A stretch of DNA of 64,000 nt, taken from positions 1,798,001 through 1,862,000 of the forward strand of contig NZ_CP168151.1 in NCBI RefSeq assembly GCF_026913205.2, read 5' to 3'. The first letter of the stretch is position 1. Every line of letters starts with the position of its first letter. The notes under the pieces are model-generated. The model had not been told where the DNA came from. It did no database searches and saw only the letters and a list, made by a program, of their open reading frames with translations. The translations under genes were made by a program, and so were the position numbers. Shown here one piece after another: positions 1-64,000 of the stretch. This stretch comes from Lentilactobacillus sp. SPB1-3 (lineage in GTDB: Bacteria; Bacillota; Bacilli; Lactobacillales; Lactobacillaceae).

Positions 1-1
1 C

Positions 2-73
2 CACCACAAGTCCACTGATTCAAACCGAATTAAAATCACCAACCCAGATGCAACACACGAAAGTTCTCGGTAA
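2..73 (+). CDS. Possible C-terminal end of a gene entering from the left
   Basis: An open frame runs from the window edge to a TAA at 71-73 and would encode about 23 hydrophilic residues ending THESSR. Another frame stays open to a TAG at 81-83, so the choice of frame is not secure. I prefer the first because the ribosome binding site of the next gene (GAGGT near 75-79) follows its stop directly. No function can be assigned from so short a tail. Confidence 0.3.
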   Translation, partial: HHKSTDSNRIKITNPDATHESSR

Positions 74-88
74 TCGAGGTTAGTTAAC

Positions 89-865
89 ATGAAGCTAAAT
101 GTAAAATCAGGTACCATCCTACTTTATAACATTTTCTTGTCGGCACTGGCCCTCTTCTCGATGGGTCTGACCGCTCTTTCATTGATGAGAATAATTTCCC
201 TTCATCATGGAATATTTAGCATACTTTTTTTTCTAACTTGGATAGTATTCTTCTTCGATTACGTAGTTCGTTTTTGGTTTGCCAAATCAAAAAAAGATTT
301 CTTAATTCAAAATATGTTTGATTTGATTGCTTTAATTCCCTCCCATCCGGTATTTGCGTTTTTCCGGATTTCAAGAATTATCCAAATCATCCGCTACTAC
401 CACTTATTTTGGAAACTCGGTTGGTCAGGCAAGTTCACTAAAAGCTTTCATCGTTTCTTCTATGACACTGGCTTTATTTACCTACTATCAATTAGTTTGG
501 TAATTGTGATATTTAGTTCTTTGATTTTTGCCGCCTTTGAACATGATTCACTTGAAAAGTCACTCTGGTGGGCCATCACCACTGCCACTACCGTTGGTTA
601 CGGTGACGTAACGCCAACAACCGGTGGTGGAAAAATCATCTCTGCTGTCCTAATGCTCGGCGGAATTGGTTTTATTGGTTTGTTAACATCGACCATTACT
701 GACTTCTTCACAGATCAAGACCAAGAAGATGAACAAACTAAGAGTATCCAACAACTAGCAAATCAAGTTGAGCATCTTTCAAAGCAAGTTGCTAAGATGC
801 AAAAAACTTTGAATGCCAATCAGGGTAAGCAACCTGCCAAAAAGAAACACAAGCCTAGTAAATAG
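89..865 (+). CDS. Voltage-gated-type potassium channel with C-terminal coiled coil
   Basis: The 258-residue membrane protein has the six-helix plan of a Kv-like channel. An S4-like segment lies near residues 92-107 with spaced arginines (R93, R96, R102). A pore helix is followed by the potassium selectivity filter TVGYGD at 168-173, then a final helix. The C-terminal tail (about 210-258) is charged, looks coiled coil around 217-245, and ends in a lysine-rich stretch, which may support tetramer assembly. It should allow selective K+ passage across the cytoplasmic membrane. GAGGT lies ahead of the ATG. A strong terminator follows, shared with the convergent flavoprotein gene. The filter makes K+ selectivity secure; gating by voltage is inferred from the S4-like segment. 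Confidence 0.88.
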   Translation: MKLNVKSGTILLYNIFLSALALFSMGLTALSLMRIISLHHGIFSILFFLTWIVFFFDYVVRFWFAKSKKDFLIQNMFDLIALIPSHPVFAFFRISRIIQIIRYYHLFWKLGWSGKFTKSFHRFFYDTGFIYLLSISLVIVIFSSLIFAAFEHDSLEKSLWWAITTATTVGYGDVTPTTGGGKIISAVLMLGGIGFIGLLTSTITDFFTDQDQEDEQTKSIQQLANQVEHLSKQVAKMQKTLNANQGKQPAKKKHKPSK

Positions 866-874
866 GTTAAATAC

Positions 875-912
875 AAAAGTCCCACACCTTTTATTGAGGT
901 GTGGGGCTTTTA
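875..912. terminator. Bidirectional Rho-independent terminator
   Basis: A perfect stem CCCACACCT / AGGTGTGGG, extended by AAAAG / CTTTT on the outside, separates the convergent potassium channel and flavoprotein genes. T-rich tracts on both strands suit termination in both directions. Confidence 0.9.
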
Positions 913-927
913 GTTTACGTATAAAAA

Positions 928-1926
928 TTATCTCTTCATTGATGTGCTATGGACTGGTCCTCGTCGATCAGGATAAATACTACTCATTGCTGCATTAACG
1001 GCCTGTGGTGCTTCACCAAAGCCGGTGGCAATCAATGCCTGCTTAGTATCATAATCAGCAACATCACCAATCGTAAAGACATTTTTGACATTAGTTTTAC
1101 CACTAATGCCACTGTTTATTTTTCCACGACTGCCCTCTGGATGAACATCCCAACCAGCTAAAGCATCATCTTGAGCAATAAAACCATAATTAACGACAAT
1201 GTCGTCGACGTTCATAGTTTTTTCTTCATCGCTTTTCATTTTTTTAGCGGTAATTTTAACTTGTTGGCCATCATGATCTAATTGACTGATCAAATAAGGC
1301 GTTACCGGTTCGACTTTGGATTGTTCCAGCAAGTCGACACTATGTTCCATAGCCCGAAACTTATCGCGGCGGTGCAGCAAATACACTTGTTTAGCGACTG
1401 ATTCTAGTAACAGTGCCTCATCAATTGCCGCATCCCCACCACCAGCAACCAAAACAGTTCGGTCAGTGAAGTGCCCTAAATCTTTCACACTGTAAAACAG
1501 GTTTGTACCTTCAAACTCTTCACTATTATCCACCGCTAGTTTACGAGGATTAAATGCACCCACCCCTGTGGCAATGATAATAGCCTTAGACATACTGCTT
1601 CCTTGATTAGTGACGATTTTAAACTCATCACCAACCTGCTTAACATTTTGCACAGTCGTGTTCAATTTGACTTCTGTATCAACCGTCTGTAATTGTTGTT
1701 CCAGTTGAGACACCAATTCTCGACCTTTAATTTGGGGATAACCACCAATGTCCAGAATTGTCTTTTCAGGATATAACGTAGCCACTTGGCCACCCAACTC
1801 AGACAGACTTTCTAGAACCTGAGTCTTGGCATTTCTCAACCCAGCGTAGAATCCCGCGAACATTCCAGTTGGTCCACCACCAATAATAGTAATATCGTAA
1901 ATTTTATCGTTATCCATAATCTTCAT
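928..1926 (-). CDS. Ferredoxin/flavodoxin--NADP(+) reductase, thioredoxin reductase-like
   Basis: This 332-residue FAD protein has the dinucleotide fold GGGPTGMFAG near residues 16-25, an NADPH-binding VAGGGDAAIDEA around the middle and the FAD-binding GDVADYDTKQALIATGFGEA close to the C-terminus. The layout is that of thioredoxin reductase, but there is no CxxC redox motif. That identifies the YumC-type FNR family, which passes electrons from NADPH to ferredoxin or flavodoxin. The start could be the ATG at 1926 or the in-frame ATG at 1917; AGGATGG lies just upstream and does not decide. Its ribosome binding site overlaps the stop of the PrsW-like gene 5 bp upstream, so the two are cotranscribed. 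Confidence 0.88.
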   Translation of the reverse strand: MKIMDNDKIYDITIIGGGPTGMFAGFYAGLRNAKTQVLESLSELGGQVATLYPEKTILDIGGYPQIKGRELVSQLEQQLQTVDTEVKLNTTVQNVKQVGDEFKIVTNQGSSMSKAIIIATGVGAFNPRKLAVDNSEEFEGTNLFYSVKDLGHFTDRTVLVAGGGDAAIDEALLLESVAKQVYLLHRRDKFRAMEHSVDLLEQSKVEPVTPYLISQLDHDGQQVKITAKKMKSDEEKTMNVDDIVVNYGFIAQDDALAGWDVHPEGSRGKINSGISGKTNVKNVFTIGDVADYDTKQALIATGFGEAPQAVNAAMSSIYPDRRGPVHSTSMKR

Positions 1927-1931
1927 CCATC

Positions 1932-3017
1932 CTAATTACTTTTTAATCGTTTAATGATTCTGCGACTAGCTTTTTTATTCGTAATAATCTGCCCTTGTAG
2001 CGTCTTAACTTCACGTAACCCGGCATCAATCAATATGGTTATTGTAAACCAGCCAATCACGACGTCAATTAATTCTTGACCTAACGACACCCACATTGTG
2101 GAGTTGGGAATGTCCCAATCCCAGAATGTATGTAATGCAATCACTAACAATAAGAACACATCAAATCGTGGATTAGTAAAAAAATTAACTATTGTAAATG
2201 GCTTTTTCCGAGTTTTGCCCAGAATAACAGCTCCACCTACAATAGCTGCCCAAATCGTATGAGTTCCAAAAGCTTGGAAACTTCGAGTAAAGATAGTAAA
2301 CAAACCATATTCACTGACATATCCAGAACTTTCAAACACCGAAAAACCCGCTCCAATGGCCGCACCGATTAGTACACCATTAAATATATAATTGACTCGG
2401 TACCGATTAATAAACAGAATAATGACTAATGCTTTAGCAACTTCTTCGACAAAGCCAACTAACAACGCATTCTCAATACTAACTGAGGTCTTGATTGGCA
2501 ATGCTAAGTACAAGGTCATTGTAACTAACAGCGACATGATTCCCCCCACTAAAAAAGTGGTCAGCAATTGCAAGATAGAGATATTTTGATAAACATTAAT
2601 TTCAAAAAACATCATCAGTAATGAAAAGGGGACTGCCAAAGAACCGATAAAAATCATTCCTGGAATGGCTTTGTCACTTTTGAATAAATATAATAGCAAC
2701 ATCAACATAGAAAAACTAATAGCTAAAACTAAAAATATTCGTGAAAAAAACCATGGTTTAACTGGTCGACTAGAGACCTTTTTTAGGCTCGGTGTTGTGG
2801 TTTTAGTACCAACAATAAATAATTTGTCGGCTTCATCCTGTGTATGACGTTTAAAGACCTCAGAAAACATTTTTGATAGATGAATTTCGACAGTTTCATC
2901 GTTATTTTCACCTAAGTGTTTGGCAATATTATCATCTAAATTGTCGTAATTTCTTTTAACACCAGTCCAGACGAACGAGCCAACTTTGCGACATGCATTA
3001 ACAAATTTACTGTCCAT
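1932..3017 (-). CDS. PrsW family glutamic-type intramembrane protease
   Basis: The 361-residue protein has a soluble N-terminal part of about 85 residues followed by around eight hydrophobic helices. The PrsW signature is visible: EEVAKAL (EExxK) in the middle, then a GAAIGAGFSVFES helix, and HTIWAA and HTFWDW further on. Those conserved Glu and His residues form the catalytic site in PrsW, which in Bacillus cleaves the anti-sigma factor RsiW. No sigma/anti-sigma pair lies nearby, so the substrate is unknown. It is the first gene of a two-gene operon with the FNR-like flavoprotein. Both being membrane or redox proteins says little about a shared role. Confidence 0.8.
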   Translation of the reverse strand: MDSKFVNACRKVGSFVWTGVKRNYDNLDDNIAKHLGENNDETVEIHLSKMFSEVFKRHTQDEADKLFIVGTKTTTPSLKKVSSRPVKPWFFSRIFLVLAISFSMLMLLLYLFKSDKAIPGMIFIGSLAVPFSLLMMFFEINVYQNISILQLLTTFLVGGIMSLLVTMTLYLALPIKTSVSIENALLVGFVEEVAKALVIILFINRYRVNYIFNGVLIGAAIGAGFSVFESSGYVSEYGLFTIFTRSFQAFGTHTIWAAIVGGAVILGKTRKKPFTIVNFFTNPRFDVFLLLVIALHTFWDWDIPNSTMWVSLGQELIDVVIGWFTITILIDAGLREVKTLQGQIITNKKASRRIIKRLKSN

Positions 3018-3160
3018 AAAGTACCCCCTTAATCCTATTAAGATTAAACTAGAAATTAAATTGATTCAAGCCGAGCGCCGATTGAGTTTTTATAAATTAT
3101 CGAGTATGATTAAATAAAGGGTTTTCATCCTTGCTATAATTATAATCGGAGGTATTCTTA

Positions 3161-4120
3161 ATGGCCCAAAAGAAAATGATTCTCGACCTTGATACTGGTA
3201 TCGATGACGCGATGGCAATCGCTTATGCAGTTGCATCTCCAGAAGTTGATTTAATTGGTATCATTGGTTCATACGGTAATGTGTACGTGAAAGATGGTGC
3301 AATTAATTCACTTAAAATTCTAGAATTGCTTGGTGCAACTGACGTTCCAGTTTACGTTGGCTTATCACATTCTTCAGAATCAGATCATTTTGACCGGATG
3401 CCAATTTCTGCCCAAATTCATGGTGAAAATGGTATCGGAGAAGTTGAACTACCAGAACCAACTCGTTCAGTTGAAGATGGTGACGCAATCGACTTCTTAA
3501 TTGATTCTGTCAAACAGTACGGTAAAGATTTAATTCTCGTACCTACTGGACCATTAACTAACCTAGACGCCGCAATCAAGAAAGACCCTTCAATTACCAG
3601 CGAAATTGGTAATGTTACCATCATGGGTGGTGCTTTGACCGTTCCAGGTAACGTAACTAACGTTACTGAGGCAAACATCCAACAAGATGCTGCTGCAGCC
3701 AACCGTGTGTTTACTAGTCCTATTCATTTAACTATGGTGGGATTGGATGTAACCCTTAGAACTCTTTTAACTAAAGATGAAACTCAACAATGGCGTGACT
3801 TAGGAACTAAGTCAGGTAAAGCATTCGCTGACATTGTTGATTACTATATTAAAGCATATGAAGTAACTAGTCCCGACCTCCATGGTTGTGCATTGCACGA
3901 TCCATTTGCAGTTGGAGTTGCTATCAACCCTGACTTCGTACAGTGTCTCGACCTTAACATGTACGTAACCACAGACGAAAAATACTATGGTAGAACTGTT
4001 GGCGACCCTGCTCGTCTTTCAGAACCTGACACAAACGTCAAAGTAGCCGTTAACGCAAATGTTGATGACTATCTAGCAGAATTTATGCGTCGTTTAGGCG
4101 GATTATTCAAAGAAAACTAG
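3161..4120 (+). CDS. Inosine-uridine preferring nucleoside hydrolase family protein
   Basis: The protein opens with the calcium-binding signature of nucleoside hydrolases, DLDTGIDDAMA, in which D11, D15 and D16 are the expected ligands. The conserved HDPFAV lies near residue 245. Members cleave the N-glycosidic bond of ribonucleosides to free base and ribose in the cytoplasm, in salvage. The length of 319 residues is normal. GGAGG precedes the ATG by about 8 bases. The gene stands alone, with divergent or convergent neighbours and a terminator after it. Base preference cannot be read from the sequence. Confidence 0.9.
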   Translation: MAQKKMILDLDTGIDDAMAIAYAVASPEVDLIGIIGSYGNVYVKDGAINSLKILELLGATDVPVYVGLSHSSESDHFDRMPISAQIHGENGIGEVELPEPTRSVEDGDAIDFLIDSVKQYGKDLILVPTGPLTNLDAAIKKDPSITSEIGNVTIMGGALTVPGNVTNVTEANIQQDAAAANRVFTSPIHLTMVGLDVTLRTLLTKDETQQWRDLGTKSGKAFADIVDYYIKAYEVTSPDLHGCALHDPFAVGVAINPDFVQCLDLNMYVTTDEKYYGRTVGDPARLSEPDTNVKVAVNANVDDYLAEFMRRLGGLFKEN

Positions 4121-4133
4121 TTTTAAGCCAATC

Positions 4134-4174
4134 AAAAAGGAACTGTTGCATTAACTTGCGATAGTTCCTTTTTT
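4134..4174. terminator. Bidirectional terminator
   Basis: The stem AAAAAGGAACT / AGTTCCTTTTTT lies between the convergent nucleoside hydrolase and HAD phosphatase genes, with T tracts on both strands. Confidence 0.88.
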
Positions 4175-4179
4175 AGCTA

Positions 4180-4995
4180 TTAAAATAATTTTTGAGTATC
4201 TTCGCGATTCAAAAATGCGGCAACACCATCTTCGTCATTTGACAATGTTGTGACATTACTAACATCCTTAACATCGTCAGAAGCATTGGCCATAGCAACA
4301 CCTATACCGGCCTTAGAGATCATTCCTAAGTCATTAGCAGCATCACCGAAGGTCATTAGTTGAGAGAAATCCCAGCCAAAGTGATCAAGCAGATGTTCTA
4401 ATCCAACCACCTTATCCATATCTGGAGCCAAGAATTCCATAATATGTGGTTGTGAACGAACAATGTGGTAAGCGGCTTTTACTTCTGGAGTTAATTCTGC
4501 TTCATACTTATCCAATAATTCAGGTTGATCACAAATCACAGCCTTCGAATATCGCTGCTGAGCATCCAACTCAGAAAATGGTAGATGATCAAATTTTAAT
4601 TGGCCATGAAACTGGGCTTCATAAAGAGATGGTTTCAAGTCGGTAATTGAATAAACCTGTTCAAAGTTCAGGATATCTAGTGGCGCATTCACTTTGGTTG
4701 CAAAGTCATGTAATACCTGCCACTGGCTCTTAGTGACTCCGCTCTTAGCCAATTCACCCTTATCTTGGTTATGAACCACCAGAGCACCATTGAACGTAAT
4801 AGTATAGTCTTGTGATTCTAATAGGTCCAGCTGTTCAATCAAATGCCAGATTGCATTGATCGGTCTGCCGGTACAAAGAACGATTTTGATACCTTGGTGA
4901 TGCAATCTTTTTAAAGTTTCCTCATTAGTTTTAGAAACGGTTTTCTCGCTGGTCAATAATGTATTATCCAGGTCGAGGGCAATCATCTTAATCAA
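4180..4995 (-). CDS. Cof-type HAD superfamily phosphatase
   Basis: The 271-residue protein starts with the HAD motif I DLDNTLL (nucleophile D8, acid D10). Motif II appears as VLCTGRPINA. Motif IV GDAANDLGMI, followed by GIGVAMANA, is near the C-terminus. The large alpha/beta cap places it in the Cof/YidA branch, which dephosphorylates sugar phosphates or nucleotide-type metabolites in the cytosol. Translation starts at TTG (4993-4995): GAGGAGG sits 8 bases upstream of it, while the internal ATG at codon 4 is too far away. Substrate unknown. Confidence 0.9.
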   Translation of the reverse strand: MIKMIALDLDNTLLTSEKTVSKTNEETLKRLHHQGIKIVLCTGRPINAIWHLIEQLDLLESQDYTITFNGALVVHNQDKGELAKSGVTKSQWQVLHDFATKVNAPLDILNFEQVYSITDLKPSLYEAQFHGQLKFDHLPFSELDAQQRYSKAVICDQPELLDKYEAELTPEVKAAYHIVRSQPHIMEFLAPDMDKVVGLEHLLDHFGWDFSQLMTFGDAANDLGMISKAGIGVAMANASDDVKDVSNVTTLSNDEDGVAAFLNREDTQKLF

Positions 4996-5074
4996 TTTTA
5001 CGTCCTCCTCGTCTTACTAGAATAATTGTACATCTTGTATCAGCTTTATGAGCGGAAATTTTATTTTTAGGCAA

Positions 5075-5106
5075 CAAAAAAACGCCAACAAATTCATGTT
5101 GACGTC
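5075..5106 (-). terminator. Terminator of the Spx-like gene
   Basis: On the minus strand the stem ACGTCAACA / TGTTGGCGT (one G-U pair, loop TGAATT) is followed by a run of seven T. Confidence 0.85.
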
Positions 5107-5138
5107 AATCTACTGATAACCAATCAGTAATGTACGAG

Positions 5139-5537
5139 CTAGCCAATCATTTGTGATTCTAGCTCTCGAAGTTCGGCTTCTCGAACACTACGAGGTAGAA
5201 ATCTTCTGATTTCTTCTTCGTTAAAACCAACTTCAATTCGATTCTCATCGAAGATAATTGGTCGCTTGATCAAATCAGGGTACTTAACAACAAGGCTGAC
5301 CAATTGTGATACTGATAAGTCATCCAAATTTAAGTTCAACTTCTTATAAATGTTAGAACGAGTGGAAATGATATCTTCGCTACCATTTTCGGTTAAGCGT
5401 AATAACTTCTTAACTTCGTCCGCACTTAACGGATTTGAATTGATGTTTCTTTCCTTAAATTCAATGTTGTGCCCCTTCAACCATGCGCGTGCTTTACGAC
5501 TCGATGCACTGCTTTGTGCTACATATAAATTTAACAT
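5139..5537 (-). CDS. Spx/ArsC-family transcriptional regulator lacking the CxxC switch
   Basis: The 132-residue protein matches the Spx family in length and layout. It opens MLNLYVAQSSASSRKARAW and has ERNI about 20 residues later, a layout that in Spx is part of the thioredoxin-like fold contacting the RNA polymerase alpha C-terminal domain. Spx carries a CxxC disulfide switch at residues 10-13; here both cysteines are serine (S10, S13), so this paralogue cannot sense thiol stress that way. The regulator family is clear, but the signal must differ, for example abundance or proteolysis. The start has GGGGGG about 6 bases upstream. The promoter carries a conspicuous inverted repeat (5594-5619). 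Confidence 0.85.
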   Translation of the reverse strand: MLNLYVAQSSASSRKARAWLKGHNIEFKERNINSNPLSADEVKKLLRLTENGSEDIISTRSNIYKKLNLNLDDLSVSQLVSLVVKYPDLIKRPIIFDENRIEVGFNEEEIRRFLPRSVREAELRELESQMIG

Positions 5538-5580
5538 TTATATCCCCCCTATGGTTTTATAAACAACATATCCTCTGCAG

Positions 5581-5619
5581 ATAATATTATCACAACGGTA
5601 ATAATTGTCAATACCGTTA
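5581..5619 (-). promoter_or_regulatory. Promoter of the Spx-like gene with an overlapping inverted repeat
   Basis: A perfect -35 TTGACA (5606-5611) is followed at 16-19 bases by AT-rich -10 candidates (TAATAT or TATTAT). The -35 lies within the spacer of a 7-bp inverted repeat AACGGTA (5594-5600) / TACCGTT (5613-5619), arms 12 bp apart. A dyad across a -35 is the usual position for a repressor site. The regulator is not identified. Confidence 0.6.
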
Positions 5620-5680
5620 CTTACTTTTTATAATTGAAATTTTCACAAATAGTCAACTGTTATTCAACATATTTTTGCCT

Positions 5681-5686
5681 TATAAT
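5681..5686 (+). promoter_or_regulatory. -10 element of the Na+/H+ antiporter gene
   Basis: A consensus TATAAT lies 33 bp before the ATG of the antiporter. I see no good -35 at the normal distance, so this is tentative. Confidence 0.4.
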
Positions 5687-5718
5687 ACTAATAACAAACG
5701 GTTTAGGAGGCACCTTCA

Positions 5719-7755
5719 ATGGAAGCGTTTTATTCTGTAACATTATTGATTGTTGCAGCATTAATTTCAAACATAATTTCTTCAACATTTGACAAAATTC
5801 CCTTAACTTTTTTCGAAATTGCAAGCGGTTTTGCACTTTCTTTTCTACCCATATTTCACAATTACTCACTGGAACCAGAAATGTTTATGCTATGTATTAT
5901 TGCTCCCATGTTGTATATGGATGGTTCTAGAACTGACATGAGTCGGTTCAGAAATTCACTGGGGCAATTATTCTCGATGGCAGTCTTTTTAGCCATCGTA
6001 ACTGCTGTGATTATGGGATTCGTTTTTCATGCATTGTTACCAATCGTACCAATCACATTATCAATCGTATTAGCAGCAATTATTACACCAACTGATTCAC
6101 TAGCCTTTTCATCAGTTACTCAAGATATCAAGATTCCAAAAGATGTTTCCGGGGCATTGGAAACTGAGTCATTATTTAATGATGCATCAGGAATCGTAAT
6201 CTTTAACTTGGCCATCGTCGCTTACGTAACTGGTCAGTTCTCTCTGACTAGTGGCTTATCAAACTTCGCTATCAGTTTTTTTGGCGGTATTATTGTTGGT
6301 TTGATTGCCGGCAGAATTTTTTCATCACTACAAGATTTTTTGATTTCCAAATCAATGGATACGTCGACTGTCCTGCTTCCTCTAAGCCTAATGTCTCCAA
6401 TTGCCATCTATTTAATTGCAGAGTGGTTCCACGCTTCGGGAATTCTGGCTGTTGTCTCCGCTGGAATTTTACAAGGATTATTCTCAAATCGACTTCGCTT
6501 AACAGCAACAGATGTTCAATTAGTGATTAACTCCAGCTGGCAGGTCGTTAATAATCTGCTTTCTGGCATCGTGTTCGTACTTTTAGGAGTCACTATTCCA
6601 ACTGTCATTTCTCAGATGACGTCCGTAACTAATCATTTATTAGTTGAATTGCTATTATTATCCGTTGTTTTATACGTTGGTATGCTAGTTATCAGATTTT
6701 TATGGACGCGCTTTAACTTAGTAAGATTGCAAACTGACCATCCTGCCTTTAATTCAAGTAAAGATTCATTCATCGTTGCAATCGGTGGCATTCACGGAAC
6801 TATCACACTTTCAATGGCACTTTCAATCCCATACACTCTCAGTGGACGGGCCTTTCCGTTTCGTGATGAAATAATCTTTGTGGCAACAGTCGTTATTCTC
6901 CTAAGTCTAATTGTTCCAACTATTATTTTGCCATTAATGCTTGATCGAAAAGCTAAACCAGACGAAGCCACCTTTAACAGCTTTCGCAATCAAATGGTTG
7001 ACTACGCCTCTAATCGTGTCAAACAGGCACCAAACATCGAAATTGCTGATAGAAATTACGTTCTCGATATGCTTGCCAGTCAGAAGAAGACCGGTCATAC
7101 TGATTCTAAAAAAATCAGGGTAATCATGAACGAGATTAATAACATTCAATATCAAGCCATGATGGATTCTTTGGGAAACAGCGAGACTGATAAGCGAATT
7201 GCAAATATGCTTAGTCGCAGATTTGTCGCCAACCCAGACACCAATGGTGGCTTTGGCCAAAAAATCAAGTTGACGCTTCGTCTACTCTCATCTAGAAGAC
7301 GATCAAAAAAAGTTAGGCAGAAGATCACTGATTACCGGAATTCTGTTGCCGCAAAAAAACAATTACCAGAACCCAATGGTGATAACACTCCAAATAACAA
7401 GAATGCCCTATTTACTAGTCGGGTTGAATTCAGCAAGCGGATTGGTGAACTCCGCCAGAACATTGATGATATTTCATTTAAGCGAACTAATGAATATTTG
7501 GACAGTATTGAAAGTGACGATAACGTCAGTGAAGTTGCATTTGCTAGATCCGCTGTTACTTTCAGACGAAATCGTGGTAATTCACAAAATACAGCTTATC
7601 AAAAAGACTTACTAATCACTGCCTTGCAATACGAATATCAATTTGTTTCAACACAATTTAAACAGGAAAAAATCGATAAGACTCTTTCTGATAGACTTAA
7701 TCAAAGTATTGCCACTGATCAAATGGTTTACCTTCAATCACTTGATGGAGATTAA
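5719..7755 (+). CDS. CPA1-family Na+/H+ antiporter with long cytoplasmic tail
   Basis: The first ~410 residues of this 678-residue protein form about 12 transmembrane helices typical of NhaP-like cation:proton antiporters. The conserved ITPTDSLAFSSV is followed about 20 residues later by ESLFNDASGIVIF, which carries the Asn-Asp ion-binding pair. Residues ~415-678 are hydrophilic, rich in Lys and Arg, and probably a cytoplasmic regulatory domain. The protein should exchange cytoplasmic Na+ (or K+) for external H+ in pH and salt homeostasis. The start has GGAGG ahead of it. The gene is divergent from the Spx-like regulator and shares its control region. Confidence 0.88.
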   Translation: MEAFYSVTLLIVAALISNIISSTFDKIPLTFFEIASGFALSFLPIFHNYSLEPEMFMLCIIAPMLYMDGSRTDMSRFRNSLGQLFSMAVFLAIVTAVIMGFVFHALLPIVPITLSIVLAAIITPTDSLAFSSVTQDIKIPKDVSGALETESLFNDASGIVIFNLAIVAYVTGQFSLTSGLSNFAISFFGGIIVGLIAGRIFSSLQDFLISKSMDTSTVLLPLSLMSPIAIYLIAEWFHASGILAVVSAGILQGLFSNRLRLTATDVQLVINSSWQVVNNLLSGIVFVLLGVTIPTVISQMTSVTNHLLVELLLLSVVLYVGMLVIRFLWTRFNLVRLQTDHPAFNSSKDSFIVAIGGIHGTITLSMALSIPYTLSGRAFPFRDEIIFVATVVILLSLIVPTIILPLMLDRKAKPDEATFNSFRNQMVDYASNRVKQAPNIEIADRNYVLDMLASQKKTGHTDSKKIRVIMNEINNIQYQAMMDSLGNSETDKRIANMLSRRFVANPDTNGGFGQKIKLTLRLLSSRRRSKKVRQKITDYRNSVAAKKQLPEPNGDNTPNNKNALFTSRVEFSKRIGELRQNIDDISFKRTNEYLDSIESDDNVSEVAFARSAVTFRRNRGNSQNTAYQKDLLITALQYEYQFVSTQFKQEKIDKTLSDRLNQSIATDQMVYLQSLDGD

Positions 7756-7773
7756 CAAGAATTCAAAGTGAAT

Positions 7774-7802
7774 TTTACAATATTCACAATGTTATATATA
7801 CT
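7774..7802 (+). promoter_or_regulatory. Promoter of the 5'-nucleotidase gene
   Basis: -35 TTTACA (7774-7779) and -10 TATACT (7797-7802) are separated by 17 bases, each one mismatch from consensus. They sit about 30 bp before the ATG. Confidence 0.6.
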
Positions 7803-7832
7803 AGAATTCATAGATAATCTGCGGGTGAAATT

Positions 7833-9392
7833 ATGAAAATAACAATTCTTTGTACTAGTGATACACATGGATTCATCGAACCTACCAATTATGTGGATAA
7901 AGGCTTTACTAAACCGTTTGGTATTGGTAAGGCATCAAGTGCCATTCAAGCATACAAAATGGCCCATCCAGATGAAAAAATTATCGTCATCGACAATGGC
8001 GATTTTTTAGAAGGCTCTCCTTTATCATACTTTGTTGCTAAAAAAGCCGATTCGGCTGATCAACACATCTATAATCGATGTTACAACGATGTTGGTTACC
8101 AATTGGGAACTATTGGCAATCACGAATTCGACTACGGTTTGAATTATTTAAAGGATGTTATGAAGCAGTCCCAACGCCAATTTATTTGTGCCAACATCGT
8201 TGATCATAATAATGAACCTTTCTTGGGTAAACCATATGAAATTGTTGATTTTGGGCCGTGTAAAGTTGGCTTCTTAGGTCTGAGTACGACCAGCACCAAA
8301 AAGTGGAAAAACGTCAACGAGTTAGATGACTTTAATTTGATTTCTGAAATCGACACTGCCGCTAAATACATTCCAGAAATGAAAAAGCAGGCCGACTTCA
8401 TAGTTGCTGTATACCACGGCGGCTTTGAGCGTGATCATACCGGAACTTGGACCGATATTAACCCAGGTGAGAACAAAGGCTACGATCTACTAGAAAATTT
8501 TCCTGAAATTGATGCAATGATTTCTGGCCATCAACACCGCAAAATTGCCGGTCATTTATTCAAAAAACCAATCATTCAGCCCGGTTCTCGCGGTGAATTT
8601 GTCGGCAGAATCACACTGAATATCTCGAACTCTGATAAACGAATTACCAAGGGTGAATCTGAACTGATCAGCGTTGAAGATTATCCAGTTGATCCACGAA
8701 TTGGCAAAGCCTTAGATCCATTATCAAAGGACGTATCCCATTGGCTAGATCATCCATTAGCTAGAATCAAGGGTAACCTATCCTTTGACGATCCATTTTC
8801 TGCACGAATTCAAGATTCGGCTTATATGGAATTCGTCCATAAGGTCCAGATGGACAAAATGGGAGTCGATATATCTGCTACGGCCCTGTACAATAACGAA
8901 GCGCACGGGTTTTCTAATCCGATTACCATGCGCAATATCATTACCAACTATGTTTACCCAAATACCTTAGTGGTTTCCGAAGTGTCCGGTGAGGACATCA
9001 AAGATGCCTTAGAAGTCTCGGCCGAATACTTCGCACTCAAAGGTGGCCGCGTAGTGGTAAATGAAAAATTCATTTTTCCGAAACATCGCTATTATAATTA
9101 TGATATGTATGAGGGAATTGACTATACCTTGGATATTTCAAAACCAATTGGTAAGCGAGTTACCAAGCTAAGTTACCACGGTAAGCCAATCTCACCCGAT
9201 CAAAAACTAAAGGTAGTTCTTAACCGTTATCGAGCAACAGGCGGTGGCCACTACTCTATGTTTACAAAAGACAAAATTATCAAAACAGATGACACGATTA
9301 TTTCACAAATTTTTCTCGAATATTTACAAAACCATCCCGTTATCGAAGCGACCAATAACCAAAATTTCCAAGTCATTCCAGATAATAAATAA
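7833..9392 (+). CDS. Cytoplasmic 5'-nucleotidase / UDP-sugar hydrolase family metallophosphatase
   Basis: The 519-residue protein begins with the calcineurin-like motif TSDTHGF (metal ligands D9, H11). DNGDFLEGS, GNHEFDYG and SGHQHR follow, together forming the dinuclear metal site. The C-terminal half (from about residue 310) is the 5'-nucleotidase specificity domain, with ALEVSAEYFALKGGR and a GGGHYSMF segment near the end. There is no signal peptide or wall anchor, unlike secreted family members, so it should act inside the cell on nucleotides or cyclic nucleotides. The ribosome binding site is weak (GGGTGA). It has its own promoter and is the only gene of its unit. Confidence 0.87.
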   Translation: MKITILCTSDTHGFIEPTNYVDKGFTKPFGIGKASSAIQAYKMAHPDEKIIVIDNGDFLEGSPLSYFVAKKADSADQHIYNRCYNDVGYQLGTIGNHEFDYGLNYLKDVMKQSQRQFICANIVDHNNEPFLGKPYEIVDFGPCKVGFLGLSTTSTKKWKNVNELDDFNLISEIDTAAKYIPEMKKQADFIVAVYHGGFERDHTGTWTDINPGENKGYDLLENFPEIDAMISGHQHRKIAGHLFKKPIIQPGSRGEFVGRITLNISNSDKRITKGESELISVEDYPVDPRIGKALDPLSKDVSHWLDHPLARIKGNLSFDDPFSARIQDSAYMEFVHKVQMDKMGVDISATALYNNEAHGFSNPITMRNIITNYVYPNTLVVSEVSGEDIKDALEVSAEYFALKGGRVVVNEKFIFPKHRYYNYDMYEGIDYTLDISKPIGKRVTKLSYHGKPISPDQKLKVVLNRYRATGGGHYSMFTKDKIIKTDDTIISQIFLEYLQNHPVIEATNNQNFQVIPDNK

Positions 9393-9445
9393 AAAATCCC
9401 TTATGATCAAATAGCTTACTAGCTACTGAATCATAAGGGATTTTT
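9392..9445. terminator. Bidirectional terminator
   Basis: The 15-bp perfect stem AAAAATCCCTTATGA / TCATAAGGGATTTTT encloses a 24-base loop. It overlaps the stop codon of the nucleotidase gene and also serves the convergent rny gene. Confidence 0.9.
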
Positions 9446-9447
9446 CT

Positions 9448-11037
9448 TTATGCCCGTTTCTTTTTCTTCTTCTTTTCAGCACCAACATATGACACTGCTT
9501 TGAAGCTTCTAATCAAAGTTACCTTGATCTTACCAGGATACGTTAACTCATTTTCAATCTGATTGCTAATTTGTGCGGCAAGTTCCTGATTCTTCTCATC
9601 ATTGATCTGATTAGGGTCAACCATAACTCGAATTTCTCGACCAGCCTGAATAGCAAAACTATCTTTGACGCCCGGCTTTTGCCCAGCAATCTTCTCTAAG
9701 CTACGCAATCGATTGATATATTCTTCTGCAGACTCACTTCTAGCTCCTTGACGACCACCCGAAATGGAGTCACCAGCAGCAACTAAATTAGCGATTGGCG
9801 TTGTAACGTCCACATCACCATGGTGAGATGCGATTGAATTAACAACCTGTTCATCTTCATCATATTGTTGAGCGATTTGAACACCCAACTCAACGTGGGT
9901 ACTGTCAATATCATGGTCAATTGCCTTACCAATATCATGGAATAATCCTGCTCGTTTGGCGATTTGAACATCTAAACCAAATTCAGCAGCTAATATTCCA
10001 GCAATCTTAGCAACTTCGATTGAGTGGGTCAAAACATTTTGACCATAACTAGTCCGATACCTTAATCTACCAATTAATTTCATTTCATCGGGATGAACGA
10101 AACCAATGTGTAAGCTGGTAGCAACATCCTCACCAGTTTTTCTGATTTCACTCATGAGATTACTTGAAACCGTGTCGACTTGTTGTTCGATGGTTTGCGA
10201 GTTTATCTGTCTGGTAACCATCAGATTACCAATAACTGTTCTAGCGATTTCTCGGCGTAATGGATCTGAAGTCACAACGTGCAACATCAACGGTTCATTA
10301 CGATCAAAGACAATATCGACACCAGTTAAGGTTTCAATATACCTTAAATTGATATTTTCTTTACCTAACAGCTTTTGCTTAGTTCCCTGGTCAGGTAGAA
10401 CAACCGAATGCTCAACGTGTTCACGAGGATAATCAACGGGGCCTCGTTGAATTGCATCGTCAGCCAACTGCTTAGCCATCTTAGGTGCAATAACTTTGGC
10501 TTCATCGTTTTGATATCTAAGTTCAACTTCTCGTTCGCGATCTAAATCTATTGCTAATTGATCTGTGATCTGTCTAGCGGCTTCTTCATAACTTAAATCA
10601 CCGTTATCTTGAAGCACTTGGCGCCGTTTGTTAGCTAGTTGCTCAGCCTGAACAGCTAATTTATCAATTTCAGTCTGGATATCATCTAACTCAGATTGGC
10701 GCTCAGCTAGTTCATTATGCATTTTATCTAAACGTTGTTTAACCTGTTCAACGCCATTGGTACGTTGATCAATTCGTGACTGGCGAATTCGGTTATCTGC
10801 TTCGTAGCTATCAAGTTCTTCATCAATAGATGCTTGATAATTTTCAGTCTCTGTCTTGCCGTTTGTAACGACTTCTTCAGCGACTTGTTTTGCCTCTTTT
10901 TCAGCAGCGTGAACCATTTGTCCCGCTTGCTGTTGGGCCTGTTGAATTGCTTGGTCATGCTTTTTTTGTTCGGACTTTTGTCCAACGATTCCAGCAATCA
11001 CAGCAACAATAACAGCTAATATAATTGTTATTACCAA
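9448..11037 (-). CDS. rny: Ribonuclease Y
   Basis: This is the membrane-anchored endoribonuclease that starts bulk mRNA decay in Firmicutes. In order: one N-terminal transmembrane helix (residues 2-20), a long Gln/Glu/Lys-rich coiled coil to about residue 205, a KH RNA-binding domain, and an HD domain with LFHDIGKAID (His-Asp metal pair). The length of 529 is close to the usual 510-520; the small excess includes a lysine-rich tail KKKKKKRA. The start is a TTG at 11035-11037, fixed by GGGAGG 7 bases upstream. The gene is convergent with the nucleotidase gene and follows the alpha/beta hydrolase gene on the same strand. Confidence 0.96.
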   Translation of the reverse strand: MVITIILAVIVAVIAGIVGQKSEQKKHDQAIQQAQQQAGQMVHAAEKEAKQVAEEVVTNGKTETENYQASIDEELDSYEADNRIRQSRIDQRTNGVEQVKQRLDKMHNELAERQSELDDIQTEIDKLAVQAEQLANKRRQVLQDNGDLSYEEAARQITDQLAIDLDREREVELRYQNDEAKVIAPKMAKQLADDAIQRGPVDYPREHVEHSVVLPDQGTKQKLLGKENINLRYIETLTGVDIVFDRNEPLMLHVVTSDPLRREIARTVIGNLMVTRQINSQTIEQQVDTVSSNLMSEIRKTGEDVATSLHIGFVHPDEMKLIGRLRYRTSYGQNVLTHSIEVAKIAGILAAEFGLDVQIAKRAGLFHDIGKAIDHDIDSTHVELGVQIAQQYDEDEQVVNSIASHHGDVDVTTPIANLVAAGDSISGGRQGARSESAEEYINRLRSLEKIAGQKPGVKDSFAIQAGREIRVMVDPNQINDEKNQELAAQISNQIENELTYPGKIKVTLIRSFKAVSYVGAEKKKKKKRA

Positions 11038-11101
11038 CTAGGCACCTCCCTTCTGAAAGCTTCAACCCTAATTATAACAACTTTACTAACTTTTTTCCTA
11101 C

Positions 11102-12052
11102 CTATTTAACGTACTTAGTTAGAAACTGACTAACCTTCTGTGTGTATAAGTCCGGATTCTTTTCATAAGATTGCGCATGGCCCGCCCCTTTAACGATTAG
11201 CAACTCTTTAGGACCTTTGGTAGCGTGATATAGTGGATAAACCATTCGAGTCGGCACGAACTGATCTTCAGAACCATGAATAAACATCATTGGTCGATGA
11301 TTCTTCTTTACCTGATTAAGTGAGCTAGCCTCTTTAAAGTTATATCCATCCTTAACTTGAGTAATGCCACTAACAATGTCAACTAATGGGAAACGTGGAA
11401 CTACCGGCATATGGTAGAGTTGCTTAGCTTGATACTCTATCTCATCATTAGCACTTGTATAACCACAGTCTTCAACGAATGCTTTAACTTGACGAGGTAA
11501 TTTAGTACCACTAACCATCATAGTAGTGGCGCCACCCATGCTGACACCAAACATAACGATCTGTGAATTATTACCATTGCGTTTAATAACCTGTTTGATC
11601 CATTTATCATAATCTAGGCGTTCAGGCCAACCAAAGCCAATATATTTACCTTGGCTATCACCATGTCCCCTAGCATCAGGCAACAAGACGTTATAGCCTA
11701 ACTTATGAAACATGTATGCATATGCGAACATTTTATCTTTGTTACTCATAAACCCATGGGCAACCAACACTGTTTTATTAGTCTTGGTAGCTGCAGGAAT
11801 ATAATTGGCATCCAATCGTAAATTTTGCCCAGCTGAAGTTTCATACCAACGCTCTTTGGATACTGATTGATACCATTTATGAGCAGGATAAAGCGGATTA
11901 CTCTGTTTAATCGGCTTATCTTTTGCTAAAAATGTTTTAGGTGCAGGCACGACTGCCACTTGATAAAAATACATCCCTGCTCCGAATAATCCAGCAGCAA
12001 CTAATGCCAGTGCTGACAACCCAACTACCATTAGTCGTCTTCTTTTCTTCAT
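11102..12052 (-). CDS. Membrane-anchored alpha/beta hydrolase
   Basis: The N-terminal ~30 residues (KKRRR then a hydrophobic helix) form a signal anchor, so the catalytic domain lies outside the membrane. The nucleophile elbow is GVSMGG. The acid is in SEDQFVPT and the histidine in GAGHAQSY, giving a complete Ser-Asp-His triad in the correct order. VLVAHGFMSNKDK carries the oxyanion-hole HG. The family is often annotated as a serine peptidase or esterase, but the substrate cannot be told. GGGTGAG precedes the ATG. The gene lies upstream of rny on the same strand, 64 bp away. Confidence 0.85.
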   Translation of the reverse strand: MKKRRRLMVVGLSALALVAAGLFGAGMYFYQVAVVPAPKTFLAKDKPIKQSNPLYPAHKWYQSVSKERWYETSAGQNLRLDANYIPAATKTNKTVLVAHGFMSNKDKMFAYAYMFHKLGYNVLLPDARGHGDSQGKYIGFGWPERLDYDKWIKQVIKRNGNNSQIVMFGVSMGGATTMMVSGTKLPRQVKAFVEDCGYTSANDEIEYQAKQLYHMPVVPRFPLVDIVSGITQVKDGYNFKEASSLNQVKKNHRPMMFIHGSEDQFVPTRMVYPLYHATKGPKELLIVKGAGHAQSYEKNPDLYTQKVSQFLTKYVK

Positions 12053-12180
12053 CTTATACTCACCCTTTTCAAAATTTATACCGACGATAATAATAACACA
12101 TCATCCCGTTAATCAAATGGAAAATTTTTGTGAATGCCTAATTTGCAGTATAATAGCATTAACAAGGATGGTGATTATAT

Positions 12181-12606
12181 ATGTTTTCTGAACGATTACG
12201 GGCATTGCGAACAGGCCAACATTTAACCCTCGAAAGCCTAGCGACCGAACTAAATGCAATGTTTCCAACTGATAAGCAACACGAGAACACTCCAGCACAA
12301 ATCGGCAACTGGGAACGCGGTGTCCGCACCCCTTCTTACCTTGAGGTGCAGAAGTTAGCTAAATTTTTTGATGTCACCATGGATTACATTACAGGACTAT
12401 CCGAAAACACAGCATATGACCTAGGCCGGCTCTTTATCTCTGATAAAGATCTCACCTTTAATGGTCAATTAATTTCATCTGCCGACCGTTATGAGGTCTA
12501 TCAGCTAATCGCTGGTTACTTACATGGCCGAGATAACCGCACGACAGAATCAACTCATCAACAAGGTAACCAAGAACAACTAAACTTGAATATCAATGAT
12601 AAATAA
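12181..12606 (+). CDS. XRE-family DNA-binding regulator
   Basis: Residues 1-75 form a Cro/CI-type helix-turn-helix: FSERLRALRTGQHLTLESLA, then a variable insert, then NWERGVRTPSYLEVQKLAKFFDVTMDYITG. The C-terminal ~65 residues are polar, with an asparagine/glutamine-rich end and no recognised effector domain. The gene is followed after 9 bp by a methyltransferase-like gene, so the two form an operon. It may control that operon or other genes; no operator is obvious. Confidence 0.82.
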   Translation: MFSERLRALRTGQHLTLESLATELNAMFPTDKQHENTPAQIGNWERGVRTPSYLEVQKLAKFFDVTMDYITGLSENTAYDLGRLFISDKDLTFNGQLISSADRYEVYQLIAGYLHGRDNRTTESTHQQGNQEQLNLNINDK

Positions 12607-12615
12607 GGTGCAATT

Positions 12616-13470
12616 ATGCTTTCTAACAAACAAAAGAAAAAGTTATTAAAGAAACATTCTCAAGCTAAGCCAATGTCCAAGGAAACTGACTACATCTCTA
12701 AGCTAAACTACTACCGTGAACTTTATACTGACGTTCCCGAAGTAGTTTTTTTAATCAACAACATCTTGCAAAGTGATCGCCTGATCAAAGCAGGTATGCT
12801 ACCACAAGATTTACCAGAACTGATACTACCCGATGACATTCAAGACCAAATATTTGCCATCGTAAATGCCAAATATGCCAAGGGCGATCCTGCAGGTGAC
12901 CACCTGTGGAATCAATTAACGAATGAATTGCCAAAGGCTGATAAACTACTACGTTCATATCGGGATTATCTGGAAGAAACTTATGGCATGTGGGCATATA
13001 TTTCAGCCCCATTTGTCAAAGCTATCGCCGATTATGTCGGTGATGCAGCCGTTCTCGAAGTTATGGCGGGAAATGGTTACATTTCTCGAGGATTGCAAAA
13101 CTTAGGTCGCACTGTTTACCCAACTGACAGTTTGGCTTGGGAAACCGAAAACCAGACTGGTAACCACCAAGTTATCGATGTTGAAAAATTAGATGCCATC
13201 AGTGCAATTCAAAAATACAGCGATAAAGTAAAATATGTGATTATGAGTTGGTCTCCTGACAAAGATACGATTGACATGAAAATCTTAAATGAAATAAGAA
13301 ACGCCAACCACAATTTAACACTCATTGTGATCGGCGAAAAAAATGGTGCTACTAATTCAACTGAATTCTGGCAACAGGCTAACTTTATCGACCAACCCGC
13401 TGCAAATAAATTAAACGAACATCATCAACCATTTGATTTGATCAAAGATCAGGTCTACCTAGTTGACTGA
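12616..13470 (+). CDS. Methyltransferase-like protein (class I SAM fold suspected)
   Basis: The 284-residue protein starts with a basic segment (KQKKKLLKKH) and a helical region. At about residue 155 it has VLEVMAGNGYISRGL, which fits motif I of class I SAM-dependent methyltransferases, with a plausible acidic residue after the next strand (YPTD). The later VIMSWSPDKD occupies the place of the catalytic motif but matches no specific family I know. The substrate is unknown. It is cotranscribed with the XRE regulator, and its last 29 bases overlap the end of the convergent ogt gene. AAGGTG serves as its ribosome binding site. Confidence 0.6.
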   Translation: MLSNKQKKKLLKKHSQAKPMSKETDYISKLNYYRELYTDVPEVVFLINNILQSDRLIKAGMLPQDLPELILPDDIQDQIFAIVNAKYAKGDPAGDHLWNQLTNELPKADKLLRSYRDYLEETYGMWAYISAPFVKAIADYVGDAAVLEVMAGNGYISRGLQNLGRTVYPTDSLAWETENQTGNHQVIDVEKLDAISAIQKYSDKVKYVIMSWSPDKDTIDMKILNEIRNANHNLTLIVIGEKNGATNSTEFWQQANFIDQPAANKLNEHHQPFDLIKDQVYLVD

Positions 13471-14017
13471 TTTTAGGTAACGGTAATTTATTAATAAAAC
13501 TTTTTTTAGGGACTCTGCTTTCAAGTTCAAGCAAAGCCTTTTTTTGTTGCTCCCCACCTCGATACTGACCAGCAGTACCATCGGCTTTGACGATGCGATG
13601 ACAAGGAATCATAATCAACACAGGGTTAAGGGCAACTGCGTGAGCAACTGCTCTAACAGAATTACGATTGCCGACCTTATCGGCTAAATCACCATAACTG
13701 ATAGTCTCACCGTAGGGAATCTTAGTAATTTCGTTCCATACTAATTGTTGAAATTCCGTTCCTGCATTGGTCACATCGATAGGCAAATCAAAATGACGTT
13801 CTTTACCAGCGAAATAATCCTCAAACTGTTCGCGGTAAGGAGCAGTTCTTTCATCATCATATGTGAATTCCACCTGATATCTGATATCAGGATAGAAATC
13901 AAACATTTCAGATAATCTTTTACCTGGACTTGAAACAAAGCTGATTCCCGCTTCGGTCACAGTGAAAAAGAACTTAGTGTGATCAATTTCAACACTATCC
14001 CAGTAGATTTTCTTCAT
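13442..14017 (-). CDS. ogt: Methylated-DNA--protein-cysteine methyltransferase
   Basis: The protein repairs O6-alkylguanine by moving the alkyl group to its own cysteine. The active-site motif PCHRIV is present, preceded by the helix-turn-helix NSVRAVAHAVALNP, and followed by the usual GTAGQYRGGEQQKKALLELE. I set the start at the ATG at 14017 because GGAG lies 8 bases before it; the ATG five codons upstream has no ribosome binding site. This gives 191 residues. The N-terminal ~75 residues form the usual non-catalytic domain. The 3' end overlaps the convergent methyltransferase-like gene by 29 bp, with no terminator between them. Confidence 0.92.
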   Translation of the reverse strand: MKKIYWDSVEIDHTKFFFTVTEAGISFVSSPGKRLSEMFDFYPDIRYQVEFTYDDERTAPYREQFEDYFAGKERHFDLPIDVTNAGTEFQQLVWNEITKIPYGETISYGDLADKVGNRNSVRAVAHAVALNPVLIMIPCHRIVKADGTAGQYRGGEQQKKALLELESRVPKKSFINKLPLPKISQLGRPDL

Positions 14018-14089
14018 ATCATAAGTCTCCATTTAATATTCTGTAATCATTCTAGCATGAAACTTATTTTTTGGTGCAATTCAACTAAT

Positions 14090-14135
14090 TAATAGTAAAA
14101 AGGGGTGGAATAAATTCCACCCCTTTTTACTATTA
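14090..14135. terminator. Terminator at the end of the arc operon
   Basis: A nearly perfect 21-bp palindrome centred on AAAAAGGGGTGGAA / TTCCACCCCTTTTT lies directly after arcD. In the arcD direction the stem is followed by T-rich sequence. It also isolates ogt from arc transcription. Confidence 0.92.
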
Positions 14136-14140
14136 ACAGA

Positions 14141-15577
14141 CTACATATTCAACATAATCTTACCAACCAATAATCCATAAATCGCGTATATTGCCCCCAG
14201 AATAATCAAAATTGCGACAACTCGTTCGACTGGGCCAAAGATTTTTTCTGCGTGGTTATCTTTCTTCTGGAGAATCCAGTAAACTGGAATCCCAGCAGCA
14301 AACAAGATGCAAGTTAGCAGTAAGAATTTAGGGCCAGCGGCAAATAATAGCCACAATGCATAAACACTAGAAATCAAACCAATAACAATATTACCAATTC
14401 TACCTGCAGTCCCCTTAGATTCGTTCATTGAGAACTTCAATTGATAGAATGCTGAGAATGCGTATGGAATTAAGATTGCTGCACTAGAAACTGAATAGAA
14501 GAAATTGTAAGCTTGCGCAGTGATCAAGTATGAGAACATAAAGATTTCAACTAAAACGTTCGTAAATAGTAATGAGTTGATTGGCGCACCGTTCTTGTTC
14601 TCCTTAGCAAAGATCTTAGGGAAGCTTCCTTGTTTTGCAGCTTCATAAGGTAATTGACCGGCAAACATAGTCCATGATAACCAAGCACCAACAACTGAGA
14701 TGATAAGACCAAGGTTAACAACAACTGCCCCCCACTTACCAACTAAGCTTTCTAGTAATTGAGCCATGGCAGGTTGTGATAGATGTGATAATCCACTTCT
14801 GCTCATAACACCAAATGAGAGCAAGGTAATTAACATGTAGATCAAAATAACGGTAATAATTCCTAAAACAGTTGCTTTACCAACATCAGAACGTTTTCTA
14901 GCTCTTCCTGAGAAGACAACCGCTCCTTCAATTCCGATAAATACCCAAACAGTAACTAGCATAGTACTCTTAACTTGAGACATTACGCTGCCCCATTCAA
15001 AGTTACCACTAGCAGTGTTCCAGAAGTCCATCGTGAACATGTTAAGTTTAAAAGCAAATAAAACAATAATTACAAATAAGAAAATTGGAATTAACTTAGC
15101 GACCGTAATCACTGTGTTAACAAACGATGCTGACTCAACACCTCTTAAAATCATAAAGTGACAAGCCCATAAGATAAATGATGCGGCCACGATCGACCAG
15201 ATGTTTTGACCGTCTTTAAAAATTGGTAAGAAGTAAGCCACGGCACTCATTAGTAATGTTGCATAACCTACGTTACCTAACCATGCTGACAGCCAATATC
15301 CCCAAGCTGAGTTGAATCCCATATATTTCCCAAATCCAGCTTCAGCGTAACTATATACCCCGGCATCAAGATCGGAACGTTTCATTGTTAAGTTTTGGAA
15401 GGTCAATGCTAACATAACCATACCAATAGCAGTGATGACCCACCCAATGATGATTGCACCGGCACCAGCGCCTACAGACATATCATGCATCAGGTTGAAC
15501 ACCCCACCACCAATGATGGATCCAACAACCAATCCGATCAGTTCAATTAAACCTAATTTACCATCGTGTTCTTTCAT
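14141..15577 (-). CDS. arcD: Arginine/ornithine antiporter
   Basis: This 478-residue APC-superfamily permease has about 12-14 membrane helices and the N-terminal signature GLVVGSIIGGGVFN of the basic amino acid/polyamine antiporter family. It is the last gene of the arginine deiminase operon, so the expected reaction is uptake of arginine in exchange for ornithine made by ArcB; the exchange itself costs no energy. Its start follows the end of the Crp-type regulator gene by 29 bp. Specificity rests on the operon context and family. Confidence 0.92.
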   Translation of the reverse strand: MKEHDGKLGLIELIGLVVGSIIGGGVFNLMHDMSVGAGAGAIIIGWVITAIGMVMLALTFQNLTMKRSDLDAGVYSYAEAGFGKYMGFNSAWGYWLSAWLGNVGYATLLMSAVAYFLPIFKDGQNIWSIVAASFILWACHFMILRGVESASFVNTVITVAKLIPIFLFVIIVLFAFKLNMFTMDFWNTASGNFEWGSVMSQVKSTMLVTVWVFIGIEGAVVFSGRARKRSDVGKATVLGIITVILIYMLITLLSFGVMSRSGLSHLSQPAMAQLLESLVGKWGAVVVNLGLIISVVGAWLSWTMFAGQLPYEAAKQGSFPKIFAKENKNGAPINSLLFTNVLVEIFMFSYLITAQAYNFFYSVSSAAILIPYAFSAFYQLKFSMNESKGTAGRIGNIVIGLISSVYALWLLFAAGPKFLLLTCILFAAGIPVYWILQKKDNHAEKIFGPVERVVAILIILGAIYAIYGLLVGKIMLNM

Positions 15578-15606
15578 TTCTTCACTCCCTAACTGAGTTT
15601 CCTCGA

Positions 15607-16290
15607 TTATTCATTCATCAGGATTCGAAAATGTTTTTTACCATACAGAATTTTTTGCTCACTCACCAATTCTGATACCATCTGACTTGTCGTTTCCCTA
15701 GTAGTCCCACTGATCTTTGATAATTCAATCAATGTCATTGGGTAAGGAATTAGGATCGTACCATCTGGTTGTTTTTCACCAAGCTGCTGACCCAAAGCTT
15801 CGATTGCACTCTCGACCCGTCGTTTGGCACTAGTAGTTACCATTTTTCGAAGTTGAATTTCAGTCGTATTAATAATCTGACCCATTTCCTGAATAACGGA
15901 AACCATCATATCTGAATTCTTTTTTAGTAGCTTCTCAAATAGCTTCATCGGCATGATTGCGATTTTAACTTCCGACATTGTTTCGGCACTATAGTTGTAC
16001 GTATCACCTGAGAACAAACCGATAAAAGGAAAAGTCTTATTTTCTCTGATGTAGAAGTATAACTTTTCGTCACCATTTTCATCGTAGTGCAATGACTTCA
16101 CGATACCAGAAATAATCAAATAAAAATTATTGCGGGGATCACCCTGGTCAAATAAAACTTGGCCACGATGATATTCCTTGATAATCGTTTGGTCGACGAG
16201 CTCATCTAAATCTCGCTGGTTTAACCCAGCAAATTCAGGATGGTTTTTAACTTTGAGTAAGCATTCTGCATAATCACTTTTAGATATCAT
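15607..16290 (-). CDS. arcR: Crp/Fnr-family regulator of the arginine deiminase operon
   Basis: The 227-residue protein has a cyclic-nucleotide-binding type beta-barrel (about residues 20-130, with GQVLFDQGDPRNNFYLIISG) and a C-terminal winged helix whose recognition region is ELSKISGTTRETTSQMVSEL. There are no cysteines for a 4Fe-4S cluster, so it is not an Fnr-type oxygen sensor. Crp-like regulators inside arc operons (ArcR) activate the operon in several lactic acid bacteria and staphylococci. A Crp-type dyad TGAGA-N6-TCTCA at 19784-19799 before arcA is a natural target. It lies between arcC and arcD. Confidence 0.85.
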   Translation of the reverse strand: MISKSDYAECLLKVKNHPEFAGLNQRDLDELVDQTIIKEYHRGQVLFDQGDPRNNFYLIISGIVKSLHYDENGDEKLYFYIRENKTFPFIGLFSGDTYNYSAETMSEVKIAIMPMKLFEKLLKKNSDMMVSVIQEMGQIINTTEIQLRKMVTTSAKRRVESAIEALGQQLGEKQPDGTILIPYPMTLIELSKISGTTRETTSQMVSELVSEQKILYGKKHFRILMNE

Positions 16291-16351
16291 TTTCGGATTC
16301 TCCAGAACAATTTATTATGTTGCTTTCGCAACACGGACGCTAACTAATTAG

Positions 16352-17293
16352 TTAATCTGCACTGATAATAGTTCCAGAACCATCATTGATAAAACCATCA
16401 ATGTTATCGAGCGCAGTAACTACAGCTTCACTCTTAGTTGCTTTAACAAAGTCAATCGCAGCTTGAACCTTTGGTAACATACTACCTTTAGCAAATTGAT
16501 CTTCGCCAATGTATTTCTCAAGTTCAGAAACAGTTACATGCTCCAACTTCTTTTGATCTGGTTGATTGAAGTTAACGTAAATATTTTCAACTGCAGTAAG
16601 AATAATCAATGCATCTGCACCGACCAATTCTGCCAATTTTTCACTAGCAAAATCCTTATCAATAACTGCTTCACGGCCTTCAAGATTACCATTTTCAGTA
16701 ACGACTGGGATACCACCGCCACCAACTGAAATTGGCACGATACCAGCATCAACTAATGTGTTAACTGCTTTAGTTTCCACAACGTTGATTGGTTTGGGTG
16801 ATGGAACTACCCGACGATAGCCACGACCCGCATCTTCAACGAAAGTGAATTCTGGATTAGCAGCTTTTGCTTCATCAGCTTCTTCTTTAGACATGAATGG
16901 TCCAATTGGTTTACTTGGATTAGTAAATGCAGGATCATCTGGGCTAACCTCAACTTGAGTAACAACTGTAGCTACAGTCTTATCTATGCCCTTCTCCTTA
17001 AGTACTCGGTTCATAGCATTTTGCATCCAGTAGCCGATACTTCCTTGAGTCATTGCAACAGCAGTATCAATTGGCATTTCAGGATTTTCTGGTGTGCTAC
17101 CACCGGCTTGTTGAAGAAGTAAGTTACCAACTTGCGGACCATTTCCGTGAGAAATGATCAATTGATCACCATTTTCAATAAACTTAACTAAGTGTTCTGC
17201 AGTATCTAAAAGTGCTTTTTGTTGGGCACTAGCTGATGCATCCTTTGATAAAATTGCATTTCCACCAAGTGCAACGACGATTTTTCTTCCCAT
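16352..17293 (-). CDS. arcC: Carbamate kinase
   Basis: This enzyme makes ATP from carbamoyl phosphate and ADP, the energy-yielding last step of the arginine deiminase pathway. The 313-residue length is normal. The N-terminal KIVVALGGNAIL, then ISHGNGPQVGNLLLQQ and AVAMTQGSIGYWMQNA, and the later VSVGGGGIPV-type segment (here PISVGGGGIPVV) are all family signatures. GGAGG lies 9 bases before the ATG. A 101-bp gap with a terminator-like hairpin separates it from arcB. Confidence 0.97.
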   Translation of the reverse strand: MGRKIVVALGGNAILSKDASASAQQKALLDTAEHLVKFIENGDQLIISHGNGPQVGNLLLQQAGGSTPENPEMPIDTAVAMTQGSIGYWMQNAMNRVLKEKGIDKTVATVVTQVEVSPDDPAFTNPSKPIGPFMSKEEADEAKAANPEFTFVEDAGRGYRRVVPSPKPINVVETKAVNTLVDAGIVPISVGGGGIPVVTENGNLEGREAVIDKDFASEKLAELVGADALIILTAVENIYVNFNQPDQKKLEHVTVSELEKYIGEDQFAKGSMLPKVQAAIDFVKATKSEAVVTALDNIDGFINDGSGTIISAD

Positions 17294-17322
17294 TCTGTTC
17301 TTCCTCCAAAATCAATAATTTA

Positions 17323-17357
17323 ATCAAAAAGGGACGGAATTTAATATCCCATCCCTT
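17323..17357 (-). terminator. Intercistronic terminator-like hairpin between arcB and arcC
   Basis: On the minus strand the 11-bp stem AAGGGATGGGA / TTCCGTCCCTT, with two G-U pairs and a short AT loop, is followed by TTTTTGATT. Its position inside the operon suggests partial termination or 3' end protection, which would lower arcC-arcR-arcD relative to arcA-arcB. Confidence 0.65.
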
Positions 17358-17394
17358 CTTTGAAGTGATCCTCTTTCGAGGTGCGCTCTTGTTA

Positions 17395-18429
17395 TTAAAC
17401 CTTAGGGATGAACATGTTTCCTAAAGTTGCTGCCATCATGGCCTTAATTGAGTGCATTCTGTTTTCTGCTTCTTCGAATTGACGAGCATACTTGCTAGTG
17501 AACACTTCATCTGTAACTTCCATTTCAGTGATGCCATACTTCTTCTCAACATCTTGTCCATATTGAGTTTCAGTATTATGGAAAGCTGGCAAACAGTGCA
17601 TGAAGATCAATTGATCATCAGGAGTACCAGTTGCTTTAAGTGCTTCCATGTTTACTTGGTAAGGCTTCAAGAGGTTAACTCTTTCTTCCCAGTTATCTTC
17701 ACCCATTGATACCCATACATCGGTATAAACGATGTTTGAACCAAGCATACCTTCTTTAACATCGTCAGTAATCAATAGCTTTGCACCAGATTTATCAGCA
17801 AAACCTTTGGCGATATTTTGAATTTCTTCTGTTGGGAACAAACTCTTAGGGGCAACGATATGAACGTTAACTCCGAGAATGGCACCAGTAACTAATAATG
17901 AGTTGGCAACGTTATTACGGCCGTCACCCATAAAGGTTAATGTTAAGCCCTTCAATGTACCAAAGTTTTCCTTCACAGTCATGAAGTCAGCCAACATTTG
18001 AGTTGGGTGCCATTCATCAGTCAAACCGTTCCAGACTGGTACACCACTATCACGAGCAAGAATTTCAGCATCGCTTTGTTTGAATCCTCTAAATTCGATT
18101 CCATCAAACATACTACCAAGAACCTTAGCAGTATCAGAAGTACTTTCCTTCTTACCTAATTGAATATCATTTTGACCCAAATATTCTGGATGGGCACCAA
18201 GATCGATTGCTGCAGTGGTAAATGCAGAACGCGTTCTAGTAGATGACTTTTCAAAAAGTAATGCGATGTTTTTACCTTCTAGGTAATGGTGAGGAACACC
18301 AGCCTTTTTTAGAGCCTTTAAGTGTAGACCCAAATCAATTAGATATTCCAATTCTGCTGCAGTAAAGTCTTTTTCGGCTAATACGCTACGGCCTTGAAAT
18401 ACGCTTTGTTTAAAATCCTTATCAATCAT
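17395..18429 (-). CDS. arcB: Catabolic ornithine carbamoyltransferase
   Basis: The enzyme splits citrulline with phosphate into ornithine and carbamoyl phosphate, the middle step of the pathway. The carbamoyl-phosphate loop STRTRSAF is near residue 57, HPTQM near 140, and the ornithine-side motif [10 protein letters not shown] near 273. The 344-residue length is normal. GGGGAG lies before the ATG. It follows arcA by 28 bp. Confidence 0.97.
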
Positions 18430-18457
18430 GTGCGGAATCTCCCCTTAAATATCAGTT

Positions 18458-19699
18458 TTATTTAGTTAAATCTTCACGAACGATTGGGCAACTCATGCAA
18501 CGTGGACCCCCACGACCCCGTGATAATTCACTTGAAATTACTTCAAGCACTTTAAGGCCATGTTGTCTTAACAATTCATTAGATACGTAGTTACGGTTGT
18601 AAGTTACTACGACACCTGGAGCAATTGCTAAGGTGTTTGAACCATCGTTCCATTGTTCACGTCCAGCGATGATTGGGTCACCATTACCAGTTGGAATCAA
18701 GTCAAGATCATCCAAATGTAATGCATCTTTTAATACTTGTTTTAAATCAGTACGGTGTTGAATGTGAATACCTTCGTCACCTTCACCAGGAGTTAAGGTG
18801 TAAGTGTCAATATGACCACCTTCGCCAAGAATTCCTGGATGAACTGTAAATTGATCGTAATTAATCATGGTAAATACAGTATCCAAATGCATCATTGCAT
18901 GGTTATGTGGGATACGAATTGCGATAACTGTGTCGTAGTTGCTTTCATTAAACAAGTTACGAGCGATATCTTCAATTGCATCAGCTGAAGTTCTTTGTGA
19001 AACCCCAATTGCCATTACGTGATCATTTAGAACTAATTCGTCTCCACCTTCGATACGAGTACTGTGGTTACGGTCACGCCATACATGTATACCTTGGTTA
19101 GCGAAACGTGGGTGATGTTCAATAATAATTTGATTGAATAATGATTCTCGTTGACGAGCAGCGAAAGTCATGTGATTGATACTCAATCCTTCACCAATAG
19201 TTGCTGATGGATCACGAGTAAAGTAGAGGTTAGGCATTGGATCCATATAGAATTCATAGTTTTCATTTTCTGCCATACTTTGTAAATCAGTTGGCACAAA
19301 ATCTATTTCATTCTTACGAACACCTTCCATGATTTTGTTAACCATGTCTTGGTTATTCATGCTTGCAAGATATTCCTTCAATGCATCATGGGTTGAGCCT
19401 GCTGCATATCCAGATTCAGTTAGCATTTGTTCCAAAAACTTGTCTTTTAATTCAGCACCACCAGCATCGAGTGCTTCTGCGGCTAATTTTTCAAGATAGA
19501 GAACTTCTACGCCGTTATCACGAAGTGTGTTGGCAAAGTAGTCATGTTCCTCTTGAGCTTTTGGTAAATATGGTATGTCATCAAACAAAAGTCTTGGCAT
19601 CATGTCAGGTGTGAAGTTTTCGATTTCACGACCTGGTCGTTTTAGCAAAACAGTTTTTAACTTACCGATTTCCGAAAAGTTGTGAATTGGACTTGTCAT
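18458..19699 (-). CDS. arcA: Arginine deiminase
   Basis: The enzyme hydrolyses arginine to citrulline and ammonia, which starts the pathway and raises cytoplasmic pH. Visible catalytic elements are the N-terminal [14 protein letters not shown] near residue 160, EGGDELV, HLDTVFT, and the C-terminal [14 protein letters not shown] with the nucleophilic cysteine. The 413-residue length is normal. GGAGG precedes the ATG. It is the first gene of the operon and lies behind the control region at 19728-19849. Confidence 0.98.
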
Positions 19700-19734
19700 A
19701 TTACTGCCTCCTGTTCCTTATTTACTACAAACAC

Positions 19735-19763
19735 ATCATAATTCTTTTTGAAACCGCTATCAA
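19735..19763 (-). promoter_or_regulatory. arcA promoter
   Basis: On the minus strand -35 TTGATA (19758-19763) and -10 TATGAT (19735-19740) are exactly 17 bases apart, each one mismatch from consensus. Transcription should start near 19728, about 29 bases before the arcA ATG. Confidence 0.75.
19749..19762. promoter_or_regulatory. CRE site for CcpA over the arcA promoter
   Basis: TGAAACCGCTATCA fits the catabolite-response consensus TGNAANCGNWNNCA at every fixed position. It covers the spacer and most of the -35 of the arcA promoter, so CcpA binding would block polymerase. Carbon catabolite repression of arginine deiminase operons is established in lactic acid bacteria. Confidence 0.75.
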
Positions 19764-19783
19764 GGAAGAACTCTCAAATGAAA

Positions 19784-19799
19784 TGAGAAAAAACTCTCA
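19784..19799. promoter_or_regulatory. Crp-type dyad upstream of arcA
   Basis: TGAGA-N6-TCTCA is a perfect dyad with the half-site length and 6-base spacer of Crp/Fnr sites. Its centre is about 63 bases upstream of the inferred start point, close to the classic class I activator position. The neighbouring TCTCA at 19772-19776 pairs with the same TGAGA, and AACTCTCAAA occurs twice (19769 and 19792). ArcR of this operon is the likely ligand. Confidence 0.55.
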
Positions 19800-19831
19800 A
19801 AATTAAGTCAATTCGCATATTCATCAAAAAA

Positions 19832-19849
19832 TTTGCAGATTAATTCACA
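19832..19849 (-). promoter_or_regulatory. ARG box upstream of arcA
   Basis: The minus strand reads TGTGAATTAATCTGCAAA. This keeps both half-sites (TGAAT and TGCAA) of the ArgR/AhrC consensus CATGAATAAAAATKCAAK at the right spacing. A weaker half-site lies at 19808-19825. ArgR is encoded just upstream of the operon. Confidence 0.5.
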
Positions 19850-20024
19850 TAATCAGCGCCTATTTAATTTTTATACATATTTTTTTCTTCAAATTAAAAA
19901 ATAAGTTTTTGATTAGATTTTAAAAAGCTTATTTAATAGCATATAAAGCGATTACACAATTAACTAGCGTAATTTAAAAAAGGTTATTTATACCGTCTAT
20001 TTAATATTATTCAAAAAATAATCA
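19850..20024. other. AT-rich stretch between arcA control region and argR terminator
   Basis: This part of the 413-bp arcA-argR gap is very AT-rich and holds no open frame with a ribosome binding site. Apart from short A and T tracts that may bend the DNA, I see nothing definite in it. Confidence 0.5.
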
Positions 20025-20062
20025 CAAAAAAAGTGCCTTTTTCGTATGGAAAAGGCACTTTT
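20025..20062 (-). terminator. argR terminator
   Basis: The stem AAAAGTGCC(TTTT) / (AAAA)GGCACTTTT has a short loop. On the minus strand it is followed by a run of T. Confidence 0.85.
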
Positions 20063-20081
20063 CACTAACTTCGTTTTTAGT

Positions 20082-20101
20082 TATACATCAAGGAATGTAT
20101 A
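20082..20101. repeat. Short inverted repeat between argR and its terminator
   Basis: TATACAT (20082-20088) and ATGTATA (20095-20101) are 7-bp inverted arms around CAAGGA, just after the argR stop codon. It may be a 3' UTR hairpin; function unknown. Confidence 0.4.
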
Positions 20102-20112
20102 CTTTTCGACAA

Positions 20113-20592
20113 TTATTCGGCGGTAGGAATCATCAATTCTGGGTTAACGCGTTGCATGAAGAAATCATGGACCTGAGTGGCTTCAGGCTTACCAGGACAA
20201 AAGATAACGATGGTATCATATCCTGCCAAGGTTCCAGTTACGTTATCTAACTTAAGATCATCCAACACCGCAGACAATGGGTTAGCATAACTTGGCTGAG
20301 TATGAATCACGTTTATGAATTCAATCTGTTTAACATCAGTTACGGAACTGTTAATCATACGATTCAACCGTTCCAATTCATTTTGATTACCTGACTTAAA
20401 CACCATATAGCGGGCATTCCCTGAGCTATCAGGTTGCTTAACAATCTGCATTTCTCGGATATCCCTAGACAGAGTCGCTTGAGTTACACTAATGCCAGTT
20501 TCTTTAAGCTTACTCATCAATTCTTCTTGAGTAGTAATTGTATATTGATTAATAATCTGTTCAATCTTTGCTTGGCGCGATTCTTTCTTCAT
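20113..20592 (-). CDS. argR: Arginine repressor ArgR/AhrC family
   Basis: The 159-residue protein has the N-terminal winged helix with the typical QEELMSKLKETGISVTQATLSRDIREMQIVK and a C-terminal arginine-binding/hexamerisation domain containing GTLAGYDTIVIFCPG (GT.AG.D motif). With arginine it binds ARG boxes, repressing synthesis genes or activating catabolic ones. One such box lies before arcA. GGAGG precedes the ATG. It is transcribed separately from arcA, with its own terminator. Confidence 0.95.
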   Translation of the reverse strand: MKKESRQAKIEQIINQYTITTQEELMSKLKETGISVTQATLSRDIREMQIVKQPDSSGNARYMVFKSGNQNELERLNRMINSSVTDVKQIEFINVIHTQPSYANPLSAVLDDLKLDNVTGTLAGYDTIVIFCPGKPEATQVHDFFMQRVNPELMIPTAE

Positions 20593-20727
20593 TTACAATG
20601 ACCTCCGAAGGTTGATTATTAAATATTAATTGTTTAAAAAAAGCAATTCATTAAATTATCCTGCATATCCTTACTTCTAAATAATAGAACAAACCGCCCT
20701 TCATTACCATTTCATTTTCGTAACTAA

Positions 20728-23025
20728 TTAATATTTAACAACTTGTTCCGGACTCTCGTTATCCAAATCGCACTTAGCCCCGGCAATCGTAATCGTAGTA
20801 CCTGTACCACTCAATAGGCTAACATGAACTTCATGCTCATAAATAGTAAAGATGTATTCACTATCATATAGGAAGATTCTGAATTTAACACTATTCCAAC
20901 GCGCAGGTAACTTAGGGTTCATTGTGAATGTACCGGCGTTATTGATTACCCCAGCAAACCCGTAGAATACGCCTTCCCATGCAGCTCCTAAACTCCCAGC
21001 ATGAATGCCATTCGCAGTATTATGATGAGAGTTCAAAATATCAGTTTGGATAGCTTGCGAAAAGAAGTTATAAGATTGATCTTGCTTACCAACTCTTGCA
21101 GCTGCAATGGCAAATACTGCCTGTGACAAACTGGAGTCATGCGTGGTAATCGGTTCATAAAAATCAAAATCCCTCATTAATTCGTCCTCACTATATCCAG
21201 ATGGAAAGAGAACATCAGCCAAAATGGTATCAGCTTGTTTATTAACCTGGCTGCGGTACAACATGAGTGGATGATAATGAAGTAATAATGGAAAGTCATT
21301 GTTGTCGATTTTGCTAAGATCCAATTTATTCATCTGTTTGAAGTTTTGATCCTGTAATTTGACCTTTTTCTCGTTATCAAATGGCAAGTACATCAAGTCA
21401 GCCGCTTCTTTGATACGGTTAAGTTCTTTAGGAGATAGTCCTAAACGCTTGGATAATTCAGTATTTTCAAATCGTTTAGCATATTTTTGAACCATTCTAA
21501 AGTTGAATTTAACCATTTTATTAGTGAAGTAATTGTTATCCACAACGGCACTATATTCGTCAGGACCAGTAACCCTGTTAATGACAAATCGTCGCTGATC
21601 ATTAATCTTCGCAAAATTACCCCACTCCATGTAAAAACGGGCAGTCTCGACAATAATCTCATAGCCATAATTATCTAAAAAATCATCGTCTCCTGTAACT
21701 TCATAGTATTGTTCGATGGCATAGGCAATATCAGCATCAATATGAATTTGGGCGGTACCTGCTGGCCAATAGGCACTAGCTTCGACCCCATTAATTGACC
21801 TCCAAGGATACATAGCACCACCCTTGAAGCCAAATTGAGTAGATTGCTGTTCCGCAACACTCAGAGTTTCATATCGATACATCAAAATCTTTTTGGCTAA
21901 TTCCGGATTGGTGTAAATGAAAAATGGCAACATAAAAATCTCAGTGTCCCAGAAATAATGCCCACCATAACCATTTCCAGACAATCCTTTGGCAGGAATG
22001 CTAGTGTGTGAATCTTTACCAGCTGATTGATACAACTCAAATAAATTAAATCTCAAACTTAGTTGCACTTCGGGATCGCCATCAATCTCCACATCACTAT
22101 GTAGCCAAAAAGTTTGCCATACCTGAGCAGACGCCATCAATTCTGATTTAAAACTGGTATTTTTAATGTCTTCATTTAATTTAACCAAATATTGATCAGC
22201 ATACATCTGAGCGTTAACTAGTGGATATACGGCACCAATTGAGAACAAAAATTCAAATTCTTTTTGTGTACCTTTTTTACCAAAGTAAGTAGCATGGTAT
22301 CCCCAGTGATTGTTCTCATCTTTAAAGTAAGTTAGCTTAGGACCACTACCATTAAATGTTAATAAGGATCCTTGCTGACTTTTATACGTGGTTAACAAAT
22401 AACTTGGTTGTTCGTAGCCATCCAAAAAGTCCAATTGCAAATGCCCTTGTGATTCATTGACGCGCACGTCTGACACTGTAGAACTAGTCTTTTGATTGAC
22501 GTAGTCATGAACCTTGATTACTTCAACTTCATCGTCAAAGTTAATGGGAACGATACCATACTTAATGCCATAAACATTAGCTGCTTCCACGCTAGCAAAG
22601 CTCTCAACAATCAGATTAAAGATTTTACCTTGAGGAGTCGTAACGCTAAAAATTTCGTGCAGCATCCCTGTCTGCATATCCATGTTCTTATCGACAGTAT
22701 CAACTTTGAAATAATTAACCGATGAATCTTCATCCCCAATTTTTATTCGAATATATCTGGGATCACATAGCCGGTTGATAACTTGATCATTAACGGGATA
22801 GCCAGTGTATTTTTCACCATACTGGATCTCATAATAATCATAAAATCCATTAATAAATAAACCCGGTGTTCCTCGGTAATTTGGATTGTTTCCTTGGAGT
22901 GGGTTTGAGTCTCTAACACCAAAATGTCCATTCGCAACGCTAAAAATCGTTTCTAGATATAACTGTTCTTTTGATTTGAGATTTTGTAAATGGATTTGAA
23001 ATTCAGGTCGTTGTTCAATTCGCAT
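20728..23025 (-). CDS. Glycoside hydrolase family 65 phosphorylase, substrate unassigned
   Basis: The 765-residue protein has the family layout: N-terminal beta-sandwich, then an (alpha/alpha)6 barrel and small C-terminal sheets. In the barrel, YFWDTEIFMLPF and VTGPDEYSAVVDNNYFTN are visible; the latter carries the catalytic Glu. Family members phosphorolyse alpha-linked disaccharides to beta-glucose 1-phosphate and glucose. The acceptor-site loop here reads EASAYWPAGTAQIHIDADIAYA. As I recall, the maltose phosphorylase loop reads HNEWEITFEEIHRNG, so I do not call it maltose phosphorylase. There is no beta-phosphoglucomutase or sugar transporter beside it. I chose the ATG at 23025 because GGAG lies 7 bases before it; the ATG two codons upstream is too close to that site. 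Confidence 0.8.
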   Translation of the reverse strand: MRIEQRPEFQIHLQNLKSKEQLYLETIFSVANGHFGVRDSNPLQGNNPNYRGTPGLFINGFYDYYEIQYGEKYTGYPVNDQVINRLCDPRYIRIKIGDEDSSVNYFKVDTVDKNMDMQTGMLHEIFSVTTPQGKIFNLIVESFASVEAANVYGIKYGIVPINFDDEVEVIKVHDYVNQKTSSTVSDVRVNESQGHLQLDFLDGYEQPSYLLTTYKSQQGSLLTFNGSGPKLTYFKDENNHWGYHATYFGKKGTQKEFEFLFSIGAVYPLVNAQMYADQYLVKLNEDIKNTSFKSELMASAQVWQTFWLHSDVEIDGDPEVQLSLRFNLFELYQSAGKDSHTSIPAKGLSGNGYGGHYFWDTEIFMLPFFIYTNPELAKKILMYRYETLSVAEQQSTQFGFKGGAMYPWRSINGVEASAYWPAGTAQIHIDADIAYAIEQYYEVTGDDDFLDNYGYEIIVETARFYMEWGNFAKINDQRRFVINRVTGPDEYSAVVDNNYFTNKMVKFNFRMVQKYAKRFENTELSKRLGLSPKELNRIKEAADLMYLPFDNEKKVKLQDQNFKQMNKLDLSKIDNNDFPLLLHYHPLMLYRSQVNKQADTILADVLFPSGYSEDELMRDFDFYEPITTHDSSLSQAVFAIAAARVGKQDQSYNFFSQAIQTDILNSHHNTANGIHAGSLGAAWEGVFYGFAGVINNAGTFTMNPKLPARWNSVKFRIFLYDSEYIFTIYEHEVHVSLLSGTGTTITIAGAKCDLDNESPEQVVKY

Positions 23026-23109
23026 TTCCATTCTCCTATTTTCTACTTATTTACTTATAAACCTAGTTAACTAACGATTAAAATGCAATGATTTAAGCTT
23101 AATTTCAAT

Positions 23110-23140
23110 AAAAAAATCCTTACTAATTAAAGTAAGGATG
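23110..23140 (-). terminator. rpsN terminator
   Basis: The minus strand folds ATCCTTAC / GTAAGGAT with an 8-base loop, followed by seven T. Confidence 0.87.
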
Positions 23141-23156
23141 TCAAAATATATTAAAT

Positions 23157-23426
23157 TTACCAACTAGCCTTTTTAACACCAGGAAGTTGCCCTTCATGAG
23201 CTAACTTTCTGAAGTTAAGTCGAGACATGTGGAATTTGCGCATGTATGCATGAGGCCGACCATCAATCTCATCTCGATGATGGATACGTGTTGGTGAAGC
23301 ATTTCGAGGTAGTTTACTTAATGCGGCATAATCGCCTTTAGCTTTAAGTTCACGTCTAATATCAGCATACTTAGCAACAGTTTTTTCTATTTTGAGTTCT
23401 TTTTGAATCTTAGATGTCTTTGCGAT
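23157..23426 (-). CDS. rpsN: Ribosomal protein S14, zinc-independent paralogue, apparent ATC start
   Basis: From residue 2 the protein reads [16 protein letters not shown] and ends [11 protein letters not shown], a full 89-residue S14 of the C-minus type: it has no CxxC zinc pairs. Bacteria use such paralogues, encoded outside the spc operon, under zinc shortage. The family start (M-A-K-x-S-K) falls on an ATC codon at 23424-23426. AAGGAAGG lies exactly 9 bases upstream of it, and no ATG, GTG or TTG occurs in frame there. The only in-frame ATG (23463-23465) would add 13 residues, lacks a ribosome binding site and coincides with the predicted transcription start. Hence I place the start at ATC. 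Monocistronic, with promoter and Zur-like operator upstream. Confidence 0.85.
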
Positions 23427-23445
23427 GAGTAAGTACCTTCCTTCA

Positions 23446-23468
23446 TAAATAGTATTAATTACCATTTA
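23446..23468 (-). promoter_or_regulatory. Zur-like operator over the rpsN transcription start
   Basis: The minus strand reads AAATGGTAAT-T-AATACTATTT, flanked by T and A. Against the Firmicute Zur consensus AAATCGTAAT-N-ATTACGATTT this matches 17 of 20 defined positions. It lies immediately downstream of the -10, where a repressor would block initiation. Zur control of zinc-free ribosomal paralogues is known from Bacillus and Streptomyces. The Zur gene itself is not in this window. Confidence 0.6.
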
Positions 23469-23496
23469 AATATAACATTAACTTACTTTTTGTCAA
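23469..23496 (-). promoter_or_regulatory. rpsN promoter
   Basis: Perfect -35 TTGACA (23491-23496) and -10 TATATT (23469-23474) with a 16-base spacer. The inferred start point is near 23462, which leaves a leader of about 36 bases to the ATC codon. Confidence 0.75.
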
Positions 23497-23541
23497 TAGA
23501 AAGTAAAAGATTCATTTGCAGAGTCCTCTGAAATGAATTAA

Positions 23542-23578
23542 TAATGTTAATCCTATATAATATGATTAATTAACATTA
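23542..23578. promoter_or_regulatory. Inverted repeat around the -10 of the LysR gene
   Basis: TAATGTTAAT (23542-23551) and ATTAACATTA (23569-23578) are perfect 10-bp inverted arms. They enclose a consensus -10 TATAAT (23556-23561). This is where a LysR-type autoregulatory site could lie. Confidence 0.45.
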
Positions 23579-23622
23579 TAAGTTTTTGAATTAAAGAATT
23601 GTTTCCAAAGGAGAAATAAAGT

Positions 23623-24546
23623 ATGAACAATAAATTACTTTCATTTCTGCAAGAAATCAAAGCTCAGGGAAATATGTCAAAAGCTGCCCAGGCACTATTC
23701 GTGACACAACCTTACATCAGTCGAGTAATCAAAAACTCTGAAGATCATTTCGGAGTAAAATTGATCAATCGTTCATCTCATCCTCTACAACTAACCTATG
23801 CGGGTGAAAGGCTTTTGGATTTCTTACAGGAAGAATCACAGTTACAGGCTAATTTGGATCGTGAAATGACCCACTTATCTCAATTTAAGTACGGGCATTT
23901 AACTATCGCTTCCAATGAGGCTGTGTCAAATGATGTTTACAAGCCAATCTTACTCAGATTTTACGAAAAATACCCAGAAATCCACGCACAAGTCATTTCA
24001 ACTTCCAGTAGCGAAGCCGAACAACGCCTAACTGCTGGGTCCCTTGATTTTTTTGTTGGAGATCCAATTAAAAATCATAAAATTCAGTATTTACCTGTAG
24101 CAAATATCCCTTTAACATTAATAATTCCAAGTAATTCTGCAATATATCAACCTGATAAAACATTCGTTGATTTTAGCGACCTAAATCTGTCAAAGATAGC
24201 TGATGAATCGTTCATCAGCATTCCAAGAAACAACGCATATCATCGCTTAATTGCTAGTTTTTTAAGTCGCCAAGGCGCATCAGTTGAATACAGTATTGAA
24301 GTTCCAGATATTAGTCTTGCAGCTAGCTTAGCGCTCAACAATCTTGGACTTTCGATTATTCCAGAACCTTACGTAAAAAGTATCAAAACCGCATCACTTG
24401 ATAATTTAAATATTGCTAGAATTCCAAACGAAACCTTAACAGCTGAATTTGGTATTTCCTATGTTAAATCCAATTTAACAGCTGAACCAGTTGATGACTT
24501 AGTAAATATCATTTCAAACGTATTTAAGGAAATTACCGCTAAATAA
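23623..24546 (+). CDS. LysR-family transcriptional regulator
   Basis: The 307-residue protein has an N-terminal helix-turn-helix (about residues 1-60, with GNMSKAAQALFVTQPYISRV and the linker helix) and a periplasmic-binding-protein-like effector domain from about residue 88 on (HLTIASNEAVSND, then SIIPEPYV near the end). GGAG lies 9 bases before the ATG. It is divergent from rpsN and convergent with the xanthine permease gene. Its targets are not evident. Confidence 0.92.
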   Translation: MNNKLLSFLQEIKAQGNMSKAAQALFVTQPYISRVIKNSEDHFGVKLINRSSHPLQLTYAGERLLDFLQEESQLQANLDREMTHLSQFKYGHLTIASNEAVSNDVYKPILLRFYEKYPEIHAQVISTSSSEAEQRLTAGSLDFFVGDPIKNHKIQYLPVANIPLTLIIPSNSAIYQPDKTFVDFSDLNLSKIADESFISIPRNNAYHRLIASFLSRQGASVEYSIEVPDISLAASLALNNLGLSIIPEPYVKSIKTASLDNLNIARIPNETLTAEFGISYVKSNLTAEPVDDLVNIISNVFKEITAK

Positions 24547-24583
24547 AAAGATTCACCTCACTAAACAGAGGCGAATCTTTTTT
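24545..24583. terminator. Bidirectional terminator
   Basis: AAAAAGATTCACCTC / GAGGCGAATCTTTTT with one A-C mismatch and a loop of 7-8 bases, between the convergent LysR and permease genes. Confidence 0.87.
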
Positions 24584-24588
24584 ATTTA

Positions 24589-25896
24589 TTAATCTTCAGA
24601 AACTACATTTTTTAAGTTGGTATTATTCAATAAAATATTTAAGATGACTGCGGTAAAACAGCCAATCACCATTCCGTTACTCATGATAACTTGAACAGAT
24701 GAAGGTAGGTATTGAAATAGTCCTGGTTGAGTAGTCACACCGATTCCCATTCCGACAGAGATAGCGATAATTAAGAGGTTGCGCATGTTTAAGTCAACGG
24801 CAGATAACATCTTAATTCCTTGCGCACCAACCATACCAAACATAATCAGCATTGCGCCACCCAAGACTGAATTAGGAATCAAAGTTGCCACGGCACCAAA
24901 CTTAGGAATCAATCCCAAAATCATTAACATCCCTGCAGAATAGTAAATGGGAGCTAACTTTTTAATCCCTGACAACTGCACGATACCAACGTTTTGAGAG
25001 AAAGTTGAGTATGGGAAGGTATTAAAAATTCCGCCCAAGATTGCGGCGATTCCTTCAGAACGGTATCCGCGAGCTAAATCATCATCAGTTAATTCTCGCT
25101 TAGTGATATCTGATAAAGCAAAGTAAACCCCTGTTGATTCAATCATACAGGTCAATGCAGCTAAAATTAGTGTGGCAATTGATGACCATTCGAATTTGGG
25201 TGTTGAAAAATAAAATAACTGCGGTAATTGCACCCAATGAGCTTGCCCAACTGAAGCAAAATCAACAGCTCCTAAACTAATCGCTAATAAAGTACCTAAA
25301 ATAATTCCAATCAAAATCGCAATTTGCTTCATGAATCCACGTGCCCAAATATTAAGCACAATAATGACTAATGCGGTAAATGAACCAATCAACAAATGTT
25401 GCGGATCTCCAAAAGCCTTAGCAGTTGGATCACCTCCGCCGATATTTTGAAAAGCTACTGGCATTAAAGTAAAACCAATCAAAGTGATTAATGAACCGGT
25501 AACAACTGGTGGAAAATACTTGCGCAATTTAGCGAATTGCTTGGAAATCAGTAAGATAAATAGTCCCGCAACGATAATACCACCATACATATATCCTAAA
25601 CCAAAGTTCTTACCAATCGATTGCAGTGGTGCCACATATTCGATAGCACATCCTAGCACGACCGGTAACCCAATGCCCGTAATTGGTGTTCGCCTAATTT
25701 GCAATAAAGTGGCGACACCACACATGAAGATATCCATTGAAACTAAGTATGTCATTTGCATGGCATTAAATCCTAGTGCGGTTCCGATTAGCAGCGGAAC
25801 TAAAATATCTCCTGAATACATTGCCAATAAATGTTGTAATCCAAGAAGTGCGTTCCGAAGTTGTGAATCTGATTTGGGACTCGATACTTTATCCAT
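24589..25896 (-). CDS. pbuX: NCS2-family xanthine permease
   Basis: The 435-residue protein has 12-14 hydrophobic helices and the nucleobase/cation symporter-2 layout. The substrate-site helix reads NTFPYSTFSQNVGIVQLSGIK, characteristic of xanthine/urate-type rather than uracil permeases. It should import xanthine with protons for purine salvage. AGGTGG lies before the ATG. I see no guanine-type riboswitch upstream; a CGAAC-containing element at 25995-26010 could be a PurR site. The gene name rests on family resemblance. Confidence 0.82.
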   Translation of the reverse strand: MDKVSSPKSDSQLRNALLGLQHLLAMYSGDILVPLLIGTALGFNAMQMTYLVSMDIFMCGVATLLQIRRTPITGIGLPVVLGCAIEYVAPLQSIGKNFGLGYMYGGIIVAGLFILLISKQFAKLRKYFPPVVTGSLITLIGFTLMPVAFQNIGGGDPTAKAFGDPQHLLIGSFTALVIIVLNIWARGFMKQIAILIGIILGTLLAISLGAVDFASVGQAHWVQLPQLFYFSTPKFEWSSIATLILAALTCMIESTGVYFALSDITKRELTDDDLARGYRSEGIAAILGGIFNTFPYSTFSQNVGIVQLSGIKKLAPIYYSAGMLMILGLIPKFGAVATLIPNSVLGGAMLIMFGMVGAQGIKMLSAVDLNMRNLLIIAISVGMGIGVTTQPGLFQYLPSSVQVIMSNGMVIGCFTAVILNILLNNTNLKNVVSED

Positions 25897-25994
25897 TAGC
25901 TTCCACCTTTTCTACATCTTTTAAATTACGTTTAATCTTAACATCTGAATTCGTCTTTCACAACCTAAATCTTAATATTAAACGTTTTCAAAAC

Positions 25995-26010
25995 AAATTC
26001 GTTCGTATTT
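25995..26010 (-). promoter_or_regulatory. PurBox-like element upstream of the xanthine permease
   Basis: The minus strand reads AAATACGAACGAATTT. It contains the CGAAC core and A/T flank of PurR boxes in Firmicutes, but differs from the consensus AWWWCCGAACWWT at several positions. Its distance to the start (about 100 bp) is plausible. Confidence 0.3.
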
Positions 26011-26074
26011 AAAGGGTTTAAAAGTATTTGAGGCTAACATTATTCTATATTATGAGGTGCAAATGTAATGAAAT

Positions 26075-26117
26075 AAAAAAATCGCCTGACTATTTAGAAA
26101 TAATCAGACGATTTTTA
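26075..26117 (-). terminator. Terminator of the Apf-like gene
   Basis: The stem AAAAATCG(C)CTGACTATTT / AAATA(A)TCAG(A)CGATTTTT has small mismatches. It lies directly after the stop of the secreted protein gene. Confidence 0.8.
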
Positions 26118-26134
26118 TTAATATAATTTACTTT

Positions 26135-26485
26135 TTAGTACCAACCATGTGATAACCAATGACGCTTGGCATTTACCCAACTACCATAACGGTTACTTAC
26201 GTAACGATCAGCAGTCTTTTCTTGGTTAGCCTTTGAGTAATCACCATGTAAGTATGATGATGATAATTGATAACGACCAATATATTGTCCATTACGAGCA
26301 CGATATGAACCACGTGATTCACGATAAGCAATCCATTCTTTAGCTTGCTTATTAGCTTTTGACAAGTTTGATTTGTATACTTTACTGGTCTTTGCGCTGG
26401 CTACTTCTGGAGTCACAACGCTTTCGAATGTGCCAAACAAAGTTAAGGCACTCATTAAAACAACAACTAATTTCTTGAAATTCAT
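26135..26485 (-). CDS. Small secreted Apf/SceD-like cell-surface protein
   Basis: The 116-residue protein has a signal peptide (MNFKKL then a hydrophobic core, cleavage near VASA|KTS). The mature part ends in a lysozyme-like fold fragment: EWIAYRESRGSYRARNGQYIGRYQLSSSYL up to VNAKRHWLSHGWY. This matches the C-terminal domain of aggregation-promoting factors and related lytic transglycosylase-like proteins of lactobacilli, with the catalytic-type Glu in ARE/YRESRG. It probably acts on or binds peptidoglycan. The start at 26485 is chosen because GGGAG precedes it at about 12 bases and the signal peptide begins there. Confidence 0.82.
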   Translation of the reverse strand: MNFKKLVVVLMSALTLFGTFESVVTPEVASAKTSKVYKSNLSKANKQAKEWIAYRESRGSYRARNGQYIGRYQLSSSYLHGDYSKANQEKTADRYVSNRYGSWVNAKRHWLSHGWY

Positions 26486-26696
26486 AAAAATAATTTTCTC
26501 CCTTAAGTTATTCAACGAGTACTAACTTACAATATTGGAATTACAACCAAGTATCTAAAAAGTTACATATATATTAATCATTGACGAAAATACGTAATAT
26601 TCACGACATATAAGCAACTAATATCCGGTCAAACTCGCATTTAACAACGATATTTCCTATAATTAAGGCGATATTAATTTATTTTGGAGGGATATT

Positions 26697-27173
26697 ATGA
26701 GTGACCAATTTAACGACATTACTAAAGAAGGTTATCAAATAATCGAACAAGAAATTGCTAATTTAAAAGCATCCCGCCCTGCCAAAATCAAAGCGTTAGC
26801 TGATGCGCGTGCTTTGGGAGACCTTTCCGAAAATGCTGAATACAGCTCTGCTAAGCGTGATTTACGCCATCTTGAAAGTCGTTTACGTTTTCTAACCAAG
26901 CAATTACAATATGCCAGAATTTACGAACCTAGTGACCAAGATATCGTCGAGATAGGCAAAACTGTTACCTTTGAGTTCACTGATACTCATGAGATTGATA
27001 GTTATCAAATCGTTGGCACTCCAGAAGTTGATATCGATCATGACAAAATATCCATTGCTTCGCCGATCGGTAAAGCTTTATTAGGTCACAAAACTGGTGA
27101 CACAGTCAGCGTGACTGCACCAAACTCTGAATATCAAATTACCATTATAAAAATCACACTTAACGGAGGATAA
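26697..27173 (+). CDS. greA: GreA-family transcription elongation factor
   Basis: The 158-residue protein has the GreA layout: an N-terminal coiled coil (about residues 8-78) with the acidic tip GDLSENAEY that reaches into the polymerase secondary channel, and a C-terminal FKBP-like domain (ISIASPIGKALLGHKTGDTVSV). It stimulates cleavage of backtracked RNA. As lactobacilli often have a second greA copy, this may be the paralogue. GGAGG precedes the ATG. The next gene starts 2 bp after its stop, so the two are translationally coupled. Confidence 0.92.
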   Translation: MSDQFNDITKEGYQIIEQEIANLKASRPAKIKALADARALGDLSENAEYSSAKRDLRHLESRLRFLTKQLQYARIYEPSDQDIVEIGKTVTFEFTDTHEIDSYQIVGTPEVDIDHDKISIASPIGKALLGHKTGDTVSVTAPNSEYQITIIKITLNGG

Positions 27174-27175
27174 AA

Positions 27176-28282
27176 ATGTCTCAGTATTTTCAAGTTATCA
27201 TGACGGCCGCTACGTCGTTTCCATTTATCGCATTCCTACTTACGTTTCCGGTCTTGCTGATTAACTATCATCGCTATGGTTCCATTTCTAAATGGAGCAT
27301 CTTCATGACGTATACATTCATATTTTATTTAATGTGTGCGTACTTCCTAATAATCTTGCCATTGCCCCCATTGAGCTATGTTGAACATCTCACGACCCCT
27401 CGATATAACTTAAGACCATTTGTATTTATTTTAGAGTTCATTAGGGACAATCCATTATCTTTATTTCATCCGCGCACTTGGTTGCCAGCGATTGAAGCCC
27501 CAACTGTAATTCAGCCATTATTCAATATCTTTTTGACAGTTCCATTCGGTTTTTACCTTCGTAATTATTTCCACCGCGGAATCAAGCAAACTTTACTATT
27601 ATCATTTTGTTTGTCCTTATTCTTTGAATTAACCCAATTAAGCGGCCTCTACGGAATCTATCCGCGTCCCTACAGACTATTTGATGTTGATGATTTAATG
27701 TTAAACACCTTGGGTGGTGTAGTGGGTTACTTGGTAGCCAAACCACTTGTTAAATGGTTACCGTCAAAAGAAAGAATCTTGCAGACCGCCTCGGTCCGGT
27801 CACAAACTGTTTCAATTTTTCGAAGAGCAGTTGGATTTGGTTGCGACATAATCACATTATTTATGACAATGTTATTGATCAACCTATTTCCGGTCTTCAG
27901 CAAAGCCACTAGTGAAATTGCCATTGTTTTAGCAATTATCGTGCCACAAATTATATGGCAAAAAAGTTTAGGGATGGCTTTGGTCCGCATCAAAGTTACT
28001 AATGCCATTGGTAATAGACCTCAGTGGTGGCAAATTGTCGTCCGCAACTTACTGGCCTATGGTGTTACTGGAGGTCTGATAATGATTGAACTGCAATTAA
28101 TGGATTCCGATATCGCGATTTCTGCCACGCACCTGAGTTGGATTCATATATTGATTATCGGGTTAACGATTCCGATTCTCTTAATTATCATTGATTTTAT
28201 AATGGAGATGTTTTCGAAAACGCACCAGCTATATTTTGAACGATTCAGTGGTACCGATACTCGGAACACATATGAAAATTAA
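27176..28282 (+). CDS. VanZ-like and RDD-domain membrane protein
   Basis: This 368-residue protein is a fusion of two membrane domains. Residues ~1-195 are VanZ-like, with RPFVFI, FNIFLTVPFGFYLR, FELTQL and DVDDLMLNTLGG. Residues ~210-360 are an RDD domain (RAVGFGCDIITLF near its start, PQIIWQKSLGMALVRIKV). The function is not established; VanZ relatives influence teicoplanin susceptibility, and RDD proteins have been linked to ion transport. It follows greA with 2 bp between the genes and is followed by a strong terminator. Confidence 0.85.
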   Translation: MSQYFQVIMTAATSFPFIAFLLTFPVLLINYHRYGSISKWSIFMTYTFIFYLMCAYFLIILPLPPLSYVEHLTTPRYNLRPFVFILEFIRDNPLSLFHPRTWLPAIEAPTVIQPLFNIFLTVPFGFYLRNYFHRGIKQTLLLSFCLSLFFELTQLSGLYGIYPRPYRLFDVDDLMLNTLGGVVGYLVAKPLVKWLPSKERILQTASVRSQTVSIFRRAVGFGCDIITLFMTMLLINLFPVFSKATSEIAIVLAIIVPQIIWQKSLGMALVRIKVTNAIGNRPQWWQIVVRNLLAYGVTGGLIMIELQLMDSDIAISATHLSWIHILIIGLTIPILLIIIDFIMEMFSKTHQLYFERFSGTDTRNTYEN

Positions 28283-28287
28283 ACTAT

Positions 28288-28327
28288 AAAAAGCCAGTCC
28301 ACAGATTAATCTGTGGACTGGCTTTAT
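28288..28327. terminator. Bidirectional terminator
   Basis: A perfect palindrome of 18-bp arms starting AAAGCCAGTCCACAGATT lies between the convergent VanZ/RDD and P-type ATPase genes. Confidence 0.9.
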
Positions 28328-28339
28328 TTATCATAGAAA

Positions 28340-31120
28340 CTATTTTGTAAACATCTTTTTAATTCCCGAAATAACGAACGTTGGAATCGCTGATATGATA
28401 ATGATTCCTACATATAGTGAAACTGTCAACGGAGCAGTTCCCATAACTTCATTGAAGAACGGAATTAAAGTAACTAATACCGATGAAGTTGCAGCAAAAC
28501 CAACTGCATACGTCAATCGTGAATTTGAAAATGGATTTCTGTCATATAACGTCTTAGCACTTCTAGCGTCATAAACATGCCACAATTGGCCAAAGACTAA
28601 TGTTAAGAATGCGATAGTTTGCGATTCAGCGACTGAATATCCGCTACTTGCGGCCCAAAGGAATGCTGCGAACACCAAACCACCCATGACGGTTCCTCTA
28701 AATAGCACGCGTCGGAGCATTCCGTTAGCTAAAATCGATTGGCTAGTATCTCTAGGAGCACTGGTCATCATGTTAGCTTCGGCCTCATCATACCCAAGAG
28801 CAAATGATGGCATTGAATCACTAACCATGTTGACCCACAACACCATTAACGCTGTTAACGTTGGGGTCACAGCTGATACTTCCCCAATCGTAGTATTGAT
28901 CAACACTACTCCAAGTAATAGTGACAATACTTCGGCCACATTAGTTGTTAATTCGTGACGCATAAAGTTCAAAATGTTGCTGAAAATCGTTCGGCCAGAT
29001 TCAACCGACGCTTCAATAGTCGTGAATTTATCATCCAACAAAATCAAATCGGCTGCGTCTTTAGTAACTTCAGTGCCATTGATTCCCATTGCGATTCCAA
29101 TGTCTGCAGCCTTTAAAGCTGGAGCATCATTGATCCCATCACCGGTCATCCCGACAACTTGATGTTCACGTTGTAATTGTTGAACGATTCGTTGTTTGTG
29201 TTCAGGGGATACTCTGGCATAGACCCGAGTATCTAAAACTTTGCTCTTTAATTCATCATCGCTCATTGCTTCGATCTCACTACCAACGATCACATTTGCA
29301 TTATCGTCTTTGATAATGCCTAAACGTTTGGCAATCGCCTTAGCAGTAGCCGCATGGTCACCGGTGATCATAACCACTTTGACTGAGGCCCCATCTAATT
29401 TACTGATGGCAGCTTTAACCTCTTCACGTGGCGGATCGATAATGCCGGCAATTCCTAAGAAGCAAAGGTCTTGTTCCAATTCTTCTGCAGAACCGTGTAA
29501 AGCCTGTTCTTCAGACACTTCGCGTTGTGTTAATGCAATCGTTCTTAGTGCATCATCCGCGAAGCCTAAGATTGTTTGATCAACTTCTGTGGCGATTTCT
29601 TGATAATCCACTTGCTTACCGTCCACTAACGCACTGGTAGTTTTAGTTGCCACTACATCAGGAGCACCCTTAGTTAAACTGTAGAATTTATCATCTTCTT
29701 TGATAACAACCGTCATCATTTTTCTAGTACTGTCAAAAGGAATAACTCTCAATACATCAATGTCTCGATCAGTTTCCTTTTCCATTAAACGGTCTCTAGT
29801 AAAACCAGCCTTTTGAGCCATTACGACCAACGAAACATCAGTTGGGTTACCAAATGGACGCCAATTCTGATTTTCATCAGGTTTGATTTCAGCTTCATTG
29901 TTAAGGGCCGCTACTTCGAAGAACCTGCGGTACTCATCAGAAGATTCGACGACTTTACAATCCTCGTCTAAGATATCTCCGACGGGAGTATAGCCATTCC
30001 CTTCAACGTAAAATTTATGGCGATTAGTATAAAATCTAGTAACCGTCATTTCATTTTTAGTCAACGTCCCAGTTTTGTCAGAAGCAACGTATGTCGTTGC
30101 TCCCAAAGTCTCCACACTACTAAGTGACTTAACTAATCCTTTTGATTTAGCAAGTAACTTGGCACCAACAGTTAGCACAATGGATAGCACAACGGGCATG
30201 GCATCTGGAATCGAAGCCACCGCAATAGCAATTGCAGTCGATGATATCCCAGCGATATCTGAAATCGTAATCGTACCCATATTCATAAATTGTTTAGTTA
30301 ATTCAAACCCAACCGTGAAGACAATTATCCCACCAGCAATCAGCATTAATTTCTTACTTAAATCAAACACTGATTTTTCGATAGGTGTCTTTTGATCATC
30401 AGCCGATGTCATTAAATCAGCAATCTTACCAAGTTCTGTATCCATACCAGTAGCCACGATCACACCAATTCCGTTACCATTAACCACCATGGAACCGGAG
30501 AATCCCATGTTAGTCCGGTCGGCTAATTCTGTGTCATCATCAAGTGCATCAATGGTTTTATCAACAGCATCCGATTCACCTGTTAGTTGTGATTCATCAA
30601 CTTGTAACTCAGCAGTTTTAAAGAAACGCATATCGCCTTCAATAAAATCACCAGACTTAACGCTAACAATATCCCCAGGAACTAGTTCATCAGTTTGAAT
30701 TGAAGACCAACTTCCATCCCGCAGGACGTTTAAGTGTGGTTGGCGCATATCTCGCAACGCATCTAAAGATTTCTGTGCGCTTCTAGTTTGATGAAATGTT
30801 AACCCACCATTAATAAAAATGATGATTAAGATAGCCACTGCTTCATATAATGAAGCAACCGCATGTTCAGAATTTCCTGAATTAAATTCATAAAACGAGC
30901 TAAGAAACGCAATAACAACTGCCACCATCAAGATAATAATTAATGGTTCTTTGAAGCTTTCCAGAAACATTGCTATCGCAGATTTACTTTTATTTTGGGT
31001 AATTTCATTTGGACCGTAAGAATCTATTCGTTTACTTGCTTCAGTATTTGTTAGCCCAGTAGATCTGTTTGTACCAAGCTCTGAGATAACTGAATCCGTA
31101 CTTTTGGAATACCAGTTCAT
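28340..31120 (-). CDS. P2-type cation-transporting ATPase (calcium-pump-like)
   Basis: The 926-residue pump has the phosphorylation site SDKTGTLT, the actuator-domain TGES, the hinge MTGDGINDAPALKAADIGIAMG, and a C-terminal helix bundle with LWVNMVSDSMPSFALGYDEAE. It is closest in layout to SERCA-like Ca2+ pumps, and TM6 keeps Asn and Asp ligands. In TM4 the usual PEGLP is PDAMP, so the key Glu is Asp, which makes ion specificity uncertain. The ATG at 31120 is chosen because GGAGGGG lies before it; an upstream in-frame start lacks this. Single-gene unit. Confidence 0.85.
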   Translation of the reverse strand: MNWYSKSTDSVISELGTNRSTGLTNTEASKRIDSYGPNEITQNKSKSAIAMFLESFKEPLIIILMVAVVIAFLSSFYEFNSGNSEHAVASLYEAVAILIIIFINGGLTFHQTRSAQKSLDALRDMRQPHLNVLRDGSWSSIQTDELVPGDIVSVKSGDFIEGDMRFFKTAELQVDESQLTGESDAVDKTIDALDDDTELADRTNMGFSGSMVVNGNGIGVIVATGMDTELGKIADLMTSADDQKTPIEKSVFDLSKKLMLIAGGIIVFTVGFELTKQFMNMGTITISDIAGISSTAIAIAVASIPDAMPVVLSIVLTVGAKLLAKSKGLVKSLSSVETLGATTYVASDKTGTLTKNEMTVTRFYTNRHKFYVEGNGYTPVGDILDEDCKVVESSDEYRRFFEVAALNNEAEIKPDENQNWRPFGNPTDVSLVVMAQKAGFTRDRLMEKETDRDIDVLRVIPFDSTRKMMTVVIKEDDKFYSLTKGAPDVVATKTTSALVDGKQVDYQEIATEVDQTILGFADDALRTIALTQREVSEEQALHGSAEELEQDLCFLGIAGIIDPPREEVKAAISKLDGASVKVVMITGDHAATAKAIAKRLGIIKDDNANVIVGSEIEAMSDDELKSKVLDTRVYARVSPEHKQRIVQQLQREHQVVGMTGDGINDAPALKAADIGIAMGINGTEVTKDAADLILLDDKFTTIEASVESGRTIFSNILNFMRHELTTNVAEVLSLLLGVVLINTTIGEVSAVTPTLTALMVLWVNMVSDSMPSFALGYDEAEANMMTSAPRDTSQSILANGMLRRVLFRGTVMGGLVFAAFLWAASSGYSVAESQTIAFLTLVFGQLWHVYDARSAKTLYDRNPFSNSRLTYAVGFAATSSVLVTLIPFFNEVMGTAPLTVSLYVGIIIISAIPTFVISGIKKMFTK

Positions 31121-31247
31121 ATAAACCCCTCCATTTATTTCGATAATCAATCTGTTATTAAAATGATAACAAATCTACCAAATCATGTCATGGATTATCA
31201 ACCGGAACTTCTTTGATAACTGCTGGTAAAACTTTTCTTTATGTAAA

Positions 31248-31277
31248 GAAAAAAGCTTAAGAACAATGTTCTTAAGC
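31248..31277 (-). terminator. dedA-like gene terminator
   Basis: The minus strand stem GCTTAAGAAC / GTTCTTAAGC, with a 3-base loop, is followed by six T. Confidence 0.88.
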
Positions 31278-31281
31278 CATA

Positions 31282-31899
31282 TTAATCTTTAATTTTATTT
31301 CGACGATAGCGATAGTAGATGGTAAACCCAACTACAACGATGGCAACAATCAATATGATTACTAACCACCCGTCGACAATATTTAAAATTTGTTGCCAAG
31401 CCTGACCAGCATAGTGGCCGATCAAAATTAAAACTGTGTTCCAAATTAGGGTTCCCAGAATAGTAAAACCACTAAATTTAATGAATGGATAGTTAACCAT
31501 CCCAGCAGGAATTGAAATTAAGCTACGGACCACTGGCACACAACGACCAAATAAAATGGCCTTGCCACCGTATTTAGAAAAAAAACGAGCGGCTTTTTCA
31601 ATATCGCCGCTTTTTAAATGGATGATTTTACCAACCCTACCAGACACAATTTTTTCTAACTGTTGAACACTCAACAACCGGCCAACGCCATATAAAGCAA
31701 CTGCACCAATATATGCGCCGACCGTGGCAGCAATAATCGTCCCACCAATATTTAGCTCACTAGAAAGAGTTAGGTACCCAGCAAATACTAGGACCAATTC
31801 TGAAGGGATTGGTGGAAAAATATTTTCTAAGGCAATGAGAAAAATAATTCCCCAATAACCATATTGATTAATCAATTCGATAATTTGAGTTTGGCTCAC
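31282..31899 (-). CDS. DedA-family membrane protein
   Basis: The protein has 4-6 hydrophobic segments and the DedA/SNARE-associated signature: ENIFPPIPSELVLVFAGYL near the N-terminus and GRCVPVVRSLISIPAGMVNYPFIKF with the conserved arginines. Members act as membrane lipid transporters (undecaprenyl phosphate or phosphatidylethanolamine flipping) linked to the proton gradient. I place the start at GTG 31899, where GGGAG lies 7 bases upstream; the ATG seven codons earlier has no ribosome binding site. This gives 205 residues. Confidence 0.88.
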   Translation of the reverse strand: MSQTQIIELINQYGYWGIIFLIALENIFPPIPSELVLVFAGYLTLSSELNIGGTIIAATVGAYIGAVALYGVGRLLSVQQLEKIVSGRVGKIIHLKSGDIEKAARFFSKYGGKAILFGRCVPVVRSLISIPAGMVNYPFIKFSGFTILGTLIWNTVLILIGHYAGQAWQQILNIVDGWLVIILIVAIVVVGFTIYYRYRRNKIKD

Positions 31900-32016
31900 T
31901 AATAGTCTCCCTCTTGTCATTTTAATTTGTAATTATAGCATATCTAATTAATAAAAAACTTCCACGACAACTCAATTAAATACGACTATAATTAGAACTT
32001 GAAAGGACTGATATAT

Positions 32017-32970
32017 TTGAAAACAATCAAACTTGGTAACACTAATTTTGAAGCTTCTCAAATCGCTCTAGGAATCATGAGAATGGCTGGTCTTGAAACC
32101 AGCAAGGCTGCTGATGCAATTAATGCCGCAGTTGATACGGGTATTAATTACATTGACTCTGCCGATATTTACGGTGATGGTCAATCAGAAACCAAATTCA
32201 AAGAAGCCCTCAAACAGACGAATATTAGTCGTGACAAATTATTCATCCAATCAAAGGGTGGCATCGTACTTGATCCAAAAAGAAGTCACGATGGCTTAGT
32301 ATTTGGTGCTCGTTACGATTTTTCTAAACAACATATCATTGACTCAGTCGATGGAATCCTTGAAAGATTAGGTGTCGATTACTTAGATTCATTCCTACTT
32401 CACCGTCCAGATCCATTGATGGAAGAAGCAGACATTTCTGACGCCTTTGATACTTTACAACGCGAAGGAAAAGTTCGTCACTTCGGTGTTTCAAACTTTA
32501 ACCCTCTACAAGTTGAATTAGTTCAATCTTGGGTCAGCCAACGATTGATCATTAACCAACTGCAATTTAACGTTGTTCATTCTGGAATGGTAACCTCTGG
32601 GATGCACACTAACATGATCGATGACGGTAGTATTGACCACGATGGTGGTTTATTAGAATATTCTCGTCGCAAACACATGACGATTCAAGCATGGTCACCA
32701 TTTAACTATGGCTTGTTTGACGGCATGTACATTAACGACCCTAAGTACTCTGAACTTAACGACAAGTTACAAGAACTTGCTGATAAGTATGGTGTTTCTA
32801 AGAACGCTATCGCAGTTGCTTGGATCGTTCGTCACCCTGCTCAAATCCAAGTATTACTTGGAACTATGAATCCTGAACATATCGTTGATAGTGCTAAGGG
32901 TGCTGATATAGAATTAACTAAGCAGGAATGGTATGATCTATACTTTGCTGCTGGTAATTATTTACCATAG
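32017..32970 (+). CDS. Aldo/keto reductase (YdhF-like)
   Basis: The 317-residue TIM-barrel protein has the family elements GINYIDSADIYGDGQSE (catalytic Asp and Tyr), FIQSKGG (Lys), DSFLLHRPDP (His) and a C-terminal NADPH-binding segment (AWIVRHPAQIQVLLGTMNPEHI). It should reduce aldehydes or ketones with NADPH. A TTG start at 32017 has AGGA 8 bases upstream and fits the family N-terminus (KTIKLGNTNFEAS). Confidence 0.9.
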   Translation: MKTIKLGNTNFEASQIALGIMRMAGLETSKAADAINAAVDTGINYIDSADIYGDGQSETKFKEALKQTNISRDKLFIQSKGGIVLDPKRSHDGLVFGARYDFSKQHIIDSVDGILERLGVDYLDSFLLHRPDPLMEEADISDAFDTLQREGKVRHFGVSNFNPLQVELVQSWVSQRLIINQLQFNVVHSGMVTSGMHTNMIDDGSIDHDGGLLEYSRRKHMTIQAWSPFNYGLFDGMYINDPKYSELNDKLQELADKYGVSKNAIAVAWIVRHPAQIQVLLGTMNPEHIVDSAKGADIELTKQEWYDLYFAAGNYLP

Positions 32971-32993
32971 GATTTTATAATTAATCCGTGAAT

Positions 32994-33031
32994 GGCTAAG
33001 AGCTGATTTAATAGGCTCTTAGCCTTTTTTA
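32994..33031 (+). terminator. Aldo/keto reductase gene terminator
   Basis: GGCTAAGAGC / GCTCTTAGCC with an 11-base loop is followed by six T. Confidence 0.88.
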
Positions 33032-33095
33032 GTTATTGCTGGTCCCGTAGTTTGCTGGTATGGTTAATTAAGCATATTTATTAAGGGGAATCATC

Positions 33096-33899
33096 ATGGC
33101 AAAGAAACGTAATTCTTATCGTAAACGAACAACTCAAGGCACCCTTGGCGCCATCGTCATCTTAATTATAGTCTGGTTACTAAACGGCATGCCTGGCGGT
33201 GATTTGTTCAATAATTCATCAACTGAACAGGCCAACCGTGCCTCTGTAGAATCAACAAGCAAGTTGGCCAACCTGACATTTAAATCAGGTGATGATAGTG
33301 TGGTTTATATTAACCATGACCATGCCACACTTAATCCTAATGACTGGCAGACGAACAAAGTTGATTATCAAAACCTTGATAGTTACAACAGAACCAGTAA
33401 CGCCAACGTGGCTTACTTGGAAAATAGCAACCTTGCGTCAGATAGCAATCGACAACGTCAATACGTCAAACCAACTGCTTGGCACCAAAAGTTCGTTGAT
33501 GGTGACCCAATTATCAATCGTGGCCATTTAATTGCTTACTCATTATCGGGTGGCATCAATTCAGACGGTCAATATACCCACACAAATGTTGGTGATCAAA
33601 ATAATCCTAAAAATTTGTTCACACAGACTGCATTTTCAAATCAAAAAATCCAAACGATTTATGAACAGAAAGTCCGACAGGCATTATATGATCACAAACG
33701 AGTAATCTTTTATGCTCGGCCAATCTTTAGGGGCTCTGAGTTAATGGCTCGTGGCATCCATCTACAGGCTGTCAGCACCGACAAAAGTTTAGATTTCAAC
33801 GTTTATTTGTTTAACGTGCAACCTAAAGTCCAGTTCGATTATCAAACTGGGCGTTCTACAATTGATCGAAATTTCAAAGTTGCTGAACCAACTAATTAA
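33096..33899 (+). CDS. Membrane-anchored DNA/RNA non-specific endonuclease (EndA-like)
   Basis: The basic N-terminus is followed by one transmembrane helix (residues ~15-31), so the nuclease domain is outside the membrane. The beta-beta-alpha-metal motif appears as NRGHLIAYSLSGGI (DRGH variant, catalytic His), followed by the conserved NNPKNLFTQTAFSNQ that supplies the metal-binding Asn. Streptococcal EndA, with the same layout, degrades one strand of incoming DNA in transformation or degrades extracellular DNA. No competence gene is adjacent. A 64-bp terminator hairpin follows. Confidence 0.87.
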   Translation: MAKKRNSYRKRTTQGTLGAIVILIIVWLLNGMPGGDLFNNSSTEQANRASVESTSKLANLTFKSGDDSVVYINHDHATLNPNDWQTNKVDYQNLDSYNRTSNANVAYLENSNLASDSNRQRQYVKPTAWHQKFVDGDPIINRGHLIAYSLSGGINSDGQYTHTNVGDQNNPKNLFTQTAFSNQKIQTIYEQKVRQALYDHKRVIFYARPIFRGSELMARGIHLQAVSTDKSLDFNVYLFNVQPKVQFDYQTGRSTIDRNFKVAEPTN

Positions 33900-33906
33900 C
33901 TAAAAT

Positions 33907-33970
33907 AAAAATGCTGCAATGTTTTGCATGAGGCTCATTTGGAGCGCCAGCAAAATTTTGCAGCATTTTT
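33907..33970. terminator. Long bidirectional terminator hairpin
   Basis: AAAAATGCTGCAA / TTGCAGCATTTTT arms, with a further inner pairing GTTTTGC / GCAAAAT, form an extended imperfect stem between the convergent nuclease and SDR genes. Confidence 0.87.
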
Positions 33971-33982
33971 TATGATCAATCA

Positions 33983-34729
33983 TTAAGCCCTTTGTGCACC
34001 ATCAACAACGAATTCGGCTCCATTAGCAAACTTAGATTCATCACTACCTAAGTAAACACAGATTTCACCGATATCCTTTGGTTCACCCATGTGACCCATG
34101 GGAATCGTGCTAATGATTTGTTCTTTATAATTATCAGGAATGATATTAGTATCAATCCAACCTGGATGAACTGAGTTCACACGGATGTTTACCTTTTGTT
34201 GAGCAAGTTGTAAAGCAGTCGCATGAGTCAATAATCTAGTACCACCCTTAGTGGCTGAGTAAGCTGGATTCAATGGCAAGCCAACTAAACCAGCAACTGA
34301 TGAAACGTTGATGATTGAACCATTACCATTGTTAGAATCCTTCATGGCTTTGATACCATATTTTTCACCTAAGAAGTTACCGGTTAAATTAATATCAATA
34401 ATTTTTTGCCAATCTTCAAGTGACTGGTCCTCAATTTTAGAATTAGTACCACCAATTCCGGCATTATTGACCAAGATATCTACTTTACCGAATTTTTCGA
34501 TGGTCTTAGCAATTGTGTTTTTCCAAGAGTCTTCATCGGCCACATCTTGTTGAACAAACAATGCCTTGTCATCACCGAATTTTTCAACAGCTTTCTTACC
34601 ACCATCAACATTATGGTTAGCAGTCAAAACAACTTTGGCGCCTTCACGGACGTAACATTCTGCGATACCTAAACCGATACCAGCAACACCACCGGTAATA
34701 ATTGCTACTTTATCTTTTAATCTATCCAT
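33983..34729 (-). CDS. Short-chain dehydrogenase/reductase
   Basis: The 248-residue protein has the cofactor motif [19 protein letters not shown], a catalytic Ser in NVSSVAG, and YSATKGG (Tyr-x3-Lys). The C-terminal [13 protein letters not shown] and [25 protein letters not shown]-type segment resembles the R-specific alcohol dehydrogenase of Lactobacillus brevis. The substrate is likely a ketone or secondary alcohol, but this is inference. Position 38 after beta-2 (TANHN) lacks the acidic residue typical of NAD-specific enzymes, which would favour NADP(H). Confidence 0.9.
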
Positions 34730-34896
34730 AATTTATCCATCCCTTCAGCACAATATAAAACGTTTACAAGATTAGTATAGAGATGAAATTTTCAAATAAC
34801 AATTAATACATCTTGAAATTATTTCCGTACTAAAACTCACAAACGTCGTTTGATGATAAAATTAATTGACCGATTCAATTATTAAGGAGTAAACAC

Positions 34897-35562
34897 ATGC
34901 CAACAATTACATCGATTATGAGAACTCAAGCTGAGGATCTTTGGAATAAGAGTTTCAACCATCCTTTTATCAAGGAACTTTCAAAAGGTACCTTACCAAT
35001 GGACACTTTTCGTTACTATTTGAAACAAGACCACTATTACTTAAATAATTTCAGCATTCTGCATAAAAGAATCGCCGATAAAATCGACGAGCCACAAATC
35101 AAGCAATTTTTAATTGCTGGCTCTGAGGGCCTTAACGATGGTGAAAATGAAATTCGCGAAACTTTTTTCAAGGAATTAACGATTACCGCTGAAGAAATGG
35201 GCACCACCCCAATTGCGCCTAATGCATACAGTTATGTATCGCATATGTATCACGAGTTAAATGAGGGCACCACCGCCAGTGCGTGCACCGCACTTCTACC
35301 ATGTTACTGGTTGTATAACGAAATCGGCAAACAATTAATTGCAGATGGTTCGCCAATCGAACTTTACCAACAGTTTATTGAAACTTATGACAGTCCTGAA
35401 TTCACTGAAGCCACCAACCAAATGATTCAAATAATAGACCAATTCGGTGAACAGGCAAGCGACGGTGAGCGTCAACGAATGATTACCGCCTTTGTTCGTA
35501 GCAGTTATTACGAACTTAACTTTTGGGAAATGGCTTACGTTCACGAAGAATGGCACAACTAA
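34897..35562 (+). CDS. tenA: TenA-family thiaminase II / aminopyrimidine salvage protein
   Basis: The 221-residue all-helical protein has the TenA fold: FIKELSKGTLPMDTFRYYLKQDHYYL near the N-terminus, the active-site cysteine region ACTALLPCYWLYNEIG, and FWEMAY at the C-terminus with the conserved Glu. TenA proteins hydrolyse aminopyrimidine breakdown products of thiamine for salvage. No thi gene is next to it and I see no TPP riboswitch in the 167-bp upstream gap. GGAG lies before the ATG. Confidence 0.92.
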   Translation: MPTITSIMRTQAEDLWNKSFNHPFIKELSKGTLPMDTFRYYLKQDHYYLNNFSILHKRIADKIDEPQIKQFLIAGSEGLNDGENEIRETFFKELTITAEEMGTTPIAPNAYSYVSHMYHELNEGTTASACTALLPCYWLYNEIGKQLIADGSPIELYQQFIETYDSPEFTEATNQMIQIIDQFGEQASDGERQRMITAFVRSSYYELNFWEMAYVHEEWHN

Positions 35563-35600
35563 AAAAAGCTTGGAAAGATTAATATCTTTCCAAGCTTTTT
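35563..35600. terminator. Bidirectional terminator
   Basis: AAAAAGCTTGGAAAGAT / ATCTTTCCAAGCTTTTT, a perfect 17-bp stem with a 4-base loop, lies between the convergent tenA and OsmC genes. Confidence 0.92.
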
Positions 35601-36018
35601 AAAATTCAGTAACTGTTTGAACTGTGTAGTTAGCACTTCCTGATAATAATTGTGAAACTGGGCAACGACCTTCCGCCTCTGTCACCATTTGTTTAGCGGT
35701 ATCTAGATCCACCTTAGGAATGCGAATTTTGGCATTAACCAAAAACTCATAATGAGCCCGTTTGCCGATAAAGGCCACGTCAACGTGCACCTGAGCTGAA
35801 TGTTCCAACTTGTTTTCATTCTCAATTGCTTCCAAAGTAGATTTTAAACAAGTAGCTAATGACATCCCTAGTAATTGTTCTGGATTAGATCCAGGACGAT
35901 CATTTAAAGGACTGCTAGTCTTAACCACAATACCATCAGGAACATATGCATATCCTTCCAAACCAGTGTCATTTCTTGCCTCTGTGACGTAACTTGCTTC
36001 ATTCCATCGTGGATCCAT
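35599..36018 (-). CDS. OsmC/Ohr-family thiol peroxidase
   Basis: The protein has the two catalytic cysteines in family context: ATCLKSTLEAI and EGRCPVSQLL. It should reduce organic hydroperoxides in the cytosol. The ATG at 36018 is chosen because GGAGG lies 8 bases upstream, giving 139 residues, the usual size for the family. Ohr versus OsmC subfamily is not decided here. Confidence 0.88.
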   Translation of the reverse strand: MDPRWNEASYVTEARNDTGLEGYAYVPDGIVVKTSSPLNDRPGSNPEQLLGMSLATCLKSTLEAIENENKLEHSAQVHVDVAFIGKRAHYEFLVNAKIRIPKVDLDTAKQMVTEAEGRCPVSQLLSGSANYTVQTVTEF

Positions 36019-36077
36019 AAATTCCGCCTCCATTGCTTTAGTTACCATAATTATATGCTTGCATTGGAACTAAGCAA

Positions 36078-37589
36078 TCAATCAGCAGGTTGTAGTTTGA
36101 TAACTTCTTTATTAACTATCCGCTTAATAAATTCTTGATCATGGTCAATAATCAGCATTGGCGGATTATATTGTAGAATTAGTGATTCAATCTGCTGTCT
36201 AGTAATAATATCCAGATAGTTTAGCGGCTCATCCCACAAATACAAATTAGCTTCTTCAACTAAGGACCTCGCAAGAGCAACCTTGCGTTTCTGGCCCCAA
36301 CTCATTTCTGACAAATCATGAGTAAAAGTTTCACGTTCAAATCCTAGTTTACGCAACATATTTAAAAACTCAGATATTTCAATACCCGCCTCGGTGGCGT
36401 ATTCGTTAATATCACCACTGATAGTTTCAAAATCTTGGCTAACATAAGAAATCTTAATTCCCGATGCGGAAGTGACTTGTCCGGAAACGCCAACAGTGGC
36501 GTCCCCTAAGATTCCCTTCACGATTGTTGACTTACCGAACCCGTTGGGAGCAGTTAAGGCTATTCGGTCGTGATTCTGGATGGACACATTGATGGGCTTG
36601 TTTAAGGGATGGTTATTGCGAGATACTTGAAAATCATTCAATTGCAATAATGGTTGCTTATCCAGTGGCACAAAGTTCATCGTTAACTCAGGTGAATCAT
36701 CCAAGTTTTTAAGTAACGATTGTTTCTCAGTGATTTGTTTTTCAGTTCTTTCAGTGATGCCCTTAGAACGTTTCATGATCTTAGCTGCTTTATGTCCCAA
36801 GAATCCCTTATCTAAATTTACATGGCCTTGATGTTTATAAGCCGACTGAGACTTCTTGCTTTCCGTTGATTCAGACCACCGCCGGCTCTTATCAGCAGCT
36901 TGTTTAAGTCGATTGATTTCGCCTTGAAGTTCCTGTTTCTTCTGCATTTCTGCTTGATTCTGCTGATCAAAAGCTTGCTGCCAAGTTTCGTAATTGCCAT
37001 TAAATAACTGAATTTTTGAGCGATCAATCGATATCACGTGGTCAATCACTTGATTAATAAATGCTCGATCATGGCTGATCACAATAAATCCTTGCTTAGA
37101 TTTTAAATATTCAGCAACCACTTGGCGACCCTCACTATCCAAATGATTAGTTGGCTCATCAATTAATTGAAAGCTATCATGATCACTAAATAAAGTTCCC
37201 AGTAACACCTTCGTCTGTTCTCCTGGACTAAGCGTCACAAACGGCCGCTCTAAAACTTCTTGATTTACTTTTAATTTATCTAGTTCAACTTCTACCCGCC
37301 AAAAATCGCTGAAGGTCAGGTTTGATATTCCCATAAGAACATCCCGCGTAATCATTTGCTCATCACTAACTGGTTGCGGAAAATAATTAAATTTTAAGTT
37401 CGTCGTTATCTTCCCTTGAGCTTTTAATTCGCCTAATAAGATTTTTAAAAAAGTAGTTTTCCCACGACCATTGCGGCCGATTAAACCTAATCGCCAACTT
37501 TCATCAATCGCTAAATTTAAATGATCAAAGATTGGGTCAGGCATGCTGTCGTATCTAAAATATAAGTCATTAATAATAATATTTCCCAT
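36078..37589 (-). CDS. Lsa/Vga-type ABC-F ribosome protection protein
   Basis: The 503-residue protein has two ABC domains and no membrane segment. Domain 1 carries GRNGRGKTT, signature LSPGEQTKV and LIDEPTNHLD. The linker (about 200-310) is charged and contains KIMKRSKGI. Domain 2 carries APNGFGKST, signature MSWGQKRKV and LWDEPLNYLD. Order and wording resemble Lsa(A), which clears lincosamides, streptogramins A and pleuromutilins from the ribosome. The ATG at 37589 follows GAGGT at 7 bases and fits the family N-terminus. An in-frame upstream ATG would run through a terminator hairpin. A ~200-base leader with a uORF and that hairpin precedes the gene. Confidence 0.88.
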   Translation of the reverse strand: MGNIIINDLYFRYDSMPDPIFDHLNLAIDESWRLGLIGRNGRGKTTFLKILLGELKAQGKITTNLKFNYFPQPVSDEQMITRDVLMGISNLTFSDFWRVEVELDKLKVNQEVLERPFVTLSPGEQTKVLLGTLFSDHDSFQLIDEPTNHLDSEGRQVVAEYLKSKQGFIVISHDRAFINQVIDHVISIDRSKIQLFNGNYETWQQAFDQQNQAEMQKKQELQGEINRLKQAADKSRRWSESTESKKSQSAYKHQGHVNLDKGFLGHKAAKIMKRSKGITERTEKQITEKQSLLKNLDDSPELTMNFVPLDKQPLLQLNDFQVSRNNHPLNKPINVSIQNHDRIALTAPNGFGKSTIVKGILGDATVGVSGQVTSASGIKISYVSQDFETISGDINEYATEAGIEISEFLNMLRKLGFERETFTHDLSEMSWGQKRKVALARSLVEEANLYLWDEPLNYLDIITRQQIESLILQYNPPMLIIDHDQEFIKRIVNKEVIKLQPAD

Positions 37590-37640
37590 TTTGTCTACCT
37601 CGATTCCATTTGGTAAACAGGGAGTTATCCCATAGTACAC

Positions 37641-37670
37641 AAAAGGACGCACCACTTGCGTGCGTCCCTT
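37641..37670 (-). terminator. Leader terminator (attenuator) before the ABC-F gene
   Basis: On the minus strand GGACGCAC / GTGCGTCC with a 7-base loop, extended by AAG / TTT, is followed by TTTTG. It lies 52 bases before the ABC-F start, in its leader. The upstream copy AAGGGACGTGTG (37771-37782) could pair with the same 3' arm as an antiterminator. Confidence 0.65.
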
Positions 37671-37761
37671 CTTTTTACGCAGAATTGACATGCAAATCGT
37701 TACAGAATAACCCCTGCTTAAATACAGAGATTCCTATTCTTAAATTAACGATTAACAATTT

Positions 37762-37785
37762 TCAATCCCACACACGTCCCTTCAT
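37762..37785 (-). CDS. Possible 7-residue leader peptide of the ABC-F gene
   Basis: ATG-AAG-GGA-CGT-GTG-TGG-GAT-TGA encodes MKGRVWD. It begins within a few bases of the predicted transcription start, so it would be translated almost leaderless. Short upstream frames on which antibiotic-bound ribosomes stall are the known switch for many ABC-F genes. Evidence here is position only. Confidence 0.35.
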   Translation of the reverse strand: MKGRVWD

Positions 37786-37794
37786 TTTAAAAGT

Positions 37795-37824
37795 ATTATA
37801 ACTGATGACTGTACAATAATGCAA
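37795..37824 (-). promoter_or_regulatory. Promoter of the ABC-F gene leader
   Basis: -35 TTGCAT (37819-37824) and a perfect -10 TATAAT (37795-37800) with an 18-base spacer. The -10 region ATCAGTTATAATA (37794-37806) is repeated inverted at 37861-37873 as the -10 of the divergent small gene. Confidence 0.65.
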
Positions 37825-37860
37825 CTACTCAAAAGACTAAGGGGTAGTATTATTTTTTTA

Positions 37861-37873
37861 ATCAGTTATAATA
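37861..37873 (+). promoter_or_regulatory. -10 region of the 60-residue membrane protein gene
   Basis: ATCAGTTATAATA contains a consensus TATAAT (37866-37871). It is an exact inverted copy of the ABC-F promoter's -10 region. No convincing -35 is seen. Confidence 0.5.
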
Positions 37874-37971
37874 GATATGGAAAATGAAAGCGCAACCATA
37901 ACTATGAAAACAAGCTTGTGGATAGTCGAGTTGCGTCATTCTGCCAATATCTTTTGAGGGGAAGCGTAATT

Positions 37972-38154
37972 ATGGACAAAAACTTATTAATTTCATTAAT
38001 TGGCTTATTCACATTGATTTTTGGTACGATTTTAGCATCGATTGTTGCAACTTGGGGGATTGGTCAAATGTTACCTGAATTGGGAGCATTTGTAGTTTCT
38101 GCCTTTATCGCATTGGGGATTGCTAAAGCATCTCACCTGAATTTCAGGAACTAA
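37972..38154 (+). CDS. Small two-helix membrane protein, unknown function
   Basis: The 60-residue protein reads MDKNLLISLIGLFTLIFGTI and continues with a second hydrophobic stretch (GAFVVSAFIALGIAKA), so two membrane helices are likely. GAGGGG lies about 10 bases before the ATG, which supports this start over the GTG at 37918. It has its own promoter and terminator. I do not recognise the family. Confidence 0.65.
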   Translation: MDKNLLISLIGLFTLIFGTILASIVATWGIGQMLPELGAFVVSAFIALGIAKASHLNFRN

Positions 38155-38174
38155 TCAAAAACACTATCAGATTC

Positions 38175-38218
38175 AAAACGAACCCGGCTAGCGATAATTG
38201 CTATGTGGGTTCGTTTTT
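38175..38218 (+). terminator. Terminator of the small membrane protein gene
   Basis: AAAACGAACCC / GGGTTCGTTTT arms, with an internal loop, are followed by T residues. Confidence 0.82.
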
Positions 38219-38285
38219 AGTTATTATATTTGAAAAGGAATATACTAGAATCACTAATAATTGATAACTACTGGGGGAATTTGCT

Positions 38286-38819
38286 TTGTTTATTCATCAA
38301 ATTAACGATTCACTGGCGCTGAAGTTTCCAAGTATTAACGATGCAGCTGATCTTTACGAGCTAGTTGATACAGATCGTAGAATACTTAGTCAATGGCTAC
38401 CTTGGACTGAGCAAATGATGTCAGTTCAAGATGAGACTGCATTTTTGGATTACGGCATCAAACAAATGGCTGAAAGAAAATTCTGGTTTACCCTGATTAT
38501 GGTCGATGGTGAAGTAGCTGGAATGATCGATGTTCATTCAATAGATGAAGAATATCATCGTGGTGAGATCGGTTACTGGCTAAGTTCTCGTTTCCAGGGT
38601 CAAGGTGCCGTCACGGAATCATTGGCGGCAGTCGAAGAAATTGCCTTCAATGAATTAGGAATTCATCGATTAGAACTACTGGCAATGGCGACTAATACCA
38701 AAAGTCGGGCTGTAGCTGAACGGCGCTTCTTTCACCAAGATGCCGTCTTAACCGATTACCTAGTAAATAATGGTGAATACGTTGACGCTGTACTTTACTC
38801 TAAAATTGCCCCAGCATAA
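38286..38819 (+). CDS. GNAT acetyltransferase, RimL/RimJ-like
   Basis: The 177-residue protein has the GNAT core with GEIGYWLSSRFQGQGAVTESL (the acetyl-CoA binding Q/R-x-x-G-x-G/A) and HRLELLAMATNTKSRAVAERRFF. RimL-type enzymes acetylate N-terminal Ser/Ala of ribosomal proteins or small molecules; the substrate is unknown here. It starts at TTG, with GGGGGA 7 bases upstream. Confidence 0.9.
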   Translation: MFIHQINDSLALKFPSINDAADLYELVDTDRRILSQWLPWTEQMMSVQDETAFLDYGIKQMAERKFWFTLIMVDGEVAGMIDVHSIDEEYHRGEIGYWLSSRFQGQGAVTESLAAVEEIAFNELGIHRLELLAMATNTKSRAVAERRFFHQDAVLTDYLVNNGEYVDAVLYSKIAPA

Positions 38820-38856
38820 AAAAGACCGGCCAGAATTTATTTTCTGTCCGGTTTTT
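38817..38856. terminator. Bidirectional terminator
   Basis: ACCGGCCAGAA / TTCTGTCCGGT with one mismatch, flanked by A and T runs, lies between the convergent GNAT and DUF1275 genes. Confidence 0.82.
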
Positions 38857-38858
38857 AA

Positions 38859-39509
38859 TTAACGACCAAAGATTAAAGTAATTAGCAAAATGCCTGCGGA
38901 TATCAAGATTGTTTTAGCCCCTAAGTAAGGCAAGAAAAATCCGCTCAAAACGGCACCAATGACAAATGATAAGAGGATCAAGCTCATTTTACCTGCAGTT
39001 GCTCGGGCTTTTTGATCACCCGTGGTCAAAAAATCAAATCCGGATTCAGCAAATGTGCGAATGTTTCCAGTCATCATTAACGATGTGAAGGGCTTACCCT
39101 TCAACATCCTAAACTCTTGTAATTGAGCAGCTGCCGCAATTGATAGCAAACCAGTAATAATTAATCTCGGAAGCACTGGTGCTAAAAATGCCACGGCTGC
39201 AAACATAATAATTTCATAAATCAAGGTTAACTCTTGCCGTTTCAAAGCAATTTCACTTGGATAATGTTGCTGAATAACTCGCATAATGAATACCCCAAGC
39301 ATGAACATAACTGCTGAGAATAGTTCCAAACCAGCCTGGGAAAATTGACCACTCCCAATGTGAATTCCCATCAAAATTAAGTTCCCAGTTTGTAAGCCGG
39401 CGAAAACACCGCCGTTATAAAGATAAGAGTAAGCATCTAATGCCCCGGCGGTTGCCGCTAACATCATGCCAGCAAATAATTTTTGATAAAATTCTTCATC
39501 TTTTTCCAT
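38859..39509 (-). CDS. DUF1275 (YoaK-like) membrane protein
   Basis: The 216-residue protein has six hydrophobic helices and the family motif AGALDAYSYLYNGGVFAGLQTGNLILMGI at residues ~19-47, followed by MTGNIRTFAESGFDF in the second half. The two halves look like an internal repeat. Function is not established for the family. It is divergent from the two-component system, with about 180 bp between. Confidence 0.87.
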   Translation of the reverse strand: MEKDEEFYQKLFAGMMLAATAGALDAYSYLYNGGVFAGLQTGNLILMGIHIGSGQFSQAGLELFSAVMFMLGVFIMRVIQQHYPSEIALKRQELTLIYEIIMFAAVAFLAPVLPRLIITGLLSIAAAAQLQEFRMLKGKPFTSLMMTGNIRTFAESGFDFLTTGDQKARATAGKMSLILLSFVIGAVLSGFFLPYLGAKTILISAGILLITLIFGR

Positions 39510-39623
39510 CTGTTTGACTTCTTCCGTTATGTAATTGCGACATTATTATACCGATATTTATTCCGTGCGCCAACGAATTCACCTGCTAATTTATATGTTA
39601 AGCTTCATTTATTGTTTGAATGC

Positions 39624-39661
39624 TATAATTGTTGCAAGATTATTAACTAGAAGCAACAATT
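39624..39661 (+). promoter_or_regulatory. -10 and inverted repeat before the response regulator gene
   Basis: A consensus TATAAT (39624-39629) overlaps the left arm of a perfect 9-bp inverted repeat, AATTGTTGC (39627-39635) / GCAACAATT (39653-39661), spacer 17. It may be an operator at the start point or a hairpin at the mRNA 5' end. Confidence 0.5.
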
Positions 39662-39690
39662 CTAATTTCAGTGAACCCGGAGGTTTTACC

Positions 39691-40377
39691 TTGAAAGATT
39701 TAAAAATTCTCGTAATTGAAGATGATGAAGATCTAGCCCAAAGTTTAAAATTATTCTTGGATGATTTGGGCAACGTCACTCTTAGTAATGATGGCTTTGA
39801 CGGCCAAATGCTAGGAGAAGACGGTATCTATGACCTCGTCGTCCTAGACTTAATGCTTCCAGAAATCAGTGGATTTGAAATTCTCAAGAAATGGCGCACC
39901 ACTGATAAATTAGATATGCCTGTCCTAATTTTAACAGCTAAAGATACGCTAAGTGACAAGGTCCACGGCTTTCAACTCGGTGCTGATGATTATTTAACTA
40001 AACCATTTCACCGTGAAGAGTTACTTTTACGGGTCAAAGCCCTGCTTCGCCGTTCCGGACGCATCGGTGACGAAAATCAATTAGTCGTTGGCAACTTTAC
40101 TGCCAATCTAAAAAATCGCACAGTAACTCTAAGCGATACCGAGCTCGATTTAAACGGTAAAGAATATGATCTATTGATATATTTCTTACAAAATCCGGAA
40201 ACTATCATTACCAAAGAACAGATTTTTGATCGCCTATGGGGATTTGATTCTGATACCGCCCTCTCAGTGATTGAAGTATATATGAGTAATTTACGTAAAA
40301 AAATTAAACAAGCATCAGATATTCAACCTATCAAAACAATTCGTAATGTCGGGTATATCTTGGAAACGGAGGCTTAA
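39691..40377 (+). CDS. OmpR-family response regulator
   Basis: The 228-residue protein has a receiver domain (residues ~4-118: acidic pocket EDDED, phospho-acceptor Asp in VVLDLMLPE, Lys in LTKPF) and a C-terminal winged helix (LDLNGKEYDLLIYFLQNPETIITKEQ-type region to VGYILE). It starts at TTG 39691, with GGAGG 7 bases before it; a longer frame reaching further upstream has no ribosome binding site. The histidine kinase gene begins 2 bp after its stop. Confidence 0.95.
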   Translation: MKDLKILVIEDDEDLAQSLKLFLDDLGNVTLSNDGFDGQMLGEDGIYDLVVLDLMLPEISGFEILKKWRTTDKLDMPVLILTAKDTLSDKVHGFQLGADDYLTKPFHREELLLRVKALLRRSGRIGDENQLVVGNFTANLKNRTVTLSDTELDLNGKEYDLLIYFLQNPETIITKEQIFDRLWGFDSDTALSVIEVYMSNLRKKIKQASDIQPIKTIRNVGYILETEA

Positions 40378-40379
40378 AT

Positions 40380-41711
40380 TTGTCACGTAAAGATCCACAA
40401 ACTAAGCAACAGCGCTCTTTCTTTATTAAAGAATTATTTGCCTTTGCGCTGTTATTTATTTTACTGGGATTCACCGTTTATAGTATTTTCCAAAACTCTG
40501 TTTTTCAAAATATTAATCAAGGGTTAGTCAACCAACGAACTCAAATTCTTAACAATGAGTCCCAGCCTACTATTAAAATCAATCCTAACAAGGGAACCGC
40601 CAATATATCACCATCAATCGGTGGCCCTTTTAGATCAACAACCATTGTCTTTAATTCTAAGGGAATTATTATTAATAAGCCCATGTTAGGAAATCATTTT
40701 TACTCACTGATTAAAAACATTCAGTTAGATAAGACTCAGACTGATAAAGTCTACGACATGACGATTGGATCACAGAACTTTACCAGTCATTTCCGAACGC
40801 TGTTAGTTAAAGTACCAAAAAGCAACCCCAATCCTTTATATGCAGGAAATTACGCAATGATCGTTGAGAACGTTGATGCAGATTTATTGGCTCTGAAGAG
40901 TTTTGAGCGAGCCATCTTAATCACGATCATATTCTTCTGGATTCTGGCTATATCCATCGCTTACTTCTTATCACGATCAAGCATGAAGCCCATCTTAACA
41001 TCGTGGAAAAAACAACGTGATTTCAGTGCCAATGCCGCGCATGAATTACGAACTCCACTAACTGTCATCCAAAACCAACTCGAATTTATGCTGACAAAAC
41101 CAAATGATAAAATTTTAGACCAAGCTGAAAAAATTTCCACATCATTAAACAGTGTTAATCAATTGCAAACATTGACTGCACATCTGTTGACGCTCTCTCG
41201 TTCTGACGCCGACACGGTTCAAGTAAATATGCAGTCTCAATTATTAGAACCATTTTTCAAGGAAGTTATTACCCCTTACCAAGATGTCGCTGCCAGTCAA
41301 AGTAAAACTTTAACTGTTGCAGTCGATGCCCCAGGAGCTGGAGTATTTGATAGTGGCCTAATGCGTCAGTTAATAGTAATTCTTGTTGATAACGGATTAA
41401 AGTATAGTCCTAAAGATGGTACGATTGGCGTCTCAGTTAACCGAATCAAAGATACTTTAACTATCAAAGTAAGTGACAATGGTCCAGGCATCCCTAATGA
41501 AGATAAGAAACGAGTATTCGATCGCTTCTACCGCACAGATAAATCCAGAAACAGCAAGACTGGTGGTAATGGTTTAGGTTTAGCAATTGCTTCCACAATC
41601 GTTAAGCAGCATCATGGTAAAATTGCGGTCCATGATAATCAGCCAACAGGATCAATTTTCGAAGTTAGCATTCCTTTGAAGAATCATAGTACGAATTTGA
41701 CGACAAAATAA
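40380..41711 (+). CDS. Sensor histidine kinase
   Basis: The 443-residue membrane kinase has helices at about residues 15-37 and 181-202 enclosing an extracellular sensor of about 140 residues. The H-box is FSANAAHELRTPL. The N-box LVDNGLKYSPKDG, DNGPGIP and GGNGLGLAIA form the ATP site. There is no obvious HAMP domain. It starts at TTG with GGAGG upstream and is coupled to the response regulator. The signal and targets are unknown; no transporter lies beside it. Confidence 0.94.
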   Translation: MSRKDPQTKQQRSFFIKELFAFALLFILLGFTVYSIFQNSVFQNINQGLVNQRTQILNNESQPTIKINPNKGTANISPSIGGPFRSTTIVFNSKGIIINKPMLGNHFYSLIKNIQLDKTQTDKVYDMTIGSQNFTSHFRTLLVKVPKSNPNPLYAGNYAMIVENVDADLLALKSFERAILITIIFFWILAISIAYFLSRSSMKPILTSWKKQRDFSANAAHELRTPLTVIQNQLEFMLTKPNDKILDQAEKISTSLNSVNQLQTLTAHLLTLSRSDADTVQVNMQSQLLEPFFKEVITPYQDVAASQSKTLTVAVDAPGAGVFDSGLMRQLIVILVDNGLKYSPKDGTIGVSVNRIKDTLTIKVSDNGPGIPNEDKKRVFDRFYRTDKSRNSKTGGNGLGLAIASTIVKQHHGKIAVHDNQPTGSIFEVSIPLKNHSTNLTTK

Positions 41712-41761
41712 AAGCACATCTGCCACTACATATTATTTATGTAATGGCAGACGTGCTTTTT
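41709..41761. terminator. Bidirectional terminator
   Basis: AAAAGCAC(A)TCTGCCA / TGGCAGA(C)GTGCTTTT arms plus an inner TACAT / ATGTA stem lie between the convergent kinase and araD genes. Confidence 0.88.
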
Positions 41762-41766
41762 AATTA

Positions 41767-42495
41767 CTATTCATGTGCAGCATGTGTTTTAGACTTGGCA
41801 TTATTTTGTCCATAATACGCATTAGCACCGTGTTTACGATAATAATGTTTGTCTAATAAATATTGTGGGACATGGCTTTCATCTCGGGTAAGTTGTAAAT
41901 CATGATAAGCAATCTCTGCTGAAACTTCTAAGACTTTAGCATTATATACTGATTTATCAGGAGTGGGTCCCCATGAAAATGGTCCATGCTGACTGACTAA
42001 AACAGCAGGAACAGCGTCTGGATCTAATCCTCGACGGGCAAATTCATCCACAATGACTTTTCCAGTGTTTAGTTCATACGCTTCTTCGATTTGTTTCTTT
42101 GTTAAAGCAGGGGCCGCTGGTATATCTCCGTAAAATGTGTCCGCATGTGTAGTACTTACGGCTGGTATATCCATTTTAGCCGCTGCAAAAGACACAGCCC
42201 ATGGAGAATGAGTGTGGGTAATTCCACCGATGTTAGGAAAATGATTATATAAATAAGTATGTGTAGGGGTATCTGATGAAGGATTCATATCCCCTTCCAC
42301 AACTTTACCATCTAGATCAACAACAACCATATCTTCTGGTTTCATTTCGTCATATTCGACTCCTGATGGCTTGATGACAAACAATCCCTTTTCCCTATCA
42401 ATTCCTGAGACATTTCCCCAAGTGAATGTCACTAAACCAAGTTTAGGTAACTGCATATTTGCTTCATAAACTTCTTGCTTAAGTTTTTCTAGCAT
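41767..42495 (-). CDS. araD: L-ribulose-5-phosphate 4-epimerase
   Basis: The enzyme converts L-ribulose 5-phosphate to D-xylulose 5-phosphate. The 242-residue protein has the class II aldolase fold: TWGNVSG, KPSGVEYD, SSDTPTH, the zinc ligands in THTHSPWA, a further His at about residue 170 (SQHGPFSWG) and HADTFYG. GGA lies before the ATG. It follows araB by 68 bp. The isomerase araA is not in the window. Confidence 0.95.
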   Translation of the reverse strand: MLEKLKQEVYEANMQLPKLGLVTFTWGNVSGIDREKGLFVIKPSGVEYDEMKPEDMVVVDLDGKVVEGDMNPSSDTPTHTYLYNHFPNIGGITHTHSPWAVSFAAAKMDIPAVSTTHADTFYGDIPAAPALTKKQIEEAYELNTGKVIVDEFARRGLDPDAVPAVLVSQHGPFSWGPTPDKSVYNAKVLEVSAEIAYHDLQLTRDESHVPQYLLDKHYYRKHGANAYYGQNNAKSKTHAAHE

Positions 42496-42563
42496 AATTT
42501 TAACTTTCCTTTTCTATAAAATCATTAAACCTGCGTTAGTTTAAACTGCCAAACTCCGCACCA

Positions 42564-44174
42564 TTATTTATTCATTTTCATTGATTCCACAGCGTTTTGT
42601 TCAGCAGGTAAAGCTGCTTTGTAGTTATCAATAAATTTGTCATATCCAGCAACGCTTTCTGGAACCGGATTAAGAGTGGCACCTGTTGCATCTTTAAATA
42701 CTTTATTTTCAAGGTAGCTTGAGAGACTCTCACCGGTCTCTTTATTAACCGCATAAAGCGCGAGAATTGCCATACCCCAAGGTCCGCCTTCACCAGCGTT
42801 GTCCATAACCGTAATTGGCGTATCTAAAGCATCGGCTAGAACTTGCTGAGCTACTACGGGCGTTTTGAACAAACCACCTTGTGCAATTAAGACATTAGTT
42901 TTGATGTGTTCTTCACGTAGTAAAATATCCATACCAATTTTCAAAGGTGCAAACGCTGAATACAACTGTGTCTTGATAAAGTTAGCTAGATTCATTTTTG
43001 CATCTGGTTTTCTGACAAACATTGGTCTACCTTCAGGAACACGAGTAATATTTTCGCCAGATAAATAACTGAAGTTAACTAATCCACCAGCATCCTGATC
43101 ACCTTTAACTGATTCAGAAAATAGTGTTCCGTATAAATCGTTAGGACTCAATTGAACACCTAATAATTTTGAGAATTCATTAAACAGTGAAACCCAGGCA
43201 TTAATATCCGAAGATCCATTGTTAATGTGAACCATTGCCACTGGAGCTCCATCAGGGGTAGTGACAATATCTATATCTCTGTGAACTGATTTCATTGGTT
43301 CATCCAATACAACCATCGAAAATGCTGAAGTACCTGCTGAAACATTCCCTGTCCGAACCTTAACAGCATTAGTGGAAACCATTCCTGTACCAGCATCACC
43401 TTCAGGGGGTGCAATTAATGACCCTGCTTCAAGTTGGCCTGAAGCATCAATTAATTTGGCTCCATCCCGAGTTAATTGACCTGCAGTGTCTCCAGCAAGC
43501 AAAACATCTGGTAATACATCTTGTATATCCCATGGTCTTGCTTTAATTAGATCAAGGTCGTTAAACTTTTTCAGCATCGATGTATCATAAGTCTTTGTAT
43601 TATTATCTATTGGAAATACACCTGAGGCGTCCCCAATTCCTAGAACCTTTTTACCAGAAATTTTCCAAGTTACATATCCTGCAAGGCTGGTAATAAAGTC
43701 AACATCATCGATGTGTGATTCATTGTTCAATACCGCTTGATATAAATGTGCAATACTCCATCGTTCAGGAATATTGAAATCAAATAATTCAGTCAATTTG
43801 TCAGCGGCCTGACCCGTAATGTTGTTTCTCCAAGTTCTAAAAGGAACAAGTAACTTTCCATTTTTATCAAATGGCATGTACCCATGCATCATTGCGCTAA
43901 CGCCAATTGAGCCAATATTTTTTACATCTACGCCATAACTATCATGTATTTCTCGGGCCATATTTGCATAGCTAGTTTGAATTCCATTCCATACTTTATC
44001 TAAAGAATATGTCCAAATACCATTGTCTAGTTCGTTTTCCCAAATAAAGTCGCCAGAAGCAATCGTTTGAAAGTCGTCAGTGACTAGAACTGACTTTATA
44101 CGAGTGGATCCCAGTTCAATCCCCAAAGAAATGTTTCCGCTTACAATTTTGTCTTTTAATTGTTGTTTATCCAT
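42564..44174 (-). CDS. araB: L-ribulokinase (FGGY family)
   Basis: The 536-residue kinase phosphorylates L-ribulose with ATP. It has the N-terminal IELGSTRIKSVL phosphate loop, GVSAMMHGYMPFD, and a C-terminal ATP segment (QGGLFKTPVVAQQVLADAL and GEGGPWGMAILA). This matches the LAB type of ribulokinase, about 530 residues. The ATG at 44174 is preceded by GGAGG at 8 bases; the GTG five codons upstream overlaps that site. Its promoter contains an AraR-type operator, which supports a role in arabinose use. Confidence 0.9.
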   Translation of the reverse strand: MDKQQLKDKIVSGNISLGIELGSTRIKSVLVTDDFQTIASGDFIWENELDNGIWTYSLDKVWNGIQTSYANMAREIHDSYGVDVKNIGSIGVSAMMHGYMPFDKNGKLLVPFRTWRNNITGQAADKLTELFDFNIPERWSIAHLYQAVLNNESHIDDVDFITSLAGYVTWKISGKKVLGIGDASGVFPIDNNTKTYDTSMLKKFNDLDLIKARPWDIQDVLPDVLLAGDTAGQLTRDGAKLIDASGQLEAGSLIAPPEGDAGTGMVSTNAVKVRTGNVSAGTSAFSMVVLDEPMKSVHRDIDIVTTPDGAPVAMVHINNGSSDINAWVSLFNEFSKLLGVQLSPNDLYGTLFSESVKGDQDAGGLVNFSYLSGENITRVPEGRPMFVRKPDAKMNLANFIKTQLYSAFAPLKIGMDILLREEHIKTNVLIAQGGLFKTPVVAQQVLADALDTPITVMDNAGEGGPWGMAILALYAVNKETGESLSSYLENKVFKDATGATLNPVPESVAGYDKFIDNYKAALPAEQNAVESMKMNK

Positions 44175-44219
44175 TTTATTTTCCTCCACAACATTCCCAG
44201 AACTTGTATTACAACTGTA

Positions 44220-44248
44220 AGTATAAAATATTTGTACGTATAAATCAA
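44220..44248 (-). promoter_or_regulatory. araB promoter with AraR-type operator
   Basis: -35 TTGATT (44243-44248) and -10 TATACT (44220-44225) are exactly 17 bases apart. Within them the plus strand at 44230-44245 reads ATTTGTACGTATAAAT, one mismatch from the palindrome ATTTGTACGTACAAAT bound by AraR of the GntR family. A repressor there would block polymerase. Confidence 0.72.
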
Positions 44249-44279
44249 TTAATATCGAAATTCATTTGACAAATTACGC

Positions 44280-44571
44280 ATTTTTTGGAGCTCTCTTATG
44301 TATGGCAATAGACAAAATTTAATAACACAAAAACAAACCAGCGTAAATTTGGACCCATCTTAAATTAAGTTATTTTTTAACTAGCTTGTTATTTAACATT
44401 CTTTTCGAAACATCTGTTATACTTTGAATGGATTCACTAAAGACCATTGTTGGCAACGTTTATAGTTGCTTTGATCTTTGAATTTGTGAGCCTTACGATT
44501 AGTTTTTAGTTATTCCCGTGGAACAATAAGAAACTAAATGCACCGTTTGAAAATATATGTGGTTCTTTTGA
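44280..44571. other. Non-coding gap between araB and csp promoters
   Basis: No open frame with a ribosome binding site is present. The stretch holds an imperfect 18-bp hairpin, TTAGTTT...TTCC / GGAA...AAACTAA (44499-44537), and some promoter-like hexamers (TTATAC near 44418). It could encode a small RNA, but there is no clear terminator. Confidence 0.35.
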
Positions 44572-44600
44572 TTGACATAGTTCGTAGCTATTGGTATATT
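44572..44600 (+). promoter_or_regulatory. Promoter of the cold-shock gene, with long 5' UTR
   Basis: Perfect -35 TTGACA (44572-44577), 17-base spacer, -10 TATATT (44595-44600). The expected start near 44607 gives a 5' UTR of about 128 bases, typical of cold-shock mRNAs whose leader acts as a thermosensor. Confidence 0.75.
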
Positions 44601-44734
44601 ATAGCTAATGTGATTTAGGTTCGAGTTTTTAAGGTCTTGTTTTATTTTTATGAAATAACTTCCTTGGAATTACGTACAACTAGATACATTAACAAATTTT
44701 TTTATCGCGCAACTGCGCAAGGAGGTTTCATATT

Positions 44735-44938
44735 ATGAAACAAGGTACTGTTAAATGGTTTAACGCTGACAAAGGTTACGGATTCATTACTACTGACGAC
44801 GGTGACGTATTCGTTCACTTCTCAGCTATCCAAAAAGACGGCTTCAAGTCATTAGACGAAGGCCAAAAAGTTACTCTTGACGTTGAAGACAGCGACCGTG
44901 GACCACAAGCTGCTAACGTTAACGTTGTTGAAGACTAA
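44735..44938 (+). CDS. csp: Cold-shock protein, CspA family
   Basis: The 67-residue single-domain protein has both RNA-binding motifs, KGYGFI (RNP1) and VFVHF (RNP2), and binds single-stranded RNA and DNA as a chaperone. AAGGAGG lies before the ATG. Codon use is strongly biased (GAC, AAC, GGT), as in highly expressed genes. A long leader and two tandem hairpins frame the gene. Confidence 0.97.
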
Positions 44939-44954
44939 TAATTCAACATCATCT

Positions 44955-44982
44955 AAACCAGTGATTATTCACTGGTTTTTTT
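44955..44982 (+). terminator. csp terminator
   Basis: AAACCAGTGA / TCACTGGTTT with a 4-base loop is followed by a T run. Confidence 0.9.
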
Positions 44983-45007
44983 GTACATAAAAATATCTTT
45001 AAACACC

Positions 45008-45047
45008 AAAAGGCCGATTTGCATTCACGCAAATCGGTCCTTTTTTA
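45008..45047. terminator. Second bidirectional terminator after csp
   Basis: AAAAGGCCGATTTGC / GCAAATCGGTCCTTTT with one mismatch. It backs up csp termination and serves the convergent reductase gene. Confidence 0.85.
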
Positions 45048-45115
45048 TGTCATTAATTTATTCTATGTGTCAGTTTGAATCTGAAATCTATGTGCTTATT
45101 CTATGTGATCAATTA

Positions 45116-46099
45116 TTATTTTGCCGCTACCAATGATTTAACGTAACTATCCACATCAAAGGTACCAGAAAATTCTGATAAGTGAACTAAATTTCTCAAG
45201 AAATCATGTGTCTTGGCTTCATAGTGATACTTAGTTCCTAAATCATAAATATATCCATTTATATAATCAACTTCTGTTGGGCGGTTCTTTGAGATGTCTT
45301 GATACATTGATGGAAAATGAAGTGGATTGGAAACTTCACTAACATATTGAATAGTTTCCCATTCTTCTTGTCGGGTATTCAAAAGAGTAATACCTGCCCG
45401 CTCACAAACATCAAAAGCTTCATCGATCAGCTGAACTCCTAACTTGCTAGCAACATCAGATTGAATAAATTCACCCATTCGGATCTTAAACATCGTACAT
45501 AGCGTGTTAATCACTGAATTGAAGATCACTTTAGCCATTAATGTACCTAAAAAGTTAGTCGTCAAATTAGGATTAAGATTGGCTTGTTGAAATTCATCAA
45601 CGATCTTATAAGTCATTTCATCAGGTTTTTCTGTTTCGTTGGCAATATTCATTGAACCAGCACCTGATTTACCGATGAAATCAACATCCCCCGCTTTATT
45701 CAACACAGTCCCAATCAATGCAGTTCCACCAAGGACCTTTTCTTTATCGAAATACTGATTGATTTTTTCGATATGCCCCATCCCGTTCATGCACGAAACC
45801 ACGTACTGACGATCATTAAAAAATCGAGAACTTCTTTTTAGCATCTCTGCTAGTCCATGTTGTTTCGTGAAAATAATCAAAACATCTGGATCACCATCAT
45901 AATCTTCAGGAAAATAAATATTGACTGGCACTAATCGTTTATCTTGCCCATCACGAGAAACATAGACCCCATTCTGCTCGTGAATGGTGTTAACTTGTGG
46001 TTCCCAGGTATCAACGAAATCAACGTCGAAGCCAGCATCCTGAAGTAACACACCATATCTTAAACCCATTGCTCCTGCTCCTAATACCGCATACTTCAT
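45116..46099 (-). CDS. PanE/ApbA-family ketopantoate reductase-like protein
   Basis: The 327-residue protein has the Rossmann NADPH motif GAGAMGLRYG, the family segment FTKQHGL, and the conserved Lys/Asn region in the second half (AKVIFNSVINTLC). PanE reduces 2-dehydropantoate for CoA synthesis, but LAB proteins of this family also act as D-2-hydroxyacid dehydrogenases on branched keto acids. No other pantothenate gene is near, so either role is possible. Confidence 0.85.
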   Translation of the reverse strand: MKYAVLGAGAMGLRYGVLLQDAGFDVDFVDTWEPQVNTIHEQNGVYVSRDGQDKRLVPVNIYFPEDYDGDPDVLIIFTKQHGLAEMLKRSSRFFNDRQYVVSCMNGMGHIEKINQYFDKEKVLGGTALIGTVLNKAGDVDFIGKSGAGSMNIANETEKPDEMTYKIVDEFQQANLNPNLTTNFLGTLMAKVIFNSVINTLCTMFKIRMGEFIQSDVASKLGVQLIDEAFDVCERAGITLLNTRQEEWETIQYVSEVSNPLHFPSMYQDISKNRPTEVDYINGYIYDLGTKYHYEAKTHDFLRNLVHLSEFSGTFDVDSYVKSLVAAK

Positions 46100-46159
46100 A
46101 TATTCGATCTACCCCTTCTGAACATCTAGACTGATTGCCTAAAATTATTTAATATTCGT

Positions 46160-46188
46160 ATTATGAGATTTAGATTATAAAATGTCAA
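46160..46188 (-). promoter_or_regulatory. Promoter of the PanE-like gene
   Basis: -35 TTGACA (46183-46188), 17-base spacer and -10 CATAAT (46160-46165) on the minus strand. Confidence 0.65.
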
Positions 46189-46204
46189 CAAAAATTAGTT
46201 TACG

Positions 46205-46255
46205 ATGTGAAAGTGCGTCCGTTTAAAAACTTATGTAAACTATCGACTTTCACAT
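46205..46255. repeat. Two-part hairpin upstream of the PanE-like gene
   Basis: Perfect arms ATGTGAAAGT / ACTTTCACAT (10 bp) enclose a second stem GTTTA / TAAAC. It ends 17 bp upstream of the -35, with no T run. It may be an operator or a small structured RNA. Confidence 0.5.
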
Positions 46256-46292
46256 TAAATGTTAGATTATAAATATTAAAGTTATTCAATAA

Positions 46293-46322
46293 TAAAAAGC
46301 ACTGATTATACAATCAGTGCTT
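46293..46322 (-). terminator. lplA terminator overlapping the stop codon
   Basis: On the minus strand AAGCACTGATT / AATCAGTGCTT with a 4-base loop is followed by TTTATT. The first base of the stem belongs to the lplA stop codon. Confidence 0.88.
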
Positions 46323-47337
46323 AACTATTTAAAAATTGATTTAAAAAATTACTCAATTGTTTAAAATCAATATTTCTTAATTTACCTTTTTTAATAGCAT
46401 TTTCAATATTCACTCGGGACGGTGCCTTGCCTATCAAGGCATTCTCAACTTGTTTTAAATCCCCGTCGACTGAAAAATCAGGATTGAACTTCAGGTGAAC
46501 GACTTCATTGTGAGTAGTGGTGTAATTAATGCCCAATCTACCATCAGCAAACTCTTGAGCAACATAGTGATAATAGCCAGGATTACGACCATAATTCCAT
46601 TCATCAGTGCCGTATGTTTCTGCCATTCGTTGATCGATGATTTCCCAATCCTCATCAGTCATGTGGTAAACCTCAATGTCATCTAGATCATCAACTTCAA
46701 AGATTTCCTTCAATAAATATTCACGTAAGCCTACAATATCCATTGAATCAGGTAAAAAGTCCTTCAAGTTAACTACTGGGCTCCGTCTAGAAGCCACTCC
46801 CAAGCGCTTGGCCTGTTCTGATTCATCTTCTGTCAGACTTTCATGAGCATCATCTAGATTCAAGTCATACATAATGGTTCCACCGGCTGCCAAGCTGCGG
46901 CCATTTTTAAACATCGTCATTCCTGAAAACTTTTTGCCTTGAAAAATCAGGTCGCTGCTGTTTTCCTTCATCTGCACATCAAGACCTAATTTACGTAAAG
47001 CATTTAAGACAGGTTCTGCAAAATAAGCGTAATTACCAAATTCAGAATCATCATCGATCAAAATATTCTCGAAAATAATATTTCCCAAGTCATGGTAAAC
47101 TGCTCCCCCTCCAGACGTTCTCCGCACAAGCTGAATATCATGTTGATGAAGAAAATCAACATTGACCTCAGCCCATACATTTTGATTCTTACCGATAATC
47201 ACTGAAGGTTGATTAATATACATCATCAGCCCATGTCCAGGTAACTTTTTCTCGTTGACAAAATAGTTATCTAAGGATTGATTAACGCGCGCATCAAAAA
47301 CTGGCTCCCCATTTCTGCTGGTATCAATTAAATACAT
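46321..47337 (-). CDS. lplA: Lipoate--protein ligase A
   Basis: The 338-residue enzyme activates free lipoate with ATP and attaches it to lipoyl-domain lysines. The N-terminal domain carries RRTSGGGAVYHDLGNI (lipoyl-AMP site) and KFSGMTMFKNGRSLAAGGTIMYDLN (catalytic Lys region). The C-terminal ~100 residues form the accessory domain. The ATG at 47337 is preferred, with GGGGTGG upstream. It is divergent from a GcvH-like gene, a probable substrate. Confidence 0.93.
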   Translation of the reverse strand: MYLIDTSRNGEPVFDARVNQSLDNYFVNEKKLPGHGLMMYINQPSVIIGKNQNVWAEVNVDFLHQHDIQLVRRTSGGGAVYHDLGNIIFENILIDDDSEFGNYAYFAEPVLNALRKLGLDVQMKENSSDLIFQGKKFSGMTMFKNGRSLAAGGTIMYDLNLDDAHESLTEDESEQAKRLGVASRRSPVVNLKDFLPDSMDIVGLREYLLKEIFEVDDLDDIEVYHMTDEDWEIIDQRMAETYGTDEWNYGRNPGYYHYVAQEFADGRLGINYTTTHNEVVHLKFNPDFSVDGDLKQVENALIGKAPSRVNIENAIKKGKLRNIDFKQLSNFLNQFLNS

Positions 47338-47415
47338 GATTACCACCCCTTTAATTAAGTTATGTTTCTATTATACGTTATAATTAGGGTAAACATGATA
47401 ATGAGGTGACTAGCC

Positions 47416-47787
47416 ATGGCTAAAAAATCGTTATGGGAAAAGATAAAAGGTTTGTTTTCTAATCATTCAGCAACCGCTGCATCACAAGTTAAAGATGGTA
47501 TATTGTACGCACCCCAAGCAGATGGAACTTATTTACTCAGCATTGATAAATCAGTTTTTGAGCAACTTGGCCAAATTACCTTCGCTGATTTTCCGACCGA
47601 TCAAAGCAATATTGACGTTGATGACGACATTCTAGATATTGAGGGCGATAAATCCGTTGAAACATTGAAGTCACCAATTGCTGGTAAAGTTTTGAAACGC
47701 AACTTCGAAATTGGCCAGGATATCGATCAGTTAAACCAAGCGGATCCACAAAAAAATTGGATTATGACAATACAACCTGCAAATTAA
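47416..47787 (+). CDS. GcvH-like lipoyl-domain protein
   Basis: The 123-residue protein has a basic amphipathic N-terminus (KKSLWEKIKGLF) and a lipoyl-type beta-barrel in which IEGDKSVETLKSPIAGKV holds the likely lipoylated Lys, followed by the usual SPIAG turn. No glycine-cleavage P or T protein is near. In other Firmicutes such H-like proteins pair with LplA in lipoyl relay and redox-linked ADP-ribosylation systems. The divergent lplA supports a lipoylated product. GAGGTGA precedes the ATG. Confidence 0.8.
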   Translation: MAKKSLWEKIKGLFSNHSATAASQVKDGILYAPQADGTYLLSIDKSVFEQLGQITFADFPTDQSNIDVDDDILDIEGDKSVETLKSPIAGKVLKRNFEIGQDIDQLNQADPQKNWIMTIQPAN

Positions 47788-47851
47788 TAATGCAGATACT
47801 TAACATATAAACTTACTGAACTATAATGGAGTTGTTAGGAGGTAAGTATTT

Positions 47852-48070
47852 ATGGCAAACACAACAGCTGAATCTGCATTCTTAAATGTACCAATGAATG
47901 AAGGATTTGATTGGAGTGATAGCACGGTGCCAGTTCGTGATGCTCTATGGAACCACTACATGGAAAACAACGGACACGATACTAACGCCACCGAAAAGGA
48001 CATGGAGAAGTATTTATCAATGTCCGAAGATGACATTAAGTCAGACGTCGAAAAACTATTACACAACTAA
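47852..48070 (+). CDS. Small acidic protein of unknown function
   Basis: The 72-residue protein is acidic and soluble, rich in Asp, Glu and Asn, with a C-terminal helical region (EKDMEKYLSMSEDDIKSDVEKLLHN). AGGAGG lies before the ATG and a terminator follows, so it is a real gene. It follows the GcvH-like gene by 64 bp. I do not recognise the family. Confidence 0.7.
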   Translation: MANTTAESAFLNVPMNEGFDWSDSTVPVRDALWNHYMENNGHDTNATEKDMEKYLSMSEDDIKSDVEKLLHN

Positions 48071-48081
48071 AATTACTAAAT

Positions 48082-48117
48082 AAAACAACCAGCTAATTAT
48101 ATTAGCCGGTTGTTTTT
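48082..48117. terminator. Bidirectional terminator
   Basis: AAAACAACCAGCTAAT / ATTAGCCGGTTGTTTT with one mismatch lies between the small acidic protein gene and the convergent ABC operon. Confidence 0.87.
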
Positions 48118-48884
48118 TAGTTCTCGAATAAAGAGATTAACTCATTCTTTGTTAATCGTTGTTTTTCTTCATTATTTAGATCAACTTTGATTTGGCCATC
48201 TTGAACCATGATCAAACGATTGCCATAAGTTAAGGCATCTTCGACTTTGTGGGTAATCATTAATGAAGTTAGTTGTTGTTCTGTAACAACTTGGTTGGTC
48301 AACTCCATCACTTCAGCGCTAGTTTTAGGATCGAGAGCAGCTGTGTGTTCGTCTAATAGTAATAATGCTGGCGAACTAACTGTTGCCATTAATAATGACA
48401 GTGCTTGCCGTTGTCCACCAGATAAATATTTAACTGGCGTATCAAGACGATTCTCAAGTCCCATTTGTAAACTAGTCAATTTCATTTTGAACTCTTGACG
48501 TTTCTTTTGGGAATTGAAAAAGCGGAGATTAATGCGGCCATTTGCTTTTTCAGCTACTGCCATATTTTCATATACTGTCAAATCACCTGCAGTTCCCAGC
48601 TTTGCATCTTGGAATACTCTCGAGATCCATTTCGATCGAGAAGAAATCGATTTGTTAGTAATGTCATTGCCCATAATCTTCATCGTGCCTGCATCAGCTT
48701 TTAAATTACCGGCAATCACGTTCAACAAAGTGGATTTACCAGCCCCGTTATTACCGATTACTGAGATAAAATCACCAGGGTGAATATCTAAACTGACGTC
48801 TTTTAAGATATGCCGCTGATTTTCCGTACCTGGGAAGAAAATTTTATGGACGTGCTGCATTTCTAAAACAGAAGAACTATTCAT
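48117..48884 (-). CDS. ABC importer ATP-binding subunit (TrpXYZ-like, COG1101 type)
   Basis: The 255-residue ATPase has Walker A GNNGAGKST, signature LSGGQRQALSL, Walker B LLLDEHTAALD and the switch His in MITHKVEDA. It powers the membrane permease encoded just before it; the two frames overlap by 8 bp. It is the third gene of the operon controlled by the phenylalanine-rich leader. Family members are predicted aromatic amino acid importers. Confidence 0.9.
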   Translation of the reverse strand: MNSSSVLEMQHVHKIFFPGTENQRHILKDVSLDIHPGDFISVIGNNGAGKSTLLNVIAGNLKADAGTMKIMGNDITNKSISSRSKWISRVFQDAKLGTAGDLTVYENMAVAEKANGRINLRFFNSQKKRQEFKMKLTSLQMGLENRLDTPVKYLSGGQRQALSLLMATVSSPALLLLDEHTAALDPKTSAEVMELTNQVVTEQQLTSLMITHKVEDALTYGNRLIMVQDGQIKVDLNNEEKQRLTKNELISLFEN

Positions 48885-49794
48885 TTATCTTCACCCCTGA
48901 CTTTAAATTAATTTTTTGAAGGTAACGTTTCAATTGTTGTCGAGAACGATATTGATTTTGAATCATTGGCAATACGATTACGATAACTAAGATGATTGCC
49001 GATAAGATTTTCAGATCATCTGGTGATACCCCAACGTTCATTGCTAACGTCAATAACACTCGGTAAACGATTGCTCCTAATACCATAGCGGTCAATCGCC
49101 AAACCATTTTCTTAGCAGGGAGAATTATTTCTCCAACCAATACGGATGCCAAACCAATGACGATGGTGCCAATTCCCATACCAATATCTGCGAATCCGTT
49201 ACTTTGAGCAATCAGTGAACCGGAAACAGCAATCAAACCATTGGAAATTCCGTAACCTAAGATGATGGTCCGATTTGTTTTGATGCCATTTGCTGCACTC
49301 ATCGTGGCATTATTACCAGTAGCTCTTAGAGCCAGACCACTTTGCGTTTTGAAGAATGTTACCAATAAACCAACCACTACTGTACAAATGATCAGGCCAA
49401 TGATAATTGTTTGAACCGTAACGTCCCAAGTTTCTGGAAGGTAACTAGTTAACACCCGTTGATCTAATAAAGGAATGTTAGCTTTGCCCATAATATGCAT
49501 ATTAATGGAATACAGCCCTGTCATAGTCAAAATACCAGCTAATAAAGAGGGAATGTGGAGTTGCGTATCCAACAATCCGGTGACCACACCAGCTAAGAAT
49601 CCAACAACGAATCCGCATAACATAGCCACGATTGCTGATTGTCCTGACAACATTAATTTAATAGTGACCGCTGCACCCAGCGGGAAACTCCCCTCAGTGG
49701 TTAAATCAGGAATGTCCAAAATTCGAAAAGTAATAAATACCCCAATCGTTAAACACGCCCACATCAGTCCCTGTCCAATACCATCAATAATCAT
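48877..49794 (-). CDS. ABC importer permease (TrpXYZ-like, COG4120 type)
   Basis: The 305-residue protein has about eight hydrophobic helices and resembles the branched-chain amino acid/ribose permease fold (TTEGSFPLGAAVTIKLML near the N-terminus, ALRATGNNATMSAANGI in the middle). It should form the membrane channel of the importer. It starts 29 bp after the binding-protein gene and overlaps the ATPase gene by 8 bp, so all three are coupled. Confidence 0.9.
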   Translation of the reverse strand: MIIDGIGQGLMWACLTIGVFITFRILDIPDLTTEGSFPLGAAVTIKLMLSGQSAIVAMLCGFVVGFLAGVVTGLLDTQLHIPSLLAGILTMTGLYSINMHIMGKANIPLLDQRVLTSYLPETWDVTVQTIIIGLIICTVVVGLLVTFFKTQSGLALRATGNNATMSAANGIKTNRTIILGYGISNGLIAVSGSLIAQSNGFADIGMGIGTIVIGLASVLVGEIILPAKKMVWRLTAMVLGAIVYRVLLTLAMNVGVSPDDLKILSAIILVIVIVLPMIQNQYRSRQQLKRYLQKINLKSGVKINE

Positions 49795-49823
49795 TTATGC
49801 TACCTTCCTTTCGTTTCTCGTTC

Positions 49824-50789
49824 CTATGGTTCTTGAATCTTTGCTGGGTCGATTCCCAATTTTTTAGCCCGTTCGTTGTTCACGTATAGGCGCAAAGTCT
49901 TTGATTTTTCCACTGGCATATCTTTAGGATTCTTTTTATCCAAAATCACCTTGGCAGCCATCTTGGCGGTTTGTTTACCTAAGTCGCGATAGTTAATACC
50001 ATAAGTCGCAGTACCACCATCTTGGGCCATTTCAATCGAACCAGTCACAACAGGTAATTTCTTTTCGCCAGCAACCTTACCAATAATCTTCATTGAGCTA
50101 GCCATTAAGTTATCAGTTGGTAAGTAAAGGCCTGAGATTTTGTTACTTAGAACACTTAGTGCTGATTGAACATCGTTTGATGAATTAACACTGATCACCT
50201 TTAACTTCAGATTATTTTTCTTAGCATATTGTTTAGCCATGTTTACTTGAAGTCCTGAATTTTCTTCAGATGAGTTATACATAACCCCAATTGGCTTGTT
50301 GTTCTTAGTCAAACTCTTTAATAACTTCAATTGCTTATCTACTGGTCCAAGATCCATTGTTCCAGAAACATTGGTGCCTGGTTTTTCAGTGCTCTTAACC
50401 AATCCGGCTGATTTCAAATCAGTAACGGCGGTTGTAAGAATTGGTGTCGTCTTAGTCTGCTTAGCAACGGTTTGTGCTGATGGTGTTGCGATAGCCAAAA
50501 TCAAATCTGGCTTTTTTTGAACGATTTGACGACTCATAGTGTTCAAGTTAGCTTGGTCACCTTGAGCATTTTGATAGTTAAAAGCAACCTGCCACTTAGG
50601 TTGTTTGTCTTTAATTTCTTTGGTTAATTCACTTTCAAACCCTTTTCGAGCGGCGTCAAGTGAACCATGTTGAACGATTTGTAAAACGCCCACGTTAACT
50701 GTTTTGTCTTTAGATGCCGATGATGAACAACCTGCCAAAGTAAGTGCAATAACGGGTAGAGCGATAATTCCCAATAATGATTTTTTCAT
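49824..50789 (-). CDS. ABC importer substrate-binding lipoprotein (TrpX-like, COG2984 type)
   Basis: The 321-residue protein has a lipoprotein signal peptide (MKKSLLGIIALPVIALTLAGC, lipobox LAGC), then two Rossmann-type lobes, with VNVGVLQIVQHGSLDAARKG at the mature N-terminus and TATYGINYRDLGKQTAKMA near the end. It should capture the ligand outside the membrane. Family members in Firmicutes are predicted to bind tryptophan or tyrosine; the Phe-rich leader here argues for phenylalanine or aromatic amino acids in general. The ATG at 50789 has GGGAGG 8 bases upstream. Confidence 0.88.
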   Translation of the reverse strand: MKKSLLGIIALPVIALTLAGCSSSASKDKTVNVGVLQIVQHGSLDAARKGFESELTKEIKDKQPKWQVAFNYQNAQGDQANLNTMSRQIVQKKPDLILAIATPSAQTVAKQTKTTPILTTAVTDLKSAGLVKSTEKPGTNVSGTMDLGPVDKQLKLLKSLTKNNKPIGVMYNSSEENSGLQVNMAKQYAKKNNLKLKVISVNSSNDVQSALSVLSNKISGLYLPTDNLMASSMKIIGKVAGEKKLPVVTGSIEMAQDGGTATYGINYRDLGKQTAKMAAKVILDKKNPKDMPVEKSKTLRLYVNNERAKKLGIDPAKIQEP

Positions 50790-50817
50790 GATAAATTCCT
50801 CCCAAATTTTAAGAAAC

Positions 50818-50852
50818 AAAAAAACCAGCTAGATAAAGTTCATCTAGCTGGT
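50818..50852 (-). terminator. Attenuator terminator of the ABC importer leader (F:G hairpin)
   Basis: On the minus strand ACCAGCTAGAT / ATCTAGCTGGT with a 7-base loop is followed by seven T. It lies 28 bases before the binding-protein ATG. The 5' arm (F, 50842-50851) can instead pair with E (50870-50879), which is identical in sequence to the 3' arm G (50825-50834). Confidence 0.88.
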
Positions 50853-50992
50853 ACGGGCCCGTTATTGTCCCAGCTAGATCAATCTCGTATCTAACTGGCA
50901 GATTATTTCATGTATAAAAACACCTTAGCCATTTGATTAGATACGAACGCAGTGCGTGAGCGTTCGTATCCAAGTTGTCGAATACAAACGCT
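50825..50992 (-). promoter_or_regulatory. Seven-segment relay attenuator with phenylalanine leader peptide
   Basis: Minus-strand segments, each complementary to the next: A 50982-50992 AGCGTTTGTAT; B 50959-50970 GATACGAACGCT; C 50937-50950 GCGTTCGTATCTAA; D 50885-50898 CCAGTTAGATACGA; E 50870-50879 ATCTAGCTGG; F 50842-50851 CCAGCTAGAT; G 50825-50834 ATCTAGCTGG. Pairs A:B 11 bp (one G-U), B:C 11, C:D 10, D:E 10 (one G-U), E:F 10, F:G 10-11. A:B, C:D and E:F can coexist and leave G free (read-through); B:C, D:E and F:G can coexist and end in the terminator. The leader peptide stop codon lies in A, so ribosome position there would choose the set. Confidence 0.8.
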
Positions 50993-51053
50993 ATCTAAAG
51001 AAAAAGCTAAAGGCAAATTCATTATTCAATTGTGTGTATTTAAGTTTTTGCAT
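50991..51053 (-). CDS. Phenylalanine-rich leader peptide (20 residues)
   Basis: The frame begins MQKLKYTQ and ends EFAFSFFFR: five Phe among the last eight residues (codons 13, 15, 17, 18, 19), and one Tyr at codon 6. GGAGG (51063-51067) lies 9 bases before the ATG. It sits between a promoter and the alternating hairpins, exactly where leader peptides such as PheL lie in enteric attenuators. Its product is probably only a sensor of charged tRNA-Phe supply. The TAG stop (50991-50993) overlaps hairpin segment A. Confidence 0.85.
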   Translation of the reverse strand: MQKLKYTQLNNEFAFSFFFR

Positions 51054-51084
51054 AGTTGCAAACCTCCACAAATGATTAAAACTA

Positions 51085-51113
51085 ATTTAACATTAAATGA
51101 GAAAGACTGTCAA
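51085..51113 (-). promoter_or_regulatory. Promoter of the ABC importer leader
   Basis: Perfect -35 TTGACA (51108-51113), 17-base spacer and a weaker -10 TTAAAT (51085-51090). The expected start near 51078 gives a leader of about 290 bases. Confidence 0.65.
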
Positions 51114-51148
51114 CATCAATTTAAAATTTGATTTATTTGGACAACCTA

Positions 51149-51463
51149 TCACAATGACAGTTTTGTTTGTGCTTCACTAACTAACTGTTCATCCAAAAAT
51201 TCGCTTGTAAAGCGTTGCAATGGTGTGTAATCATGGCGATCTTTAAATTTTACAGGGATCGATTTTACAACCGCCACCAACATATTGTTTTCAGTGATAA
51301 AAATTTGACCAATACCTTTTGGCTTACCCTTGGTATGCTTACCCGTACGCCAACTATGTAGTTTAAACTCACCGCTATCATCTCGCTTGATAACATACTT
51401 TCCAGAATCATCGGTGGTTACTGGCACACCAATGTATTGGAACACTTCATACTGATTTTTCAA
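51149..51463 (-). CDS. Hypothetical 104-residue protein
   Basis: The protein is soluble and basic, with a beta-rich look (QIFITENNMLVAVVKSIPVKF) and a helical C-terminus (RFTSEFLDEQLVSEAQTKL). AGGT lies before the ATG. It precedes the ABC importer leader on the same strand, but that leader has its own promoter. No terminator is obvious between them. I do not recognise the family. Confidence 0.6.
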   Translation of the reverse strand: MKNQYEVFQYIGVPVTTDDSGKYVIKRDDSGEFKLHSWRTGKHTKGKPKGIGQIFITENNMLVAVVKSIPVKFKDRHDYTPLQRFTSEFLDEQLVSEAQTKLSL

Positions 51464-51589
51464 ACTTGTACCTCATTTCGTAAATATGAATTGTTTATGA
51501 ATATCTAAGAATTATTAATGAATATTTAAAACTAATCACTTATCAATACTATAATCAAAGGTGGAATAATTAAAGAGGTGATACTAACT

Positions 51590-52420
51590 ATGACTAACAT
51601 CAAAATTGTGACAGATTCTGCAGCTTCTCTGTCTCCATCAACTATCAAGGATTTGGACATAACAATTATTGATCTGCCAATTTTTATTAACGGTAATCTG
51701 TATGGTTCTGTTAATAATATCCCTAGTGATAAATTTTTACATTTATTAGGTCACTGTACCACAACACCAACCATCGGACCCGCCAACGTCAAAGACCTGA
51801 CCAATTTATATGATGAGCTTGGAAGAGATGGTAGTCAAATAATCTCAATTCATCTTAGTAGTTCACTCACATCAACATTTAAAACCGCTCAGGTGGCAGC
51901 TAAGGCATCTAAAAGCTATGTCTCGGTTCTGGATAGCCGAGCGACTTCAAGTGGCTTAGCCTATCAGGTAACGAAATTTGCTGACTATATTAAATTACAC
52001 TATCCCATAGATAAAATCATTAATTTATTAAATAATCTTCGTCAACGGACTCGAACATATTTTTCCGTGGCCAACAATAATCAGTTGATCAACCAACAAT
52101 TAATTAGTAAGTTCCGAGGTAAAATTGAACAGAGATTCAAAACCTCATATATTTATCAATTTACCAACAATAATTTTGATTTAATGATGCGCAGTCGATC
52201 AGTCGACAAATTTTGGGACAACCAAATTCAAAAAATGCACAACGAAAATATCGTCAAACTATCAGTACTTCACGCTGGAAATTCGCAATGGGCCAGCGTG
52301 ATTCAAGATGTTTTAGCAACCGAATTTCCATTCATTAATATCGAAATTCATGTCACAAAACCAGAAATGGCCTGCTTTATGGGCCTAGGAGCAACCGGAA
52401 TCACTTACTTGTTAGGATAA
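51590..52420 (+). CDS. DegV-family fatty-acid-binding protein
   Basis: The 276-residue protein has the two-domain EDD fold: IKIVTDSAASLSP at the N-terminus, the fatty acid headgroup motif TTPTIGPAN, SIHLSSSLTSTFKTA, and VLDSRATSSGLAY. The C-terminal domain is shorter and less typical but ends with GLGATGITYLLG. DegV/FakB proteins present fatty acids to FakA kinase for phospholipid synthesis. The ATG at 51590 has AGAGGTG upstream. Confidence 0.85.
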   Translation: MTNIKIVTDSAASLSPSTIKDLDITIIDLPIFINGNLYGSVNNIPSDKFLHLLGHCTTTPTIGPANVKDLTNLYDELGRDGSQIISIHLSSSLTSTFKTAQVAAKASKSYVSVLDSRATSSGLAYQVTKFADYIKLHYPIDKIINLLNNLRQRTRTYFSVANNNQLINQQLISKFRGKIEQRFKTSYIYQFTNNNFDLMMRSRSVDKFWDNQIQKMHNENIVKLSVLHAGNSQWASVIQDVLATEFPFINIEIHVTKPEMACFMGLGATGITYLLG

Positions 52421-52424
52421 AACA

Positions 52425-52466
52425 AAAAGCACCTCCAGACATTTTTTATGCCGGAGATGCTTTTTT
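52425..52466. terminator. Bidirectional terminator
   Basis: AAAAAGCA(C)CTCC / GGAG(A)TGCTTTTTT with an inner weak stem lies between the convergent DegV and MMPL genes. Confidence 0.82.
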
Positions 52467-52468
52467 AA

Positions 52469-55198
52469 TTATTCATCTGTACTCTTTTTGACATGTTTCT
52501 TGTTTAAATTAAACAGATTACCAAAGTAATTATCATAAGTTAATTTATTTAAGCTTGGTAACGATACTGGGATAATGATACCAATAATCACGATACCAAA
52601 TATCAAACCAATGGCAACTTGAATCATAGTTAAGACACCTGACATTGTTAGTGCAAGGCTACCGACAATGACTACTGACATTGCCAGCATAATCATTGTG
52701 CCAAGTTTACCAACAGAAGATACCATTTGATCTGCAGTAGCTGGTTGCTTAGCCTGACGATTGGTAATGAATACCGCTAAGGCGAAGTTCATTAAGAATG
52801 CAAACAATAAAATGAACAATGCTACAGGAGTTACTGAAGTTAGCTGACTTTGTTGTAAGAAACTGTGACTGAACCACTTGCTAAATCCAAGTGACATGAA
52901 GTAAGCAATGAGGCCAATATTGCCAACGTATGCAGCTTGTAGGATTGAAGCAGAAACTAGCATTGATAGGACAATTAAAATTCCTGCAAAAATCACTGTC
53001 ATTTTGACGAAGTTAGCCTTTGAAATTGTCTTAGCATTTGCCAATGTTGCGGGAACTCCACCAACTACCACTTGGGCATTCTTTAGAGTAGTTCCAGCAA
53101 AGTTGTTTTTCATTTGTGAGCTAATTTCATTTACATAATCCATAGCAGGTTTGCCGTTAGGATCATTCTTTAAAATTACGCTAATCTTAGCAGTTTTCTT
53201 GTCATCAGAAAGATAGCGTTTAATTGATTGGCGGAAAGTACTACTCTTCAAAACATCCTTTGGAATGTAGAATGTTTGGCCAGCAGGTGACTTAGCCATC
53301 TCGTTAAGGAAGTCTCGTGACTGTTTAATTTCCTTAGTTGAGCTCTTAACCTGTGTGCCATAACCCTGAATTTTTGATTGAAGGGCTGCTAATTCCATTC
53401 GGAATTGTGAAACGCTTTGAGTGGCACTATCTGTTTGACTAGTAATACCGTTCAATGCACTGTTGATCTTATCTTGTTGTGCCTGGTCAGCGGTTGCCCG
53501 TTGCAATGCTTCTTCAACCATGGCCCGTTGATAACGATTCATTCGTTTGTGGTTGCTTTGGCTTAATTCTGCTTGCACCTGATTAACAACTTCAGTTGGT
53601 GTCTCAGTCACATTATTAGCAGCGTTATAAGCTTGGATTTGGCTAACTCGATCAGCAATCGTTGTCACTGAACGGTCAGTTTTGGTCAATGGGCTCTTAC
53701 TGATTTTAGTTGTTTTAAGTCCCTTAGCCACACGATTCAATGAACTCATATTAGTGTCTAAGCTACCTGTCACAATTTGTAATTGCTCTTGCATATAAAG
53801 TTGTTGTAGTGGTTCGCCTTCAGGTTGAGTAACTGAATTAATAGCACTAACTTCTTTATTAGCAGTTAATTGATTTGAAACTCGATCAATTTCTCTAAGA
53901 TCAGCATCATTGTCTAATTTATGGTCAGCTTTAATGTACACAGTGATTGGTTCAGCAATTCCTGCAGGAAAGTGATTCTTGATGACCTTGTAACCATCTT
54001 TAGCAGATGATGATTTAGTTGATATTTCTATTGTAGGATCAAACGAAACTGGTCCCTTACTGTTAACAACAAATGGAATAGCAATCAAGATTGCTAAGAC
54101 CAAGGCTACCAGTGGATACTTGGCAGATTTGCCGGCTAAGAAATTCCAACTTCGGTTATAATCATGAGCTTTGAGATTGTTTGAAGGTAAAAACACCCTG
54201 TTGCCAAGCCAATAAGTAAAGAATGGCAAGAATGTTAATGTAGCAGCGAGCAAGATGATGATTCCGATACCTATACCAGCAAATGATTGGACCAATGAGT
54301 AGTTAACGAATCCTAATGAGCCAAACGCAATTGCCAGTACTCCAGCCGAAACTGCGGTCAACTGAGTAAATCTCTTTTGAACCGCAAGACTTGCTTCAAC
54401 GCCATCTTTACCAGCAACTAATTGGTTCTTAAAACTATTAAAGTAAAATAGTGCATAGCCTGTACCCAGTGTGGCAAGGACTAACATCAATCCTGCTTGA
54501 GTATCTCTTGAAATTGGTAAGCCATACTCTGAAGCTAAACTACCAATTGCCCAAAGAGAAACAATATAAGCAAAGGATGTGGTCAATACTGAGATCAGAG
54601 GAATAATTACTGAACGGAATACCACAAGTAGCAATAACAAAATAAAAATAGCGATAATAACTGTCGCTTTAACTAAGCCATTACGAGCTGCGTTATTTGT
54701 ATCTCTTTGAATGGTTTTAAAACTAGTAACGTATGTTCTCAATGAAACAGTTTTGACAGCTTTTTTAATTTGGTTATTCATGGTTTTAACCGGAATGGTT
54801 TTATCCACGTCCAAAATTACTAACTGAGTGGTTTGATCCTTAGCAATTAGTTGTTTCTGTGCTGATAGGCTGTCATTAGGCGTAACCATTGATTCAACGC
54901 CTAATTGCTTTTGAGATTTTTTTAATTTTGTAAGAGTGGTGCTCATGTTAATAGTTTGTTGAGAATTAAACTTACTACCTGAATTAAATACCACGACTAA
55001 TCGACGAGTGTTTTGCCCAGATTTATGAAATTCACTGCCAATGCGACTAGCTACCTTACTCGACATGGAGCTAGGTATCCGCGTGTCCCCTTTTTGATTT
55101 ACTAAGTTAGTGAATCTTGGCATAAAGCTAAAGCTCACGATAATCATGATTACCCAAGCAATAACTACCCCAATATATCTCTTGAAGTACTTATTCAT
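52469..55198 (-). CDS. MMPL/RND-family transporter
   Basis: The 909-residue protein has about 12 helices in two blocks. One helix is followed by a large extracellular loop, then five helices around residues 170-370. This pattern repeats, with a second loop of about 300 residues and helices at the C-terminus. The second loop is helical, with Gln-rich stretches. Such proteins export lipids or glycolipids, or drugs, using the proton gradient. AAGGAG precedes the ATG at 55198. A 9-bp inverted repeat lies 50 bp upstream. Confidence 0.87.
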   Translation of the reverse strand: MNKYFKRYIGVVIAWVIMIIVSFSFMPRFTNLVNQKGDTRIPSSMSSKVASRIGSEFHKSGQNTRRLVVVFNSGSKFNSQQTINMSTTLTKLKKSQKQLGVESMVTPNDSLSAQKQLIAKDQTTQLVILDVDKTIPVKTMNNQIKKAVKTVSLRTYVTSFKTIQRDTNNAARNGLVKATVIIAIFILLLLLVVFRSVIIPLISVLTTSFAYIVSLWAIGSLASEYGLPISRDTQAGLMLVLATLGTGYALFYFNSFKNQLVAGKDGVEASLAVQKRFTQLTAVSAGVLAIAFGSLGFVNYSLVQSFAGIGIGIIILLAATLTFLPFFTYWLGNRVFLPSNNLKAHDYNRSWNFLAGKSAKYPLVALVLAILIAIPFVVNSKGPVSFDPTIEISTKSSSAKDGYKVIKNHFPAGIAEPITVYIKADHKLDNDADLREIDRVSNQLTANKEVSAINSVTQPEGEPLQQLYMQEQLQIVTGSLDTNMSSLNRVAKGLKTTKISKSPLTKTDRSVTTIADRVSQIQAYNAANNVTETPTEVVNQVQAELSQSNHKRMNRYQRAMVEEALQRATADQAQQDKINSALNGITSQTDSATQSVSQFRMELAALQSKIQGYGTQVKSSTKEIKQSRDFLNEMAKSPAGQTFYIPKDVLKSSTFRQSIKRYLSDDKKTAKISVILKNDPNGKPAMDYVNEISSQMKNNFAGTTLKNAQVVVGGVPATLANAKTISKANFVKMTVIFAGILIVLSMLVSASILQAAYVGNIGLIAYFMSLGFSKWFSHSFLQQSQLTSVTPVALFILLFAFLMNFALAVFITNRQAKQPATADQMVSSVGKLGTMIMLAMSVVIVGSLALTMSGVLTMIQVAIGLIFGIVIIGIIIPVSLPSLNKLTYDNYFGNLFNLNKKHVKKSTDE

Positions 55199-55247
55199 AT
55201 TTCTTCTCCTTAAATAATTGCTACAAAAATTGCCTTTAAAGTAATAA

Positions 55248-55278
55248 ATGCCAATCATTAACTGGCAACGATTGGCAT
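55248..55278. promoter_or_regulatory. Operator-like inverted repeat before the MMPL gene
   Basis: Perfect arms ATGCCAATC / GATTGGCAT separated by 13 bp lie in the promoter region of the transporter. A partner regulator would be expected, but none is adjacent apart from a LacI protein. Confidence 0.5.
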
Positions 55279-55449
55279 AATTTTTATGAAACGTATTTAA
55301 ATTAATGTTAATAATACTGCCTAAATACCAGCAGTTTATGAAAACAAACCATTAATCCACGTAAAATTACTTCTCTAACACAAATTATAATTGAGATTGG
55401 CAATAAGTCAATCTGATATTAATTAAGTTACTACTAATAGAAGCGTGAT

Positions 55450-56457
<1,008 letters not shown>

Positions 56458-56605
56458 TCATTATTTTACTAAAATAAATATATTTTGTTTACTCAATTAA
56501 GTCAAGTTTTTGTAGTACTTATAAGTATTTCGCTCTAGTAAAATCATTGACTAACCAGAAGTGAATTTCTATAATTAAGCTAATACTAATTAGGAGGCCG
56601 TACTC

Positions 56606-58348
56606 GTGAATGATTACGAAGCTCTATATAAGAAATGGATTGAACAACCTAACTTACCAGAAAATTTAATCAATGATTTAAAAACTTTAAAAAACGATGA
56701 CACTAAACGTGAAGATGCCTTTGCAACCCCACTATCTTTTGGGACTGCTGGAATGCGTGGGCTTCTGGGTGCCGGAATCAACCGAATGAACATTTATACA
56801 GTTCGACAGGCAACCGAAGGGCTAGCTGCTTTTATGGACACATTGGATGAGGCCACTCGTAACCGAGGAGTCGCTATCAGCTTTGATTCACGCTACCATT
56901 CAACTGAATTTGCTCACGAGGCCGCTCGAGTACTTGGCGCCCACAATATCAAATCATTTGTTTTTGATGATATGCGCCCAACACCTGAATTATCATTTGC
57001 CGTCCGCCATCTCAATACTTATGCTGGCATTATGATTACTGCTAGTCATAATCCAAAGCAATATAACGGTTTTAAAATTTACGGAGAAGACGGTGGTCAA
57101 ATGCCGCCAAAGGAATCTGATTTGATTACTTCATATATTCGTAAGGCTGATGATGTGTTTGCAATCAAAGCCACTCCAGAGCAAGACCTTCGCGAACAAC
57201 ACATTATGACTTTGATCGGTGAAGAAGTGGATGTAGCTTACCTTGACCAAGTGAAGACAGTCAACATCGATTCTGAACTTGTAAAAACAACTGGTAAAAC
57301 CATGAAGTTTGTCTACACCCCACTTCACGGAACTGGTCGTGTAATTGCTCGCCGTGCCTTAGAAGCTGCTGGTTTTAGTAACTATTCCGTTGTGCCAGAG
57401 CAAACTATTGCTGACCCTGAATTTTCAACCGTGCCATTTCCTAATCCAGAGTTTCCACAAGCCTTTGACCTAGCTAAGCAACTTGGTAAGAAGGTCAACG
57501 CCGATGTACTCATTGCAACCGATCCAGATGCCGATCGTCTAGGTGCTGCTGTGCGTTTGCCAAATGGTGATTACCAATTACTTACTGGAAACCAAATTGC
57601 TAGTGTCTTATTGAATTATATTTTGACTGCTAAGCAAAACTCTAACACCTTACCTGTTGATGGCCGGGTCGTTAAATCAATTGTTTCTACTGAGTTAGCA
57701 ACCAAAATCGCCTCTTCATTTGGTGTTGAAACTAAGAGTGTGCTAACAGGATTCAAGTTTATTGCAGAAGAAATTCATAAATACGAAACTAATCATAACC
57801 ACACTTTCTTATTTGGTTTTGAAGAAAGTTTTGGTTATTTAATCAAGCCATTCGTTCGTGATAAAGATGCCATTCAAACAGTTTTATTACTTGCTGAAGT
57901 TGCCGCATACTACAAGAGCCAGGGAAAAACTCTTTATGATGGTGTTCAAGAAATGTATCGCAAGTATGGCTACTTTACTGAAAAAACTATTGCCAAAGAA
58001 TTTGATGGCCTTGACGGTAAACAAAAGATGGCCCACATTATGGACCAATTAAGAAATGAACCGATTACTGAATTAGCTGGTCATAAAGTTATCCGCCACG
58101 CTGACTATTCAACTGCCACTCAGACTGAAGCAGATGGTTCAACTACTCAAATTGATTTACCAAAATCAAATGTTCTCAAATACTGGTTTGATGACGAAAC
58201 ATGGTTAGCGGTTCGCCCATCAGGTACAGAACCTAAGATTAAATTTTATCTAGGCTTCGTTGATACCAGTGAACAAGCAGTAACAACAAAACTAGATGAA
58301 TTTGAACAACAACTAGATCTTAAAATTAATGACTTAATTAAAGATTAA
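56606..58348 (+). CDS. pgcA: Alpha-phosphoglucomutase/phosphomannomutase
   Basis: The 580-residue phosphohexomutase interconverts glucose 1-phosphate and glucose 6-phosphate, feeding cell-wall and exopolysaccharide precursors. The phosphoserine loop is TASHNPKQYNG, the Mg site DPDADRLG, the sugar-binding loop GFEESFGYL, and the phosphate-binding loop RPSGTEPK. The length fits the PgcA type. It starts at GTG 56606 with AGGAGG upstream. Confidence 0.93.
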   Translation: MNDYEALYKKWIEQPNLPENLINDLKTLKNDDTKREDAFATPLSFGTAGMRGLLGAGINRMNIYTVRQATEGLAAFMDTLDEATRNRGVAISFDSRYHSTEFAHEAARVLGAHNIKSFVFDDMRPTPELSFAVRHLNTYAGIMITASHNPKQYNGFKIYGEDGGQMPPKESDLITSYIRKADDVFAIKATPEQDLREQHIMTLIGEEVDVAYLDQVKTVNIDSELVKTTGKTMKFVYTPLHGTGRVIARRALEAAGFSNYSVVPEQTIADPEFSTVPFPNPEFPQAFDLAKQLGKKVNADVLIATDPDADRLGAAVRLPNGDYQLLTGNQIASVLLNYILTAKQNSNTLPVDGRVVKSIVSTELATKIASSFGVETKSVLTGFKFIAEEIHKYETNHNHTFLFGFEESFGYLIKPFVRDKDAIQTVLLLAEVAAYYKSQGKTLYDGVQEMYRKYGYFTEKTIAKEFDGLDGKQKMAHIMDQLRNEPITELAGHKVIRHADYSTATQTEADGSTTQIDLPKSNVLKYWFDDETWLAVRPSGTEPKIKFYLGFVDTSEQAVTTKLDEFEQQLDLKINDLIKD

Positions 58349-58351
58349 AAA

Positions 58352-58388
58352 TAAAAGCCCATAATTCTATTCAGAGTTATGGGTTTTA
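58352..58388 (+). terminator. pgcA terminator
   Basis: AAAGCCCATAA(TT)CT / AG(AG)TTATGGGTTTT forms a stem with a small internal loop, followed by T residues. Confidence 0.8.
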
Positions 58389-58522
58389 TCTTTCATAAAA
58401 ACTATGACAAGAGCAGTCAAACAAATAATTTAAAGTTAAGTTATTTCTCAGATTTCATCTTATCAAAAGTATCGTGATAAAATAAACCTAACACTAAGAC
58501 TTATTCGTCTGGAGGGATTCGT

Positions 58523-59863
58523 ATGGAAAACAAACAAGTCGATGTAATTATCATCGGTGCTGGTCCTGGTGGATTGGCCGCCGCATATCAGCTTGCTAAT
58601 ACTAAATCAGTTTTGGTAATTGAAAATGATTTATGGGGTGGTACATGTCCAAACCGTGGTTGTGATCCAAAGAAAATGTTGTATAGTGTCGTTCATACAA
58701 AGCAACAGGCAGCTGACCTAGCATCCGTTGGTTTACAGAGTGATTCAAAAATCGACTGGGAATCCATGATGGCCTTCAAGACAAGCTATACGGAAAAAGT
58801 TCCTTCTGGAACCCTGGATGGTCTTAAATCGACAAAAATTCTGACGGAACATGGTCAGGCTAAATTTATCGACCAAGATACGATCATGGTTAATGAAACG
58901 AACTACCAGGCAAAGAAAATTATCATTGCTACCGGTCTTCACCCTGTAACGCCTGAAATACCTGGAAGTGAGTACATTCACACCAGTACTGATTTCTTGA
59001 GTATGCCTCACTTACCTGAAAAAATCGCCTTTTTAGGTGGTGGCTTCGTGGGTATTGAATTGGCAAACATTGCCGCAGAATCTGGAGCAGAAGTCCATTT
59101 GATTCAACACAACCACCAGATTCTTAAGGCATATCCTGAAGAATTAACAGAGCAGCTGGTCGATTCAATGACTAAGCACGGGGTTAACTTCCATTTCGAT
59201 ACAGAAATTAGTAGTATCCAGGAAAAGGCCGATGGTAATTATGAATTAACCGGAAACAACGATTTCAACCTTGAAGTTGATGAGGTGTTTACTTCAATGG
59301 GCCGCCAACCTGAACTAGATTCACTGAACCTTGAAATTCCTGGAGTTACCTTTGATAAACGCGGTATTCAAGTCAATGCTTTCATGGAAACTGCCAATTC
59401 TAACGTATATGCAATTGGTGACGTGGCTAATAAGTCGATACCAAAACTTACTCCTGTTGCGTCATTTGAAGGAGCTTATGTTGCCGACCGAATTCTTAGC
59501 CAATCAGACGAACCGATTGATTATCCAGCTATTCCTCAAGTTGTCTATTCTTCACTCCAACTCGCTAGAACCGGAGTAACACCACAGGAGGCTCATGATA
59601 ATCCTGATATGTATGTCGTCAAGACTGCTAAAGCTGGTAGCTGGTACACATTTAATCGAATCCAAGATTCTAACGCTGTCATAGTTACAGTTTTGGACAA
59701 AAAAAACAACACCATCGTCGGAGCGACAGTATTGTCGAAGATTGCTGATGAAATTATCAATTATCTAACTTTCGAAATTAATCAGAGAGCCGATAAGCAA
59801 GCAGTGGATAAACAAATTTTAGCTTATCCTACCCCTGCCTCTGATCTAACATATTACCTTTGA
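58523..59863 (+). CDS. Glutathione-reductase-family flavoprotein with altered C-terminus
   Basis: The 446-residue protein has FAD-binding GAGPGGLAAAYQLA, the redox-active disulfide GGTCPNRGCDPKK, NAD(P)-binding GGGFVGIELANIAAESG and the second FAD motif AIGDVA. It belongs to the group I disulfide reductases. The C-terminal dimer domain normally supplies HPTxxE; here it reads AYPTPASD, so the catalytic His is Tyr and the Glu is not in place. A substrate other than glutathione, or a different acid catalyst, is likely. GGAGGG precedes the ATG. Its end overlaps the convergent osmolyte ATPase gene by 10 bp. Confidence 0.87.
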   Translation: MENKQVDVIIIGAGPGGLAAAYQLANTKSVLVIENDLWGGTCPNRGCDPKKMLYSVVHTKQQAADLASVGLQSDSKIDWESMMAFKTSYTEKVPSGTLDGLKSTKILTEHGQAKFIDQDTIMVNETNYQAKKIIIATGLHPVTPEIPGSEYIHTSTDFLSMPHLPEKIAFLGGGFVGIELANIAAESGAEVHLIQHNHQILKAYPEELTEQLVDSMTKHGVNFHFDTEISSIQEKADGNYELTGNNDFNLEVDEVFTSMGRQPELDSLNLEIPGVTFDKRGIQVNAFMETANSNVYAIGDVANKSIPKLTPVASFEGAYVADRILSQSDEPIDYPAIPQVVYSSLQLARTGVTPQEAHDNPDMYVVKTAKAGSWYTFNRIQDSNAVIVTVLDKKNNTIVGATVLSKIADEIINYLTFEINQRADKQAVDKQILAYPTPASDLTYYL

Positions 59864-60825
59864 TACTCACGGAAGTCGTTCATGCTTCTTAACAAGTCAG
59901 CTTGATTGAGATAGCCCACTGAACCATCTTCGGAATCAATTTCAACTTCACCAACTTCATTGATAATATCTAATACATCACCCACCGTAGCGGTTTCCTT
60001 AATCTTAGGCACTGCAACGGTGGTTTTTTTAGTATCTGTAAGATAACCCAGGAGCTTAAGCTTACTTAGATAAACTCCATAAATGTCATATGCTAACGAG
60101 TTAGCAAACATTTGCGAAACAAAATCATTGGCTGGTGAATTAACCACTTCATCAGGGGTGCCAACCTGCTCAAGATTACCCTCTTGCATGACTGCGATTC
60201 GATCCCCTAATTCTAGGGCTTCATCCATGTCATGGGTAACGAAAACAATCGTACTATTAGTGTTTTCATGAATTCGTTTAACTAGGCTACGTAACTGTCT
60301 CCTGGCAATTGGATCAAGTGCACTAAAGGGTTCGTCCATCAATATTAATTGTGGGTTAGCCGCAAATGCTCGTAAAATACCGATCCTTTGTTGCTCACCA
60401 CCGGAAAGTTCTTTAGGATACTTAGACAAATATTGTTTAGGATCCATATCAACTTCTTGTAATAATTCTTCAGCCAGCGAATTAGCAGTCTTATTGGACT
60501 GACCACGCATTTCAGGAATCAACGTAACGTTTTGTTGGACCGTCATATTTGGAAACAATGCACTACCCTGTAAAACATAACCGATCGACATTCGTAATTC
60601 TCGTAAATTATATTCCATGCTACTTTTGCCCCGGAGCTGAATTTCTCCAGACGATGGATCAATTAAACGGTTAATCATTCTTAAAGTCGTGGTTTTTCCA
60701 CTACCTGAAGCACCAACCAAAACAAAAAACTCTCCTTTGTTAACTTGGAAGGAAACATCATTAACGCTTATCTGGTCATCGAATCGCTTAGTAACATGAT
60801 TAAATTTTAGAATTGGTTCTGCCAT
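59854..60825 (-). CDS. Osmoprotectant ABC transporter ATPase (OpuCA-like)
   Basis: The 323-residue ATPase has Walker A GASGSGKTT, signature LSGGEQQRIGI, Walker B LILMDEPFSALD and the switch His in FVTHDMDEAL. The last ~60 residues are a CBS-like region (TATVGDVLDIINEVGEVEIDSEDGSVGYL), as in OpuCA, where CBS domains sense ionic strength. It energises uptake of betaine, carnitine or choline. It is the second gene, starting 2 bp after the permease/binding fusion gene. Confidence 0.9.
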   Translation of the reverse strand: MAEPILKFNHVTKRFDDQISVNDVSFQVNKGEFFVLVGASGSGKTTTLRMINRLIDPSSGEIQLRGKSSMEYNLRELRMSIGYVLQGSALFPNMTVQQNVTLIPEMRGQSNKTANSLAEELLQEVDMDPKQYLSKYPKELSGGEQQRIGILRAFAANPQLILMDEPFSALDPIARRQLRSLVKRIHENTNSTIVFVTHDMDEALELGDRIAVMQEGNLEQVGTPDEVVNSPANDFVSQMFANSLAYDIYGVYLSKLKLLGYLTDTKKTTVAVPKIKETATVGDVLDIINEVGEVEIDSEDGSVGYLNQADLLRSMNDFREYQR

Positions 60826-60827
60826 GA

Positions 60828-62354
60828 TTACTTCCCTCCAATCAAGTGTTGAGACACCAGGTAATTCTTTGCAACAGTTGCGGCTGAGCGCTTTTGAACG
60901 TTAACCTCGTAATTCATTTGTTGCATATCTTTTTCGCTAATTTTGCCAGCTAATTTATTCAACGCCTTAATGATCTTAGGGTTATTCTTAGCAAAGCTGT
61001 CTTTCATTAAAGGTGCGCCTTGATAAATTGGGAATAATTGTTTATTATCGCGAAGCGCAACCAAGTGATATTGCCTAATTTGTGAATCAGTTGAATATCC
61101 GTCAGCGATGTTGACAGCCCCTTTATTGAGAGCTTCATAACGCAAATCAGGATCCATCGACTGATACTTCATCTTCAAGCCATAAAGCTTCTTGATTCCT
61201 CGATACCCATCTTCACGATCAATGAATTCCAAATCAAAGCCAGCATTTAGTTTATTACTAATGCGGCGAAGATCAGAAATGGTCTTTAGGTGATATTTAG
61301 CCGCGAAGCTTTTCTTAACCACCAAAGCGTAGGTGTTGTTGTACTTCATTGGTTTGGCAAAGTTCATTCCAAATTGAGATTTAAGATCATTTTTAGCAGT
61401 GCGATAAATTTGTGGCGCATTCATATCTTGAACCGGTCGATTTTCCTTTACCAATCCCTGCAAAACTGTCCCAGTAAATTCAGGGTACATCGTAATTTGA
61501 TTAGATTTAAGAGCATTAAATAAGAAACTGGTTTGACCAAAATCAGGTTTTAAAGTGACCTGAACTTTTGGATCACTATTTTGAATTAAATCTCGGTACA
61601 TATTAATTAATATTTCAGGTTCAGAACCCATCTTTCCAGCAATGGTAATGTTCGGTTCATTTTTTTGTAACCCTTGATAAGTTTCAAATCCAGCAATCCC
61701 GACTACTAGTACGCCAAGCGATATTAGCATAGTTCGCAATCTCACCCGCTGGAGCAATTGAATTAGGCCACTAAATATTACAGCAACTAACGCAGACGCA
61801 ATAGCACCAATTAAAATCAGTGAATTATCGTTTCGACTAATTCCCAGTAAAATAAATGTTCCCAGACCACCGGAGCCGATCAATGCGGCTAAAGTAGCGG
61901 TCCCGACAATTAGAACCATGGCTTGACGAACCCCGGTTAAAATAACTGGCATGGCAATTGGCAATTCAAATCGTCTTAGTTTTTCCCAACGGGTCATCCC
62001 AAATGCATCAGCCGCCTCTTCAAGTAAGCTATCAATTGAGGAAAGGCCAACGAATGTATTCTGAAAAATTGGAAAAATAGCATAAGTTACCAATGCGATA
62101 ATCGCTGGAACCTGGCCAATGCCCACGAACGGAATTAACAATCCCAAAAGGGCTAGGGACGGAATCGTTTGTAAAATTCCGGCTATCTGGTTTAATAGTT
62201 CCGCGATTCTTTTATGTTTTTGAACTGAAATGGCTAACGGGACTGCAATGATAATTGCAATCAACAATGAAACGACAGATAACCAGATGTGTTGGCCGGT
62301 TGCTTGCCATAAATCGCTGCCACGTTCAGACAAGGTCTTTAATAAAGTACTCAT
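60828..62354 (-). CDS. Osmoprotectant ABC transporter permease/binding-protein fusion
   Basis: The 508-residue protein joins a permease (residues ~1-210, five to six helices with the EAA-like EEAADAFGMTRWEKLRRFELP) to a C-terminal OpuAC/OpuCC-type binding domain (about 235-508). The latter follows a further hydrophobic anchor and begins NITIAGKMGSEPEILINMY. Such fusions are common in lactic acid bacteria. The ligand is a quaternary ammonium osmolyte by family. AAGGAG precedes the ATG. Only 53 bp, mostly a terminator, separate it from the phosphatase gene upstream. Confidence 0.92.
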   Translation of the reverse strand: MSTLLKTLSERGSDLWQATGQHIWLSVVSLLIAIIIAVPLAISVQKHKRIAELLNQIAGILQTIPSLALLGLLIPFVGIGQVPAIIALVTYAIFPIFQNTFVGLSSIDSLLEEAADAFGMTRWEKLRRFELPIAMPVILTGVRQAMVLIVGTATLAALIGSGGLGTFILLGISRNDNSLILIGAIASALVAVIFSGLIQLLQRVRLRTMLISLGVLVVGIAGFETYQGLQKNEPNITIAGKMGSEPEILINMYRDLIQNSDPKVQVTLKPDFGQTSFLFNALKSNQITMYPEFTGTVLQGLVKENRPVQDMNAPQIYRTAKNDLKSQFGMNFAKPMKYNNTYALVVKKSFAAKYHLKTISDLRRISNKLNAGFDLEFIDREDGYRGIKKLYGLKMKYQSMDPDLRYEALNKGAVNIADGYSTDSQIRQYHLVALRDNKQLFPIYQGAPLMKDSFAKNNPKIIKALNKLAGKISEKDMQQMNYEVNVQKRSAATVAKNYLVSQHLIGGK

Positions 62355-62376
62355 CTTGTGTCACTCCTTAAAAATA

Positions 62377-62402
62377 AAAAAACCAGATTGACTGGCTTTT
62401 TT
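62377..62402 (-). terminator. Terminator between the phosphatase and osmolyte transporter genes
   Basis: On the minus strand AAAAAGCCAG / CTGGTTTTTTT with a 5-base loop ends about 22 bases before the transporter ATG. It leaves no room for a promoter on its downstream side. Confidence 0.82.
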
Positions 62403-62407
62403 CTCGG

Positions 62408-63064
62408 CTATACTTCACCAAGATTATTAAAGTATTCTACGCTAATATCATCGTCATCGATAATCAATTTAGTAACACTCCCATTGGCAGTGGCTTCACC
62501 TATATCTAAATCTGGTGCGTAACGATCGACGATTGAACGAATGGTCATTCCGTGAGACACAATTAAAATTTGGTCACCATCATGCGTGTTTTCTCTGATT
62601 TTGTCGAAGCCAAAATTCAGTCGTTCCCAGAACATAGCGTTGTTTTCAGCGTGATTATACAGATCGGCTCGGTGAATCAAATCACGAGCCCTCTCTAAAC
62701 CGAAGTTCTTTAGTACTTCGCTCTCAGTACTTTCTTGAACTTGAACTCCGACAAATTGCCACATTTGGCTCAAATCACTACCTTCAAAGTAGCCATGAAA
62801 CTGTTCCCTTAATTCGGGGTATTGATAACTAACAATATTCATGTTGTTAGGGTTTTGTTTTAGTATCAATCTTTCAGTATCAATGGCTCTTCCAGAATCA
62901 CTGCTAAATGCTGCAGCAAATGGAATGTCTTTTAGTCGTTTGCCGGCATTTTTTGCATCTTCAATACCTTTATCAGTTAATGGTGAATCAATCCATCCTT
63001 GTACTCGATTATAATAATTTAAATATGTTTGACCATGGCGAACCATATAAGCTGTTACAGTCAT
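62408..63064 (-). CDS. Histidine phosphatase family protein
   Basis: The 218-residue protein has the phosphohistidine motif YMVRHGQTYLN, the second arginine region FSSDSGRAIDTE, a Glu after ELREQFHGYFEG, and the second His in IVSHGMTIRSI. It resembles cofactor-dependent phosphoglycerate mutase-like phosphatases, but not the glycolytic enzyme itself, as the length and loop content differ. The substrate is unknown. Confidence 0.88.
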   Translation of the reverse strand: MTVTAYMVRHGQTYLNYYNRVQGWIDSPLTDKGIEDAKNAGKRLKDIPFAAAFSSDSGRAIDTERLILKQNPNNMNIVSYQYPELREQFHGYFEGSDLSQMWQFVGVQVQESTESEVLKNFGLERARDLIHRADLYNHAENNAMFWERLNFGFDKIRENTHDGDQILIVSHGMTIRSIVDRYAPDLDIGEATANGSVTKLIIDDDDISVEYFNNLGEV

Positions 63065-63122
63065 CTTAAATCATCCCACTTCCTGAGTTTATTAACTCAA
63101 TTATAACGTAATAAAGAATCAA

Positions 63123-63152
63123 TGCATGTAGTTAGTCTGTGAACTACATGCA
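63123..63152. repeat. Perfect inverted repeat
   Basis: TGCATGTAGTT / AACTACATGCA with an 8-base loop, 59 bp upstream of the phosphatase gene. On the plus strand a T run (TATTTTT) begins 6 bases later. It may be an operator or a hairpin of an unseen RNA. Confidence 0.5.
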
Positions 63153-63252
63153 CTAGGTATTTTTCTCCTGTTATCACCTAATTTTGCTCCATCGAAGAAT
63201 AATTTAGTTGTCTCGCATAATAAACTGACAGACACACTAATAACATATCAGG

Positions 63253-63303
63253 ATACAAAAAATAGTGTTCCTTTAGCCATTAGCAACTAGAGGGACACTA
63301 TTT
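63253..63303 (-). terminator. Terminator of the right-edge aldo/keto reductase gene
   Basis: AAATAGTGTTCCTTTAG / CTAGAGGGACACTATTT, 17 bp with two G-U pairs. On the minus strand it is followed by a T run. Confidence 0.82.
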
Positions 63304-63340
63304 AAATATAGTATTCAATTTAGTAAGTTATAAATTCTGG

Positions 63341-64000
63341 TTATCCATGGGGATACTGATGGCCAATTTCGTAAACCATCTCTGGTTCTTGACTGATTCT
63401 GACGTTTTTATTCATATCATCGATGAGCATCATTTCTTCATTTGTGAGTTCAAAATCATAAATGGATCCATTCTCAATGATTCTATTTTCATGCACCGAT
63501 TTAGGAATAAAGGAAATTCCTCTTTGCAAATGCCATCTTAAAATAATCTGAGCCGTAGACTTTTTATGATTGTCAGCAATTTTAATTAACGTTGGATCAT
63601 CAAAAATTCTCCCTCTTCCTAGCGGAGCCCAAGCTTGAGTAACAATTTGATTATTTTTATCAAACTCAACCATCGCCGCCTGAGATAAATATGGGTGATT
63701 TTCAATTTGATTAACAACAGGCATCTCATTCGCCTTAGTTTTTAAGTATTCCAAATGAATCATGCCATAGTTACTAGTACCAATTGACTTTACTAATCCC
63801 TCTGATTTTAATTGTTCAAAGGCTTTCCAAGTTTCAAAAAAATGTTGATGGATTGGCCAATGAACTAATAATAGATCAACATAATCTAACCCTAACTTTT
63901 TTAATGATTGCTCAAATGACTTCATTACGCCATCATATCCCTGATTCTCTTCGGATATCTTGGTGGTAATAAATATTTCATTTCTATCAGCATTAATACT
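63341..64000 (-). CDS. Aldo/keto reductase, N-terminus beyond the window
   Basis: The frame is open to the right edge, giving 220 visible residues. Reading in from the edge, it starts SINADRNEIFITTKISEENQ, the typical strand-4 Lys segment, then KKLGLDYVDLLLVHWPIHQ (catalytic His), then TSNYG and the cofactor region FIPKSVHENRIIENGSI. This is the 2,5-diketo-gluconate reductase-like branch. The ATG at 63925 is internal, since conserved family sequence continues upstream of it. About 50 N-terminal residues should lie outside the window. Confidence 0.92.
   Translation of the reverse strand, partial: SINADRNEIFITTKISEENQGYDGVMKSFEQSLKKLGLDYVDLLLVHWPIHQHFFETWKAFEQLKSEGLVKSIGTSNYGMIHLEYLKTKANEMPVVNQIENHPYLSQAAMVEFDKNNQIVTQAWAPLGRGRIFDDPTLIKIADNHKKSTAQIILRWHLQRGISFIPKSVHENRIIENGSIYDFELTNEEMMLIDDMNKNVRISQEPEMVYEIGHQYPHG

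Follow-up and report, generated by a model that had tools for sequence, protein, structure and literature searches.

Background

The trp and pheA attenuators of Escherichia coli operate through two links between successive RNA segments (2:3 and 3:4), accompanied by a protector hairpin. The Rfam family RF02863 (sRNA_2410) is listed as an Enterococcus small RNA. The trpB motif, RF04312 (SRC-39-1), has more than 900 members, mostly situated before an uncharacterised amino-acid ABC transporter, and is regarded by its authors as a strong riboswitch candidate for which a classic attenuator is still possible, according to excerpts of their report (PMC11109978). An excerpt from another report describes uORFC-13-1, found before aroF in Acholeplasma, as a short upstream open reading frame (uORF) with one or more Phe codons and a terminator, preceding an aromatic-pathway gene (PMC8632094).

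Here we describe a leader located before an ABC importer in a 64,000-nucleotide stretch of the Lentilactobacillus sp. SPB1-3 genome (contig NZ_CP168151.1, positions 1,798,001 to 1,862,000), hereafter the window. With a probability of roughly 0.83, we consider it a transcription attenuator in which a ribosome translating a short peptide senses charged Phe-tRNA and its position would be relayed over about 150 bases through alternative helices. A search of the open-access literature found no report of the leader peptide or relay, which may have appeared in print elsewhere.

Organisation of the leader

The leader comprises the following features, in window coordinates.

51084-51113, minus strand: promoter-like site, TTGACA-18-TAAATT with TG before the second hexamer; score not above shuffles, position fits
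51063-51067, minus strand: GGAGG ribosome-binding site for the leader peptide, 10 bases before the uORF
50991-51053, minus strand: leader-peptide uORF of 20 codons, MQKLKYTQLNNEFAFSFFFR, conserved in relatives
50991-51013, minus strand: segment U, the end of the uORF; pairs with C
50978-50990, minus strand: segment A as segmented by folding for the swap test (50992-50982 in the first-pass annotation)
50961-50973, minus strand: segment B; pairs with A or C
50923-50950, minus strand: segment C; pairs with B, U or D
50886-50898, minus strand: segment D; pairs with C or E, also with G
50870-50881, minus strand: segment E; pairs with D or F
50840-50852, minus strand: segment F, terminator 5' arm; pairs with E (antiterminator) or G
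50824-50836, minus strand: segment G, terminator 3' arm
50814-50824, minus strand: terminator T-tract

The first-pass annotation, made from the letters of the DNA, had proposed most of this arrangement. Direct reading of the minus strand confirmed the GGAGG and the Phe-rich frame, in which codons 13, 15, 17, 18 and 19 specify Phe, giving five within the last eight codons. Segments A to G lie where they had been placed, and all six neighbouring duplexes were computed to form (A:B -13.6, B:C -19.0, C:D -11.4, D:E -13.6, E:F -15.3 and F:G -15.3 kcal/mol), with F:G a perfect 13 bp terminator followed by the T-tract. The proposed promoter fared less well: the TTGACA hexamer is present (51113-51108, separated by an 18-base spacer from TAAATT at 51089-51084, minus strand) and its position fits, but as shuffled leaders average 3.4 sites against the one observed, it is plausible by place rather than by score.

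Beyond the six links, the strongest of all 21 pairwise duplexes are D:G (-13.6 kcal/mol) and E:G (-9.9 kcal/mol), owing to the resemblance of D to F and of E to G. A further helix, absent from the first-pass annotation, joins U to C (51013-50991 with 50944-50923; 18 pairs, -16.6 kcal/mol). The structural elements of an attenuator are found: a translatable short open reading frame that has its own ribosome-binding site and contains the regulating codons, mutually exclusive helices and an intrinsic terminator. Neither a T-box (RF00230) nor a riboswitch reached its gathering score in the window, for which Rfam gives cspA alone; the T-box control usually assigned to TrpXYZ-type importers, which the first-pass annotation had noted, is therefore not applicable here. 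The cspA thermoregulator RNA (RF01766) lies at 44626-44983 on the plus strand (95.6 bits). A DUF7671 protein (PF24710; 51149-51463) adjoins the leader upstream on the same strand.

Proposed mechanism

When no ribosome is present, U:C would form around the hairpin A:B, followed by D:E and F:G, resulting in termination. A ribosome stalled on the Phe codons would cover U, allowing A:B to form and C to take D; E, left free, would then pair with F before G is made, such that transcription enters the importer genes. A ribosome at the stop codon would instead cover both U and A, and the formation of B:C, D:E and F:G would again cause termination. The addition of U:C would therefore produce the classical logic, with untranslated or fully translated leaders terminating and a Phe stall permitting read-through. 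The alternatives proposed earlier for the stalled and stop-codon ribosome are supported by the analyses below, but, as the first-pass annotation missed U:C, its version would have an untranslated leader read through.

A family of Phe/Tyr leaders

RF02863 aligns with the window over its full model length (1-196) at 35.9 bits (E 1.6e-4), short of the gathering threshold of 61 bits; judged by sequence, the window leader is a divergent member of an RF02863-type leader family. Among 198 genomes of the order Lactobacillales, RF02863 was matched in 107 at E 0.01 (48 above the cut-off), with no matches in 14 control genomes. As this count includes some Trp leaders (e.g. G113:C2:93882), a peptide profile, built from 21 rows, gives a stricter figure: 104 of 295 genomes of the order, representing 34 of 74 genera, at E 0.01. 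At E 0.1, the profile matched six of 24 Lentilactobacillus genomes, four of them clearly, and 28 of 299 in a sample of the phylum, almost all weakly. The leader picked out in the window is thus real, but is one of a family rather than unique, and conservation of its peptide, the absence of which had been named as grounds for rejecting the proposal, extends across relatives.

The typical uORF of the family ends (Q)LNN-[YF]YFSYFR, most commonly QLNN-YYFSYFR. Among the matches listed from a pattern scan (80 of 118 loci), it occurs in Enterococcus, Tetragenococcus, Vagococcus, Streptococcus, Lactobacillus, Aerococcus and Atopobacter; the matches listed also include leaders preceding prephenate dehydratase in Oceanobacillus, Jeotgalicoccus and Salinicoccus, and others in Eubacterium, Clostridium and Terrisporobacter. 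From 207 loci, 36 of which yielded no member, 148 distinct members were obtained, to which three from the genus (L003-L005) were added to make 151; these three and the duplicates L238-L239 were missed at first because the search pattern barred Ala before FS. Six of the non-member loci are apparent chance matches to the pattern (L077, L084, L110, L116, L128 and L133). Eight RF02863 matches in family f4 (L248-L255) are without an FSYFR-type uORF by the pattern rule.

Clustering of the first gene downstream of the 148 members by BLAST gave 86 TrpX-like binding proteins, 40 AroE, six DAHP synthases, four chorismate synthases, three prephenate dehydratases, three NSS transporters and three other binding proteins, with a shikimate kinase, a LIVCS-like transporter and an IS200-like transposase as singletons; six representatives were confirmed in Pfam, while the other-binding-protein, LIVCS-like and transposase labels were assigned by eye. 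Together with the clade and specificity residue of the importer, this association indicates that the controlled genes fit aromatic amino-acid metabolism. The transposase is the first open reading frame after a Tetragenococcus leader (L082), where it takes the place of the aromatic gene. The Rfam type of RF02863, 'Gene; sRNA', implies a stand-alone, trans-acting small RNA, and a terminated leader would indeed appear as a short RNA. However, all 148 members lie on the same strand as aromatic amino-acid genes and 100-400 bases before them (the distance also being a search condition), and the terminator stands before the gene, making a trans-acting role highly improbable.

The Ser of FSYFR is encoded by AGC in 92 of 94 cases, and in 85 of 89 among members found other than by the codon-fixed scan, which is what U:C pairing would demand. 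The Leu codons of the upstream LN vary (40 CTG, 17 TTG, nine TTA, five CTA and one CTT), and LN is therefore kept as peptide or for another reason. The motif QLNN itself (codons 8-11 of the window uORF, 51032-51021) is kept family-wide and recurs in some Trp leaders. Retention of LN despite varied codons, and its presence before Trp in 40 of the 70 Trp leaders described below, could be accounted for by nascent-peptide arrest, with a QLNN...FSFFFR peptide binding an aromatic amino acid, or stalling by itself, and the relay reading the stall. We think this unlikely, as FSYFR is fixed at the RNA level too, explained by U:C pairing, and the aromatic codons are placed exactly where stalling would free A.

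The sensor lacks Tyr in 13 of the 151 members, among them the window leader and three others from the genus; the all-Phe sensor within the genus is represented by these four members, two of which are 95% alike. Leaders of PheA genes carry FFFSYF (3/3), and those of AroE genes, under a strict labelling rule, YYFSYF (6/9).

Coevolution of the relay links

The links were assessed with a swap test, comparing the pairing of each segment with its own partner to that with the partners from other leaders. Segmentation, via the A:B, D:E and F:G folds and the C motif, was possible for 102 of the 151 members, giving 65 non-redundant leaders. Own pairing exceeded swapped pairing in 52 for U:C, 64 for A:B, 45 for B:C, 53 for C:D, 65 for D:E, 58 for E:F and 65 for F:G (all p <= 7e-6); delimiting A:B, D:E and F:G by folding biases these three toward their own partners, a bias from which B:C, C:D and E:F are free. 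Non-relay controls were not significant across the same 65 leaders (U:E 35, p 0.19; A:C 33, p 0.19; B:D 26, p 0.83; C:F 29, p 0.91); as the genomes are related by descent, these pairs correct for kinship partly. Weak coevolution was detected for D:G (40 of 65, p 0.01). A compensatory change in E:F is visible inside the genus, where G-C in the window is replaced by A-U in two relatives (L005 and L006). The relay of segments A to G proposed from the single sequence is hence supported by coevolution in relatives. Hairpins arising by chance were considered as a source of the pattern, and are ruled out by the swap test and by shuffles.

A shorter attenuator might suffice, consisting of A:B, B:C and the terminator, with D:E an independent hairpin and the long relay incidental. 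Three clostridial- or staphylococcal-like leaders from outside the order (L087, L109 and L122) possess a single hairpin after C, the four-link form, so a shorter relay can work, and Trp leaders likewise have four links. Yet C:D and E:F coevolve in 53 and 58 of the 65 leaders, whereas C:F, at 29, does not, and we regard such an arrangement as quite unlikely here. The same three leaders suggest that the six-link relay arose from a four-link form by gaining a hairpin.

Folding with a masked ribosome

Folding was repeated with the ribosome masked at different codons in 117 of the 151 members, the 34 with weak or doubtful terminators being dropped, taking as the measure the probability that the terminator 5' arm is sequestered before the 3' arm is made. 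Mean sequestration was 0.614 in free leaders and 0.661 with the ribosome at the stop codon, against 0.748, 0.734, 0.753 and 0.696 with it at the sensor codons. Among 75 non-redundant members, the stalled value exceeded that at the stop codon by more than 0.1 in 30 and the reverse held in two (22 and 29 of 225 shuffles); it exceeded the free value in 43, with the reverse in four (41 and 63 of 225 shuffles). Being absent from shuffled leaders, the effect of ribosome position goes beyond chance. Folded with their terminators, 21 leaders mostly show U:C around A:B.

In the window, a transcript ending before F folds as U:C, A:B and D:E when free, as A:B and C:D with the ribosome stalled at codon 13, 15 or 17, and as B:C and D:E with it at codon 19 or the stop. 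Once F is added, equilibrium favours E:F in all ribosome states, and 5'-arm sequestration in the window alone is flat, at 0.82-0.84 for every ribosome position under equilibrium folding. For the complete leader, equilibrium folding predicts F:G with a stalled ribosome, and D:G around E:F without a ribosome or with one at the stop, the opposite of the model. The masked folding suggested by the first-pass annotation consequently follows the model for the transcript up to F, but is flat or reversed for the full leader at equilibrium.

Given these reversed end states, the model requires that D:E or E:F persist during the synthesis of G, and the decision between E:F and F:G in the window would, on this modelling, rest on kinetics. 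The barrier from D:E to E:F was computed as 10.9 kcal/mol in the window, with a median of 15.5 kcal/mol over 65 leaders; under an assumed prefactor of 1e6 per second, the exchange would take seconds or longer, such that the case for kinetic trapping combines a computed barrier with an assumed rate. Before G exists, D:E is the more stable in 32 of the 65 leaders and no more.

A probable sister family with Trp leaders

RF04312 aligns weakly with segments D to G of the window (27.5 bits, against a gathering threshold of 59) and had no match in the SPB1-3 genome at E 0.001. Of 198 genomes of the order, 114 had an RF04312 match at E 0.001, with 41 above the cut-off. A Trp-containing uORF with a ribosome-binding site lies just upstream in all 70 of the RF04312 loci inspected (L303 and L307-L375), made up of the 30 best and 40 picked from the matches listed; the same rule was satisfied by 84 of 1400 shuffles and by 16 of 150 shifted windows. 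Low-scoring RF04312 matches (47.3 bits or less) outside the 70 include at least 13 that sit on Phe/Tyr leaders, and no Trp uORF was found with three weak matches outside the order (L304-L306). The uORFs mostly end WQSWRR or WQSR, and 52 of the 70 have two or more Trp. By inspection of 11 folds, the first hairpin corresponds to B:C and the terminator can take C, giving four links. The swap test on 39 of these leaders favoured own partners in 32 for A:B, 38 for B:C and 39 for F:G; C:F, with 23 (p 0.034), is weakly supported because the control A:C also reached p 0.045.

With all 70 loci bearing Trp uORFs, RF04312 looks like a Trp leader-peptide attenuator, a sister of the Phe/Tyr leaders. A metabolite riboswitch or T-box, as which the trpB motif is provisionally classed, would agree with the strong candidacy its authors give it in the excerpted account (PMC11109978) and with the weak alignment to D-G; nevertheless, with uORFs conserved in both families and no T-box or riboswitch match at gathering score in the window, it is a very remote prospect for the leader described here. 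The Bacillota probably possess a single modular superfamily of leader-peptide relays for aromatic amino-acid uptake and synthesis, with an even number of links, four in Trp leaders (RF04312) and six in Phe/Tyr leaders (RF02863), both kinds being found in the SPB1-3 genome. Relay length would change by the gain or loss of one terminator-like hairpin, and as the number of links stays even, the switch would keep its sense.

Importer genes and cargo

The genes concerned are as follows, the first three in window coordinates.

49824-50789, minus strand: TrpX-like substrate-binding lipoprotein (PF04392) of the Phe/Tyr-leader clade, with Tyr 267 and Ser 251 at published specificity positions
48877-49794, minus strand: ABC permease (PF02653)
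48117-48884, minus strand: ABC ATP-binding protein (PF00005)
G000:C1:419148-420017, minus strand: second TrpX-like gene of the SPB1-3 genome (L394), on the Trp side of the tree

In a tree of the binding proteins, one branch (support 0.848) contains all 23 Trp-leader proteins and none of the 73 Phe/Tyr-leader proteins, with the window protein outside it. The closest solved structures to the window protein are 6hni (230 bits), 3lft (191) and 3lkv (175), for which bound Tyr, Trp and Phe are reported in excerpts of one study (PMC6816091). The same excerpts tie the Tyr found at position 279 of CD0873 to the exclusion of Trp, the Trp binder having Gln in its place, and describe contact between Glu-263 and the Tyr hydroxyl (PMC6816091). 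The equivalent of position 279 is Tyr in 71 of 73 Phe/Tyr-leader proteins (the other two being gaps), the window's included, and Gln in 23 of 23 Trp-leader proteins; the window protein has Ser where CD0873 has Glu. No clear pattern linked Tyr codons to the 263-equivalent residue among the leader-class proteins. The TrpX equivalog NF041285 (cut-off 390) is missed by the window protein, which scores 301; two Trp-clade proteins pass (477 and 455) and two Phe/Tyr-clade proteins fail (335 and 334).

Of 24 Lentilactobacillus genomes, four have two PF04392 genes, and it is these same four that carry the Phe leader; one of them (G023) is 83% complete. In 20 of 22 genomes, a uORF ending WQSR or similar stands before the Trp-side PF04392 copy; in SPB1-3 the uORF, MNKITLRLWQLR, lies around 360 bases upstream of L394, with a terminator in between. 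As the SPB1-3 genome has chorismate synthase, loss of the common pathway is not why the importer exists. Protein sequence comparison favours Phe rather than Trp as the cargo, with Tyr also compatible. The earlier suggestion of a Phe importer is thereby favoured over a Trp importer, the importer lying outside the Trp clade and having Tyr at the specificity position.

Implications and comparison with known systems

These results propose a function for an Rfam sRNA family, RF02863, and provide an alternative, testable account of a large published riboswitch candidate, RF04312. They point to leader-peptide attenuation as a common form of aromatic-gene control in an order for which T-boxes are usually the mechanism discussed. 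Leader class would predict importer cargo, and would correct 'tryptophan transporter' names. The relay would also represent a natural example of a signal passing through six successive RNA strand exchanges, useful for studies of co-transcriptional folding.

The leader can be compared with four described systems. uORFC-13-1 belongs to another taxon and gene, and is likened to the window by description, not by sequence. RF04312 shares with it a uORF (for Trp), U, A, B and C segments, a terminator and TrpX-type importers downstream, but would sense Trp and has four links against six. RF02863 matches 51010-50808 end-to-end, with the same U:C, A:B, middle hairpin and terminator; unlike the window leader, it is assigned no leader-peptide function by Rfam, and the window peptide is all-Phe and one codon longer. 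Finally, like the trp and pheA attenuators of E. coli, the window has a peptide rich in the regulating amino acid, alternative hairpins, an intrinsic terminator and three-state logic, and it differs from them in having six links plus U:C.
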